From the NCBI GenBank assembly GCA_030063045.1, contig JAQSEB010000196.1, positions 124,001 to 188,000 on the forward strand: a stretch of DNA of 64,000 nt, written 5' to 3'. The notes beneath the pieces were generated by a model. The model was given only the letters and a program-made list of their open reading frames with translations. It was not told the DNA's origin and made no database searches. A program made the translations under genes and the position numbers. How positions within the stretch are numbered: position 1 is the stretch's first letter; each line of letters starts with the position of its first letter. The stretch comes from Pratylenchus scribneri (taxonomy: Eukaryota; Nematoda; Chromadorea; Rhabditida; Pratylenchidae). This document shows, in pieces, positions 1 to 64,000 of this stretch.

Positions 1-1
1 T

Positions 2-94
2 CATTCAAAACGGGCATTGTCGGTTGATCGCCACTTCTTTGTTGATGCCAAATTTGATGGCCATTTTCTGGTTGGCTATTTCCGGTGTCGATGA
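2..94 (+). CDS. possible 3' end of a gene truncated by the window start
   Basis: The frame starting at base 2 is open for 30 codons and ends in TGA at 92-94. Its residues read like ordinary folded protein (for example FVDAKFDGHFLVGY). There is no upstream sequence to confirm an exon and I recognise no family. It could equally be chance. The following bases to 516 contain a second short open stretch (164-403), listed separately. Confidence 0.3.
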   Translation, partial: HSKRALSVDRHFFVDAKFDGHFLVGYFRCR

Positions 95-163
95 TTAGGG
101 TATGAGAAAATATTGGATGGGAATGGACGTAATAAGTAGGAATTAACAAAAAGATGAAAATTA

Positions 164-403
164 TTGATAAAAGACACATTTTTGGGGGGAGAAGGAAAAT
201 GTTCGGCGAGAAAAAGGACTGTGTTGGCTAATGAGGTGGCTAATCAAATTGGATATGAAAATGGGAGAAATGATGGGCATGTGATATTGACTAGAGGCGA
301 TATTCGCATTCTAATGGCGCAGTTTGCTTCTCAGCTTCTCACCATTGTTCATAGGCGAATGATTGAAAGGAAAAATGATCTCGCCCCAGACAGAAATAAA
401 TAA
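164..403 (+). CDS. possible small ORF or terminal exon, unknown
   Basis: A 79-codon open frame, TAA at 401-403, with balanced composition and a plausible helical C-terminal half (ILMAQFASQLLTIVHRR). An AG acceptor within it could make only the 3' part a terminal exon. There is no recognisable domain. AATAAA-like sequence follows at about 442. It faces the small membrane-protein gene on the other strand, whose stop is at 517. I cannot exclude a chance ORF. Confidence 0.25.
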   Translation: MIKDTFLGGEGKCSARKRTVLANEVANQIGYENGRNDGHVILTRGDIRILMAQFASQLLTIVHRRMIERKNDLAPDRNK

Positions 404-516
404 TTAAATCTTCTCCCTAATATTTTAATTTAATTTTATTCAATAAAAGAAGATTAAAATGAGAGGCACTTTTTGGTTGTTATTAATATTAAGTTTATTT
501 ATTGTATTTTTTTTCG

Positions 517-1666
517 TTAAACAATGACATCCTGGCCCGATGCGAATTCACTACTCAATTCTTCTTGTGCTTCAATCGCTGAACTGCTTGATTCTGCTAT
601 TGTGGAAAGCCTCTTCTGTGCCGAATCCGTTCCCTCCTCTTGGCTACTAGTAACTGACCTTGAAGTGCCCTAAAATTCAAGAAAAACCATTTTATACAGA
701 GATCAATGGATAAATTTAAAAAGATTTGGTAAATTGGCATTTTTCCTTTTAATTAAATTCGCATTCTCTTTCCCATTTAATTTTAATAACCTGTTCAGCT
801 TGTTCAAAACTTTTGGTCAAGTCTTCCTCCTCGTCCATTCCCTCGGCCACCCAGGCCATTCCTCGCCACACTTGATGCATTATATGGACGGCTGGTGCCA
901 ACATTGCTACGGTGGCGCGTGATTCTTGCCTACAAAAATATTAAATATTCCATTTTCGGATTTTCGGTTTTCATTCCCACCTTAATATGGTTGCTCCGCC
1001 AGAACTGCTTGGTTGTTGGGTTTGAATCGTAGGTGGAATGCCGTGTAATGCCATCATCCTCGACCTCAATCCATTCATTTCACCAACGGATGGAGCAGCC
1101 GATTTGACATCACCGGGCGAAGGATACATTTCCTAAAGGAAAATTGGGAGACTAAAATGATTTCGGGTTGGATTGCCTGGAGCATTATGCAAAAATTGGA
1201 ATACCAGCCAGGATTTGGGCAAGCATTTGGGTTGGCCACACAAAGGGCACAGGCCAACATTGTGCCTAATGAATAAAAATATAATTCAAAAATGAAATTC
1301 AATTTCATTGATATTCAAGGGCCTATTAAGTCAATTAAATGGAAAATGAGTGAAAAATATTAATAAATTTTTGCCAATTTTCAACAATTTTAATTAATTT
1401 AGAAGAAAATAATTTAATTAGTATGCATAGAATTAATTGCCTCTCAGAATTCTAATTGTTTCAATAAGTATTAAAATAATTTCGAATTCCCCATTTGAAT
1501 GGCACTACCCACCAACAATGCAGAGCAAAACAATGTAAAGCCCAAAATTGTATGTTTCGAGGTCGATGATTGAGAGGCAAACGCAGGCCAACATGATTAA
1601 AATTAGGACAATAATGGAAAGGCACGCATAGAACATTGCTATGGGAAAGGGACAACATTTTGGCAT
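517..1666 (-). CDS. small two-TM membrane protein, unknown family
   Basis: Five exons on the minus strand join with consistent phases: 1666-1509, 1265-1205, 1132-981, 929-791 and 669-517, giving 220 codons plus stop. All four introns have GT-AG borders. The predicted product starts MPKCCPFP and has two closely spaced hydrophobic segments (about residues 9-30 and 38-51). A Cys-rich patch follows (GLCPLCGQPKC), then a polar C-terminal tail rich in Ser, Gln and Glu. The topology suggests a hairpin in the membrane with a long cytosolic tail. I do not recognise the family and assign no function. The start is the ATG before the first hydrophobic segment; an upstream exon is possible. The exact closure of five exons makes the gene itself likely. 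Confidence 0.65.
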
Positions 1667-3114
1667 TTTTGGCCAGGAAAATTAGTGAATTCAATGGAAA
1701 TGGTTTTGGAGGAGAAAGGTGGGGGGGGGGGGGGGGGGGGATAATTGATTTGGGTGGAACTAATTGTTGGCACATCATAAAAAGTGTCATTGAATGGGGC
1801 AATTCTAACAATGGGACCATGGATTGTTTTTTATAATGCCGAATTAATCCATTTGGACTAAAATAGGGAAAGTGGCCAACTCATTGATGGATAAAATGGC
1901 TTCCAGCGAAGATAGGCTGTGGCCCATTAGTGCCATTGGCTTTTCATCCAAAGCAAGTTTATTCGAGGACTATGGCCGAATGGGCACAAATGAATGAATT
2001 ATTTAAAGGACCCCCAAGAAAAGGGTGGATAAAGAATAGGAAGGAAGGAAATGGGGGAAGAAGCCAAAGGGGAAGGGACTGGATGGGGCACAAAAATTGG
2101 CGTAAATTTTGAAAAAGAGTCCAATGCGAAAGGGTTCAATGGCCCCCTTTCCCTCATTTGTGGTTCCTCTCGCCTCACTTTTTTGGGCTCAACCGGATTT
2201 CGGTTGGATTTTAGGCTGAAGAATTCACAAAAGAAAGGCCAAATTGACTGAAAAGAGGGTTAACGAACTATATAGAGAGGGAAAGAGGCATATGGAAAGG
2301 CACAAAATGACGCGCAATTATCGCCCAAGGGCAAACAAATCCCAAGGCTGGAAAAAACTTTTTTGAAAAGGGGAAGGAAAGAGGAAGGCGACAAAATGGT
2401 TGATGAGATTTGTGGATTCTAATATGTAGAGGGAGGTAAAATGGAGGAAAGAATGCCCGCGGGGGTTTATGTCAAAGTCAGTGGCCATTTTGGCCTATGG
2501 GAATGAGGGGAGGGGATAAAAGGGAAGGGTAGAATGGAGCCGGAAAGGATTAATCCAGGATTGGATGCCAAATGGATTGGAGGGGGAAGGGGGAAAGGGG
2601 GTGGAAACTGGAAACAGAAGAATAAGAGGCTGAAAGAAAAGGGGGAAAGGAAGGCTACGGCGAGAAGTGACTAATTGAGCACCGGACTTTTGTGGGGAGA
2701 GGGAAGCGACTTTGGCGGTGGCAGAGAAAAACTGTGTTTGTGGCCACAAAGCCAAGGATGCCGACGGCAGCTTCACTTCCATTCCATGCCTTCTTTTCGC
2801 TGCGCAATCCAATTAGTGTTTTTGGGGGAGAAGGAGGCACATTGGCCATGAGAATGGGCAAAAGCCCTTGGGAGCGATGTGGCCAACACCAACAGCAGCA
2901 GTTGTGGCAATATGGAAGAATAAAAAGACAAAAAGATGCACAATTCCTTCCAATTTTACATCACAATTTATGGGCCAAAAATGGCCTCCATTTCCTTGAT
3001 GAATTTTCCACACAAAAAATGGAGGATAAATATTCATGAAATTTTATGCATTTTTTGTTGGGAATAAATATTTCTTCTACAAAATTGTGAAAATATTTCA
3101 AAATTATTCATTCA
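1667..3114. other. intergenic stretch, no gene seen
   Basis: This lies upstream of the small membrane-protein gene and downstream of the LDLa/EGF receptor gene, both on the minus strand. It holds a 20-bp poly-G run at 1721-1740 and purine-rich, GGAAAGG-type sequence at 2000-2700. I see open frames on both strands but no splice-consistent or family-like coding sequence. Confidence 0.5.
1721..1740 (+). repeat. poly-G tract (20 G)
   Basis: Twenty consecutive guanines in an otherwise AT-rich region. Other G/C homopolymers of 11-17 bases lie at 11875-11891 (C), 21780-21795 (G), 36148-36159 (C), 36857-36867 (C) and 49173-49184 (C). Confidence 0.9.
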
Positions 3115-6100
3115 TTAATCCAAATCGAGCCAATTTTGCTGTCTTTTTTTTCCCTCCTTCGATTCTCTTTCCAATGAATTTGGCCTTTCCCATTTTGCCA
3201 TTCGCCTTCTAATTCTTTTTTGGCCATCCAATTCCATTTCAGAATGGACATGTCGAATTGTTTTTGGTTCTATTCGCTCTCGGAATGGACTTGGATCCCA
3301 GGGTTTTCGATCAGTAATACATCCTTTTATAATGAATTTATTTTACACTATGGCCCTCACCTGAATGAATTTTTGTCTCCAATTTTTCCATTGAACGATT
3401 CATTTCGACCTCATCACTTTGGGTCAATTCCCTTCTTGGTGGCGGCATCAAATCTAATCCATCCAGCCGTGGGCTAACATCCCATGGTTTCCTTCCGGCC
3501 ACAATGCATCCTTCGTGCACCTAAAATTGCATTCAATTTTGTACAAATATTCCAATTCACTTTTTCTTCAATTTGTTCCTCAATTTGTTTCAATGCTTTT
3601 CCATCTTTTCGGAATTTTTGCCTCAAAAATTCGGCCGAATGTTTTTGTTGTTGTTTTCGTAAATTCCTTTGCCAATATGGGTCAGCCTGGGATGTGGTTG
3701 GCAAATCCGGATCAAATCCACCACTGCCAATTTGTGGAAATTCTAATAAAAATTAATATTTTTGATTTATTCAATGAGAGAATGCTAGGGGGAGAACGTT
3801 TCATTGCCAGTCATTTTGGTGGGTAATAACTCAACAAAGAAGAAACCGCTTCATGCAATCTTGGTATCATTGGGTAGAACTATTCATTATTCAATCTCCA
3901 TTGAATATATATATTTGGGATTTATAAAAAAAATTCGATATTCTTTTAATTACAATTACAAACTTCCAAATTAGGAAAAATGACTTTCGTCTTTCGTTCA
4001 CTTTTTCGACATTTACTTAAATTTTGATTAATCCGAAAAGCTTTTTTCATTTTATTCAATAGAGCTCAAATAGCTCTATCCAATGATACCAAGATTGCTT
4101 CAAACGTTTTCTTCTTTGTTATTACTCATCACCGGCACTAAACCGGAGAATACTCTCTCGAATATTTTTTTTTACCTCTTTTCCCCTCTCCAATTCCATC
4201 CAATCCTTCTTCCAATGATTCATCCAATGATTTTTGATCTTTCAGCCTTCTCATTCTTTCACGTCGATTCCTTTATTAGCCAAAAATGCCATTCAAAATT
4301 TGTCATTGTTTTGGCCCACCTTAATCCTTTCTCCTCCCCTCTTTTTGCCTCCATTTTCCGCCTCTTTTCTTCGTCCCTTTCCACCGTTCTTCCTCGAATC
4401 AAAACAAATTCGCCTTTTAGCATTTTTCTCTCTCCACTCGGCGCTTTCACTACCGTACCACCACTTGACACTCTGGATTCATTTTTTCTGGCTAAAAATT
4501 GTAATTTATTTATATTTTTCTTCATTTTCCCACCTCCAAATGGTTTTGGCACAAATTGTCGATGTGGAGGAGGAATTGACGGTGCCCTCGGTGGTTGGCT
4601 TGGAATGTCGATGTCATCCGGGATGAAACCGCTGAATCCAATGTTCACTGCGCCCGGTGGCAACATTGCCGCCGGAATTGATCGGCCCGGTTCCTGATCG
4701 CCTCCTCTCCATTTCATTCGGCCTTTTTGCTTCATTTCTTCTTCTTCTTCTTCCTCAATTATTCCCTCTTCTTCATCCACTTTTTGGCCTCTCATTTTCA
4801 ATTCTGCATCCAAATCATCCTTCATTGTTTCGGCCAATTCCTCATTTTCGCCGCCATCTTTTTCCATCACAATTTCCGTTTGTTTTTGTGCCCTTTCCCT
4901 TTCCTTGGCCTTTTCCATTAATTCCTCCAGCGAAGTTTTGCTTTCCCTTCTCTCTGTAATTCAAAATTACTCTAAACCCATTCCCATTTTTGTTTCCAAC
5001 CATCAATGTCGGCCATTCGAGAATATTGATCACCAAGAATTCGGAATTGGTCCCAGATTGTTGGAGTGCCTGCCCTGGAGGCCACACTTGATGGCCTCGG
5101 TTGCTGCTGTTCGGCCGGCGGCGATGGTTCTACTTTTGGTTGTTCAACTTTTGGTTCTGTTGGCATTGGCTTCGATTCTTCTGTTGGCAATTGGGCCACC
5201 GTCGTGATAATTTCCCCTTCCGTCGACTGAACAACAAATTATCACCCAGAATCATTATTAATTGTCCACCTTTTGTGTTGGCAATGTTCCAGTGGATTGT
5301 TCCGTCTGTTGCCTCGTTGTTTTTCCACTCATTTTTGCTCCACTGCTTTCCTCCTCTTCGCCTTTTTCGCCAGAATCTCTTTTTGTCTCCTCCTCTGGTT
5401 CATCTTCACCGCCTTCTTCATCCTCCAAAATTAAATAATCTTCGGATTCTGCCTGAGATTGTTGTGGCCGAAATGGCGGCGGAATATATGGCTTTTGGCC
5501 ATCGATGATGGATGGAACCGGAAAATGGGAAATTTAATTGTATTTATTTGATTTATTAGGTTTAATTGCCTTCAATGTGTCTGCTCGATGGCCAAATTCC
5601 AATCCGGATGGGCCACTTTCCCTCCTCAAAGCAGCTGGTGCCGAACTTGTTGTGATTATGGGCAAAAGTGTGGGCTCTTTTCCCAACTAAATATTCATCA
5701 ATTATTTATTACCAATTCACACAAAATTCCACCAACAATTTTTGCCTTCACCCATCGCCATCGAATTCGGACTGCTTCGGATGCGGGTGCATTTTGGCAA
5801 CAATATTTGAAACAAAGAAAGGCCAAAATGGGTAACATGAAACAAAGAAGAAGGAGCAAAAGAAGCCAAACAAGGAGGCAAATTCCGAACAATTTTATGC
5901 AGCTTAATTAATTAATTAATGGCATTATTGAATTATGGAGCAAAGATAATTCTCACGCATTTTCTAAATCCTTTTAAAAATTTAAGACTAATATGAATCT
6001 TTCTGCAGTAGCAAAACAGAATCTTGGCTTTAAATAATTCTATATTATTTATTAAAAAGTTTAATTTCTATTAGTAAATTGAATATTTTGAAGAGGGAAT

Positions 6101-9100
6101 TTGACGCACTTTTGCCTTATGACTGTTCCTTCACAATGTCGGCCAGTGAATCCTTTTCCAGGAGAAGTGTCATTTGTTCCTTTTAAACATCGACATTCAT
6201 AGCCCAATCCATGGACAATACATTCAGCCTTTTTATCACAATCATTCAATTCACCGTAACCACAGGCAGACAATTCTTAAAATGTTCAAATCATTTTTGT
6301 TCATTAAAAAGAATATTTGCCAGCAATTTTGAGTTTAATTTCGGGCAAAATTGCATCCGATGATTTCAATCGATCATTTAATTCACTCAGTGTGCAATTT
6401 GATGGACAAATTGTGTTCATGACAATTCCTGGTCCATCAATGATGGCACGGACACAAATTGGTTGATTGGGAAAAGAAGAGGCAATCTAAGAAATTGTAA
6501 TAAAAATGTCAATGCCGATAATGACAAAGGCCTTCCCTCTCCATCCTACTGTACCCCATCTTTTTTCCTAATCACCCTCTATCACCCATCAATCAAATAT
6601 TGCCTCAATTTACTTTTTTAACCCACCCCTTTTTTGTTTTTTCCTCATGCTTTTTACCATTCACATTTTTATTAGATTTTCGGCACAATTAATAAAGAAT
6701 AATTTAAAGTCTAGTTCCATACTGGGGTGCTTAGGCCTATAGCGAAGGCCCAAGGCGAGAGTCTTGGCCCAGTTCTTGCTCCAAAAAACTTTAGCCCTAG
6801 AATAGGACTAATAAGAATGAAAAATTCCCTCAAAGCGACCTTCATAAGAGTTAATTGCTCTTCCACTTTGGATGGTTCACTCAATCTGAGGCCACAAAGT
6901 GATTCAAGTCGGACTCGAAATGTGCTGATTGGAGCCGGTCGACATTGTGCATCAATTTGAGGCATTTGCCCTTTTGGGCATTGACATCGAATTGTGGATG
7001 ATGAGGAATATACTTTCATTGCCATTTTTGACATTCTCTCCGTGCAATTGAAAGTAGTTACACTCAAATTGGCGGAAATGGCCGAAAGAAGGGTAGGGCT
7101 GACTGCGGGCAAAGACCATACAGACATTTCTGAAGGGCCATTTTGATGAGTTTGGCCAAATGGCAAAGTTGTTTGGAATGTTGTGAATTGCATTGAAGTT
7201 GTCTCATCTAAATGCCTTGTCAATGTACTGCTTGAAGTAATGGTCGATGTGAATTCTTCTTTTTCTTCTTTCTCAGTTGTGCTTCCAATTCCAATTGTCC
7301 CTTCCTCTTTTTCCTTAGTTGTTCCTTCTCCTTCCCTTTCTTCTGTATTTTCGGTTGTTGTCTCTTCAACCCCCTCTGGCGATTCTTTTCCAACTTCTTC
7401 ATTTCCTCCCTTCCCTCCTTCTGATTCCATTCCGTTTCCCTTAAATCCAATTCCTCCTTCCGGTAACCAAACATCCGGTGCTGTTGTTTTTCCATTTATT
7501 TCTCCTTTCATTGTTGTTTTCATTGTGCCAATATTTTCATGTGCCATTGTTGTTGCCTTTCCGGCAGGTCGAGAAAAAGGAATCCAAATGGATGGCAATT
7601 CTCCTTCCTCAATTTTCCCTTAATTTCCATAAATTATTTTATTCCAAATAATTTTGTTTCCATTCACCTCGATCAAATGGATATTTTGGTGTCGTGAATG
7701 GCAAATTCCCACCACCACCAATTCCTTCCTTTAACACTGGAGTTGGCCAAATCTAAATTGCCAAAAGTGATTCGAAATTGGCCAAAATTCTATTTTTACC
7801 CGATTCCTTCCTTCCTCCTCCTTTTGAATTTTGCCATTTTCTTCTTCAATTTTTGGCCAATTTGGGAAAACGATGGATTTGTCCACTGCTTTTCCATTTC
7901 CGGCCGCGCCAGTCATCAATTTTTTGCCACTTTCCGTTGTTGGCTCATTTTTATCCGTAAATGTGGATTGAGTGATGGTAATTAGGTAACGTGCGAATTC
8001 ACCGCCAAAATCGTCCAATGCCGGGCTAAATTATTTGAATTTATTCAAATATCAAAAATATTCTTTCTCTCACTTTTCCCATGGCCCTGGCTCGGTACTT
8101 TCCACCACCCTCACTCCGTGGCCTTCAAATTCTTTTGCGTTTGAAATGCCAATGCCGAAAGGAAGACCACTTTCCTTCCCCAAATTCTCCCTTCCTCCTC
8201 CTTTGCCATTCTCCCAACTTGGCTTCAATGGAACAATTTCGGTTGTGTCCGATGAACTTTTTGAACCAATCAACGTTTTTTCAGTCCATTCCCAAAAATG
8301 GAATGGCCTAATGGTTGTTAGAATTTCCATTGATTTTGTTGGGGAAATTGTTGGCAATTGTGGTGACTTTTTTGTGCTCCAATTTTGTTCATTTAATTTT
8401 GGAGAAGGCAAACTCGATTGCCCTTTATGTTGTTTTGGTGGTTCATTATTGTCCACTCGCAATGGGGTAATTTTGAAAAGGTCCTGAAATTATGCAATTC
8501 TTTTTTACAGAGAGCAAATATCCAAAAATAGTAATTATTTATATAAAAGCTTTTAAAATTAAACTTAATTTGGCTTAATTTTAAAAACACTAAACTTATT
8601 AAATGATGGGCTTTTAGGGCACAATTTGAGAATTTATAGAAAGGAGCATTGGTTCCTTTTAGCTTTCGGAAAACGAATTTGTAATAACCTTTCCCCTAAT
8701 TTAAAATGCTCATTTTCCCCATTATAATAAAAATAATTAGGCTTACGGCATATTCCAAATCTTCATCGCTTCCATCCAAACAATCTCGCTTTCCATCCAT
8801 CAACCATTTCACAAAAATGCATTCTCCATAGCCTCGACATGAAATTGTGTTCAAAACACCGCAAAGTCGGCGTTCTATTTGGGGGAAAAAGTCAAAAAGA
8901 ATAAATAAAGGAATTTGGCGCACTGAGTAATGGACAAAAGATGGGAGGCGATGGCAAATTGCCATCCTTTTCTTGGCCCGATTTTTTAGTGCAATTTGGA
9001 TTACGCAAACATTCGCCCAAATGCAGAGGATCGGCACAAAATTGGCCACAAGGAATTTGGCCAGGTAAACAAACTATGGGACAAAAGGGACATTTTATTA

Positions 9101-9249
9101 AGAGACAAAAGAAATGTTCATTCACATTCGTCACTTCCATCCGCACAATCCGGATGTCCATCATGAAAACGGGAAACCGAAAGACAATGTCCATCGCCGC
9201 AATCGAATGATTCCGCATTTTGGCAACAGCCGGGAAAACGTACTTGCGC
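3115..9249 (-). CDS. type I membrane protein with LDL-receptor class A and EGF modules
   Basis: A multi-exon minus-strand gene. The 5' exons encode an LDLa repeat (about 9249-9119, ending DCADGSDE), a Cys-rich linker (about 9078-8990) and a second LDLa-like module (about 8878-8752, DCLDGSDE). Next comes a long Ser/Thr/Glu-rich, probably glycosylated, stalk (8483-6840). A Cys-containing segment (6486-6323) and an EGF-like module follow (about 6272-6062, CxCxxG pattern). A strong TM helix lies at about 5890-5810 (WLLLLLLLCF). The cytoplasmic tail is long, acidic and proline-rich (5700-4480), with exons 5697-5570, 5452-5262, 5226-4972 and 4930-4480 approximately. Three downstream exons (about 3750-3565, 3519-3341, 3330-3115) repeat an RKPWD motif twice. 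They may be the end of the same gene or a separate one. The first coding exon and signal peptide are not certain; an open segment at 9753-9570 could hold them. One tail intron (5453-5569) appears to be GC-AG. Binding partner and pathway cannot be inferred. Confidence 0.6.
3823..4125. mobile_element. MITE-like element with ~60-bp terminal inverted repeats
   Basis: The left end begins GTAATAAC and contains GCAATCTTGGTATCATTGG (about 3856-3874). The right end carries the same sequence inverted (about 4080-4098), closing with GTTATTAC at 4118-4125. Matching continues for about 60 bp with small gaps, leaving an AT-rich core of roughly 180 bp without coding capacity. It lies between exons of the LDLa/EGF receptor gene, if that gene continues to 3115. 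Target-site duplication is not evident. Confidence 0.6.
6507..6812. repeat. dispersed ~300-bp element, copy 1
   Basis: The first of nine copies in this window. Diagnostic blocks in order are CCTACTGTACCCC, ATCAATCAAATATTGCCTCAAT, CGGCACAATTAATAAAG, GGCTTAGGCC-like and TTTAGCCCTAGAATAGGAC. It lies in the receptor gene. There is no ORF and no clear terminal inverted repeat. Confidence 0.75.
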
Positions 9250-9759
9250 GGCTACAAAACAGGGGGAGATTTATTTTGGAATTTTCAATTTGATTATTAT
9301 TTTTAATAATTTTAAGAAACTATAGAACTTTATATGATATTAACTCAAGCCGGCATCACTTAATCTATGCCTAAATATTGTTATAGGCCTTGATATATTC
9401 CTCTAATTAAATGGTAATTTTGATAAACAATAAACTTCTAAATCTGAACTTTTTATTATAAACCAAAAAATGTATTCAAAATTTCATATAAATAAATAGA
9501 ATGTTCAATATTTTCTCTTTCTTATGGATGAATTTTTGTTTTAAAATTAGTAGTAAAATTAGTATGATTTGCCTTGAAGTGTGAGCCAATGTGTTCGAAT
9601 TGGTCGGGGGAGGAGAAGGAGGGAATAAAGGCAGAAGAGACGGCACCAACAAAAGTCGATTTCGACAGCAACTTTCCTCCTTGGCCAAAAAATAGCGACA
9701 ACGGCAGCGGCTCGCCTTAGGACGAAGGCCATTTTAGTTTTGAATTCGACCAAAAAGCG

Positions 9760-10361
9760 GCATTAAACCATGTGAAGGACCAATTTAAGAAAGGGGAGAA
9801 ATGGCCAATGCCCTTCGGTCCATTGCACATTTCCACCTACATTTTCGGACAAAACATTTTGGGAGGGGCGACCACCGGTCATTAAAGGGAAAGAAGGAAA
9901 AGTTGGCCTAAGCTTTATAGGGTGAGGTGGTCTCATTCACTAGAAAAGAAAGGAAAGAAAGGCTGCTGCCTCGATTTTATTGGGGAAGAAATATACCTAA
10001 ACGAAATAGACGAGAATGAAACCGGCTATTTGGGAGAAACTCGGGAAAAAATTGCCACAGTCGTTCAGAAAATATTTAAATTGAACCTCTCAATTGATCT
10101 TTTTTAAAATGGCAAAATTATTTAAAATTATTTATTTTTAATATAATAGTAGAAAAAAATGCAAGTTAATTGACATATTTTTGAGCATCATTCATTCTCT
10201 TTTCATTCACATATTCCTTCTAAGCAGATCATACATTTTATTGGAAAGGAAGGAAGGGAAGGGATACGCATACAGTAATTCAACAAAGGTGCATTCTTCG
10301 ATTCATTTATTTGCATCAAAAGAAGAAAATATTGGAATAATTTTATTTTATAATTAAGTGA
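9760..10361. other. no gene seen
   Basis: Sequence between the 5' part of the LDLa receptor gene and the minisatellite. An open frame at 9922-10107 (+) has no recognisable features. Probably upstream sequence of the receptor gene. Confidence 0.4.
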
Positions 10362-11125
10362 TTTTCTTTCCGGAAATTAATTCTGATTCTTTGTGTTTTC
10401 CGGAAAGAATTCTGATTTTTTGTGTTTCATTTTCCGGAATTAATTCTGATTTTTTGTGTTTTCCGGAATGAATTCTGATTTTTTGTGTTTTCCGGAAAGA
10501 ATTCTGATTTTTTGTGTTTTCCGGAAAGAATTCTGATTTTTTGTGTTTTCCGGAAAGAATTCTGATTTTTTGTGTTTTCTGAAATGAATTCTGATTTTTT
10601 GTGTTTTCCGGAATGAATTCTGATTTTTTGTGTTTTCCTGAAAGAATTCTGATTTTTTGTGTTTTAAGGAAAGAATTCTGATTTTTTTTTTGTGTTTTCC
10701 GGAAATAATTCTGATTTTTTGTGTTTTCCGGAATGAATTCTGATTTTTTGTGTTTTCCGGAAAGAATTCTGATTTTTTGTGTTTTCCGGAAAGAATTCTG
10801 ATTTTTTGTGTTTTCCGGATAGAATTCTGATTTTTTGTGTTTTCCGGAAAGAATTCTGATTTTTTGTGTTTTCCGGAAACAATTATGATTTTTGTGTTTT
10901 CCGGAAAGAATTCTGATTTTTTGTGTTTTCCGGAAAGAATTCTGATTTTTTGTGTTTCATTTTCCGGAAACAATTCTGATTTTTGTGTTTTCCGGAAAGA
11001 ATTCTGATTTTTTGTGTTTTCCGGAAAGAATTCTGATTTTTTGTGTTTCATTTTCCGGAAACAATTCTGATTTTTTGTACTATTCTGATATTTTGTATTT
11101 CATTTTCCGGAAACAATTTAATTTT
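10362..11125 (-). repeat. 29-bp minisatellite array 1 (with 34-bp variant units)
   Basis: About 25 tandem units. Read on the minus strand the unit is CACAAAAAATCAGAATTC followed by TTTCCGGAAAA, 29 bp. Variant units carry an extra ATGAA and are 34 bp. Each unit holds two palindromes, GAATTC and TTCCGGAA. Because 29 is not a multiple of three and the unit has no stop codon, an open frame cycles through all three readings across the array, giving a false 200-residue protein. The array lies upstream of the wts-1 gene. Confidence 0.95.
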
Positions 11126-11234
11126 TTGTATTTATTAAATGAATCATAATTTAGTCCATTTTCTATACTTTTTTTAAAACAAACAAATCCACACTGCCAA
11201 TTTGTTTGCATATTGAACAAAGATTGAGAAGTAA

Positions 11235-11351
11235 ATGGTACAGATGGAGAGGCTTGGAGGAATGAACAACACGCCGGAAGGAGGAACATCCATCCCTCAA
11301 ATCCAATCCCAATTGTCCATATCCTCATTCGATGCGCTGCGCAAATCTTTC
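11235..11351 (+). CDS. possible 5' exon of the LATS gene (uncertain)
   Basis: An ATG-led open segment of good coding composition. A GT donor at 11352 would leave phase 0, compatible with splicing to an acceptor at 12567 just before the LATS ATG. Against this, that acceptor sits only 9 bases upstream of ATG 12577, as expected for an SL trans-splice site, which would make this exon unnecessary. Confidence 0.2.
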
Positions 11352-11483
11352 GTCAATGCCATCGACCATCGCACTTTCGTCCAAAACATTTCTCGACGTC
11401 AATTTCTTCCCTTCTTTTCTTTACTTTTCCTCAATATTACTATGTCCTTCCTTAATTCATTTCCTCGCAAATTTGTATTATAA

Positions 11484-12566
11484 TTTGTTGAACTTTTTCC
11501 CAAAAATAATTGGAATATTTTTTCCAAATCAAAAACCACCAAATTCATACATTCTCTCTCCCTTTTGGTTCCTCTTTCCGTTCTCATCATTTCCCACTCA
11601 CATCCATTTTCGCCCAATCATTCCGTTCCATTTTTCGTCATCGAACGGCCAAACCTCCCAAAAACCTTTCCGTTTTCCCCGATTCCATTCTTTTTTCCCA
11701 TCCATCCAATCCATTTTTGCCCTTCATTTTATCAACTCAAGAATGAATGAAGAATTTTGGGTGGTGGCCTCCCTCCTCCTCGACCTTCCCTTCCTCCTTT
11801 AAACCTTTTTTTCAAACCAAATTCCTCACATTTTTTCATTTACTCCTCCAATCGAGGCCATTTTCCTTCCAATTCCCCCCCCCCCCCCCCCATTCTTCGC
11901 CATCGGCGTCCAATCGATTTGTCCGTTTTCTCCACATTTCATTTCCCCCTAAGGGAGAGGAGACGGGAATTCTGACTGGTTGTTGGCTTGGGGCGGGGGA
12001 TGTGCTCCGCTGCTTATATATTCTTTTGCTTTACTGCTGGCGCCCATCGAATCACACAAAACCCTTCGAATGAATCAATTAATGATGATGAACAACTTCT
12101 TAATTCCTTCCTTCCTTTTGTTGATTTTTGGCCAAATTTCTTTTGGCCCTTCCTTCCATGTTTTCGCCTATTTTGGTATATTTCCAAAGAAGTCTCTTTT
12201 TGAATAAGGGAAAGCTGAATCTCGCCATTATTCCATTTTGGGTCGAAGGATTTAATGATGCTTTATGGTAAAATTTTGTCGCCAACTTCCTTTTCTAAAT
12301 TAAAATAGCAAAAAATTGGCCCCTTTGAAATTAGATAAAGAAATGTTTTCTCCTAAATTTTCTCTCGACTACTAAAATATTCTCAATAAAAATAAGCACT
12401 TTTATTCGTGAATGGAAATTTCCATCCCCGTCCATTTTTTATTTATTTTTTCCCATCTGCTTCCCTTCCCCTCCACTTTCCTATCAAATTTAATTGTTTG
12501 ACCATCCATTCGCCGATTGCTTTTCCCAAAAAATTTGTCCAGTTTTTGAATATTATTTCCCTCTAA
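11484..12566. other. upstream region or intron of LATS, no gene seen
   Basis: Pyrimidine-rich on the plus strand, with a 17-bp poly-C run at 11875-11891. Open frames here show the low-complexity composition of shadow frames. I see no conserved domain. Confidence 0.4.
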
Positions 12567-12576
12567 GGGCATAAAA

Positions 12577-17069
<4,493 letters not shown>

Positions 17070-17632
17070 TTTGATGAAGGAAAAATATTTAATAAATAAG
17101 CCATCGATATTTTGCCAACATTCATTTATTCATTCATCATTGTACTTTTTCTTGCCAAAATTATAAAAATATTGAAATATACTCATTTGAATTGGGGACG
17201 AATGAGGGAGGGACGAGGGAGGCGAGAATTAAGTATGAATACTATTTGGCAATATTTTTATTCCCAAACAATATAATTAATACACAAAAGCTTATATGTC
17301 CGTATCTCAAAATGGCCTGTTTTTGTATCAAATTGATTATAGATACCTTAAATCAATTAGAAGCTCCCGTTCGTTGGAAGGTATCCGAAACATGTATATT
17401 TTATACCAATACAAGCCCCTGGGCTTCTTGTAAAGATTTTACGGAGAATTAGGAAGGAAATGAAGGCTATGCTATGAATATAATCATATATATTAAAATT
17501 GATGCAGTCGATTAATTTTATTGTTAAATTCCGCTGATTCAAAGAAAATTATACAAAAATTTAATTTAAACAATATTTTCCTGTGTTTTTCATGGAGATC
17601 ATTGAATTTATGGGTTGGGAGAATATTTGAAT
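17070..17632. other. convergent intergenic region, no gene seen
   Basis: Between the stop of LATS (+) and the stop of the FAS1 gene (-). It contains AATAAA-like signals for LATS at about 17091. An 86-codon open frame at 17192-17452 was considered and not supported. Confidence 0.5.
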
Positions 17633-20600
17633 TCATCTTCTTAGTCGATGCATCCAAAGTGTAATCAGCAATGAGAGAAGCATCAAATGATCGCTGGCTG
17701 AGGCATTTGCTGCACCGGCACGCAAATCCGGCTCATAAATGAGCACCTTTTTTAAATGAATGGAATTTTAATTGGTTTTCCTAAAATTACCCCATCAATC
17801 AAATGAATGAATCTGTTTGAATAAGAAAATTAGTATAAAAAAGGTAAATTGCCATCTAACCCATTGATGCCGGCAATTTCTCCTCCCTCAATGACACGTG
17901 CCACCCGATTGCCCCTGGGCCAATAAAGTTCAAAATCTGTTTTGGGAATATAAATTAAATTATATTCCCTTTCCTTCCCTTCTCATTTACATCTTCCCCT
18001 CCTTCGCACAATCACTTTTTCGTCATTCATCATCACGTAGGTTCGTTCCCGCAAATCCGTGTACATCAATGCTTGGCCTTGGAGAACATGCCTCTGAATT
18101 AATATATTCGGCACAATTTTATGGAATTTGAGGGGAATTTCACTTTGTAGACATATTGGAGTGCCTGCCAATGATTTCCGTCCAACATTCGATTCCTCAA
18201 TGCCGGACTGACCTAAAACGGAATTGTGGACATATTTATGAAGGATCTGAACAAACTTTATCCCAAGCCTCATTGACAGGAACAAAAAAGGTGAAATTTT
18301 GTTCGGGTGTGAGCACTTGCCAAGGATCAAGACTATATTTAAGCTGTAAAAAAATATTTAATAAATTTGGGGAATTTAGAGGATTGAAAGGGACTTGAAG
18401 ATTGTTGAGCATTTCGAAGGAACGTTGGGCTCTGCTCTCATTTCGCAAAATTTCCCAAAGTGACTTGAAAGTGAAGAATAATAATTTGAATCATTGTTTA
18501 AAAACAAACTTGATAGGGAACACCGAGCACTCGATCAATGTAATGAACTGAATAAAATTAAACAATTTTGTTGGAAAATTGTCAATGCCAATAATGCCTA
18601 ATAAGGAATAAGGATCTTTCCTATTTATCCTACTGTACCCCCAATTTTGCCTGTCACCCTATCAATCAAATATTGCCTCAATCTGCCTTTTTTATACCAG
18701 CCCTTTTCTTCCCCGTATATCTTTTCCTCTTCACATTATTATCACATTTTCGGCACAATTAATAAAGATGAATAAATTAAAGTCGAGTTTCCCCTTATCC
18801 CCTATCCCATTTATTGAGCCACTGTGAGGGGCTTAGGTCTACAGCGAAGGCCCGGGACGAAAGCCTAGGCCCGGCTCTTATTCCAAACAACCTTTAACCC
18901 TAGAATAGGATTAAATAATTTGATTCATTCAATATTTTATAATAAATACCAATCTTTAAACTTTTAATCATCTAAATGCCAATCTCAATTACAAAACCCA
19001 CTGATGCCATTTACGGCTGTCACATCCTCCATTTGAATGGCCGTTTGAATCCCCCCTCCAACCACATAATAGGTAATGTTGTTTTTGGGCCATTCGCCTC
19101 TGATGAAGTACAAATGGCGCATATTGTCCACGGTGGTCACAATCGTTTCATTGGTGATTTCATCCGTAACCAATTCTTTTGCCGGCACAATATGCAATTT
19201 CAGAATCTGCTCCAGCCAAATTCGGTCCCTCAACAGTCGACGTTCAATTGCCTCCGGAATACGTTCGAATGCCTCATTCCAAGGGGCAAAAAAGGTGACC
19301 AAACCGCCGGTTGCCGACATATAATTTCGGACAATCTATTATGGGGGGAATGGATATTATTTCCAAAATTATTATTATTAGTAGCTTGACATTGACATGG
19401 ATTAATAAAATATAAATGCGTCGATACCCACATACCCTGTCCTTATACTTGATCAAATTAAAGGAGGGGGAATGCGGATATGACAGTGAGAAAATGGGCG
19501 AGTTTAAAAAGACAGATTGAGGCAATATTTGATTGATAGGGTGACAGGGCGATTAGGCAAAAACTGGGGATACAGTAGGACAAATAGGAAAGGTCCTTAT
19601 TAGGCATTGCTCTGGCATTGAAATGCTCTTTTTAATTCCCCGCTCTCTAATAATTCTCATATTATAGACTTTTAGGACCTATAGCTAATGGACAAAGTGA
19701 ACAGTGTTCTTATCCTAAAGCTCTACAAAATTTATTATAATTTGTTCATAAATATTCACAAATTCACAATTTAGACCTCAAATTTTCACAATTTTTTATA
19801 GGTTATAAATAGGGAATTAAAAGAGCATAAATATGAAGTAAAGATAAATGAAAATGAATAAATTATAAAATATTTACTTGTCCAATTGTGTTCATATATC
19901 GCATTAATGTGGTGCATCGATAATTGTCCATCAACATCTATTAAAAGTATGTACTAAATTCCTAAGTGAATTGGAATATGCCTGATCAATTGTGTTTGTC
20001 ACAATGCCCAAAACATTGTCCACAACATGAACAACCTAAAATGTGTCCATATTAAATTTTATTTACTCCCAAAAATGACCCCATTTTGGACGGGAATATT
20101 CGGCACCAGAATTTTGGCCCAAACTGCTCCTCGACGGAATTGTCCGTAACGCTGGAGAAATAGAAGGAAATAATTAAAATTGGACTTTTTACCTCATAAA
20201 TACTGGAAACCGCGTACAAATCCCATCGACCCGTTCGATGATCCGTAATATTCCGCATGCACAATTTCAGCTTATAATTATCCTCAATTATATTCGAGGA
20301 AAATCTGTACAAAAATAGGTAAAATATATCCATATGGATTGGACCTGATTGATGGATAAAAATGGACACCGCCATCGTAGAGCCATGGATAGGTGAAAAG
20401 GACCAAAAATTTGGGAGGATATTGGACACAATTCAAATTGGACTAACTCGATTCATTCCGGTTACATGCGCAAGCAATACTTCTCGATCCACTCGATTTC
20501 GATCGATCACTTTGGCAAATGCTTTGTTATTTGGGAGGAAAAATGTGTGAAATCCATTCCACGCTGAACTCCCATAAATGACCAATGCAATGTCCGGCAC

Positions 20601-21628
20601 TCGATCCAAAATGTCACGCAATTCACTAGAATATAAGTCAATAGAAAATTCTTCAAAAAATGGCAAACGCACGTTAAATCCCGGTTATCATAGTGTCGGT
20701 CTACAAAAATGGCGTTGTCATCATCGCGGACAAATGAGAGGGCCGTGCCCGGATATGGCCGATGGCCGGTTGGAGTGCAAACTTTGAACAAATATCTGGC
20801 CAGGAGAATTAATGAAAATTTAATTGTCCATTTATTCTGACTGTTCGCCGGTGATAATGCCCCATTGATTGGTGACATGATTGCAAATTGTGCCGGCATT
20901 GGCGAAATAGGACTAAAAAATTGACATATCGTTTCTATTTAAAGTGTGTGAAGAATTTTGGAGTAGAGGAATCAGAATTTATGAATTCAGTTTTTCCATT
21001 GAGTTGCCCTTGGGCAATATTCTCCCTCTAATAAATGGACTCACAAAATTGCCGGGCTCATTCTCGAATTGGGTCACATAAATGTAACCACTGTTGATTG
21101 TGGACCGTATCAGAGTTTGCTTCTCCCATCTCTTTCCATTGCTAATTTCCACAACTTGAGTGTCCACTAAAATATATTCCAAATTCGCAATCAAAGTCCA
21201 TTGCCCTATTTCTCACCAATATGGGAAAGAACTTCTTTCTGGTCCATTGCACGCAAATCGGGATTATATAAAAACACGTCATTCACCTAGGAGAAAATCA
21301 TAAATTAATTCAATTTGGATGAGAAAACCGGGGCAAAAACTGTGACTCGCGCATTCACATCCTCCATATATGCCTGGGCCACTTGATAGCGGGAACAGAG
21401 AAGGCGCCACTATTAAATTTGGAATTCGAGTAAAAATTTTATTCAAAAATTATGATTTCCACATTTATTCAAGTACACCATCGAGAAGATGTCCACTAAT
21501 TTTTATGCAAAATTCTATTTCCTACGTTCTACCTGTTGCATGTCACTCATCCGCGCTGTTTCCGTCCAAAGATTTGCCCTCGCCATTTCGACCAAAAGTA
21601 AAACAAAAGTCGATCGGACTAAATCCAT
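17633..21628 (-). CDS. secreted or membrane-tethered protein with several FAS1 (fasciclin) domains
   Basis: A multi-exon minus-strand gene of the fasciclin/periostin/TGFBI type, which mediates cell adhesion at the surface or in matrix. Exon 1 (21628-21533) gives a hydrophobic N-terminus usable as a signal peptide, and a GT donor follows. Downstream exons encode about four FAS1-like units. Recognisable pieces are TFFLPNNKAF (near 20530), VTFFAPWNEAF (near 19290), ILKLHIVPAKEL (near 19200) and FFVPVNEAWDKV (near 18270). The closing VHVVDNVLG and LHYIDRVLGVPY strands are near 20000 and 18535. The last exon (about 17735-17633) ends in a hydrophobic tail followed by basic residues (LMLLSLLITLWMHRLRR), suggesting a GPI signal or short TM anchor. 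Two copies of the dispersed ~300-bp family lie in introns. Exon borders in the middle are approximate. The gene is divergent from a small ORF starting at 21833. Confidence 0.8.
18580..18912. repeat. dispersed ~300-bp element, copy 2
   Basis: A near full-length copy in an intron of the FAS1 gene, in the same orientation as copy 1: CCTACTGTACCCCC, ATCAATCAAATATTGCCTCAAT, CGGCACAATTAATAAAG, GGGGCTTAGG, TAACCCTAGAATAGG. Confidence 0.8.
19490..19622. repeat. dispersed ~300-bp element, copy 3 (partial, opposite orientation)
   Basis: Contains ATTGAGGCAATATTTGATTGATAGGGTGAC and GGGGATACAGTAGGAC (given here only as landmarks at 19516-19545 and 19566-19582), inverted relative to copies 1 and 2. It lacks the other half of the element. 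Intronic in the FAS1 gene. Confidence 0.75.
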
Positions 21629-21832
21629 TTTATGAAGAGATTTCGAAGGCTAATTAAACATGTTTAAGAGGTTTTATTTTTTCCAGAAATTGCTTAATTA
21701 AGGCCAAAATGTTTGGTGGAAGTGGAACTGCTGGACAGGAAAATGGACGATAAGAATTTGAACAAACATTGCATAGATTGGGGGGGGGGGGGGGGATGGG
21801 TCTTGCTGCGGGAATATTGATTCATAACCGCC

Positions 21833-22081
21833 ATGTTTGCGGTCATCAGTCAGCCGCGTTTTGGGACAAAACGAAACGAGGTGGTCGATGAAAAGCATCG
21901 AAATTGGCCTGCAAAAAGGCTGGCAGAATGGAAAATGCTGAGGAATGAGAATGTTGCTCATCATGAAAGGAGAATGATGATGATTCATCATTTCAATTCT
22001 CGGGATTCGGAAAAAATTGATTGGGTAACCGTTAAAATGGATATGGTATTGGAAGAAAAGGACCTTTCATCGAAGGTTTAA
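21833..22081 (+). CDS. possible small basic protein, unknown
   Basis: An ATG-led 82-codon single-exon frame, TAA at 22079-22081, rich in His, Lys, Arg and Met, with a helical, amphipathic look (RLAEWKMLRNENVAHHERR). It is followed by a very A/T-rich 3' region with AATAAA-like motifs. It starts 204 bp from the divergent FAS1 gene. I recognise no family; a small mitochondrial or nuclear protein is possible but not shown. A 16-bp poly-G run lies just upstream at 21780-21795. Confidence 0.4.
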   Translation: MFAVISQPRFGTKRNEVVDEKHRNWPAKRLAEWKMLRNENVAHHERRMMMIHHFNSRDSEKIDWVTVKMDMVLEEKDLSSKV

Positions 22082-22361
22082 AAATTATTTTTTTGCATTT
22101 TATTTATTGATAAAAAAATATAAAAATAAAATAAAATCGTCATAAGGAAAAGGGATAAAGGTCGGCTCGATTATCAGCTAATCTAAAACAAAAGTGCCAC
22201 ACAAAAAGCCGCCCCTGGCTCTGGGCCTAATTAGTTTTTCAATCAAAAATTAGAAAATTCCTTATTTGCATGACAAAAGTTTGGAAAATGATAAATATGC
22301 CTAATTTTTAAGAGAACAAACAATAAAGTTTCATATTGTGTGTCTACATTTCTATTGAATT

Positions 22362-22801
22362 ATGTCGACATTAGCTACAAAAACATTTCGCCCAATGCTT
22401 CGACCTATTCGGAAGGTTCATGTGCCCGGAACACCGGGAATCTACAATGTCAAACCGAACTGGCGCCCCGGCCCCAATTGGCAACCGCAAACTCCAAGTG
22501 GTCCATGGGTTGATGGCTGGGCCCTTAGCGTAATCAAATTTCTAGTTCAATAAATTTCTAATTTTTAAATGTTTTTCAGAATGTTCTGCCATCCATGCAA
22601 CCAACCAACCAATACTATTTCTACTTCAAATTCTTCGCAATATCTTGCGCCGGATTTTGGATGCCAATCTTGTTGGTTTTTATCCAATTAACTAATTTTA
22701 TTAAAACTAATTCAGTGCGGCCGATTGGCAAATCAAAAAGTCGGCGAATGCATAAACTTGTTAGGACCGAAAATGACAATGGAAAGTCAGAAGAAAGATG
22801 A
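22362..22801 (+). CDS. cytochrome c oxidase subunit 7C-like protein
   Basis: Two exons (22362-22529 and 22580-22801, GT-AG, phase 0) give 129 residues. The part after the junction follows the COX7C pattern: a short LP.S..PTNQY lead, a Tyr/Phe-rich TM helix (FYFKFFAISCAGFWMPILL), then VFIQL where the family has a V..QL ending. COX7C is a single-TM inner-membrane subunit of respiratory complex IV. The first 56 residues are basic and proline-rich and would act as mitochondrial targeting sequence. They and the C-terminal basic tail make the protein about twice the usual length. The match rests on a short, weakly conserved region, so another small single-TM protein is possible. Confidence 0.5.
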
Positions 22802-22909
22802 GGCAATATTAAAAAATACACATAAATGTAAATGACCATTCAATTTATTGCTCATCTCATATTAGTTTTATTTCATGTAATCAAATAAATAAAAAAATGT
22901 TAAACAAAT

Positions 22910-24737
22910 TTATGTTTTTGATGGACTCATTTGTTGATGTTCAATTTTTGTTATTACATCTTCCAAAAGTCCATTAAGGAAATGTTGTTTTGTAGTCAAA
23001 ATAAACAGAGATCGAGTTACTGGCCCTTTTATTTTATCGCCAATCGTCAAAATATTCTTTCGTATAATTGGGAAGTAATTTTGGATCAATTTTGGGCCAA
23101 GTTCCTTGATTAATTGTTTTGATGCATTCTGAAAATTGATGATAGATTAAAATTGCAACAAAAATATTACATTTAAAATCCCTTCCAATACAAATGCAGT
23201 GCAAAGTGGAAATGATTTTGGTGCCTCAATTACTTCAGTAAAAATTGTCAACAAATCAATTGGCCCGGCATCGCCCACTCTTTGCCATGTATTTTCGGCC
23301 GTTGAGCAAACTCCGATTTGTACTTTACAGAAAAGGCGGAAAATGATTTGTTCATTTTGTATCCATTTGGAAGATATTTCCGCCGATTCATTCGCAATTG
23401 AATCAATTTTTCGTAAACTGAAATGCAAAATATGAGAATAAATATCAAAATAATACAGTTTTTCCATATCGAAATTGAGAAGAACCAATGAAGTGACCAC
23501 TTTTCCACAAAATATTTGATAGGATCGCGGCTGCCGGCGAAACAGCAATAAAAGTACAAAAAGGATTTGGTCCATCAAATCTGTGTCCCATTTGATTTGT
23601 TCCTTAAAAAATTAATTTTTAAATGTTCCAAAATGAGAAAATACTTACACAATATCGGTCGAAAAGTGTGTTCATCGCATAAAAATATGCACCCCGATCG
23701 GCCAAATCCAATTGGAATTCATCGTCTTTCCAACTTTTGACCGGCTTTCCTTCAAATAAATTGCCAATAAAAATGCTCAATTGGGCCAATTCTTGCGTTG
23801 TACAATTTCTTTTCGCACAATCATTAATTCGATCCACCAATGTCCGGGTCAAATTCACCCGCATTTCCTTCTTAAAATTAATCATTTTTTAAATAAATTA
23901 AATGCTATTTTTACTTTGCTGATATTCTGTTCATATAATTCAATCTCCTTTTGTATTTCCAAATAAAATTTTGAATATGTTTTTAGCCAGAGTAAAAATT
24001 TTGATTCTGGAATTTTAATTTATTTTACATTTATTCATATTTAAATACCTTGAGTAATTGTTTCAGTCATTTTATTGGTATTTTTGAAATCTTCCTCTGA
24101 TACAAAATTTGAGCCATTTGATTTACTTTTAACTTCTTCTTTATCAATGAATTTTGATTCACCAAAATTCGTTGCTGAATTTTCTTCCGCCGGCGCATTA
24201 ATTTTACTCTCAACAATGACCAAAAGATTTTCCGGCTTCAACAACGGAGTTGGACTAATATACGACCTAACAAATTTTTCGGCTATTTTTTTTTTATTAA
24301 ACTATAAAAACCTAGGCATTGTGAGTTGAATATCTCTTTTGCGGGCGGTTTCCTGCAGTTATTTAACACTTTTCAACTTTTTTAAATGAAAATAAACCTC
24401 TTTTGGGAATTGAATTCTGCTGGGCTGAATAGTTGATGAAAGCACGGATAAATGCTCATTCAATTCCCTTTTAATCATGGCAGATTGCAATTCCTGTTTT
24501 CTTTCATATTCCGAATATTCTTTCGCCGAATTCACCGACATTTCTTTATTGCATTTGTATTTCAGATAATTTGGTGAGGAAAATTCTTTGCTTCGTCGTT
24601 GATACCATTCACTGTGAAATTTTAGAATTTAACGAAAAATTATGTTATTAAAAATTATACCGCAAATTATCCAGCCTTTCTTCATTTTCATCATTGTGAT
24701 TTATTGAGGAAGAAGCCGAATTCGAAGTGTTATTCAT
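22910..24737 (-). CDS. divergent GLE1-like mRNA export mediator
   Basis: GLE1 sits at the cytoplasmic face of the nuclear pore and, with inositol hexakisphosphate, activates the DEAD-box helicase DDX19/Dbp5. This minus-strand gene starts at ATG 24737, has an N-terminal charged, helical region with EYERKQELQ-type coiled-coil composition, and ends at 22910. The C-terminal half aligns by eye with the GLE1 domain. IGNLFEGKPVKS matches the family's IHSLLSGKPVQS, with conserved hydrophobic spacing to the following helix. Near the end, a FVLEGILNNASKQL segment and a NYFPIIRKNI segment match the family's FLEVCGNALMKQ and DYFPRIE. Exons include about 23885-23650, 23578-23420 and 23130-22910. It is convergent with the COX7C-like gene, 108 bp apart. 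Sequence divergence is strong, so this is a motif-order call. Confidence 0.6.
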
Positions 24738-24923
24738 TTAAATTTACTTTTAGTTTAGTTAAGCTATAATTAATTGAATTTAAAAAAAAATTAAGAATGG
24801 AATTGGAACATGGATAGATCCAAAAGCAGTTTAAAAATGTACAGAATTTTCAACAACAACAATAATTTATCGATTAACGAAAAAACAAATCAAAAAGAAA
24901 AAAAAATTATTCATTTCTGGACT

Positions 24924-26255
24924 TTATGCTTCTATATAGATGGTAGAATCCGACAATTTAGCTCTTTCAATTTTATTCTGCCCCGCTTCCTTCCAATATT
25001 CTTCTTCTTTTGGGTATCGAGCCATATAATAAAAATCCAATCCCCGCTGATTCTGTCTGCCATAGAATGTCAAAATTTCATTGGTTCGTGTATTCTCCAG
25101 TGTAAATTCTACTTGGTCGAATAAAATAAATAAAGAATTTTGAAGGCAAATTTGAATTGGAAAATTCCTTAAAAAATAATTAAAATTTAATTTACTTATA
25201 ACATTTTCAATTCACCTCTTTGATGCGATTGATAAACATAGCCATACATTTTTGATCACGATAATCGAAGTTGATAATCTTCTGTTTCCCATCATTTGAT
25301 TGTTCTGTCAGCCATTTCAGAGTAGTATCAAAGTCATCAATATGCAGGAATGAATTAAAGCAAAGAAATTGGATTTGGTCAAGAATCCCAGGAAATAGTC
25401 GATTGAAGTCATTCAAATAAGGTTTTTGTTGCTGTCCATGATATGATATGGTGAAGGAGAATATTTTATTGGCCAAATATTCCAGCAAAGCATGCATTGA
25501 AGCAGAACGTTTTTTGTCCATTCCACGAGAAATAAGGTTGAAGAATACATTTAAGTCGCAATTTTGTAGCAAACGATCAATGCTTTTGACAAAATCCACA
25601 ACTTGTTCATCCACAAATCTATTGGAAAAAATATTTGAAATAAATATTAATCTCACTCTAAAGCAATCGATGTAATGCCATCAATATAATGCGGTGCTGG
25701 AGTCGAAGCAATTGGAATAATCTCAAATTGATATGTTTCCAAACGTTGAAATTCAGCTCGCAAATTGCCCAACTCATCACGAATGGCTGTACAGATAAGA
25801 TATGGAATTTTATGCGGCTTCACTTTTTGATGGAGTTTTGGCCAACAAAGTAGCTGGAATAGTTTGCTCAATGATGAATTGGCCATTTCTTTACGATAAA
25901 TAAATGCCAAGACTTCGATCAACCAATTTGGAACATAGCTAAACAAAAAATTATTAAAGAATGGAATTTGATATTGGATATTTACTATTCCGCTTCCTCC
26001 AATTCAGGATCATTAGGCAAATCTGCAGATTGCAAAGTTGAAATAGCAATGGTAGATTCAGCCGGCTCTTCTTGCTGCATAAGCTAAATATTTTCAACTT
26101 TGTAAATATATAAATAGTACAAAAAATACCTGTGAATTTCCAGTTTTGGATGCCTCATTGCCTTCTTCTAATTGTTCATTTTCTTCTTTCAACTCGATTT
26201 TTTTCTCTTCATTATCATTGGTTTCGCTGCGCAATTCCACAATTTTATCAGACAT
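24924..26255 (-). CDS. F-box-like/unknown protein with C-terminal 'FTLENxxTNE' domain
   Basis: Exons are about 26255-26131, 26084-25987, 25940-25659, 25621-25216 and 25160-24924. The N-terminus is acidic and low complexity; the middle is helical, beginning VPNWLIEVLAF. The C-terminus (VEFTLENTRTNEILTFYGR) resembles a domain that follows an F-box in large nematode families; I see no clear F-box itself. The junction before the last exon is unresolved: the GT donor after codon GAG at about 25216 does not join in frame to either AG acceptor, so there may be an unusual splice site, an unseen exon or a lesion. It shares a 374-bp bidirectional promoter region with ELP1. Function is not assigned. Confidence 0.45.
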
Positions 26256-26629
26256 TTCTATAATCTTAATCTAAAAATATGAATTTAAATACCTATTCAG
26301 AGTTTGTTCTTTATTCTCTTTTAGGTTCTGTGTCGCGAAAATTGCGGGGACGCAACACGCAACGCATAAAATGGAAAAAAATCATCAATTTTGGATTGGA
26401 TTGGATTTATTTATCGATTGATTTTAGTACAGTAAATCATTGGCATTTCGTACAAAAAAGACATTTTATCCCAAACGGGTTAGTTTTGCACTTTTGTTTT
26501 TTTTTCGTTTTTGTTCGTGTGTGCGCGCTCTTTTTTTTGCTTAAAACAAACTTAAACCAAACCAGAAACTACCTAACATTCATTGATTTATTTTTAAGAA
26601 TTAAAAAATTTAAGTTGGCTATTTAAAAA
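26256..26629. promoter_or_regulatory. shared upstream region of the divergent F-box-like and ELP1 genes
   Basis: The start codons of the two divergent genes are 374 bp apart, so this segment must hold the promoters of both. It includes a GC-richer patch near 26335-26370 and T-rich tracts. No specific factor site is claimed. Confidence 0.4.
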
Positions 26630-29600
26630 ATGAGAAATTTAAAAATTAATTCTGCAATTACTACGAAAAATGATGCGGAAATTACGAAGGAACTACAAGG
26701 TAAAATTTTAAAGATTCTTTTGATAAGCAATCCTGTGAATTTAGGTGTCCTAAAGATTTGTATTGACACTTTGAATGAAGTCATATATTTTGTGGTTGGA
26801 TTTTACAAAATTGTTGGAATAAACAGGCAGAAGGAAATTGTAATTTATAGATAACTTAAAATTTAATTCCAAATTAATTTTGAGGTTAATACAATTGAAG
26901 TACCAACGGAGATTGGAATTGATCAAAGCAATAAATTGTTACGATTTGACTACCATCCTGAAGACCAACGAATTTGTTTAGTATTTGCGGGAGGACAAAT
27001 TCTTATTGTTCATATTGAGGAAAAAAGGGTATTATTTCACACAATTTAATTTTATTTCTTATTTTAATTTAGGTTGAAAAAATATTCGATTTGGGAAAAC
27101 GCATCAGCGGATGCTCTTGGAGTCCAGACCTTCAACATTTAGTGATTGCCAGTGAAAATCAGCTATTTATTGTTTCGAGAATTCAGCAAGATGGTCATCA
27201 ATTTTTCAAAATTTTAGCCGAAACAATTCTAAGACCGACTTCATTGGGAAAAGGTTATATTCGTATAAATGTTTTTATGCAAATATTTTTTCAGATCAAT
27301 TGGTTACAATTGGGTGGGGCTCAGCAGAAACTCAATTCCAAGGATCGGTGGGAAAACAAAATCGAGAGAAAACGGATCCAAACAAAATTCCGATTCCAAT
27401 AAGGAATGAATTTGATGATAAAAGGGTGCTGATTTCATGGCGAGCCGATGGCCAATATTTTTCAGTAAATTCATTAAAAATTATTCAAAAATAGTATATT
27501 CATTAATTGAAGGTAAGCAGCGTCGATGATATAATAATTCCGAAGCAAGAATCACCCAGCAAAAATATTGTGGTCGAGAAGATGAATTGTAGGCAATTAC
27601 GAATTTGGTAAATTTAAAATATTTTAATTTTGAATGAATGAAAATGAATTAAAGGAATCGAGATTTGGAATTGATGAGCCAATGTGAATTTCTTTCGGGC
27701 ATGGAGGCTGCACTTTGCATGAGGTTTTAAAATTAAATTTTAATCAAAATTCATTTATTAAGACCAACTGGAAATTTAATCGCTGTTCCACGCATTTTGG
27801 ATAATGAACGATTTATTTGGTTTTTTGAGCGCAATGGCCAATATAGGAATAAATTTAAATTGCCAAATCCAAAAGAAATCGAAGATTTGGCATCACAAAC
27901 TTTTGTCGACTACATTTCTTGGAATTTGGACAGCTCAATTTTGGCAATGCTTTTCCATGACAAAGAGAATAGACTCAATCAATGTATTTTTTGTTAATTT
28001 ACTTTTAATTAAAATTAATTAATTTTTTATTAGTACAATTTTGGACTGTTTCAAATTATTCATGGACAATGAAATTATGTTTAAATGTGGAAGATGGAAT
28101 GGTTGACCAATTTTGGGATACCGAAAGTGCAAATAAATTCCATTATGTCACAGTGGACGGAAATTACACACAAATTCAATTACAATTCGAATATAATTGT
28201 GAATCAATTTTGGCACTGTCTATAAATGGAGGTCACTCCGAATTTCATTTTAATTTAATTTGTAATTCATTTTTTGAAGATAATATTCGTGTTACGGATT
28301 TTAAATTGGCCACAATTCCACCGCCATTATGCCATCAGAATTTACCGCTGGATTTTTGTGGGGCACCGTCCGCATTTGCATTTTCAATACAATTTGGTTT
28401 GGCCGTTGTTGGTTCCGATTTTCAGCGAATGACAATTTGTTAATTTAATTTTTTATTATAATATAATTTTGGGATTTTTTAGTTTCAATTTCTGATCGAG
28501 AATTCAAACATCGCATCGATTTTAAATTGGATAATTCAAAATTATTGCACAATTTGGAATGGACAACCGCAAATTCAATTCGAGCATTACGGAATGGGAT
28601 GGACACAAATTTAGTGGAAATTATTCGCATCAATGTTGAGACGGAACAAATGTACCAAAAAACTATTAAATTTAAATTAATTTAATTATTTTAGTGATGT
28701 AATCCAATCGGTGAATTTGCAAATTATTTTCGCCCATTTCATTTTGAATTCCTCCCAACAACAATTCCAATGGCTAGACAATTCATTTTTGCTTCAATCA
28801 GAAATTGTGTCCACTGATTTGGATGAAAATAAATCATTGTTGCTCGGCCAACCAACAATGAATTTGGCTTGCGAACAATTTTATCAAATTAAAAAATTCG
28901 AAACTGAAAAAGAGGTTTGAAATTATTAAGGGAAATATTTACTAATATGACGGAAAAAGTATTGAAAATGTAGAAATAATAGTTTATAGCAGTTCAATAG
29001 TTTTGGTTTGTTCTAAACCCATAAATCTTATATTCATTTGTGATATCGTCAATCAAGCACATAGCCAGGAAAATTTTTCGGAGGTGGCAAAAATTTTTCG
29101 GAGGTGGCAAAAATTTTTCGGAGCGGGCAATATTCGCTAAATCGCCCCGCAGCGCAAAATTTAGGCCGAAAATGGCCGTCGATATGCCTCAACGAGATCT
29201 ATCGATTGATTTATTATATGGTTTGGGGAAATAGGAATCTAGGACATAGCACAAATCATTGAACCGCTATAATCTTTTTAAAATTTATAATAAATTACAA
29301 TTTTAGACACTCATCTTCACTTTGACCAACACTTATCTATTCTATGCCAATAACAAAAAACTTCACTCTTCAATTGGAAGTTTTTGCCTTTCAAAGAATT
29401 TTCTCCTTATTTTGACATTGGGAAGTAATAGTAACCTTTTTTGCATTCCAATCGATGCAATATTGACATTTTTGGCAAAAGACGAAGAAAATGCGAATGA
29501 TTTATTCAAATCCGGTAAATTATTCCTTCTTAATTTATTTAAAAATATTATTTTAGGAAGACAAGTGGAAAATGGTGCCCAATTAATTTGTTATGAAGGA

Positions 29601-32600
29601 ACCAAAGTTTGGCTTCAAATGCCCCGAGGCAATTTGGAAGTGATTTCGCCGAGAGAATTGGTATTGGATGAATTGAAAGTGAATTTGGATGCGCGAAATT
29701 GGCGAGAGGCTTACCTTGAAATGCGAAGACATCGAGTCGCTACCGATTTACTTTATGACCATAATCCAAAGGTAATTTCGAGTTAATTGAATATTAATTA
29801 ATGGATTATTTTGGCGAGAAAATGACCAAAATTATTATATCGGTTCTATGGTTTTTTCTAGACCATCAAACCCTATACCTAATCGATAGAGCTCATCAAT
29901 ACGCATCGATTGGTATATAATTTGGCATGGTTTAGTCAAAATTAAAGAGTTTTGAACCATTTTAAACCATCTTGCGGTTTTTGGTTCAAAACCAATTTAA
30001 AATTGGTTAAACCTAAGTCAAATTAATATCAAATGATGAATCTCAAAGAGAACTATCGATTGGATAGAGATTAGATAGTTTGAAGATCTAGGATACATTT
30101 TTGAACTAATATAAATCCAATCTTTTCGTCATTTTAAATAATTTTCTTAATTAATTTTTTTTTTTTGAAGGCATTCAATGAAAATGTTTCGGAATTTATC
30201 CAACAAATTAACAATGTCGACCACATCAACCAATTTTTGACCACTCTTCAATCAGAGGACACAACGCTGGAAATGTTTTCGGCACAATACCCGGAAAGGA
30301 AAGAAATGAACAAACAGAGAAAATTGACTGGAAAAATCAGCGGAATTTGTGAGAAAATTCGAAATGTCATTTTGAACATTTCGGATGATGAAAAACAAAA
30401 AATCCATCTTTATCCGGTTGTGCTGACCACATTCTTGGTGGAGAAGAGAATTTCGGCTGCTCTCCTAAATATGCGTGATTTCCTCTCAAAATGTTGGTTT
30501 TGGTTTATTTTATTATTTAATTTGGCGAAAAAGTATGAAAATAATAAAAAGATTTTAACGGTTCAGTAGTTTGTCCTAGACCCTCAAACCTTATAGCCAA
30601 TCCATAGATCTTGTCAAGGCGCATCGCGATTGGTATATAAAATTCATCATGGTTTGATCAAAAATTGAGGAAACCGTTTAAATTTAAACCATTTTATAGT
30701 TTTTGGTTCAAAACTAATTTAATGGTTAAATCTTAAGCCAAAATTATTATCAAAAGATACGTTTCGGTTTCGATTATATTTATCGATTGGATATTTGGTT
30801 TAAGGGTCTAGAACAAACAATTGAACCGCTATATTTTTTTTTCTCCATTTTCAATGTTTTTTTTTCAACAAATTAAATATTTCTCATCTATTTATTAAAT
30901 TTAATTTAATCATTTAAGTGAGTTCCGCTGACACACTCACCCAAACCATTCAAAGATGGCTTCGCCACATGGGCTATATGGCCAGCGAAGAAAAGCTATT
31001 CCGGGAAGCGCTGAAAACATACGATATGGAAATTGCCTTATTGGTGGCACAATCAACAAATTTGGTTTATTTTTACCCAATTATAAACGGATAAAATTAT
31101 TTTTAGGATCCAAAAGAATATTTGCCAATTTTGAATGATATTCGAATGAAAACCCCCGATCTTTTACGCCATTTTCACATTGAATTATTTTTGGAGGATC
31201 CGATGGCCGCCTTTGAACATATCGCAAAATTGGTGCAGGAGGAACCGGAAAATTCGACTTATTTTGAATTATGTTTGGACTCTGTTGAAAAGCATAAACT
31301 CCATCAACAGGCATTGAGGCTATTTTGCGGAAAACCACATTATAAGGTTTGTGGTTGGGGAATGAATGATAAAGGGAAATATTTAATATTGGCGAAAAAA
31401 CTGTTAAAATGATGAAAAGATTATTACGATTTAATGGTTTGTCCGAGACTCCCAAAACAAAATCATAACCCAATCGATATATTTCGTCGAGTCGCATCAT
31501 TTGATTAATTATTTGGCTTTTAGGTTTAACCAATTAGTTTTGAACCATAAGATGGTCTAAACAGTTTAAAACCCTTAATTTTGATCTCAAAATATTACAA
31601 ATTATACTAACCGATACGTTTTGATGAGAACTATCGATTGGGTATGGTATAGGATTAGGATTTGATAGCCTTGAACAAACCAAAACCATTGAACCATTAA
31701 AATTTTCGCCAAATTAAATACTAACTAAAGAGAAATAATTTTTTTATTTATTTTTAGGACATTTGTAAAATCGCCGCACCGACAATGGAAAAGAAAGGAT
31801 TTATCCGGGAGGCTGCATTGCTTTATGAGAAGGCCGACGACTATTTGTCTGCCCAAAATTGCCTATTCAACATTCAAGATTTTCGGGGATTTTTGCGTCT
31901 ATCAAAATTGGCCGGTCAACCAAGGGAGAAAATTGAACCTTTAATGAAGAAAATGGTCGTTCAATTGGAACATCGGGACAAATTTGTGATGGCTGCTGAA
32001 ATTCTTACATATTTGGGGAAAGAGGTAAGAGGTTTTACCAATTTTATTTAAAATAAATGAATAAATTTAAGACAAATGCTGAGAAAATTTTGGATCTTTA
32101 TTCGAAGGAAAATGCGTGGACAAAATTAATGGAATTTTTGAATGAAAATGGAGGCGGCGAATGTAAATTAATTTATTATTTAAATTAATTTTAAATTATT
32201 TTTTAAGTTTTGACCAACAAATGCCGTGTAATCCTTTCGATGCGTTGTATGCAAATTATTGAGAAAATTGATGAATGGCGCGACAATATCAATAAATATT
32301 GGAAAAGATTGGAAATTTTACGAAAGGAAAAGGCAGAAAAATTGGCCAAAATTTGTTCGTTGGACCAGGAATTGGATGATGACGGTGACACCTCCTCCCA
32401 GTCATCAACTTCCTCATTGAATTCCCGAAATATATCAACGAAGAGCGCACGAAAAAGGCAAAAAAATGAGCGAAAAAAGCAACAAATCAAGGAGGGAAGT
32501 CAATGGGAGGATGCCGCCTTATTGGTTGCATTGAAGGCAATTTATTCGAGTATTTATCAACAACAAGGTTTAATTAATTGTTTTATTAATTATTGATTGA

Positions 32601-33348
32601 TTGAAATAGATGAATTGGTCGAATTGTTACCGGCACTTGTTTCGCTGGATTTGGTGGACAAAGGCCGACGCCTTCAAAAAGAAATGATCGAAATTGTGAC
32701 TTTTGGGAATAATTTAATTGACCAAATTTGGCCCATCCACCTATATCCGTATCATTTGCCAGGCCCAATCCGTGATATTGTAGGATTCTCACAAAAATTA
32801 ATTAATTCATTTATTCTTTTTAGTATACTAATCATGAATCAAAAGACCAAAATGGCAGAAATGTGTTCAAATTACCGAAAAATACCGTCGTCGGGGTTGG
32901 CAGCGATAAAATTTCCTATCCTTGTATGCTTCGGGTTAACGGAAAGTTAAGTCAAAATTTATTTTTTTTAATAAAAAATTTAAATCAAATGAAATTGTTG
33001 TTATAATTCCAAATCGTAATTTTTACTCTTGAACATTTTTTGGTGGACTAAATTTTATAAAACAATATTTTTTATTCATAAATCCTAAGCAAAAGAGTTG
33101 GAAAATTGTTTTTTGTTCATAATTCCACAATTCAGAAATATTCTAGTGAAATAGCAGAAATTTTTATTCCAAAAATTTAATTAATAAACTATAAAAAAAA
33201 AATTATAATTTTATTTTTTTAGTTTTATGAAACGATGGATGAATGTGACGCATTGATGCCTTTTGGACTGCGTTTAGAGGATGAAATTCAAAGACCAAAA
33301 TTCAATTCATCCAACAATTGCCATTGGACGCTCAACATTTTGCATTAA
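26630..33348 (+). CDS. ELP1: Elongator complex protein 1 (ELP1/IKBKAP)
   Basis: The scaffold of Elongator, which carries out the first step of wobble-uridine (cm5U/mcm5U) modification in tRNA. About 20 exons run from MRNLK, the family's exact start, to a C-terminal exon (33219-33348) ending WTLNILH. The N-terminal half is WD40/beta-propeller sequence: GKRISGCSWSPD near 27095, FIWFFERNGQ near 27805, then VQFWTVSNYSW-type sequence across the 28030 intron. MPRGNLEVISPRELVLD (near 29620) and DLLYDHNPK (near 29745) are hallmark ELP1 motifs. TPR/helical repeats follow (29-32 kb), then the dimerisation region with a basic KRQKNERKKQQIKEGS motif (near 32455) that in yeast binds tRNA. Four introns each hold a copy of one TIR element. 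The final two exons flank an intron of about 300 bp or more. Exact borders of some small exons are not fixed. It is the first gene of a possible three-gene operon. Confidence 0.95.
28950..29290. mobile_element. ELP1 intronic TIR element, copy A
   Basis: Inverted ends are visible: GTTCAATAG..TTGTTCTA near 28991 and its complement ...CATTGAACCGCTATAATC near 29257-29274. The interior holds three direct copies of GGTGGCAAAAATTTTTCGGA-like sequence (29070-29130) not present in the other copies. Confidence 0.7.
29811..30135. mobile_element. ELP1 intronic TIR element, copy B
   Basis: Starts TTGGCGAGAAAATGACC, followed by CGGTTCTATGG and CTAGACCATCAAACC. The complementary end includes GATCTAGGATACATTTTTGAAC. 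Subterminal ATCGATAG / CTATCGAT is conserved with copies C and D. Confidence 0.75.
30522..30845. mobile_element. ELP1 intronic TIR element, copy C
   Basis: Starts TTGGCGAAAAAG, then ACGGTTCAGTAGTTTGTCCT. The right end GGTCTAGAACAAACAATTGA followed by ACCGCTAT is its inverse, giving TIRs of about 45 bp. Nearly full-length; no ORF. Confidence 0.8.
31389..31712. mobile_element. ELP1 intronic TIR element, copy D
   Basis: Starts TTGGCGAAAAAACTG and ends ...CCATTAAAATTTTCGCCAA, so the outermost TIR is TTGGCGAAAA. Internal landmarks are ACCCAATCGATA and ATCGATTGGGTA. Same orientation-neutral structure as copies B and C. Confidence 0.8.
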
Positions 33349-33548
33349 AATATATAACAGAGAAATGTCTTTTTAATTGAATTCAATTGATTTATTTATT
33401 TTTGTTGCCATTTTACATTGTTTTGTTGAGAATAAAAAAATATTATAATTTTAAATTCAATTACACAAATTGTTGAATTACAATTCATATTTTTAATTAC
33501 AAATTGTCATTCAATTTAATTAAATTTTGTTTATTTATCATAGAAACA

Positions 33549-34018
33549 ATGCCCACTTCCCATAATAAAAATTCAAATGGATTCAGTGCTTTGGCCTCGG
33601 TGGCATTAGTGCTGGCTTTCATTGGCATTGGACAAGTTTTCAAGCCAATTTTGGCCGACTCACGTCAAGGAAATCTTGCAGCTGGAGGTTTGATTTTTAA
33701 TTTAATTAAAACTAAAACACTTTCAATTTTATTATAGTTTTGGGTGCCTTTGTCTTCTGCTTTTCCCTCACTGCAATAAGCAATTGGAAAATGGCCCAAT
33801 TTGGGGCATCCACCAAGGCCGGCCTTCTTGACTGTTTCATTGCCCTTTTCATTGGGATTGTGGCATCGGCGGCCATTCACCGAATTGCCATCACAATTTG
33901 CATTCTTTTTTCTGCCGTTTTCCTCTTCTTCCTCACCGGCATTTCTCATAAACGATACAGCGCATTTGGTGGATCGCATCAAATGGCTTCAAATGTTGTG
34001 GAGAAAAAGAAAAAATGA
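33549..34018 (+). CDS. KRTCAP2: KRTCAP2/KCP2, oligosaccharyltransferase accessory subunit
   Basis: A small polytopic ER membrane protein associated with the STT3A oligosaccharyltransferase complex, which N-glycosylates nascent chains. Exons 33549-33687 and 33738-34018 join in phase 1, giving 139 residues with about four hydrophobic helices. The central signature is GAFVFCFSLTAISNW and the third helix carries ASAAIHRI, matching the family's FVFSLTA..N and ASGLIHR. The C-terminus is lysine-rich (KKKK), an ER-retention-like tail. The start codon lies 8 bases after an AG acceptor (ATCATAG) and 200 bp after the ELP1 stop, which fits SL trans-splicing of a downstream operon gene. Length is normal for the family. 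Confidence 0.85.
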
Positions 34019-34217
34019 ACAAACAATTGGGATAAAATTATGTGAAAATTGTTAATTTTAATTCATTTTAATAAATTATTTCCAATTTGCAATAAATTCA
34101 TAATATTTGTTTGTTTTTTTTTCATTTTTAATGGTTTTAAATCCATTCATATTTAATTAATTATAAATTTAATTAATTTAATTCCAATTTCCTATTCCAG
34201 CATATTCTACAGAGAAA

Positions 34218-35915
34218 ATGCATCAATTTTTGCTAATTTTAATGATTTTTATTTCGATGGCAAATATTTCAATTACAAAAAAATCTGATCGAAATTCATT
34301 TGGTTCACGCAAAGAAAAAATGCCAATACATGCAGAATTTGATGAGTAAGAATATTAAAAATATATTCTAATATTTTGTTAATATCTCAATTTTTAATTT
34401 TATAAATTTTATTTTTCTTTTTCATCAGTTGCCCTGAACGAATGGGCTGTCCCGGGAATGGTCCATGTTTAGCATGTGAATTCCCTTCGGAATGCCAAAT
34501 CGGCTCGAATGTGACCGTCAATTGTTCTTCGCCACGTTGTGGCCAACAATCCATTCAACGGCAAGCAGAATGCCTTTTTTGTTGGCAATTGGCCGATTCA
34601 CTGCTGGATTGTGAAGTCCTTCGGAATTGTTCAACAAATGATGTGGCCTTGCATCGAACAATATGCAAAGCAAGAAGAAATGTGATTTGCGCTGGAAGGC
34701 GAACATTTTACAAAAATAGGAAGTGAGTATAAATTTTTTAATTTTGAATACATTTCAACTTTTGAAAAAAAAATTATATATTTATTAATAAATTAAAAAT
34801 ATAAATTTTTTCTAGTATGAAACACAAAAAAAAACAGAATCAGAATTCTTTCCGGAATGAAACACAAAAAATCAGAATTGTTTTCCGGAATGAAACACAA
34901 AATCAGAATTCTTTCCGGAAAATGAAACACAAAAAATCAGAATTCTTTTCGGAAAATGAAACACAAAAAATCAGAATTCTTTCCGGAAAATGAAACACAA
35001 AAAATCAAAATTCTTTCCGGAAAATGAAACACAAAAAATCAGAATTTCCGGAAAATGAAACACAAAAAATCAGAATTCTTTCCGGAAAATGAAACACAAA
35101 AAATCAGAATTCTTTCCGGAAAATGAAACACAAAAAATCAGAATTCTTTCCGGAAAATGAAACACAAAAAATCAGAATTCTTTCCGGAAAATGAAACACA
35201 AAAAATCAGAATTCTTTCCGGAAAATGAAACACAAAAAATCAGAATTCTTTCCGGAAAATGAAACACAAAAAATCAGAATTCTTTCCGGAAAATGAAACA
35301 CAAAATCAGAATTGCTTTCTGGAATGAAAATCATTAAATTAAAAATAAAATTATTCGAATACCTATTTCCTTCCTTCGAGTCAAAAAATAAATGAATTGG
35401 AGGATGTTCCTTTGAATTACTGTATGCCTCATCCCTTTCCCTTCATTCATTTACAATGATATGCCTAGAGGGAATATATATATGAATGGAAAGAGAAAAA
35501 ACACTTCCATTCTTTTTTGTTATTTGAAATTTTTATAAATAAATAAAATTATTTCCTGCATGAAATACAAACTGCGCGGAATTAATAAGAAATTTTATGA
35601 TTATATATAAATAATTGGACTTAATTATCAATTATGAGAATTTTTAATTCACTTTTTTTCATTTATCCAAATATTTATTTTCCCTTTTTCTTTTCTAGAT
35701 GTCATTGGACCAGTGGCCACAGTTGGAGCAAGGCACTTTTCCTTTCAATCACATTGGGCGGTTTTGGGGTCGACCGATTCTATTTGGGCCATTGGAAGAG
35801 TGGCGTCGGCAAATTATTTTCATTTGGCGGCCTCGGCATTTGGACTCTTTTGGACATTGTGCTAATTTCAATTGGCTATATTCAACCGGCGGACGAATCC
35901 GAATATTTGATTTAG
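34218..35915 (+). CDS. TM2D3: TM2 domain-containing protein 3 (almondex type)
   Basis: In Drosophila, almondex is a Notch-pathway modulator acting at the membrane. Three exons (34218-34345, 34429-34722, 35699-35915) join in phase 2 both times, giving 212 residues. The order is signal peptide (FLLILMIFISMA), Cys-rich ectodomain (CPERMGCPGNGPCLACEFP, then a FCWQL motif), and a TM2 domain. The TM2 domain has two helices joined by the diagnostic short loop (LGGFGVDRFYLGHW; GKLFSFGGLGIWTLLDI), ending in GYIQPADESEYLI as in the family. The DRF motif is intact. The second intron holds the 34-bp minisatellite array. An AG acceptor lies close upstream of the ATG (TATTCCAG, 34200) and the gene follows KRTCAP2 by 200 bp, consistent with an operon. 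Confidence 0.92.
34829..35325 (+). repeat. 34-bp minisatellite array 2
   Basis: About 14 units of AAAATGAAACACAAAAAATC followed by AGAATTCTTTCCGG (34 bp). It differs from the 29-bp unit of arrays 1 and 3 by an ATGAA insertion. It lies inside intron 2 of TM2D3, on the strand opposite to array 1. Confidence 0.95.
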
Positions 35916-37434
35916 AAAGAAGAGAAATTTGAATCCATAAAACATGAACGGGTTTCAATCCTTCCAATTTCCATTATCCATATTTTTGTTCATTTTTTTG
36001 TATATTCCCAAATTTCCATTCATTTATTAAAAAGTGCAGAGCAAATAAATATAAAATATTCGTTTTCAATTTTTATTTTCCGCCCCATTTCCATCCAATT
36101 TTGCCTCTAATATTTTCCCCTTTTGCCCTTCTCATTCTCGGTTTCCACCCCCCCCCCCCTTTTGTAATGTCAAAACCCACCAACATTTTCCCATCCAGAG
36201 ATTATCCCCCAAAAATGGCCAAAGGGAATTTGGGCCTAGTTTTTTGTTGGGACAATTGAGTGGATGGAGAATGATGCCAAACAACTGAATGGATGCCGTC
36301 AAAATGGGGGCGGGAATGCAGTTTTGGTTGAAAAGCCAAAAAAGGAGGGAAAATGCTGGCTGACTTTCATCATTGCTTGCCTCAGTCAACCAAATTCTTG
36401 TTTTCTCCTTTTTAAGTGCTTTGCCGACAAAGTTTTTTTGTTGTTCTCATTTTTGGCACAAAAAGTGAATTTGGAATTGAAAACAATACCAAAAATGTTC
36501 TCACTCACTCAGCCAATATTCCTCTTCTAATCCATCCAAAAATTCATTTCCCAATTTGCCCTTCATTCGGCCCATAAACTCGGTTTCGGCACACCCAAAT
36601 TACCCTTCGCCCCTCAGGGTCATTTTTATGGGCAACTCCTCCACCCAAAAATGGATGGGGCGCATCCGGCTTGCCATTTCTCATTCCATTCTTGGCAACC
36701 CTCAAATTGTGTAATTTGTGAACAACCAACCAAAATATTCGAAAAGGGCAATTTTATGGCCGATTATCCTTCCTTTTGGCTTTTCCTCCGCCAAACAATC
36801 GAATTTGCTTATTCTCTCCGCCCCTCCGGATTCCCTCAAATTCACTTCACGCTGTGCCCCCCCCCCCTTTCAGCCTTGGCCGGCTGGCATTGGGAATGGA
36901 ACTGCTTTTCGCCCTTCAGTCAGTGCAGCCGGCGACAGACTGACTGCGAGGGGAATTGGCGATGGAGGGCAATAGGCATCATAAATTCCCAGCAAGCAAT
37001 TCCTTCACATCAGCAGAGGCATACTTGATTTGATCGGATTTGAAGGAATCCTTCCTTTTGCTTCTGGATCAAATATTTCCCTACAATTATATTCCTCAAC
37101 CAACAATTCAGCTCATTCATTGGCCAATGGCCATGAACTTTCCTTTTTATAATAATCGGCACCAAAATAATTGAAACCAAATCTACCGTCACACTGTCCT
37201 TTTCCGGTATCAATTTTTAGACGAAACTACTGATTTTCCCTCTCTAATCCCCATTTGCCTTTATTTTTAATTTAACTTTAACCTTTTTTTAACTTTAGAA
37301 GCAATAGCAATTTCCCCATTCCCTCACTATTCCCATTCCTCCGTCCATTCAAATTAACAATGCATTGGCCGATGCCAACTTTTATTCCCGCAAATTGCTT
37401 TCATCGATAACAAAAAAGTGTGGGAAGTGAAGGA
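35916..37434. other. intergenic, no gene seen
   Basis: Contains a polyadenylation-like AATAAA for TM2D3 near 36045 and poly-C runs at 36148-36159 and 36857-36867. The rest is pyrimidine-rich on the plus strand. It is probably upstream regulatory sequence for the Ig-domain gene. Open frames here are unsupported. Confidence 0.4.
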
Positions 37435-40400
37435 ATGAAAAATAATTCACTGGATGAAATGAATAAAAAGAAGAAGCCAAATTTGATTGGAAGGCCGGCA
37501 ATCCAATTCGCTTATTCCTATTTCCTCACCGTAATTGTCAGCATATTATTGCCTTTTTCAGGTCAGTCTCTTTCAAAATAAATAAATTCATGGCTTTCTT
37601 TCCTCATTCAATTTAATGCAAATAATAATTTGGAAGGGGCCAATTTGTCCATCCATTCCAAAAGGGGAATTCCCCTGGATTTCCTCCCATTCATTCGACA
37701 TTATTAGTTCTGATTCTGATTGACCCATCCATTTTGCGCGCAAAAACAACCAATTATTTCGGGAAGGGCACATTCATTTGTTCTGACTGATGAAGGTTGA
37801 GGGGCAAATAGCCTTTCGCCTTTGGTGGTCGTCCATCGTGTCCCCTCGGTCATCATCAATGGATGGATGATGTCCGTGTCCATTTCCCTCACTTTAAATT
37901 GGCTTTGACTTTGTCGATGGGTGCCAAAAGGAGGGGAGCGGCGGTGACAAAATCCACAAAAAAAATTCCCATGGATAGTCTCAGAGGATTGCTAATTTGG
38001 AGTGGCCAATGGCCAAATGGATAGATGGATGGATGGCTTCTTGGCAGGCAAAGATGGAAATGGACGTGTTGAGGAGGGGGAGTTGTCCATTTTGTGAAGG
38101 CAAATTTGTTGGAAAGTGCCCAAAACATCGGGGCGGCGATAATTTACATTCCCACGGGATTGACAGATAGATGGGTGGATGAATGGATGTCTTTGATGGC
38201 CAAAAGAAGAATTAAGGAAGAGGAAAATGCGGGAAGGAAACGATGATAATTGGACTTTGAAAGTGTTAGGTCACATTGACCTGCCAACGTAGGGGAAATA
38301 TGGGGGCAAATTGGACAATTGCGTGTGAATGTGAATGAAATGAAATGACAGCTGCCCCATGAGGGAATGCTCCCCGAGAGAAAAAGAGGCTGCAAAAGTG
38401 AAGTGAGCCTAAATTGCGCGCATTCACTCGACTTTTATGCAGAAAATGGGTGGAAGCTGAATGGATGGATGGCCATAAGAAGAGATGTCCAACACATTTT
38501 CCCCTCTTTTGGCCACATTCCCCTTTTCGATTTTCCTCTCACTTTTTGGACAAAAAAAAAGGGGTAAAAATGAGTCCACCCTCAAACCCATCATATCCAC
38601 TGCCTTTGGTCCTTGGATTCCCCTCAATGCTTTGCCATATTTTCAATGGTCAGAGATTTTTGATTTTTCAATCACTAAAATGAAATTTTTTATTGTTTTA
38701 TTGGCAATTATTTAAAATGCCATAGATAATAGTGCATCAAAATCAATCAAAAATTGGAATTTGATTTTTAAGTTTGTCTCAAATCCGGTCGATTCCCGGG
38801 AATTTTGGACGGATCAATGCACAATTTGACGGCAATGAGAGGCGATTTGGTGGAGTTCAAATGTCGGGTGGAAAATGTGGGAAAACACAAGGCAAGTTGG
38901 AATTGGAAATTATTTTGAGAAATTTAACATAAATTTGATCCTTATAATATAAAAACATTCAAAATAAAAGAAACTCTGTTAAATTTGGAAATTTTTAGGT
39001 GATCAAAAAAAAATCTCTCATTCACGAGTACATTTTCCATTTAGGTTGCCTTTTTCCGTGATGGAATTCCGCCTCGGTTAATTGCCTATGATGAGTCCAT
39101 TTTTAAAAGGCCTGAAAAATATGAATTGTTGGCCAAATTGGGCGGCGGCGACCAATGGGTTTTACGCATAAAGGATGTTCAAGTTGGTTGGGGCATTGTT
39201 TTTAATTGTTTTCGGTGGTCCCATATAATGATTTATAATTGAATAAGAAAAAAGAGCCTTAGAAATTATCTTTTTAGTGATATTTTGTCATTAATTCTTT
39301 ATTTTGTTTTAAATATTCCCAATTTGAAGGAAGAAGATGCAGGAGGCTACATTTGCCAGCTGAACTCAAATCCGGTGTTGGCCAAAACGGGCCATTTGGA
39401 GTTGAAAAGTGCTCACAAAAATGGCCACATAAATATTTAACATGTTTTTTCAGTTCCACCGTCCATTTCGCGCAGTTCAACGCCGGCTGCCGTCGAAGTC
39501 CGTGAAGGGCACAATGTGACATTGTCCTGCCATGCTCGGGGCAATCCGCCGCCCACAATTGTTTGGAGGCGGGCAGATCGTCAAATAATTCGCTATAATG
39601 GAGCAGATGGATATGGGGGTGAGAAGGAGGATTTACAAAAAAAATTTTGAATGAGAAATAAAAGTCATTCCATCCATTTTATTAGTCCAAATCTATGGCT
39701 AAAGCTCTTTAGGGCACAATGATTGGGCCAAATAAGCTCTCATCCATGCCTTCGGCGGAGGCCTAAGCCCCTAGTGGCCTCAATAGGATAGGGATTAGAG
39801 GCGAATCACTTATCTTTATTAATTGTGCGGAAAAATATGATAATAAAGTGAAGGTAAAAAGCCATAGTAAGAGAGGAAAAAGGGAAGTTTTAAAAGGATA
39901 GATTGAGGCAATATTTGATTGATAGGGAGACAATGACAAAGGCGATTAAAAAGTGGAGGTAGATTTTACAGTAGGATGGAGCAGAAAGGACTTTAGGCAT
40001 TAGTGGCATTTATTAATTTCCCTCTTATTTCCTTTCAAAACAGCAGACAGTGTACATAAAGGAGCAGATTTGGCCTTGAACCGGGTTTCTCGACAACATA
40101 TGAGCGAATATGTTTGTGTGGCTTCAAATGGAATTCCACCAGATGAATCGTGGGCCATCAAGTTGCATGTTCTTTGTTGGGCCATTCAAATTTATTTCAT
40201 TCTCTTTCATTTTTCAATTTGGCAGTTGAGCCGGTGGTCGTCCCTCAATCTTTGGTGGTGGAGGCGCCCTTAAATTCGTTGATTACACGGATTGCATGCA
40301 CAGTGGAGGCATGGCCTAGGCCAAATATTGTTTGGCTCTTCGAAGGGCAGCCATTGCAAGATTCGGCAAAATTTTCAACAGTAAATTTAAAAATAATTTT

Positions 40401-41854
40401 GGATAAATTAAAATATAAAAATATTTAAAAATTTGAAATAATATTCAAAATTTTTTTCGTTTATTTAAGGAACAATCCGTTTCGGAACGTTACAAATCAG
40501 TTCATGTGCTTGAGATTAGGAATATTCAGTCCAGCGAATTCGGAATCTATCGTTGTGTAGCCACCAACGATTATGGCAGTCATTTTGGCGAAATTCGATT
40601 GATAGGTAAAATAATTTATTAGAATAATGCTAGAAGGAGGGGAATTTTCTCTAATAAGAGGAAAAATAAACGATTGATAAAAGAAAAATGAATTTGTTTG
40701 ATTTAATGAGAGTATTAAGTATTGTATTCCGGTTCCGGAAATATATTTTATATAATTGTTATGATATAAAAAATCAGAATTCTTTCCGGAAAACACAAAA
40801 AATCAGAATTCTTTCCGGAAAACACAAAAAATCAGAATTCTTTCCGGAAAACATAAAAAATCAGAATTCTTTCAGGAAAACACAAAAAATCAGAATTCTT
40901 TCCGGAAAACACAAAAAATCAGAATTCTTTCCGGAAAACACAAAAAATCAGAATTCTTTCCGGAAAACACAAAAAATCAGAATTCTTTCCGGAAAACACA
41001 AAAAATCAGAATTCTTTCCGGAAAACATAAAAAATCAGAATTCTTTCCGGAAGACACAAAAAATCAGAATTCTTTCAGGAAAACACAAAAAATCAGAATT
41101 CTTTCCGGAAAACACAAAAAATCAGAATTCTTTCCGGAAAACACAAAAAATCAGAATTCTTTCCGGAAAACACAAAAAATCAGAATTCATTCCGGAAAAC
41201 ACAAAAAATCAGAATTCATTCCGGAAAACACAAAAAATCAGAATTCATTCCGGAAAACACAAAAAATCAGAATTCTTTCCGAAAAACATAAAAAATCAGA
41301 ATTCTTTCAGGAAAACATAAAAAATCAGAATTCATTCCGGAAAACAACAAATCATTTGGAATATTCTATCCTTTCTCTCATTAAATCAAACCAATTCCAT
41401 TCCTCTTTTTCTTTTATCAATCTCCTTTTAATGCACACCACATGTAAATAATCACTCATTATTTTATTCCACAGAAACTCCACCAATTGACGGTGAATCC
41501 CTGCAGAATTCATTGAATGAAGGTAAGTGCCATATCAAAATTTTCATATTTTCTTCAACAAATTCACCAAATATTCCCCTCCTGCACTTTCCCTTTTTGT
41601 TGTGCCATTTTTGTTCATTGACTATTTCAGGCTCCGGCATTGTTCCGGATGATGAGGATGGTGGAATCGAGGAGGCAATTGGTCGATGGCAGTGGCGTGA
41701 CCCATACAGTAGGGCCAGCACGCCTTCATCTATTTGGCTGCGAAAGCAGTTGGCCTCCGACAAAGGTGTTCTTCTAAAAACGACAAATATTACCTCTGAT
41801 TCCCTTTCGAAAGGACGAACATTCACTCCTTTCATAATAATTCATAATTTGTAG
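37435..41854 (+). CDS. three-Ig-domain cell-surface protein (DIP/lachesin/IgLON type, RIG-5-like)
   Basis: Ten exons close exactly to 440 codons: 37435-37561, 38773-38891, 39045-39182, 39330-39408, 39454-39618, 40044-40175, 40226-40380, 40470-40605, 41475-41522, 41631-41854. Exon 1 gives a signal peptide or anchor (FLTVIVSILLPFS). Ig1 has Cys in VEFKCRVENVG and in GGYICQL; Ig2 has LSCHARGNPPPTIVWRR and SEYVCVASNG; Ig3 has IACTVEAWPRPNIVW and GIYRCVATNDYG. The pattern fits the insect DIP/lachesin and C. elegans RIG-5/ZIG families, neuronal adhesion proteins. In Ig1 the core Trp is replaced by Phe (KVAFFRDG). No C-terminal TM is seen, so the product may be secreted or GPI-linked. Intron 38892-39044 uses a GC donor. 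Intron 5 holds a dispersed element and intron 8 a 29-bp minisatellite. Confidence 0.88.
39683..40012. repeat. dispersed ~300-bp element, copy 4
   Basis: Full-length and inverted relative to copies 1 and 2: TATGGCTAAAGCTC, GGCCTAAGCCCC, TTATTAATTGTGCGG, TTGAGGCAATATTTGATTGAT, then a TTACAGTAGGATGG block. Inside intron 5 of the Ig-domain gene. Confidence 0.8.
40768..41345 (+). repeat. 29-bp minisatellite array 3
   Basis: About 20 units of CACAAAAAATCAGAATTC followed by TTTCCGGAAAA (29 bp). Occasional single-base variants occur (CATTCC, TTCAGG, CATAAA). Inside intron 8 (40606-41474) of the Ig-domain gene. The frame-cycling ORF 40688-41320 is an artefact of the repeat. Confidence 0.95.
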
Positions 41855-42759
41855 AGTTTGGATTTGGACAATTCGCCGAAATCAATTAAATCCTATTTAT
41901 TAAGTCATAATGTCATAGCATATTTTATTTTGATTCGGTTAAGTATAAATTATAAATAGAAAATGCATAACTAACAAAATTAAATCACCGTATTGTCTTG
42001 AAGTTTCCCTGAAGGAATTTGTGAATGAATTGTCCTTCTATCCAAAAGCACATTCAGAACACAACTAATCACACATTTTTGAATTGAGCACATTATTAAC
42101 AAACAATCCACATCCATAATACTATTAAATAAATCTATTTTTGGATTAATCCATCCAACTAATTAATATTTAACGCACTTTTAATATATTCCCTTTTCCT
42201 CACATTTACCAAAAAATCCAACAAAAATTTACCTTCGAAATGTTATTGAATTTCATTATTTTCCAGAAATTCGGCGCAGTATTTCTCGGAGTGATTCAAA
42301 TAAACAAAATATTTGGCCCGAATCGTCAGCCGCTGGTTCCAAATTCATTATCAATTTTTGCCTTCAATTTTCCATCATTTTTCTGCCAAATTTTATTTAC
42401 CATAATTTTTGAAATGCTTCATTTTTGATTGGCTCAATTAATAAAATAAATAAATTTATTATAAAACATGGAATATTTTATTAATTAAAATGGATGATTA
42501 AATTGGAAAATGGACGAATTAATAAATTAATTATGACATTTTCAAATTTTTGATGAATACAAAAATACTAAAAAAATATTAGCCATTATGTTTTGGCTAA
42601 TCTTCATGTTTTGGCCCTCTTTCGACTCTTCAATTTATAATTGCATTGAATGAAACAAAAATAAATAAACTTTTGATTTTGCCTTTGTCATTTCCAATTT
42701 TTTTGCGATCCCAAAATTCCCAATAAACAATCCATAAATTATTCAATCCACCATCCAAA
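41855..42759. other. intergenic, no gene seen
   Basis: AT-rich sequence between the Ig-domain gene and the UNC-122-like gene, both on the plus strand. No domain-bearing frame; presumably 3' UTR of the first gene and promoter of the second. Confidence 0.5.
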
Positions 42760-45700
42760 TTGCACAATTCACCCTCCAATTCCCTCCACCAAAAAACATT
42801 CCCAGTCAATTGGATGTTTCACTCGAAAATTTGTCCATCGACTGCTGATGAGGGGGATGATGACTCGCATTTGGCCAAATCCCCTCCTTCTCCTTCTCCA
42901 TCAATTTTGCCCATTCGTCTTTTGTTCAGCCAACTTTTTCTGGTGGCCCTCAGCTTCGCCTCCTCAATTCACATTCATTCCCGCATTTCCCACTTGACCG
43001 GGGAATGTGAACGGACTGAAAGTGGATACAAAAATGGAAGCAAATGGGAATGGGGAATATTGGCCAACAATATTCGGACAAAAAGGGAGGCAACAATCCC
43101 ACAAAATGGAACACAAATTTGGCTGCATTCATTGTCCAGAATTCAGGCGAGCCAAAAAATGATGGAAATTGGGAAGAAAATTGATATTTTGGTGGAATTA
43201 ATTTAAAAGAATTTAAAATGGATTTTGTCATTTAGACTTTGATAACTTTAGTCCTAATCTATAGGGCTAAAGTTGTTTGGGGTGAGAGCTTGTGCCTAGG
43301 ATCAAGCCACGGGCCTTCTCCGGTGATGAATGGGTTAGGGATTTGTGGCGAATCAATTTTAAATTATTTTTTTACTAATTTTGCGGAAAATATCTGATAA
43401 TAACGTGAAGGGTAAAAAAGCTTTTGGAGAGGAAAAAGGGTGGATTTAAAAAGGCAGATTGGGGCAATATTTGATTGATAGGTGAAGGTGACAATGACAA
43501 GGCGATTAAAAAGTGGGGGTATAGTAGGACAAATAGGAAAAACCTTAAGCAGTATTGGCATTAACAATAAAATATTATGGTTTTAAAGAAAGGGTAAATT
43601 TAACATATCTTATTGAATATAACCCCAAAATATAAATAAATTAAAATCTGAATAAAGATGAATGAATTGTTGGAACATTGTCTCCAAATCCACGAATATT
43701 GCGGCGAAGATGACCAATCTGAAAGAGGTGCCCCGGGGCCGACTGGTATACCAGGCGATCCGGGGCCGCCTGGGCCAGAGGGACCGCCCGGACGGATTGG
43801 AGAGGTTTTTGGGGGTGAACGAAATAATTGTTTTGAATCAATCAAATTCAGACTGGATTGAGGGGTCCACAAGGGCCAAATGGGCCACCGGGCCCGGCTG
43901 GCCATGATGCAATTTGTCCAAAATGTCCGCTGGCCGAAGAGTTGGAAATGTCCGATTCGGAATGTCCAAAAGTGGAAAAAATGGCGGAATGCCCAAAAAT
44001 TGGCAATTCTGGGGCCTTTGGTGAATTTTTGAATGGGCCAATGGTTGTGGACAGATTGTTGCCTTTGGTTGTGGAATTTGTGAGTTAAATTTCTGGTGAA
44101 ATTTATGGGAAAAAATGTGCCATTTTGGATGATTGAAAATGAGACGGAAACGGATGCCTGTTTGCGAATTTGTACGGCAGCAAATTTGACAGAAAGGCGA
44201 TTGGAGGAAGAAAGACAAAAAGTGCCGGCCAGCACCGAAGCAGCCTATATCCAAGGGGCCACTGCCCGTTAGTCTCCAATTTACTGATTATTGTTTTTTG
44301 GCATTCGATTTAGATTGTTTCTTGGAAGGCGTGGGAAAGCCAATTTTCCATGCACATGCGAACACATTTTATGGTGCTTGGATGCGCGGTTTGTACAATT
44401 TGTCATTTTCATTTTTTTGATTATTATTATTAGTCCTTCCTTAGCTTGGACTGAGATTCGGAGCGAGAATGGGTCTAGGCTCAAGCACCGGACCTTCGTT
44501 GAGGATTTAAGCTATCCAAAACGGTATAGGGATTTGAGGGAATTATTATTGATTTGTTTTACGGGAAAAATTTGATAACAGAGCCTCGCAAAAGTGAACA
44601 TTTTGGATAATAGATTGATTTAAAAAGGAGGCTTGGGGCAATATTTGATTGATGATTAGATAAAAACTAAAATGTTGGTAGCAAAAAGTGGGTACTGTAG
44701 AAAAAATAGGAAAGGCTCTTATTAGGCATTTTTGGCATTGGACATTGATAATCTATGAAATTCTTTTAATTTTGATAGCCAAAAGACAATTTCCCATTTC
44801 AGATGCCTATCCACGTTCCGGTGCTGATTTGGAACGTCGTTGGTTGGCCTCCCATTTTGAGGGTGATTCCATTGCCGAATTTCGAACAGGTTGAACAAAT
44901 CAATTTTTCACATTTTTCCATATTTTTAGAAGCGGATTTGCGCCGTGGCCTTTTGGCCAATTCCCATCAATTGCCTCATCCATTCCGTGGCACAAATTCA
45001 CTTCTCTTCAATGGTTCCTTCTATTTTCATCGGGCCGGAACACCTTTGCTGGCCAAATTCGAATTCGCCTCAAAAAGATACGAAGAATTGGTCATTGCCA
45101 ATGGATTGGCCCATCGGGCAGATGATGTTTGAAAATGAAGGGAAATGATGGAATATTCCCTTTTTAGTATCTTTTCAATGGATCGAAAAGTTTTTTGGAC
45201 ATTGCAATCGACGAAAATGCACTCTGGGTGGGTAAATTATTTTTTCAAAATTAATTTCATCTTAATCCCATTTTTAAGGTTTCCTTCCATTATGAGGGTG
45301 TGGCACATTTGAGTGTTGCCAAAATGGACATCAACAATTTGACTGTTTATCATATTTGGAATTTAACAATGGTAAGTCATCCTCTCAGCCAGCCAAATTA
45401 TTTATAAAGTGCAAATCCACATATCCCCTTTTAATCATGGATATTTGTCCTAATCTAGGGCTAAAGTTGTTCCCGGGTCTTCGCCGGAGGCCTAAGCTCC
45501 CAGTGGCCTAAAAATGGGAGAGGGATTGGAGGCGAATCAACATTAAATTATTCTTTATTAATTGTGCGTTTAATAATGTGAAGGGGAAAAGATATCTGGG
45601 GAGGAAAAAGGGCTGGTTTAAAAAGGCAGCTTGAGGCAATATTTGATTGAGAGGGTGACAGGGCGATTAGGCAAAAAGTGGGGATACGGTAGGAAGAATA

Positions 45701-46162
45701 GAGAAGACCCTTTTATGTATTATTGGCATTGACAATGGATTTACATCTAAACCTATGACATAATCCTGTGCTTAAATTTGATTCATTTCTTATTTTAGTT
45801 TGTGTATTGCTTATTTGGATTTTTCAATTCCAATTAATTCCCCCTTGAATTGAAGATCCCCCATCGAGAAGTGGCCAATGGATTTGTGCTTTGTGGAGTA
45901 ATTTATTTAGTGCGAAGTGGCACCGAATTGAACACCGAAATTTCGTGGGCATTCGATTTTTACCGGAACAAATATTTGAAACCGAATATTCGATGGCAGA
46001 ATTTGTACGGAAATGCAAATCACATTGCCTATAATCCATTCGATCGGTGCAAAATTAAATCAATAATTTGGATTTAATTCTAATTATTACAGACGAATTT
46101 ATGTTTATGATCGTGGATATTTGCTGAGTTTGCCGGCCCGAATTAGTTGGAGGGCAAAATAA
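42760..46162 (+). CDS. unc-122: UNC-122-like type II membrane protein: collagen repeat plus olfactomedin domain (gliomedin/COF type)
   Basis: C. elegans UNC-122 has this same unusual pairing and is needed at neuromuscular contacts and in coelomocytes. Exon 1 (from 42760 or the inner ATG 42814) encodes a type II signal-anchor (IRLLFSQLFLVALSFAS) and a stalk. Exon 2 (43658-43804) and exon 3 (43852-44079) carry an unbroken Gly-X-Y run across their junction (GIPGDPGPPGPEGPPG...GPQGPNGPPGPAG). The olfactomedin domain starts at about 44314 (CFLEGVGKPIF) and uses exons 44314-44388, 44803-44889, 44930-45126, 45168-45227, 45279-45371, 45856-46046 and 46093-46162. Hallmarks are FNGSFYFHRAG, DENALWVSF, HREVANGFVLCGVIYLV and IYVYDRGYLLSLP. 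Exon phases agree throughout. The exon 1 donor is ambiguous: GC at 43147 or GT near 43191 would both keep frame. Introns 1, 5 and 9 each contain a copy of the dispersed ~300-bp family. Confidence 0.88.
43240..43563. repeat. dispersed ~300-bp element, copy 5
   Basis: Intron 1 of the UNC-122-like gene. Landmarks: TCCTAATCTATAGGGCTAAAG, GGGGCAATATTTGATTGATAG, TATAGTAGGACAAATAGG, AAGCAGTATTGGCATT. Confidence 0.8.
44428..44740. repeat. dispersed ~300-bp element, copy 6
   Basis: Intron 5 of the UNC-122-like gene, same orientation as copy 5. Landmarks: GGGTCTAGGCTCAAGC, GGGGCAATATTTGATTGATG, TACTGTAGAAAAAATAGG, TTATTAGGCATTTTTGGCATT. More diverged. Confidence 0.75.
45448..45735. repeat. dispersed ~300-bp element, copy 7
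   Basis: Intron 9 of the UNC-122-like gene. Begins GTCCTAATCTAGGGCTAAAG and ends ...TATTATTGGCATTGACAAT. This is the clearest copy for defining both ends. Confidence 0.8.
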
Positions 46163-47620
46163 TGAAATTTCCAGAAAAAGAAGAATAAATAACCAAAATA
46201 ACCTCACAAAATTAATTATTCACTATATAAATTTATATCCAATCTTAAAAGAAAGCAATAAAATGTTCCTTGCAAAAATGTCCGGCCATTTTTTAGTATC
46301 AAAATGTCACGCAATTCCATTTTTGGGGAGAAGTCCATTCTCGGCTTTGTTTTCCTCCTTTTACGATTTCCCCTCCAAATTTTCCAATTTTCCATCCTCA
46401 AATTCAGCCGTCCCAAAGCCCATATATTCAGTTGCCCATCCATCGAATCCAAACATCTGGCTGATGAGCCAATTTTCCCAATCCAATCTCCATCAATTTA
46501 TTATTATATATTCCAATTGGTTGGCCATAAATTTGCCGCAAATTATCCAATCACAAAAACAGTCCATTTTATTTTTTTACCAATAATTTTTACGTCAATT
46601 TTTAGCTTCAGTTTATTCAAATCATTTCCAGTTTTTTGGGTAAGTTTTTTAATAATTTTGTAAGTTTAATTTTAATTTCATTTATTCAAAATCATTACAA
46701 TAATATTCCACAAAACCCCAAAAATACAATAATTTTTGACCGCATTCATTCATTTATCATCGCCCAATTTTGGTCAATAGAAAGTGAATGTGAAGGAATG
46801 AATGATTTTTTGATGACACTAACATAAGGTGCCAATAATGATCTCAGCAGGTGGATTCAATGAGATTATATCTTAATCTTCTGCCATTGCCCATTTTGCC
46901 CTTTCCATGGGCGGCAATAAATCCAATCATCCAACAAAATTGCCTTTCCCCTTCCCCATTTTTTACTCATTTTTATGTCCACTTTCCATTTGGCCAATTG
47001 GCCAATCATTGAAATATAAGTGAATGAATGAAAGACAGCTGCCGGTCAAAATGTGAGTTTCGACGAAGATTTTTGATGAGTTGAAAAACTTCACCCGGGG
47101 GTTTTTGACCACTTCATTTGCGACGGTGGAATTCATTCATTCATTTCCCCTTCCTAATGTGCCCTTCGGCCCCCCTCAACGTGGAGAAGTGACCGCTAAC
47201 CTCGAATGAAGGAAAGGGAAATGGAATCGGATTAATTGCGGCGAAGTGAGGAAGGGAAGGAAGGGAGGATTGCGCAGCATCCCCCATTTCGGACTTCCCA
47301 ACATTCCTCCTCACATTTGCCCACCATTTGTGTTGTGTCCTCTTGAAAAAGGCGCCGGTGGGCGTGCCTCCTCCCACTTTTGAGCCTGCCTCTTCCCTTC
47401 ATTGCCCAGCTACCCTCTTCTCCCCCCAAGGCCCCTTTCAACGCCTCCCCTTCACCCAAAACCTCATTCATTGCTGTCCATTTCCCCTCACTCACTCAGT
47501 CTTCCTTCCTTCTGGCCGATGCCCTAAATTATTCGCCTTGCGCGCCATTCGTTCATATCCTCTGGCCAACACATTTTAAGGCCAATTATCTCAATTTTTG
47601 GCCAATTTCACTCAGCTAAA
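46163..47620. other. intergenic, no gene seen
   Basis: Between the UNC-122-like and EVA-1-like genes, both plus strand. Frames on both strands are low complexity and not splice-consistent. The 47.1-47.6 kb part is GC-richer and probably holds the eva-1 promoter. Confidence 0.45.
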
Positions 47621-50600
47621 ATGTTTTCCTCTTCGTCCATTCTATTCCTTCTCCTTTTCTTCCTTTCATTCCGGCCACCTTTTTCCGCGCCTTCCGCCCT
47701 CCATCAGTCGCCGGCAGCGGAACCAACAATTCGACCAGAACTCATTGAAGGTGAGTCAAAAACAAATTTCAATTTTGGTACCTTTTTGGACCCTAAATAG
47801 GGATCCTTCGATCGGTTCGTCTTCATTCGGGTTTGTGTGAATTTCCCCTTTAGCTTCCTTTCCTTTTTTGCCGTTTTACCTTTATGAATTCTTTTCTTCC
47901 TTTTTTGGGCAGATGTCCCCCTTTTCCTTCAAATTTTTTTCCACCTTTTTGGCTCACAATTCTCAGGTCGTTCTCAACCTTTTGGCAACATTCTCCTCCT
48001 AATGAAATATTCATTTTTGTGGTGAAATGAGGGAAGAATTATGGCCAAAATAGCCGAAAATGGAATGAATATATTTTAGAATTGGAAAAGGGAAAAGGGG
48101 GACCATCTGTGAACCAACCAATCGACGAAAGGATGCGGTTTTGGTTGGGCTTTGCCTTTTATTCCTTTCCTTTTAGTTTCCCTTCGGCTTTTTCGCCCTT
48201 TTTGGTCAGTCCAATTTGCGCGCTTTTGTCCCCTTCTTTGGTCCTTTTTGGTCATCCCTCAATAATCGGCTTATTTCTTTTTTATTTTGCCAGCTTCCCT
48301 TTCTTTGGTTAGGCCCCAAATATACCCAAATAAACTTCTTCAATTCAATCCAAAAATGTGAATTCATTCCCATTTTCAGCCCTTCTCTCCGAATCACTTC
48401 GTCTTCATTTGGTGCAAGCTTGCCAAGGTGAACATGTCAGTCTGCAATGTCCCCGGCATACCCACATTTCGCCGTTGAATTCATTTTTCGGTCGACTGGT
48501 GCCAAGCCGGGAATTGTGCCCTTCGGAAAGGGCCGGCGGCGGTGGTGAGGAGGATACCAGCTGCGACTTTGCCGAAACTCATTCCGTAAGGAGGAAAGGC
48601 CAAAAATGGGAAGGGGATGCTGGTAATTTGATGAGTGAACCGGAGAGAAGGGCACCCTCTAATCCATTGGCCAAATTAATTCCCCTGGATACTCCCAGTT
48701 GGTCAACTCCAAAGTAACCCAAAACAAGGATGCCGCCAATTTTGTAGTCTCCCTTGGGATTGACCCAATGTTGTTGAGGGTTTGAATTTGAAGAAGAATG
48801 GCCAATGGCCATTTTGGGTCATTGCGTGTTTGAGAGGAAGGCACACACAAATTGCCCTGCACAAAACCTTTTTGAGTTTTGGATGGGAAAATTGTGGCCT
48901 TTCCATTCAAAACCCCTCTTCTCCACTTGGCCGATTTCCCCGCCGGTGGACTGTGAGGGAAATGGATATTTGGCCCCATTGCCCATTGGCCATTCCAGCG
49001 TTGGCGCAATGTCCATCCAAAGGAGGGGACTCTTGTACCCGCCATAGGAGGCGGCTGACCATTCCCGCGGGGGAGTCCCTCCTCTCCTCTCTTTTCACCG
49101 GCAAATTTATTTCATCCATCCCATTGCCCATTCCCTCCCCTCAGCCCAGGGCTGTCCGCCACAATTATCCAACCCCCCCCCCCCATCCCCTGTAAATAAA
49201 TGCCCTAGAGTCCTATGGGGATGGCCCCACCAGCACACACAGTTGTCGACGGGAATGGCCGTTGGGGATGGGAATGGGGGAGGTGCCCCCATTTTGAGTG
49301 ATGAAATCGAGTCGACGCATGAATGAGGGGCAAAAGGGGGAATGGGAATGAATATGGGCGCGAGAATGGATGGAATGGGAAAATGCATAAAAATTTGGGC
49401 AATTTTCAAAAAGCCGGTGAATGATGGAAATTGGTGAAAAATCGGCAAAATTGGATTAGAAGGGAATTCCAACTTTAAAAAAATATAATATTTTTCTATC
49501 TCTTTTTTGACAATGTTTCAAAAATTTGCATATTTCCTTAATAATTCATCCACTAATAATCAAATCCTCTTGCTTTGTTGGCCTTCTGGCGCTTCATTTT
49601 CATATTTCTCCTTTCCTCCTTCTGGCATTACAGCGAAAAAGTGCCGAAAGGCCGCAGAACAAATGTTCCCCTTGGGCCATTGGCCAAAACACTCCTTGGA
49701 GAAGGGAAGGGTCATTTGTCTATTTGGATTGGATGGAGAAAGGCGGGAATGGAAGAAGGGAAGGAAAAAAAGGGAATGAGCGTTTTGTTGGCCATTGTGG
49801 CAATGATGAATTGGCCTATTGGGAGGGGAAGGGAAGGGATGATCCGAAACCGACAAATTGGGCCGATTGGGGTTGGGGGTGTGGGAGGGGCAATGTGTGG
49901 ACAAAATGACCTCCCTCTGGGCAACAGCTGGGCATAGGGGATGAATGGACGAATTGGTAGGAAGAACAATGGAGAGGCCAAATATGTATCCAAATTATTG
50001 GGGCGGAAGATAAAAATTGACCAATTTTTGTTTAGGTGAGGGAAATTGGTGGGGATTGAGGGAAATGAGGAAAAACAAAATTCATACGAATTAATAGTCA
50101 TCAAGTCCAAAAAATGAGCAAATTTGGGTCAAATTTTGATTGGAATATTGAGGGATTTAATATTTAATATCCCATTTGCAGCGTGTCCAGGAACAATGCC
50201 GTGCCAAACGAAAATGCCGTCTTTGGGTTAGGCCCGAATTGTTTGGCGAAAGGGATCCATGCCCAAATACGGGAAAATATCTCCAAATTGGCTACAAATG
50301 TTCACCCGGTTTGAATTCCTTCCCATCAATTCCCCTCAATCTTTTCCCCAATTAAGTTTCCTTCGAGGACCAAAATTTCTGTGAAGGCCAACAAACTCGG
50401 CTTGGCTGCAAATCGGGCCAAAGATTGTCCATTTATTCCGCCCATTATGGAAGGACGGCGAACGGTCAGGCAATGCATTGTGATGGCGGAAAAGGAGGAC
50501 AAGTGGTGGGCCAAGGTCAGTGCCGAATTTTGGAGGCCAAGCAAAATTTGAATGGAAATTCAAAGAAAAGGCCATAATTCCCTCCATCCATTTTATTTCC

Positions 50601-53355
50601 TTTCCTTTCCATTTCCGACCCAAAATGGCATGTGTTGTGGTAGGAAGGAGAAACCGCTGATTAAGGGTTGAAGGTGGGAATGGCATTGGATGGTTGTTTT
50701 CGCCTTGGCCACACTCTTCTTTAGCATTGGCCAAAAGCAATGAGGCCAAGTGCCCCTCGCCCCTCCTCTCCTTTCATTCTAATCTGGTCGTATAAGGCGC
50801 GAATTGCTTGAAAATGGGATGCAATTCGTGCCTTCCTCCCATTGGGTGGAAAGGAACGATAATTGGCCTAATTGGGTGCCAAATTGATTTAAAGAAAAAG
50901 GGGAAGAGGAGGAGGATTGGATTAGCGAAAATTTGCATTTTAAGGGATTTATTTGCATTAAGGGGAAAACAAGTGTTTAATTTTGGGCAAATGGAACAGA
51001 TGGAAAAAGTAGTTTTATTCTCGAAGGGATGGAGGAATTGGAGGAAAGAATTATATGGCTAAAATTAATTTTATTCCTAAATTAAATATTAGTTAAATAG
51101 GTGAAATTAAAATCGGCTGAATTAATATTAAAAACAGGCGGAATTATTCTTAAAAACAGGCTAAAAGGCGGAATCCAAATTCCAAATGCTTTTAAAAATT
51201 CAGCGTATTAATTCCATTCTCCCTTTTTGGAATAAAATGCCCATAAACATCAAAAGCAGATGGTAATAGGCCAAAAATAAAGTAAAATTGAATAGGAATA
51301 ATTAATAAATACAATATATCTTCCATTCATTCATCCATCCAAATCATCTGCTAAAGCGGTGGCGCTGCCCCCGAATTCATCTCAATTTCCATTCATTCCC
51401 AATTCATCCAATTCTTTGTCCATCATTCTTTTTGTGCCCACTCCCAATTTCCATTCATTCTCACCAATCTCCCTTTTGTTGGTGTGCCATTCATTCATTC
51501 CCAAATAAAAAAAGGCGGCAATTGATCAAAGAAAGGCCCAATAAAAAGGCGATTAAATCGACGACAATTGGGTGGCAGAAATGGGAGGAAGGGGAAAATG
51601 GTGGGGATGGGAATTGAAAAGGCGCGAAAATGCGGCAAATTTATGTGAAGATGAGGAGTGGGTGGCCATTGGCCAATGGTGAAGGGAAATAAAATTGGAA
51701 TAAAATAAAAGTACGAGATTATCCAAGTACAAAAATATAAAACGATATTCAAACAATGGAGAAAGAGAATTTTTCAATAATCAAATTTCGTTAATTTTTA
51801 AAAGGCCCCAGGGGAAATTTACAATTTAATCAACATTCAAGCACAAAAACCTAAAATTCTCCATTTTGAAGATTGTGTTTCGGATGTTTTGCCCCAAATT
51901 GCGCGTCGATGCCACGCCCAACCTTGGTGCTCATTTCCAGTGGATGACCGATTCTTGGGCAATCCATGCCCTCAGGGAACGCCCAAATATTTGAGCATTA
52001 TTTTCGTTTGTGTCAATGAGGAAGTGTTCAGCGATGCAGCATTGAGGGGAAAATTGGAGGCAATGGACGAATTGGGAAAGGTGGGCCATAAAAAATATTA
52101 TAGGGAATAGAGGCAAGGGACATTGGTATTATCAGAGGGATTCCTGCAATATCCACTTGGATTTGAATGAATAAAATAACCCTTTATGAAAAGGAATTGG
52201 ACGCCATTCGATGGAATGCCACCTCAAAGGAATTGGAAAAACCACTACCAAACAATGGGCCCACCCAACAAAGGCATCCACTTTTGGGCGAAAATTGGAT
52301 GGAAGAAGATGAACAATTGGAAGAGGATGAGGAGGAAAGGGAAGGAGGGAACAAAATGAATTCGCCACCAAAAATGGAAGTTCATGTGAATGGGGGACCG
52401 GACGAGAAAAAGGCAGACGAAATGGAGAAAGCCCCAAAAATTGTTGTATCGGAATGGCCATGGGCATTTTTGACAGATAAAAGGGAGGAAGGCAAGTTAT
52501 TTTTTGGAATATTTAGCTTTAATATAAATAATTCTAAATGATTGTTGAACGGTCATTTAATTAATTAATTAATTAATTATCATTTTTAGCAGTGTCTTGG
52601 ATGCTTCTTTTCATTTTGCTCTTTTCAATGTTGCTTCTTTTCATTTGCCTCTTTTGGCAATGCCGGGCAAGGCTAATCGAAAGGAGAGGACGAAAATTGG
52701 CGGAGGAAAGGGCGGCAAGCATCACAAATTCGGGCAAATTTTTAAGTCGAAGAAATGTTGGCCAACAAAGTCCAGGCAAGTTTTATATTATTTTTTGTGT
52801 TTTCCAGAATTCTGATTTTTCGTTTCTAAATAGTGTGAAGGGAAAAAGATATGTAGGAGGGAAAAGGAGGGCTGGTTTAAAAACTAGGATTGAGGCAATA
52901 TTTGATTGATAGGGTGACAAGAATAGTGGGAGTACAGTAGGATGGAGAGGAAAGGACCTTAGGTATTGTAGGATTGAGAGTTACAAACATTTCATTTTTT
53001 TTTTATTTAAATTCAAGAAAATTTCACGTTAAAATTATCCAATTTTACAATTTCAGGCTATTTGGATTCGGATGGAAGCAGCCAACGACTTTTGGACACT
53101 TTTTTGCCGCCTCTCCTTCCCCACAGTCAACCATTGCATTCCGAAATTTACCACGGTTGCTATTTGCCAAGCGGTGGAAGTTCGGGTGCAGCCAGTGCCT
53201 ACGATGGAGGATGTGGGGGTGGAGATGGAAATTGTGGAGGATATTATGCAAGGGATGGATTTGCCACCGGAATTGGCCACAACGATCGAATGGGAATAAT
53301 GGGGAGTGGCCGAATTGGAAGGAGAATGCCGGCCAGCCTTCATTGTTACAGTTAA
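47621..53355 (+). CDS. eva-1: EVA-1-like receptor with two SUEL-type galactose-binding lectin domains and one TM helix
   Basis: EVA-1 is a neuronal guidance co-receptor (SLT-1/SAX-3 signalling; UNC-40 in C. elegans). Exon 1 (47621-47750) is a signal peptide (SILFLLLFFLSF). SUEL 1 lies on 48380-48585 and 50182-50308 (VQACQGEHVSLQCP; EQCRAKRKCRLWV; GKYLQIGYKC). SUEL 2 lies on 50357-50515 and 51872-52080 (NFCEGQQTRLGC; RRCHAQPWCSFPV; KYLSIIFVCV). An acidic juxtamembrane segment (to 52491) follows, then the TM exon 52593-52775 (WMLLFILLFSMLLLFICLFW) and a Ser/Gly-rich cytoplasmic exon 53057-53355. Phases fit. Introns 52492-52592 and 52776-53056 need GC donors. Between 52081 and 52167 the frame is not resolved: every candidate acceptor runs into a stop before the open juxtamembrane frame (52167-52491), suggesting a lesion, sequence error or unusual splice. 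Confidence 0.88.
51107..51180. repeat. relic of the AATAATTCCGCCTG minisatellite (inverted)
   Basis: In the long intron before the second half of SUEL 2, the complement of the unit occurs three to four times (AAACAGGCGGAATTATTCTT, AACAGGCTAAAAGGCGGAAT). A degenerate dispersed copy of the 56866-57660 array. Confidence 0.7.
52797..52822 (-). repeat. single relic unit of the 29-bp minisatellite
   Basis: TGTGTTTTCCAGAATTCTGA followed by TTTTTCG matches one unit in array-1 orientation, with one substitution (CCAG for CCGG). It lies in an eva-1 intron beside a partial dispersed element. Confidence 0.7.
52826..52965. repeat. dispersed ~300-bp element, copy 8 (partial)
   Basis: Only one half is present: AATAGTGTGAAGGGAAAAAG, GATTGAGGCAATATTTGATTG, TACAGTAGGATGGAGAGG. 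It sits in the last intron of the EVA-1-like gene. Confidence 0.75.
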
Positions 53356-53702
53356 TAATAAATAATAAAATCAACAAATGATCTCATCCCAAAACATTTA
53401 TAAATTCCTCATTAATTCTTTTAAATTTGCCCAATTTTGTTTTGATATTTTACTCAATTTTTGCCAAAATCTCCTGCAGATTTATTCATATAATTTACAG
53501 CATAATTTCCCCTTTATTACTCAATTATCCCGTTGCCCCTCCCCTCCTCAACAGAGAGCAAATACAATTTATTATATCAATTTTTGTGAAAATACATAAT
53601 AAAATAAAATATATGAATGAAATAATATTTTGATTGAGCTGATCACTGTTTTGCGCTTTTTTGTAAATTTTTTACACCATCAGAGCATAAAAATATTTAT
53701 AA
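53356..53702. other. convergent 3' intergenic region
   Basis: About 350 bp between the eva-1 stop and the Cas-like stop on the opposite strand. AT-rich with AATAAA-like motifs on both strands. No gene seen. Confidence 0.5.
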
Positions 53703-56700
53703 TTAAGCACAACTCGCCCAAAATCCCCTCAATTGATTGGCACATTCCGAAACGGAAACCACCGATTGGCACATTGTTTGAACGACTGGGACTGTATGGG
53801 CCCGGGACCAGTTTTGAGCCTATATCCAAATCCAAAACAATTAATTTCATTTCTCATAATTGCCGTTTACCTTCGTTTTTGCCACTTTTGCCGATGCCAA
53901 ACATTCATTGAGCAATGAATCCAATTTGGCACATTCATGGTGCAAAAATGCACTCAATGGGCGATGGTGGCTGATGGCATCATCGCGCGAAAGCACTCGA
54001 ATGATCCCACAGAGGGAATGGCCTTCAATATAGATCTAAACAAAGAAAATCATTCCAAATTCTTTGAAGGCTGCAAATTACCATTTGAATTTTTTGGAAA
54101 CTCAATTTTGGTTCTTTGTTCGATTCGACCAACGAAAAGAATTCCTCAATCATTGAACACATAGCCGTAATATGCCCATCAACTTGAGGCTCATAAAGGC
54201 GGAAAATCTCACGTTGATCGGGCGAAAGTGAACGCGACAATTCCGCATTGACCCGACGATTGAGGGAGGAAGGGCCAAGTGGGGAATGGAGACTGGCATG
54301 GTCCTAAAAGAGAATGGTTTAATATTGGGGATTATTTGTGGCAATTTAATAGTAATTAATGATGGAAAAACTAATAAAATAAGTTAAGTCAAAATCCTTA
54401 TAGTTTCATTCCAACAATAAATTAATCACAATCCCCATCTTTATGCCTATACATCCTATTCCAATATATTCACCGGCCAATGTCCGTCGCTGATCACACT
54501 GGCCAAATCGTCCTCCTCCAAAACCATCCCTCCTCCACCATCTGCCTCCTTTATTTGGGCATTTATTGTTTGTTGATGTTGTCTTCCATTTCCTCCTCCA
54601 TTCATCATTTCGGATTCAAGTAAAGTTTGGACGGAACTGGTCGTTGAACTCGTCGATTCGCCGCCGTCCATCACTTCCGTTATATTGTTCCCTTTGGCCT
54701 CACCATTTGTCTACAAATTGGAGAATGGATTTAAGGGATTGGGTTTGGAATTTATTTATGGAAAAACCACTTCTTCCCCTTATTAGTATCGTGATAAACC
54801 AAATTAGACCCTTTATTTCCTTCTAATTTTAATGCCATCAATTTTCACCTTTTCCCTTTGGGGTTCATCCTCTCCCGAGGAATAATAATTTTGTAGAGAG
54901 GAAGTGGGCGATGGTGGCCTTGGCTGATTGCTGGTGAATCCATTTTGTGCCGGATTTGGAGCCGGGGGCGGTGGAGGAGGGTGCAAAGTTGGTCGAAATG
55001 TTGAGGAGGCAGATGCGGGCAAAAAGGCAGCAGCCGGACGGAAAGAACGAGGATCAGGCCAAACCGAGAGGGAATAAATCCATTGTACCAATTTTAGGCA
55101 ATCCTTGGGTAACTGGATGGAAATATTTAAATATTTTGGCAAATGGGGGACCTGTGGAAGGATGGCCACCAATTGGTCCAAAGCATCATGCCCAACGGCA
55201 AAATTCTCCCTGGGACGTCCCAATGTGGCCAAAGACCAACCGGTGGAATCGAGTGAGGCACGCAATCTTTATTTGAGGGGAATTTTATCAAAATTGTTGG
55301 TTTTGAATGACTTTCTGAGCATTGTCAGCGAAGTTTGCACGGGTTGGGCCAATTGTTGCAAATGAGCACGCCTTGGATCACGCGGGTCCAATGAAACGCG
55401 ACACAAAGATTCAACCAATTCATCCAATGCAAATTCGACCGTATATCTAGATAAAATTAATTTGGGGGAATTCATAATGGGATGGCACAACAATACCAAA
55501 ATCTATTCAAGTTGCTAACAAATATTCTAAATGACTTATTCATTTAATCAGATTTATTAATGAAAAAAGCCCAAATCGAAAACTTCTAATAAAGAATTCT
55601 TATTGGTTGAAAAAAGGAATTGTATCTCATTCAGAATGGAAATATTCAAAACGCACATTGTATCTCGGATTGCGCCCAAATTGTGTCGAAGAATGTGCGG
55701 TTGACGCCATCCGCCCAGCCCTGAACCGGTGGCCACAAATTGGCCCATTTTCATTGCATTTATTTCAATCACTTTGGCACAATCCGTCAACTGAGAACAA
55801 AGGAAGCGCTTTCGAAGTTGAGCCTTAAAACCAATTCACATTTAAATGGTCTAATTTTGACCAACTTCTGCCTCCAATGCGGCCGCATTCCGTAAATCCC
55901 CATCCTCATAGTCCACTAAACTGCCATTGGCTTCATCCTCTTCATCCCTTCCATCGCTGCCACTTTCGCTATAATCCGGCGGTGGCCCATCAAAGGGTGA
56001 ATAGAAATGTTGGGTGGGCTCATCGTTGAATGTTACACCCCTTCGCCGTTGATGGCCCTTCAGTCGACCGATTAGCCTATCCATTTCTGGTATTCCATCA
56101 TTTTGGTATTCATTCCCATTTTCCGTTGGCGAATTGGCCCGAGGCGTTCGATTGGAATCAAAATCGGTGGAATGGCCAAATTGTGTTGAGAGGTGGCCAC
56201 CGCCAACAATTTGTTGGGTTGGCGTTGCGGAACCGGAGGAAATTGTCGCATTGGATGGACGACGAGGTAATAATGGTTGATGGAAGGCGGATGGCGGAAA
56301 TGAAGGGGATGGATCCCCGGATGAGGTGGAGGATGCCGGTGAAGAGGATGAGGAGATGGGGGAACAAAATGTGAGCGAAGAACGACGCTGAATTGGCCAA
56401 TTTGGTTTGGTTTGATGGGATAATTGGACCATGAAATTACCTCGGATGGCAGTGAAGAGGCCAACAGAGAATTTGAATGAATCGAAGTGAATTGATGTGG
56501 TTGCCGAATTGGAACGGGTTCAGCTTTGGCCAGGAATACTCCACGTGGGGCAGAGGGAGCACTATGTGTTGAAGGGAATGATGGGACTGATGGACGACGA
56601 TCGGCGCCACCATATTGCCTTTGGACAAAATCACTTGGATCTTAATGTTTTAATAATTGATATCAAATTAGGCAAATTTTCGCTTAAAATATTTGGCACA

Positions 56701-59306
56701 AGTTTAAAGCTTTTCAATTAAACTAAATATTAATATTGTAATGTTTTTAATCGCAAGAATGTCGTTTATTTATGATTTTGCTCGAGGAAAAGTAAAATCC
56801 AATACCCTTCTCTAGATTGAATGAATTGTAAAATCACATTCTATTTTCCAAAACATTTTAATTTAATTCCGCCTGGTCAACTTAGAATAATTCAGCCTGT
56901 TTTACTTAGAATAATTCCGCCTGGTTAGAATAATTCCGCCTGTTTTACTTAGAATAATTCCGCCTGTTTTACTTAGAATAATTCCGCCTGGTTAGAATAA
57001 TTCCGCCTGTTTTACTTAGAATAATTCCGCCTGGTTAGAATAATTCAGCCTGTTTTACTTAGAATAATTCCGCCTGTTTTACTTAGAATAATTCCGCCTG
57101 GTTAGAATAATTCCGCCTGTTTTACTTAGAATAATTCCGCCTGGTTAGAATAATTCCGCCTGTTTTACTTAGAATAATTCCGCCTGTTTTACTTAGAATA
57201 ATTCCGCCTGGTTAGAATAATTCCGCCTGTTTTACTTAGAATAATTCCGCCTGGTTAGAATAATTCAGCCTGTTTTACTTAGAATAATTCCGCCTGTTTT
57301 ACTTAGAATAATTCCGCCTGGTTAGAATAATTCCGCCTGTTTTACTTAGAATAATTCCGCCTGGTTAGAATAATTCCGCCTGTTTTACTTAGAATAATTC
57401 CGCCTGTTTTACTTAGAATAATTCCGCCTGGTTAGAATAATTCCGCCTGTTTTACTTAGAATAATTCCGCCTGGTTAGAATAATTCCGCCTGTTTTACTT
57501 AGAATAATTCCGCCTGTTTTACTTAGAATAATTCCGCCTGGTTAGAATAATTCCGCCTGTTTTACTTAGAATAATTCCGCCTGTTTTAATTCCGCCTCTG
57601 TCTATTTTTCCAAACATTTAATTCCGCCTTGTTTGAAGAACTATAAATTAATTCCGCCTGTCAGCTTTAAAATCAAATACGCCTAAATTCATATTAATGA
57701 TTTTAATTGTTTAAAATTATATCATATTTTTTTCCAAATTTCTCACCAAATTGTTCCAAACTTCGAATGGCTTCTTCGACGGCATCAACTGACTTTTCGC
57801 CGCCGGATGTTCGTCCTCCTTTCCTCTCCGTTGTTTGTCTTGGCACAAATTCAGTGAGGCGAAGGCAGGAGGCATTCAATGATGGATTAGACGTTGAATT
57901 CCTTGTAGGCACCATTCTCTGCTGCTTTTGATTGGAATCCCTTGAATCACTTTGTGCCGCCCTTTCCTCCTCCTCCTCTCCTTGATCACTTCCACTGCTT
58001 TGGCGTGAACGGACGCATGCTGGCAAAAGTGAGGAATGGCCCGAAATTGGACCATTCCCATTGCGTCGAGAAGGCCTCAATCGAAGAAGACTTTGACGAA
58101 GAGAAAGCAGGCTTGGCGATTTGGAACGAGGCATTTCAGTTGTGTTGGCCGATGATGAAGTGGATGTGGAAATGATAGAGCCAGAATCGTCGGAAACCGT
58201 CGCAGAACTCTCCCCAGAATATTGTTGTGATTTTGGATGATTATTGAGATGGGACATTGAGGATGCCACATTCAACCTTCGTTGGGCATCCTCCGCCAGC
58301 AAAATCGATGGTTCCGAATCGCGTCGAGGCAATTCTTGTTGGGGAAGGGCAAAGGCAGTTTGGGTTCGGCGAATTGGCAATTGGGATTGATTTGGTGTTG
58401 TTTGGGGGTTGTGATTTTTATTATTTTGGGTGGCAGGGAATGAAGTTGGCTTATTGGAGGTGGAATTGCGAGTGGCAGAAAGCAACGGAGCTGGAGGTGG
58501 TTTTTCATTTAGTGGACTGAAATGTGGACAAAATTAAGTGAATTCATTATTTTTTGTAATCTTTTGGGTTAATAGTAACTTATTATGATATTCTGATTCT
58601 ATTCGGATTCCCACTTTCAATGCCAACAATTCCTAAAACTTTTCCTATTTATCCTACTGTACCCCCACTTTTTCCTAATCACCCGCTGTCACTTTTTCAA
58701 TCAAATATTGCCCCAATCCACATTTATAAACCAGCCCTTTTTCTTCTCTTCTTGCTTTTTCCCTTACACTTTATTATCAAATTTTCCCGCACAATTAATA
58801 AATAATAATTTAAAAAAGTTTATTAGCCTTTAATCCCTATCCCATCCATTTTGGCCACTGGAGGACTTAGGCTTCTGGCGAAGGTCCGGGGCGGATCCTA
58901 AGCCCAGCAGCTCTTGCCCCAAACAAAATGTAACCCTAGGACTAATATTCACATATTTTTATTACAAATTTCAATCAATTCAATTCACCTTTTATTATTA
59001 TTATTATTGTTGTTGTTCAGCTCATTTGCATAAAGTGATGGAGTGGACAAAGCTCTAATAATTAATAAAAAGGAAATGAATACACAAATTAAATTCACTC
59101 ACGAATTCATGCCAATCCTCCTTCGAAATGGAATGGCCGAATATGGGCCACCTCCGGCGGTGGATTGTTTTTGTTCATTTTTGTCCTCCATTTTTTGTGT
59201 CCCAATTTCTTCCCTCGATTCCGAATTGGCAATCGGAATTGAATAAACGGTCACACTGGAGCCACCGCCCAATCCTCGATCCAATCTGCCACCGCCACCG
59301 CCATCT
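53703..59306 (-). CDS. Cas-family scaffold (p130Cas/BCAR1/NEDD9-like), 5' end not in view
   Basis: Cas proteins are focal-adhesion scaffolds downstream of integrin, FAK and Src. Exons on the minus strand: about 59306-59101, 58518-57747, 56641-56437, 56382-55860, 55814-55656, 55446-55318, 55273-54857, 54713-54470, 54303-54092 and two to the TAA at 53705-53703. Ser/Pro-rich N-terminal parts contain PPPDYS (near 55985). The helical serine-rich-domain region is matched by YTVEFALDELVESL and DALDQLVAILPQV. The C-terminal FAT-like domain is matched by a chain of motifs (REIFRLYEPQVDGHITAM, IEEFFSLVESNKEP, GHSLCGIIRVLSRDDA, then VQTMCQSVVSVSECANQL) at family positions and spacing. The N-terminal SH3 domain is not in this window. 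It should lie 5' of 59306, where a Bel/Pao element begins within ~0.4 kb. Few YxxP sites are seen, unlike vertebrate Cas. Assignment rests on by-eye alignment. Confidence 0.72.
56866..57660. repeat. 19/24-bp minisatellite with ~110-bp higher-order period
   Basis: About 35 units of TTAGAATAATTCCGCCTG, ending either in G (19 bp) or TTTTAC (24 bp). The two lengths alternate mostly as 24-24-19-24-19, a 110-bp higher-order repeat. A TTCAGCC variant recurs 220 bp apart (57041 and 57261). It lies within the intron between Cas-like exons 58518-57747 and 56641-56437. Relics occur at 15966-16011 and 51107-51180. Confidence 0.95.
58590..58945. repeat. dispersed ~300-bp element, copy 9
   Basis: In the first visible intron of the Cas-like gene, same orientation as copies 1 and 2: TATCCTACTGTACCCCC, AATCAAATATTGCCCCAATC, GCACAATTAATAAATAATAA, GGCTTCTGGCGAAGG, AACCCTAGGACTAA. 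Confidence 0.8.
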
Positions 59307-59639
59307 GTTTGGAGCAAAACTCCAAAATAAAAATTTAATTTTGATATTTTTGATTTTATTTTAATTAAATATATTTTTATTCATTCAATTTCCATTTAAT
59401 TTCAATTTTATTCATTTTAATTCTTTTATTCAATCAATCCCATCCACTTCCCTTCCAACCAAAGTTCACATTTCCTTTTTTACACAATTTCTCGCCAGCC
59501 AGCCAGCCGCCCCCATCCCATTCAATCAGCACCCCTTATTAGTTTTGTCCTTGGGATTGGAAGAGGGAAAATGGCAACATTTTCCCTCGCAAATAGAAAA
59601 CATCCATTTTTCTAACCTTGAGGGGGGCAAAAAAGTGGG

Positions 59640-60761
59640 GAGAAAAATTGAACAGTCATTCCACCATTTTGAGCAAAATTGCCTATCGGGCGAATATGAG
59701 AAAATTGTGAGGAAAAGGGAGCTGGCTGGGAAATTTATTACTTTTTATGTTTTAATTTCAATTTTAACCACTTTTACGTTTCCCCTAAGGCAAATTAATG
59801 TTGATTTGGGTAAATAAGGAATACGTCTATCGGACGTTTGAGTGAATTAATAAAGATTGAATTTGCCTTAGGGTGAAATTTATCAAAATATATATTTTAC
59901 CACTTTATCACTAATTCACAAATTTAATTTTACTTATTAATAATTTTGAATTTAACTCTTTTTCAAACGCCATTAGGGCAATCCAAACAATTATTAGAAA
60001 ATTATTTAAATGGTAAATTTGTGAATTAGTAGATAATACGATGAAATTTGGTTTACTGATTTTATATAAATTTATAATTGTCCACACTATTTTTGCTTTA
60101 ATGTTGAATGCCTTCTAAATTAATATCGCGATTTTGTATTTCCATTTCGGTTTAATTACCCAAGTTTGAGATTTTCATATAAATAAAATTTTGTGAACAA
60201 TCAATCAAATCAATTGGAATTTACTAAAATAAAATTTGGCAACTTTATTTGGGTAATTTTCCACTGGGCAAATTCGTGTTCGATCGTAGCGAAATCGGAA
60301 CACATTTTGCTTATTTGGCGACCCTTGTGCATTTGCGAACTTGCACAATCTTGCATCGATCCCCACCAGTGAAAAGCCAAGGCTCAGCTCAGACTCCTTG
60401 GACCTGGGTGCCCGATCAAAAGGTGCAAACTTGGTGTCCGATCCCCTCTTGTGAAAAGCCCAAGGCACGGCTCAGACTCCTTGGGACCTTGAGCCCGATC
60501 AAAAAGGACATTGATCAACACCGGATCAACAACTTCTGGTGGATAAATTTTTAAATTTTATAAAATTTTCTAATAATAATTGAAAAATTTTTTGCCAGTC
60601 TATCGGACAAAAGGCAATAAATTTTGTAAATTGAGAATAATCTAGCTTCCTATCGGGAAGTTTTTTGAGTTTTAATTAAATTTATATTTCTCATACAAAG
60701 TTCTTGTTCAATTATCGTTATTCCTATCGGGAATTAAAACGATTTGATTAAATTCGGGAAA
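59640..60761 (+). mobile_element. 5' LTR and leader of a Bel/Pao retrotransposon (approximate)
   Basis: The non-coding start of the element precedes its ORF. It holds an AATAAA signal near 59849, TGGCGACCC at 60316-60324 as a candidate primer-binding site, and an ~82-bp tandem duplication (60361-60442 and 60443-60510, both with GTGAAAAGCC and GGCTCAGACTCC). It also has five of the TATCG-loop hairpins. The LTR borders cannot be fixed because the 3' LTR is beyond the window. The left end could be anywhere from ~59.6 to ~59.85 kb. Confidence 0.5.
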
Positions 60762-63700
60762 ATGGTAACTGTAATAAAAGAAAGGATCAAACTCTTAAAA
60801 GTACTGGTCATTGAAATATTAGAGAGCCCAATACCAAATCTTACTTATCAGGACCTCGAAAATGACCCTAGAGCGACCAAAACGGAATGGGAAAGGGCAG
60901 AATTAGTGCTTCAAGATCTAGAAATGTACTTGCAAGAATATGAGGGTTCAAGAAAGGATTGGATGGGCTATTTATCGAAACAAAGTGAAGCGAATCGTGC
61001 GCTAGCAGACACGGAAATGAACACCTTTTTGGAGGAGAATGCACCTAATCTAAGAACGTTGCATAAGAAAATCAGAGATTTGAAAAAAGAATCAGCACAA
61101 TGGAGAGTTAACATTCAAGAATATGACAGAAACCAAAACAGAACAGCTTCAGGCCTGGATAATGATTCAACGCAAGGTCAACAAAATGAAATGTTTGAGG
61201 CAAATAAGAAAGCAATGGAAAAAATGGCCAGAGCATTCGAAAATCTCAGTCGACGATCAGCGGCACCAGCTGATGATCCCGATTTTGCTGCGCAAGGATC
61301 CAGCAAGAAAGGAGGAATAAATCTGCCGCCTATTAAGCTTCAGACATTCAAAGGAGGGAGAGACTGGGCTGAATTTTGGGATCAGTATCATGTTGGAATC
61401 CATAAAGATAATAGCCTATCGTCGGCTAGAAAGCTTATCTATCTCAAGACCCTTGTCGAGGGTGAACCGAAAGACTTGATCTATGGATTGTCGAATATTG
61501 ATAAGAATTATATGATTGCTGTGGAAATTCTTCAAAAGAAATATGGGAACAATGAAGCAAACATTCAGCAGCTGCATATGGACTTGGCCAATTTGAAACC
61601 ATCAACAACCTTTGCTGAAGATGTCAAGTTACAAATCGAGGCAGAAAAGATTATGAGACAGCTCGAATGCTACAAAGAAGATGTGAACAACCCTCAAGTG
61701 CTCATTGCTCTGCAAAATAAGGTGTCAAAACCGACATTAAGGAAAATTATGGAACTCAAAAAGTTAACTCCAGCTGATCAAAAGTGGGATACTAAGAAAT
61801 TTCGAAAAGCTCTGAATATAGTGATTCAGGATGAATCAGAAGTGGAACAAATTTACCGTCAAAAACATTCAATCATACGAAAAGAAAATCCAGCAGAAAA
61901 GAGTCATCGCAAAGAGCCTAAACTCCTATCGGGAGATCAAACAATGGCATTTGCGGCAGTGGGAAAACCATTTGAAAAGAAAGTTACAAGCGCAAATGAG
62001 AACAAAGGGAATTTCGTTGGAAGAAAAAGGGACAAATATTGTGTCCTATGCGAAGGTGGAAATCATTCGACAGCTGAATGCCGGAAGCATCCGAATATAA
62101 GAGCAAGATTAGAACAAGCAAAAAAGATGAAGTTGTGTGCAAGATGTTTTAGGAATGACCACAAATCGTGGCAATGCGTGAAAGTCTTTAGACCATGCTT
62201 CTGGTGCAAAGGAAGTAATCATATTAGCCCACTTTGCCCATCTAAATTCAAAACTGAAAAGGAAACTATCTCCACAGTTTTTGATGGGTATGAAAGTGAA
62301 GAAGAAGAGAAAGAAGAAAAAGCGGACGAAGAAGAATATGTTGATCAATATGATAGCGAAGAAGAAGAAAAACCAGAAGAGCAACCAGAAGAAGAAGAAG
62401 AAGAAGAAAAAGAAGAACAGGTTACAACTTCATTTGTGGCTTTGAAACCCAAACAAAAGATGCAAAGAATTTTGCAATGTGCTAAAGTCAAAATATTCAA
62501 TCCGAAGCGTCCAACAAAGACAAAAGAAGCTTATATAGTCTTCGATAATGGAAGCCAACGTTCATTTATTAGGGAAGACTTAGCCAAAAGTCTTAATTTA
62601 TCCAAATTGGAATCCATTCACTTAAACCTATCGGGTTTTATGGAATGTGATTTGGGAAATGTTCACACAAATGATACTCAATTTGGAGTTATGACTAAAT
62701 TTGGACCAATGCTAGTCGAAGGCACTCGCATGGAAAAAATTATTAAACCAGTCACGTATATTCCTATCGTGGAATCTGAATTAAATGAAGATGAATTGCT
62801 TATCCCTAAAGACATAGTCAAAACTGATATATTGATTGGAATTGACCAGATAAGAATGTTCGAAATCGTTGATCGGTATCAACTCCCAAGCGGGTTTTGG
62901 ATTTCTGACTCAAAAGTGGGACCATTTATCAGCGGAAAAGGCCAAACCAAAACAAAGGGAAGACAAATTGAGCAAATTGGAATTACTATTATGGCTAATG
63001 TTCTAGATATGGATGAGCAAGAAGAATTAAAGATTAACCTATCGGGTGAAAAACTGAAACAAATCGAGAATTTATGGTTTTCGAATGAGGAAATGGGTCT
63101 AAAAGATGTCGAAATTAATGATGAAGACATTTGGATTAAGCAGCTCAATATTCAAAGAGATGAGGAAGGAAGATATGCAATTTCTTTGCCCTACAATGAT
63201 CGAGCGAATGCACTTTTACCCAATTATGGTCTGGCTTATGGAAGACTGCTCTCAAATTTAAAACATATGAAGCAAAAACCAGAATTAATCCTGAAGATTG
63301 ATGAGATATTCAAAGAACAATTGAAGCTAGACATAATCGAAAAAGTGATAGACTGGAAACATTGGCAGGGAGTTTTGCATTACATTCCACATCAACCAGT
63401 GATTAGAGAAGATAAAGAAACCACGAAAGTCAGAAATGTCTCAGATGCAAGTGCAAAGGATAAGAATGGACTTTCGATTAATCAATGCTTGGAAAAAGGA
63501 CCTACTCAAATGAATGACATTTCAGGAATTCAACTTCGAAGTCGTTTACCTAAATACCTTATTTGTGCAGACATTGAAAAAGCATTTTTACAAATTCGGA
63601 TTAAAGAAGAAGATCGAGATGCATTACGATTTTTGTGGAAAGATAACCCTTTAGATGATCAGTCACCTATCGTGGTGTATCGATTTAAGGGAATGCCTTT

Positions 63701-64000
63701 TGGACTGATCAGTAGTCCAGCCTGCTTGAATACCATTCTGAGCCTGCATTTGGATCAACACGGATCAGAATTAGCAAAGCAGATCAAAAATAACATTTAT
63801 GTTGATGACATAACACAGGGAGAAGAAAATGAAGACAGAATTATCCCAGTTTGCAATGAAATGAAAGATATATTCAAGACAGCAATGATGAATCTACGAG
63901 GATTCTGCGTGAACCATCTCGAAGCTTATGAGAAAATTCCTGAAGAAGATAGAGCAAAGATGGAAGGAAGGAAAATTCTGGGAATAAGATGGGACCCAAA
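60762..64000 (+). CDS. Bel/Pao retrotransposon Gag-Pol polyprotein (truncated by window end)
   Basis: One uninterrupted frame from ATG 60762 to the window edge, over 1,079 codons. Order: a coiled-coil-rich N-terminus; a DUF1759-type capsid region at about residues 185-330 (LPPIKLQTFKGGRDWAEFWD, then KLIYLKTLVEGEP); three CCHC zinc knuckles (residues ~427-490: CVLCEGGNHSTAEC, CARCFRNDHKSWQC, CFWCKGSNHISPLC). A very acidic Glu-rich linker follows (~510-560). Next is a DUF1758-type aspartic protease with FDNGSQRSFI (~595, D-N-G where D-S/T-G is usual) and a reverse transcriptase. RT motifs include CADIEKAFLQI, RFKGMPFGL.SSP and the catalytic YVDD near 63800. RNase H and integrase would follow outside. 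The intact frame suggests a young, possibly active copy. It is oriented opposite to the Cas-like gene and lies just upstream of that gene's first visible exon. Confidence 0.95.
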   Translation, partial: MVTVIKERIKLLKVLVIEILESPIPNLTYQDLENDPRATKTEWERAELVLQDLEMYLQEYEGSRKDWMGYLSKQSEANRALADTEMNTFLEENAPNLRTLHKKIRDLKKESAQWRVNIQEYDRNQNRTASGLDNDSTQGQQNEMFEANKKAMEKMARAFENLSRRSAAPADDPDFAAQGSSKKGGINLPPIKLQTFKGGRDWAEFWDQYHVGIHKDNSLSSARKLIYLKTLVEGEPKDLIYGLSNIDKNYMIAVEILQKKYGNNEANIQQLHMDLANLKPSTTFAEDVKLQIEAEKIMRQLECYKEDVNNPQVLIALQNKVSKPTLRKIMELKKLTPADQKWDTKKFRKALNIVIQDESEVEQIYRQKHSIIRKENPAEKSHRKEPKLLSGDQTMAFAAVGKPFEKKVTSANENKGNFVGRKRDKYCVLCEGGNHSTAECRKHPNIRARLEQAKKMKLCARCFRNDHKSWQCVKVFRPCFWCKGSNHISPLCPSKFKTEKETISTVFDGYESEEEEKEEKADEEEYVDQYDSEEEEKPEEQPEEEEEEEKEEQVTTSFVALKPKQKMQRILQCAKVKIFNPKRPTKTKEAYIVFDNGSQRSFIREDLAKSLNLSKLESIHLNLSGFMECDLGNVHTNDTQFGVMTKFGPMLVEGTRMEKIIKPVTYIPIVESELNEDELLIPKDIVKTDILIGIDQIRMFEIVDRYQLPSGFWISDSKVGPFISGKGQTKTKGRQIEQIGITIMANVLDMDEQEELKINLSGEKLKQIENLWFSNEEMGLKDVEINDEDIWIKQLNIQRDEEGRYAISLPYNDRANALLPNYGLAYGRLLSNLKHMKQKPELILKIDEIFKEQLKLDIIEKVIDWKHWQGVLHYIPHQPVIREDKETTKVRNVSDASAKDKNGLSINQCLEKGPTQMNDISGIQLRSRLPKYLICADIEKAFLQIRIKEEDRDALRFLWKDNPLDDQSPIVVYRFKGMPFGLISSPACLNTILSLHLDQHGSELAKQIKNNIYVDDITQGEENEDRIIPVCNEMKDIFKTAMMNLRGFCVNHLEAYEKIPEEDRAKMEGRKILGIRWDP

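Follow-up and report, generated by a model that had tools for sequence, protein, structure and literature searches.

Near the end of the 64,000-nucleotide stretch of Pratylenchus scribneri DNA analysed here (the window) begins a Bel/Pao retroelement in which short hairpins with the loop TATCG recur, and the locus raises the question of what such a repeated signal could serve. The element extends past the window and ends in its continuation, at L009:8904. Its 5' LTR (59306..60313, + strand, 1008 bp) is 100% identical by blastn to the 3' LTR (L009:7897-8904), a 5-bp target-site duplication, CCATC, flanks the element on both sides, and its size from LTR to LTR is, by coordinates, about 13.6 kb. 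Two bases downstream of the 5' LTR, in the leader that runs to the ATG (60314..60761, + strand), lies TGGCGACCC, which resembles a tRNA primer-binding site and which we take to be a candidate for it. A long ORF starts at 60762 with gag, protease and reverse transcriptase (60762..64000, + strand) and continues in L009:2-7831 with Peptidase_A17, integrase, a middle region, NADAR, a nucleotidyltransferase and an env-like tail, the open frame at this place amounting to 3697 aa. On the same strand of the window are found DUF1759, known from Bel/Pao gag (61359..61763, Pfam E 1.1e-18), three CX2CX4HX4C zinc knuckles identified visually in the translation (62040..62241), DUF1758, a putative peptidase (62493..62951, Pfam E 4.9e-07), and the reverse transcriptase domain RVT_1 (63513..63890, Pfam E 1.7e-11).

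The two LTRs with a target-site duplication, gag, the order of protease, reverse transcriptase, RNase H and integrase with the Pao peptidase A17, and the env-like tail are shared with Belpaoviridae (PMC8742986), the order resting on Pfam searches of separate pieces in which the rve match fell below the cut-off, Integrase_H2C2 was barely above it and RNase H had no family match of its own. Belpaoviridae have an 18-nt primer-binding site for tRNA-Arg or tRNA-Gly and measure 4.2-10 kb, and our element differs from them in its length and in the added NADAR and nucleotidyltransferase (PMC8742986). We take that size range as a description of the known members and not as a criterion of descent.

Eleven TATCG hairpins with differing but pairing stems had been reported by the initial annotation, and all were recovered with positions and stems unchanged, the single correction being that the loop at 61417 has seven nucleotides. 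Two hairpins lie in the LTR, at 59680..59692 (GCC/GGC plus T-G) and 59823..59837 (ACGTC/GACGT), and three in the leader, at 60598..60608 (GTC/GAC), 60646..60660 (CTTCC/GGAAG) and 60720..60734 (ATTCC/GGAAT), all with the loop TATCG. The coding sequence contains three more with this loop, each read as LSG, at 61923..61935 (CTCC/GGAG), 62624..62638 (AAACC/GGTTT) and 63037..63047 (ACC/GGT), two with the loop TATCGT, both read as PIV, at 62760..62775 (ATTCC/GGAAT) and 63664..63677 (CACC/GGTG), and one with the loop TATCGTC, read as LSS, at 61412..61428 (TAGCC/GGCTA). From 59306 to 64000 the + strand carries 15 TATCG words, of which these eleven form hairpins on C-TATCG with at least three Watson-Crick pairs and loops of 5, 6 or 7 nucleotides; the words at 60124, 60713, 60973 and 63678 form no such hairpin, and the single TATCG of the - strand is without a qualifying stem. 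Seventeen further hairpins follow in L009, as far as L009:7896, so that the whole element holds 28 on the sense strand and none on the other (loop TATCG plus 0-2 nucleotides, at least three pairs). The hairpin pattern is genuine and extends past the window. No Rfam 15 family was found between 59300 and 64000, where two weak snoRNA matches lay far below the gathering threshold, and a known RNA family was discarded as the identity of the hairpins on this basis.

Codon-preserving shuffles, the check that the initial annotation had proposed, failed to reproduce the counts: the coding part in the window has 5 hairpins where 1000 shuffles average 0.09 and never exceed 2, and the coding continuation in L009 has 17 against 0.34 with a maximum of 3. 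When all perfect hairpins with a stem of at least 4 and a 5-nt loop were collected from the window piece and L009, TATCG was the loop in 19 of 95, the runner-up loop reaching 3, and CTATCGG was seen 26 times against 0.2 expected from dinucleotides. The remaining 59.3 kb of the window contain no hairpin with a stem of at least 4 and a 5-nt TATCG loop, and five CTATCG words on either strand. Genome-wide, CCTATCGGG occurs 1148 times against 362 for the reversed word; elsewhere (L001-L008, L013-L018) it stands in tandem arrays, in palindromes or as lone words in another context, which accounts for part of this excess.

The stems are mostly 4-5 bp, and their sequence is free yet kept complementary. 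When all 31 CTATCG sites were scored as 5-nt loops, three of them having fewer than three pairs, stem positions 2, 3, 4 and 5 paired in 28, 26, 22 and 15 sites against 17.1, 8.4, 10.0 and 9.3 expected from column composition, and from position 6 there was no excess (5, 9 and 10 at positions 6, 7 and 8 against 7.5, 8.2 and 10.3). Copies of one inserted hairpin are ruled out because the stems differ. Since the hairpins use all three reading frames as well as the LTR and the leader, the signal lies in the nucleic acid. Folding in local context left 11 of the 21 hairpins with a stem of at least 4 mostly formed, with no clear advantage over other-loop hairpins of similar GC (0.60 against 0.66 at GC 5-6 of 8, and 0.48 against 0.34 at GC 3-4). 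GU mismatches, whose excess over AC would indicate the RNA strand, numbered 16 to 8, a count that includes two related loci and is not decisive.

Near copies of the element keep the hairpins. In L051 one of 214 hairpin bases was changed against 269 of 6280 outside, and in L049 the figures were 8 of 394 and 410 of 9526. For two copies about 95% identical, no synonymous codon was changed among 155 in hairpins against 432 of 4521 outside, these numbers being drawn from four overlapping comparisons. In other families, synonymous changes between L066 and L067 affected 4 of 69 codons in hairpins against 282 of 1104 outside (p 6.5e-5), and L068 and L069 showed no significant hairpin conservation (2/78 against 47/776, p 0.31); of three family comparisons, two thus show stronger conservation in the hairpins than around them. 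The covariation that had been claimed holds mainly between sites of one element and is thin between near copies, because these are too alike; six pairs changed between L066 and L067, of which two double changes and one single change keep pairing and three break it, with 73 unchanged.

Related elements use the same design with other loops. L055, a sister piece whose nucleotidyltransferase is 60% identical to that of the TATCG element, carries TTTCG hairpins that align with TATCG sites 4620 or 4704, 5460 and 5801, the last paired through G-U, so that the loop is changed at three homologous places; it has one additional TTTCG hairpin of its own. As L055 is the nearest diverged piece seen, the motif was not lost in relatives, and with the shuffles and the near copies this means that no outcome which the initial annotation had named as refuting the pattern occurred. 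Other loop classes, located via NADAR and nucleotidyltransferase hits, include diverged Bel/Pao families with the loops ATCN (50 in 9 kb), CTTTGN and GTTNGN, and a group of helicase elements, partly with NADAR and including a Ty3/Gypsy-type member, whose hairpins have the loop YGCG. Codon-preserving shuffles gave 3.14 (maximum 9 in 300) for the 50 loop hairpins of L064, 0.31 for the 16 of L066, 0.15 for the 11 of L067 and 0.57 for the 15 of L068, and on the opposite strand the same loop was found once in L064 and not at all in the other three. All three frames are used in these families too. Between distant families 0-1 hairpin sites coincide per pair, which is what one would expect if the position of a site were unimportant and its loop and the number of sites counted. 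The element and its sampled relatives thus carry many short sense-strand hairpins whose loop hardly varies within a family and differs between families.

At 31 Bel/Pao loci outside this clade (30 slices and L050, 10-kb) no convincing repeated loop was detected, a negative of partial power. All 30 slices and L050 went through a first scan with five shuffles each, and 17 of the 30 slices and L050 through two further detectors, one of which missed the TATCG family in the equal-size slices L049 and L051 and found L064, L065, L066, L068 and L069, the other finding L049 borderline (4/30 shuffles reach it) and L051 clear (0/30). Low shuffle values among the negative loci were seen for four TGGA loops in L035 (0/20), for L021 and L048 (2/20 each) and for the second half of L050 (1/30).

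We propose, with a probability of about one half, that the hairpins are dispersed RNA sites by which an element-encoded, co-evolving protein recognizes its own RNA, packaging being the likeliest use. Along the element RNA the hairpins would offer repeated docking sites to a protein co-evolving with the loop, most simply one of the element's own products; specificity would come from the loop, the stem merely presenting it, and with many related elements being transcribed, each could still pick out its own RNA. The most probable role would be multi-site nucleation of a ribonucleoprotein or virus-like particle, as in dispersed packaging signals read by Gag or nucleocapsid. Multi-site recognition through a fixed loop on variable self-complementary stems had been suggested from the window, and the column pairing, the use of three frames and one strand, the conservation in near copies and the families with other loops all speak for it. 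If Gag were the reader, one might expect the signal throughout Bel/Pao; that it was not convincingly found at the 31 loci outside the clade, with the partial power given above, counts against this. Further points against the proposal are the folding in local context, which gave no clear advantage over hairpins of like GC, the modest GU excess, the mixed pair changes between L066 and L067 and the non-significant comparison of L068 and L069.

The captured NADAR and nucleotidyltransferase domains and the other loop classes widen the range of possible explanations. The main rival keeps the same cis code and replaces Gag by an accessory reader: the RNA enzymes that the elements captured (nucleotidyltransferase, NADAR, helicase, G-patch) would be brought by the hairpins to the RNA of their own element, where they might, for instance, add a 3' tail, stabilise the RNA or repair modified bases. 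This reading draws on the nucleotidyltransferase present in the TTTCG piece and in each of the four Bel/Pao loop classes that were sampled at length, on the eight loci with this enzyme standing on one side of a branch with 100/100 support and the 31 loci without it on the other, and on the YGCG group, with an SF1 helicase at 7/7 clusters, NADAR at three of them and a G-patch in L052. There is also a precedent, since CNGGN pentaloop hairpins of HBV and HCMV recruit TENT4 via ZCCHC14, but there the loop is read by a separate adaptor and not by the enzyme (PMC11055085). Moreover, the association of enzyme and loop is partly ascertainment, because it was NADAR and nucleotidyltransferase hits that led to the other loop classes, one clade is one evolutionary event, and some 30 sites per RNA seem above need; we regard enzyme recruitment as possible and rather doubtful.

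Short hairpins with a fixed loop are typical sites of host proteins, and UGCG presumably belongs with the stable UNCG tetraloops, of which TATCG could be a variant, so that a host RNA-binding protein might read them for export, translation, stability or escape from silencing. A single reader would however favour one loop, and there are at least five in this genome, and no such hairpin occurs in the window's remaining 59.3 kb; this makes a host reader unlikely. A role at the DNA level, as sites of a DNA-binding protein or as hairpins of single-stranded cDNA in reverse transcription or integration, has in its favour that CCTATCGGG occurs also in satellites and palindromes of the genome, but a double-stranded DNA site needs neither stem covariation nor strict orientation; hairpins in single-stranded plus-sense cDNA would escape this objection, and we consider a DNA-level role very unlikely. 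LSG/LSE is the most frequent peptide reading of the coding hairpins, which might point to a Leu-Ser-Gly motif such as a protease site; this is ruled out by frame use and synonymous conservation, and the non-coding LTR and leader and the paired stems likewise leave it hardly any probability. Least probable of all is chance or composition, for which we found no supporting point and which, like codon bias, the shuffles contradict and rule out.

Beyond recognition of the element's own RNA, we tentatively envisage a private RNA loop code within one genome, in which the genomic RNA of several lineages (Bel/Pao and the helicase group with its Ty3/Gypsy-type member) would be dotted with hairpins of a lineage-specific loop; a co-evolving protein of the element would read them and also bring in the captured RNA enzymes (nucleotidyltransferase, NADAR, helicase). 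Loop switching could then yield new, non-cross-reacting families and a self/non-self identity of retroelement RNA. RNA packaging guided by dispersed stem-loops is debated, its signals usually being weak and degenerate. The TATCG signal is strict enough for the eye, spans coding and non-coding sequence and has natural loop variants in related elements, so that its specificity can be tested directly, the prediction being that the protein of a family binds the family's own loop and not the neighbour's. These features suggest that each element may mark its RNA for recognition by a partner protein. If true, this would reveal a way for related elements sharing a cell to keep from taking up one another's RNA, and it could connect a cis code with the captured enzymes.

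In retroviruses, Psi forms a local structure close to the 5' end, whereas the TATCG hairpins are distributed over the entire element. Both would be cis RNA elements, Psi serving the selection of genomic RNA, as in MMTV (PMC8096270). Closer are the dispersed packaging signals of MS2, picornaviruses and hepatitis B virus, many genome-wide stem-loops with a common short motif on variable stems (PMC6281560), and our element likewise has many genomic-strand stem-loops with a common motif. It differs in having, as judged from sequence, a nearly invariant loop, short and mostly perfect stems and a loop switched in relatives. Hairpins of the HBV PRE SL-alpha and HCMV RNA2.7 share with ours a short pentaloop in element or viral RNA and a terminal nucleotidyltransferase, but the loops here (TATCG, TTTCG, ATCN, CTTTGN, GTTNGN, YGCG) do not follow CNGGN, there are about 30 sites, and the nucleotidyltransferase is encoded by the element itself (PMC11055085). 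The ICTV profile of Belpaoviridae does not mention such hairpins (PMC8742986); in the open-licence PMC literature, mostly represented by titles and the beginnings of abstracts, no description of them in Bel/Pao and no paper joining 'BEL-Pao' with 'packaging signal' was found.

NADAR in retroelements is already published: Gypsy elements of Ectocarpus and Tx1 LINEs of oyster have captured a NADAR that is thought to act on RNA, but they belong to different element groups, and the word 'hairpin' is absent from the main text of that report (PMC12477816). No relative was found among viral contigs, and NADAR and nucleotidyltransferase occurred together in none of the five matches of a further protein search. 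Protein searches gave eight matches at 28-35% identity, the named ones from the nematode Aphelenchoides avenae, a beetle and a pseudoscorpion.

The TATCG element is a Bel/Pao-type LTR element that starts at window position 59306, is cut by the window's right edge within its reverse transcriptase and ends at position 8904 of L009, the following 10 kb on the same contig. Its two LTRs (1008 bp) are identical to each other and CCATC flanks the element on both sides, indicating a recent insertion. Piecewise Pfam searches gave the order DUF1759, DUF1758, RVT_1, Peptidase_A17, Integrase_H2C2 and DUF5641, followed by NADAR (E 3.1e-35), an MTPAP-like terminal nucleotidyltransferase (E 8e-18) and an env-like tail with a sub-threshold match only. 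The NADAR and nucleotidyltransferase domains sit within the Bel/Pao polyprotein (L009:4121-5608), and none of five protein-search matches contained the two together. The middle region, L009:2600-3799, gave no Pfam match above the cut-off; by eye, part of it looks like a degenerate SGNH/GDSL hydrolase, and a similar stretch, followed by an arginine-rich linker, is present in the diverged Bel/Pao element L068. The leader contains two 50-nt direct repeats, 80% alike (window 60372-60421 and 60455-60504). A total of 41 SL1-like matches, none reaching the gathering score, were seen in the host genome and point to a nematode.

All eleven TATCG-loop hairpins of the initial annotation are present as it described them, with one correction: the loop at 61417 is seven bases long. 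With a closing C required and loops of 5, 6 or 7 bases allowed, stems of at least three Watson-Crick pairs were found at 11 of the 15 TATCG words in window 59306-64000 and at 17 of the 22 in L009:1-7896; on the opposite strand of the same stretches such stems occurred at 0/1 and 0/3. Codon-preserving shuffles (1000; loops of 5 or 6 counted) failed to reproduce the hairpins, giving 0.09 (maximum 2) where 5 were seen, and 0.34 (maximum 3) against 17 in the L009 continuation. Among 95 perfect hairpins with a stem of at least 4 bp and a 5-nt loop in both pieces, the loop was TATCG in 19 and the runner-up in 3, and the remaining 59.3 kb of the window has no such hairpin with a TATCG loop.

When all 31 CTATCG sites were scored with a 5-nt loop, including three with fewer than three pairs (L009:4510, 5801 and 6064), pairing at stem positions 2, 3, 4 and 5 was 28, 26, 22 and 15 versus column expectations of 17.1, 8.4, 10.0 and 9.3, and at positions 6, 7 and 8 it was 5, 9 and 10 versus 7.5, 8.2 and 10.3. 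Given this excess at positions 2-5 and not at 6-8, the selected object is a fixed loop carried by a stem of 4-5 bp whose sequence is free. All three reading frames are used by the motif (LSG/LSE, PIG/PIV, YR), which also occurs in the LTR and leader. When folded in 120-nt context, 11 of 21 TATCG hairpins with stems of at least 4 bp were dominant; hairpins with different loops but comparable GC performed about equally.

Two near copies, L049 (C190) and L051 (C188), are each about 95% identical to the TATCG element. Bases changed were 8/394 in hairpins and 410/9526 elsewhere for L049, and 1/214 and 269/6280 for L051. Synonymous changes in this family numbered 0/155 within hairpins and 432/4521 outside, as the sum of four non-independent comparisons (single p 0.1, 0.0085, 0.065 and 0.11). 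In L049 the one-pair site L009:4510 is lost and the loop of L009:276 is altered.

A diverged sister, L055 (C131), is a NADAR-nucleotidyltransferase-env piece whose nucleotidyltransferase is 60% identical to that of the TATCG element and whose hairpins had escaped our general detector. TATCG hairpins are absent from L055. Six TTTCG words lie on its sense strand: three have Watson-Crick stems of at least three pairs (0.044 expected; reached by 0/500 shuffles), one has a five-pair stem with G-U and two have none. Three of these four hairpins occupy positions homologous to TATCG sites. The hairpin at 1999 aligns with 4619 in one piece and with 4703 in the other, that at 2740 with 5459, and that at 3082 with 5801, a site that is itself weak in the TATCG element. 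The fourth, 2332, is L055's own. Three linker hairpins of the TATCG element correspond to the single one at 1999 in L055, with the closing C-G replaced by T-A. At the shared sites the loop has therefore changed alike throughout while the hairpins persisted, as co-evolution with one putative reader would predict. Upstream of this piece, a minisatellite frame reads IMASCIHIFSRTKNTLPPKF-like repeats.

More distant Bel/Pao elements, reached through NADAR and nucleotidyltransferase searches, use other loops. L064 (C45), 38% identical to the TATCG element in the A17-integrase piece, has 50 ATCN-loop hairpins in 9 kb (codon shuffles 3.14; other strand 1), mostly closed by A-T or T-A. The loop is CTTTGN or CTTTGNN in L065, L066 and L067, with 25 hairpins listed in L066 that have stems of at least 4 bp, and of GTTNGN type in L068 and L069, where the general detector counted 14 and 9. 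Synonymous changes were 4/69 within hairpins versus 282/1104 outside for L066/L067 (p 6.5e-5), and 2/78 versus 47/776 for L068/L069 (p 0.31). Coinciding hairpin sites between distant families number 0-1 per pair.

In a Peptidase_A17 search, 150 of 263 candidates were scored. No convincing repeated loop was found, at partial detection power, in 30 Bel/Pao slices of about 3.5 kb each or in L050, a 10-kb stretch of another Bel/Pao element that encodes a phlebovirus-type glycoprotein but lacks a nucleotidyltransferase; 17 of the slices and L050 were rescanned with further detectors. The nucleotidyltransferase match closest to any of these loci is about 28 kb off (C206). A tree built from 39 protein pieces, which omits L069 (the ninth hairpin-bearing locus, too short) and L055 (region absent), places the eight hairpin-bearing rows together on one side of a branch with support 100/100. 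The tie between enzymes and hairpins is partly ascertainment, since the other loop classes were reached through enzyme matches. One slice from another family, L035, has four TGGA tetraloops in 3.5 kb, reached in none of 20 shuffles, which may be a weak further loop class or chance.

The hairpins are thus enriched, sense-oriented and family-specific, with covarying stems, and it is reasonable to suppose that they would act as RNA docking sites for a co-evolving, element-encoded protein. The strongest rival is that they recruit the RNA enzymes that these elements have captured; NADAR enzymes are described as undoing guanine ADP-ribosylation (PMC11125620) and as present in other retroelements (PMC12477816). 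Ribonucleoprotein assembly fits best, because the hairpins are many (28 in the TATCG element outside the second LTR, 50 in 9 kb of L064) and indifferent to position. The closest known kind is the dispersed packaging signal. In open-licence literature, chiefly titles and abstract openings, we found no description of such hairpins in Bel/Pao; to our knowledge, three features are new: one fixed loop per family, the switching of loops and the link with captured enzymes.

TATCG loops also occur outside the element, on palindromes with stems of about 19 bp in L004, L006 and L008; the stems vary among copies, and those of L004 and L006 contain mismatches. In tandem arrays of period 31-63 (L013, L014, L015, L017 and L018), CCTATCGGG or the complementary word stands next to words that resemble AAAATTTT; stems of the element's kind are absent from four of them and L017 has three pairs, and the arrays are unrelated to the element.

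A separate group of SF1 helicase elements (L052-L054, L070-L073) has YGCG-loop hairpins, with NADAR and G-patch ORFs in part, and one copy adjoins a Ty3/Gypsy-type pol. L052 (NADAR and G-patch ORFs) has 8 such hairpins in 3447 bases and L053 has 7 in 3465, each with 1 on the other strand, and their TGCG count was reached by 0/50 shuffles. Sense counts were weaker in L070 (3), L071 (6), L072 (2) and L073 (5), with 3, 3, 1 and 4 on the other strand; CGCG scores on both strands. The word CTCTGCGGAG occurs 88 times versus 41 for the reversed word and forms one-stranded clusters on C36, C37, C38, C75, C137, C145 and C150, every one with an AAA_12 helicase match and those on C75, C137 and C145 with NADAR. 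L073 (C150) encodes a retroviral-type protease and integrase, which we read as probably of the Ty3/Gypsy kind; their neighbourhood on C150 is the sole basis for treating this pol and the helicase as one element. More long-ORF SF1 helicases (1044-1193 aa) occur on C16, C23, C1, C19, C181, C216, C107 and C165 and could be further hairpin-bearing families.
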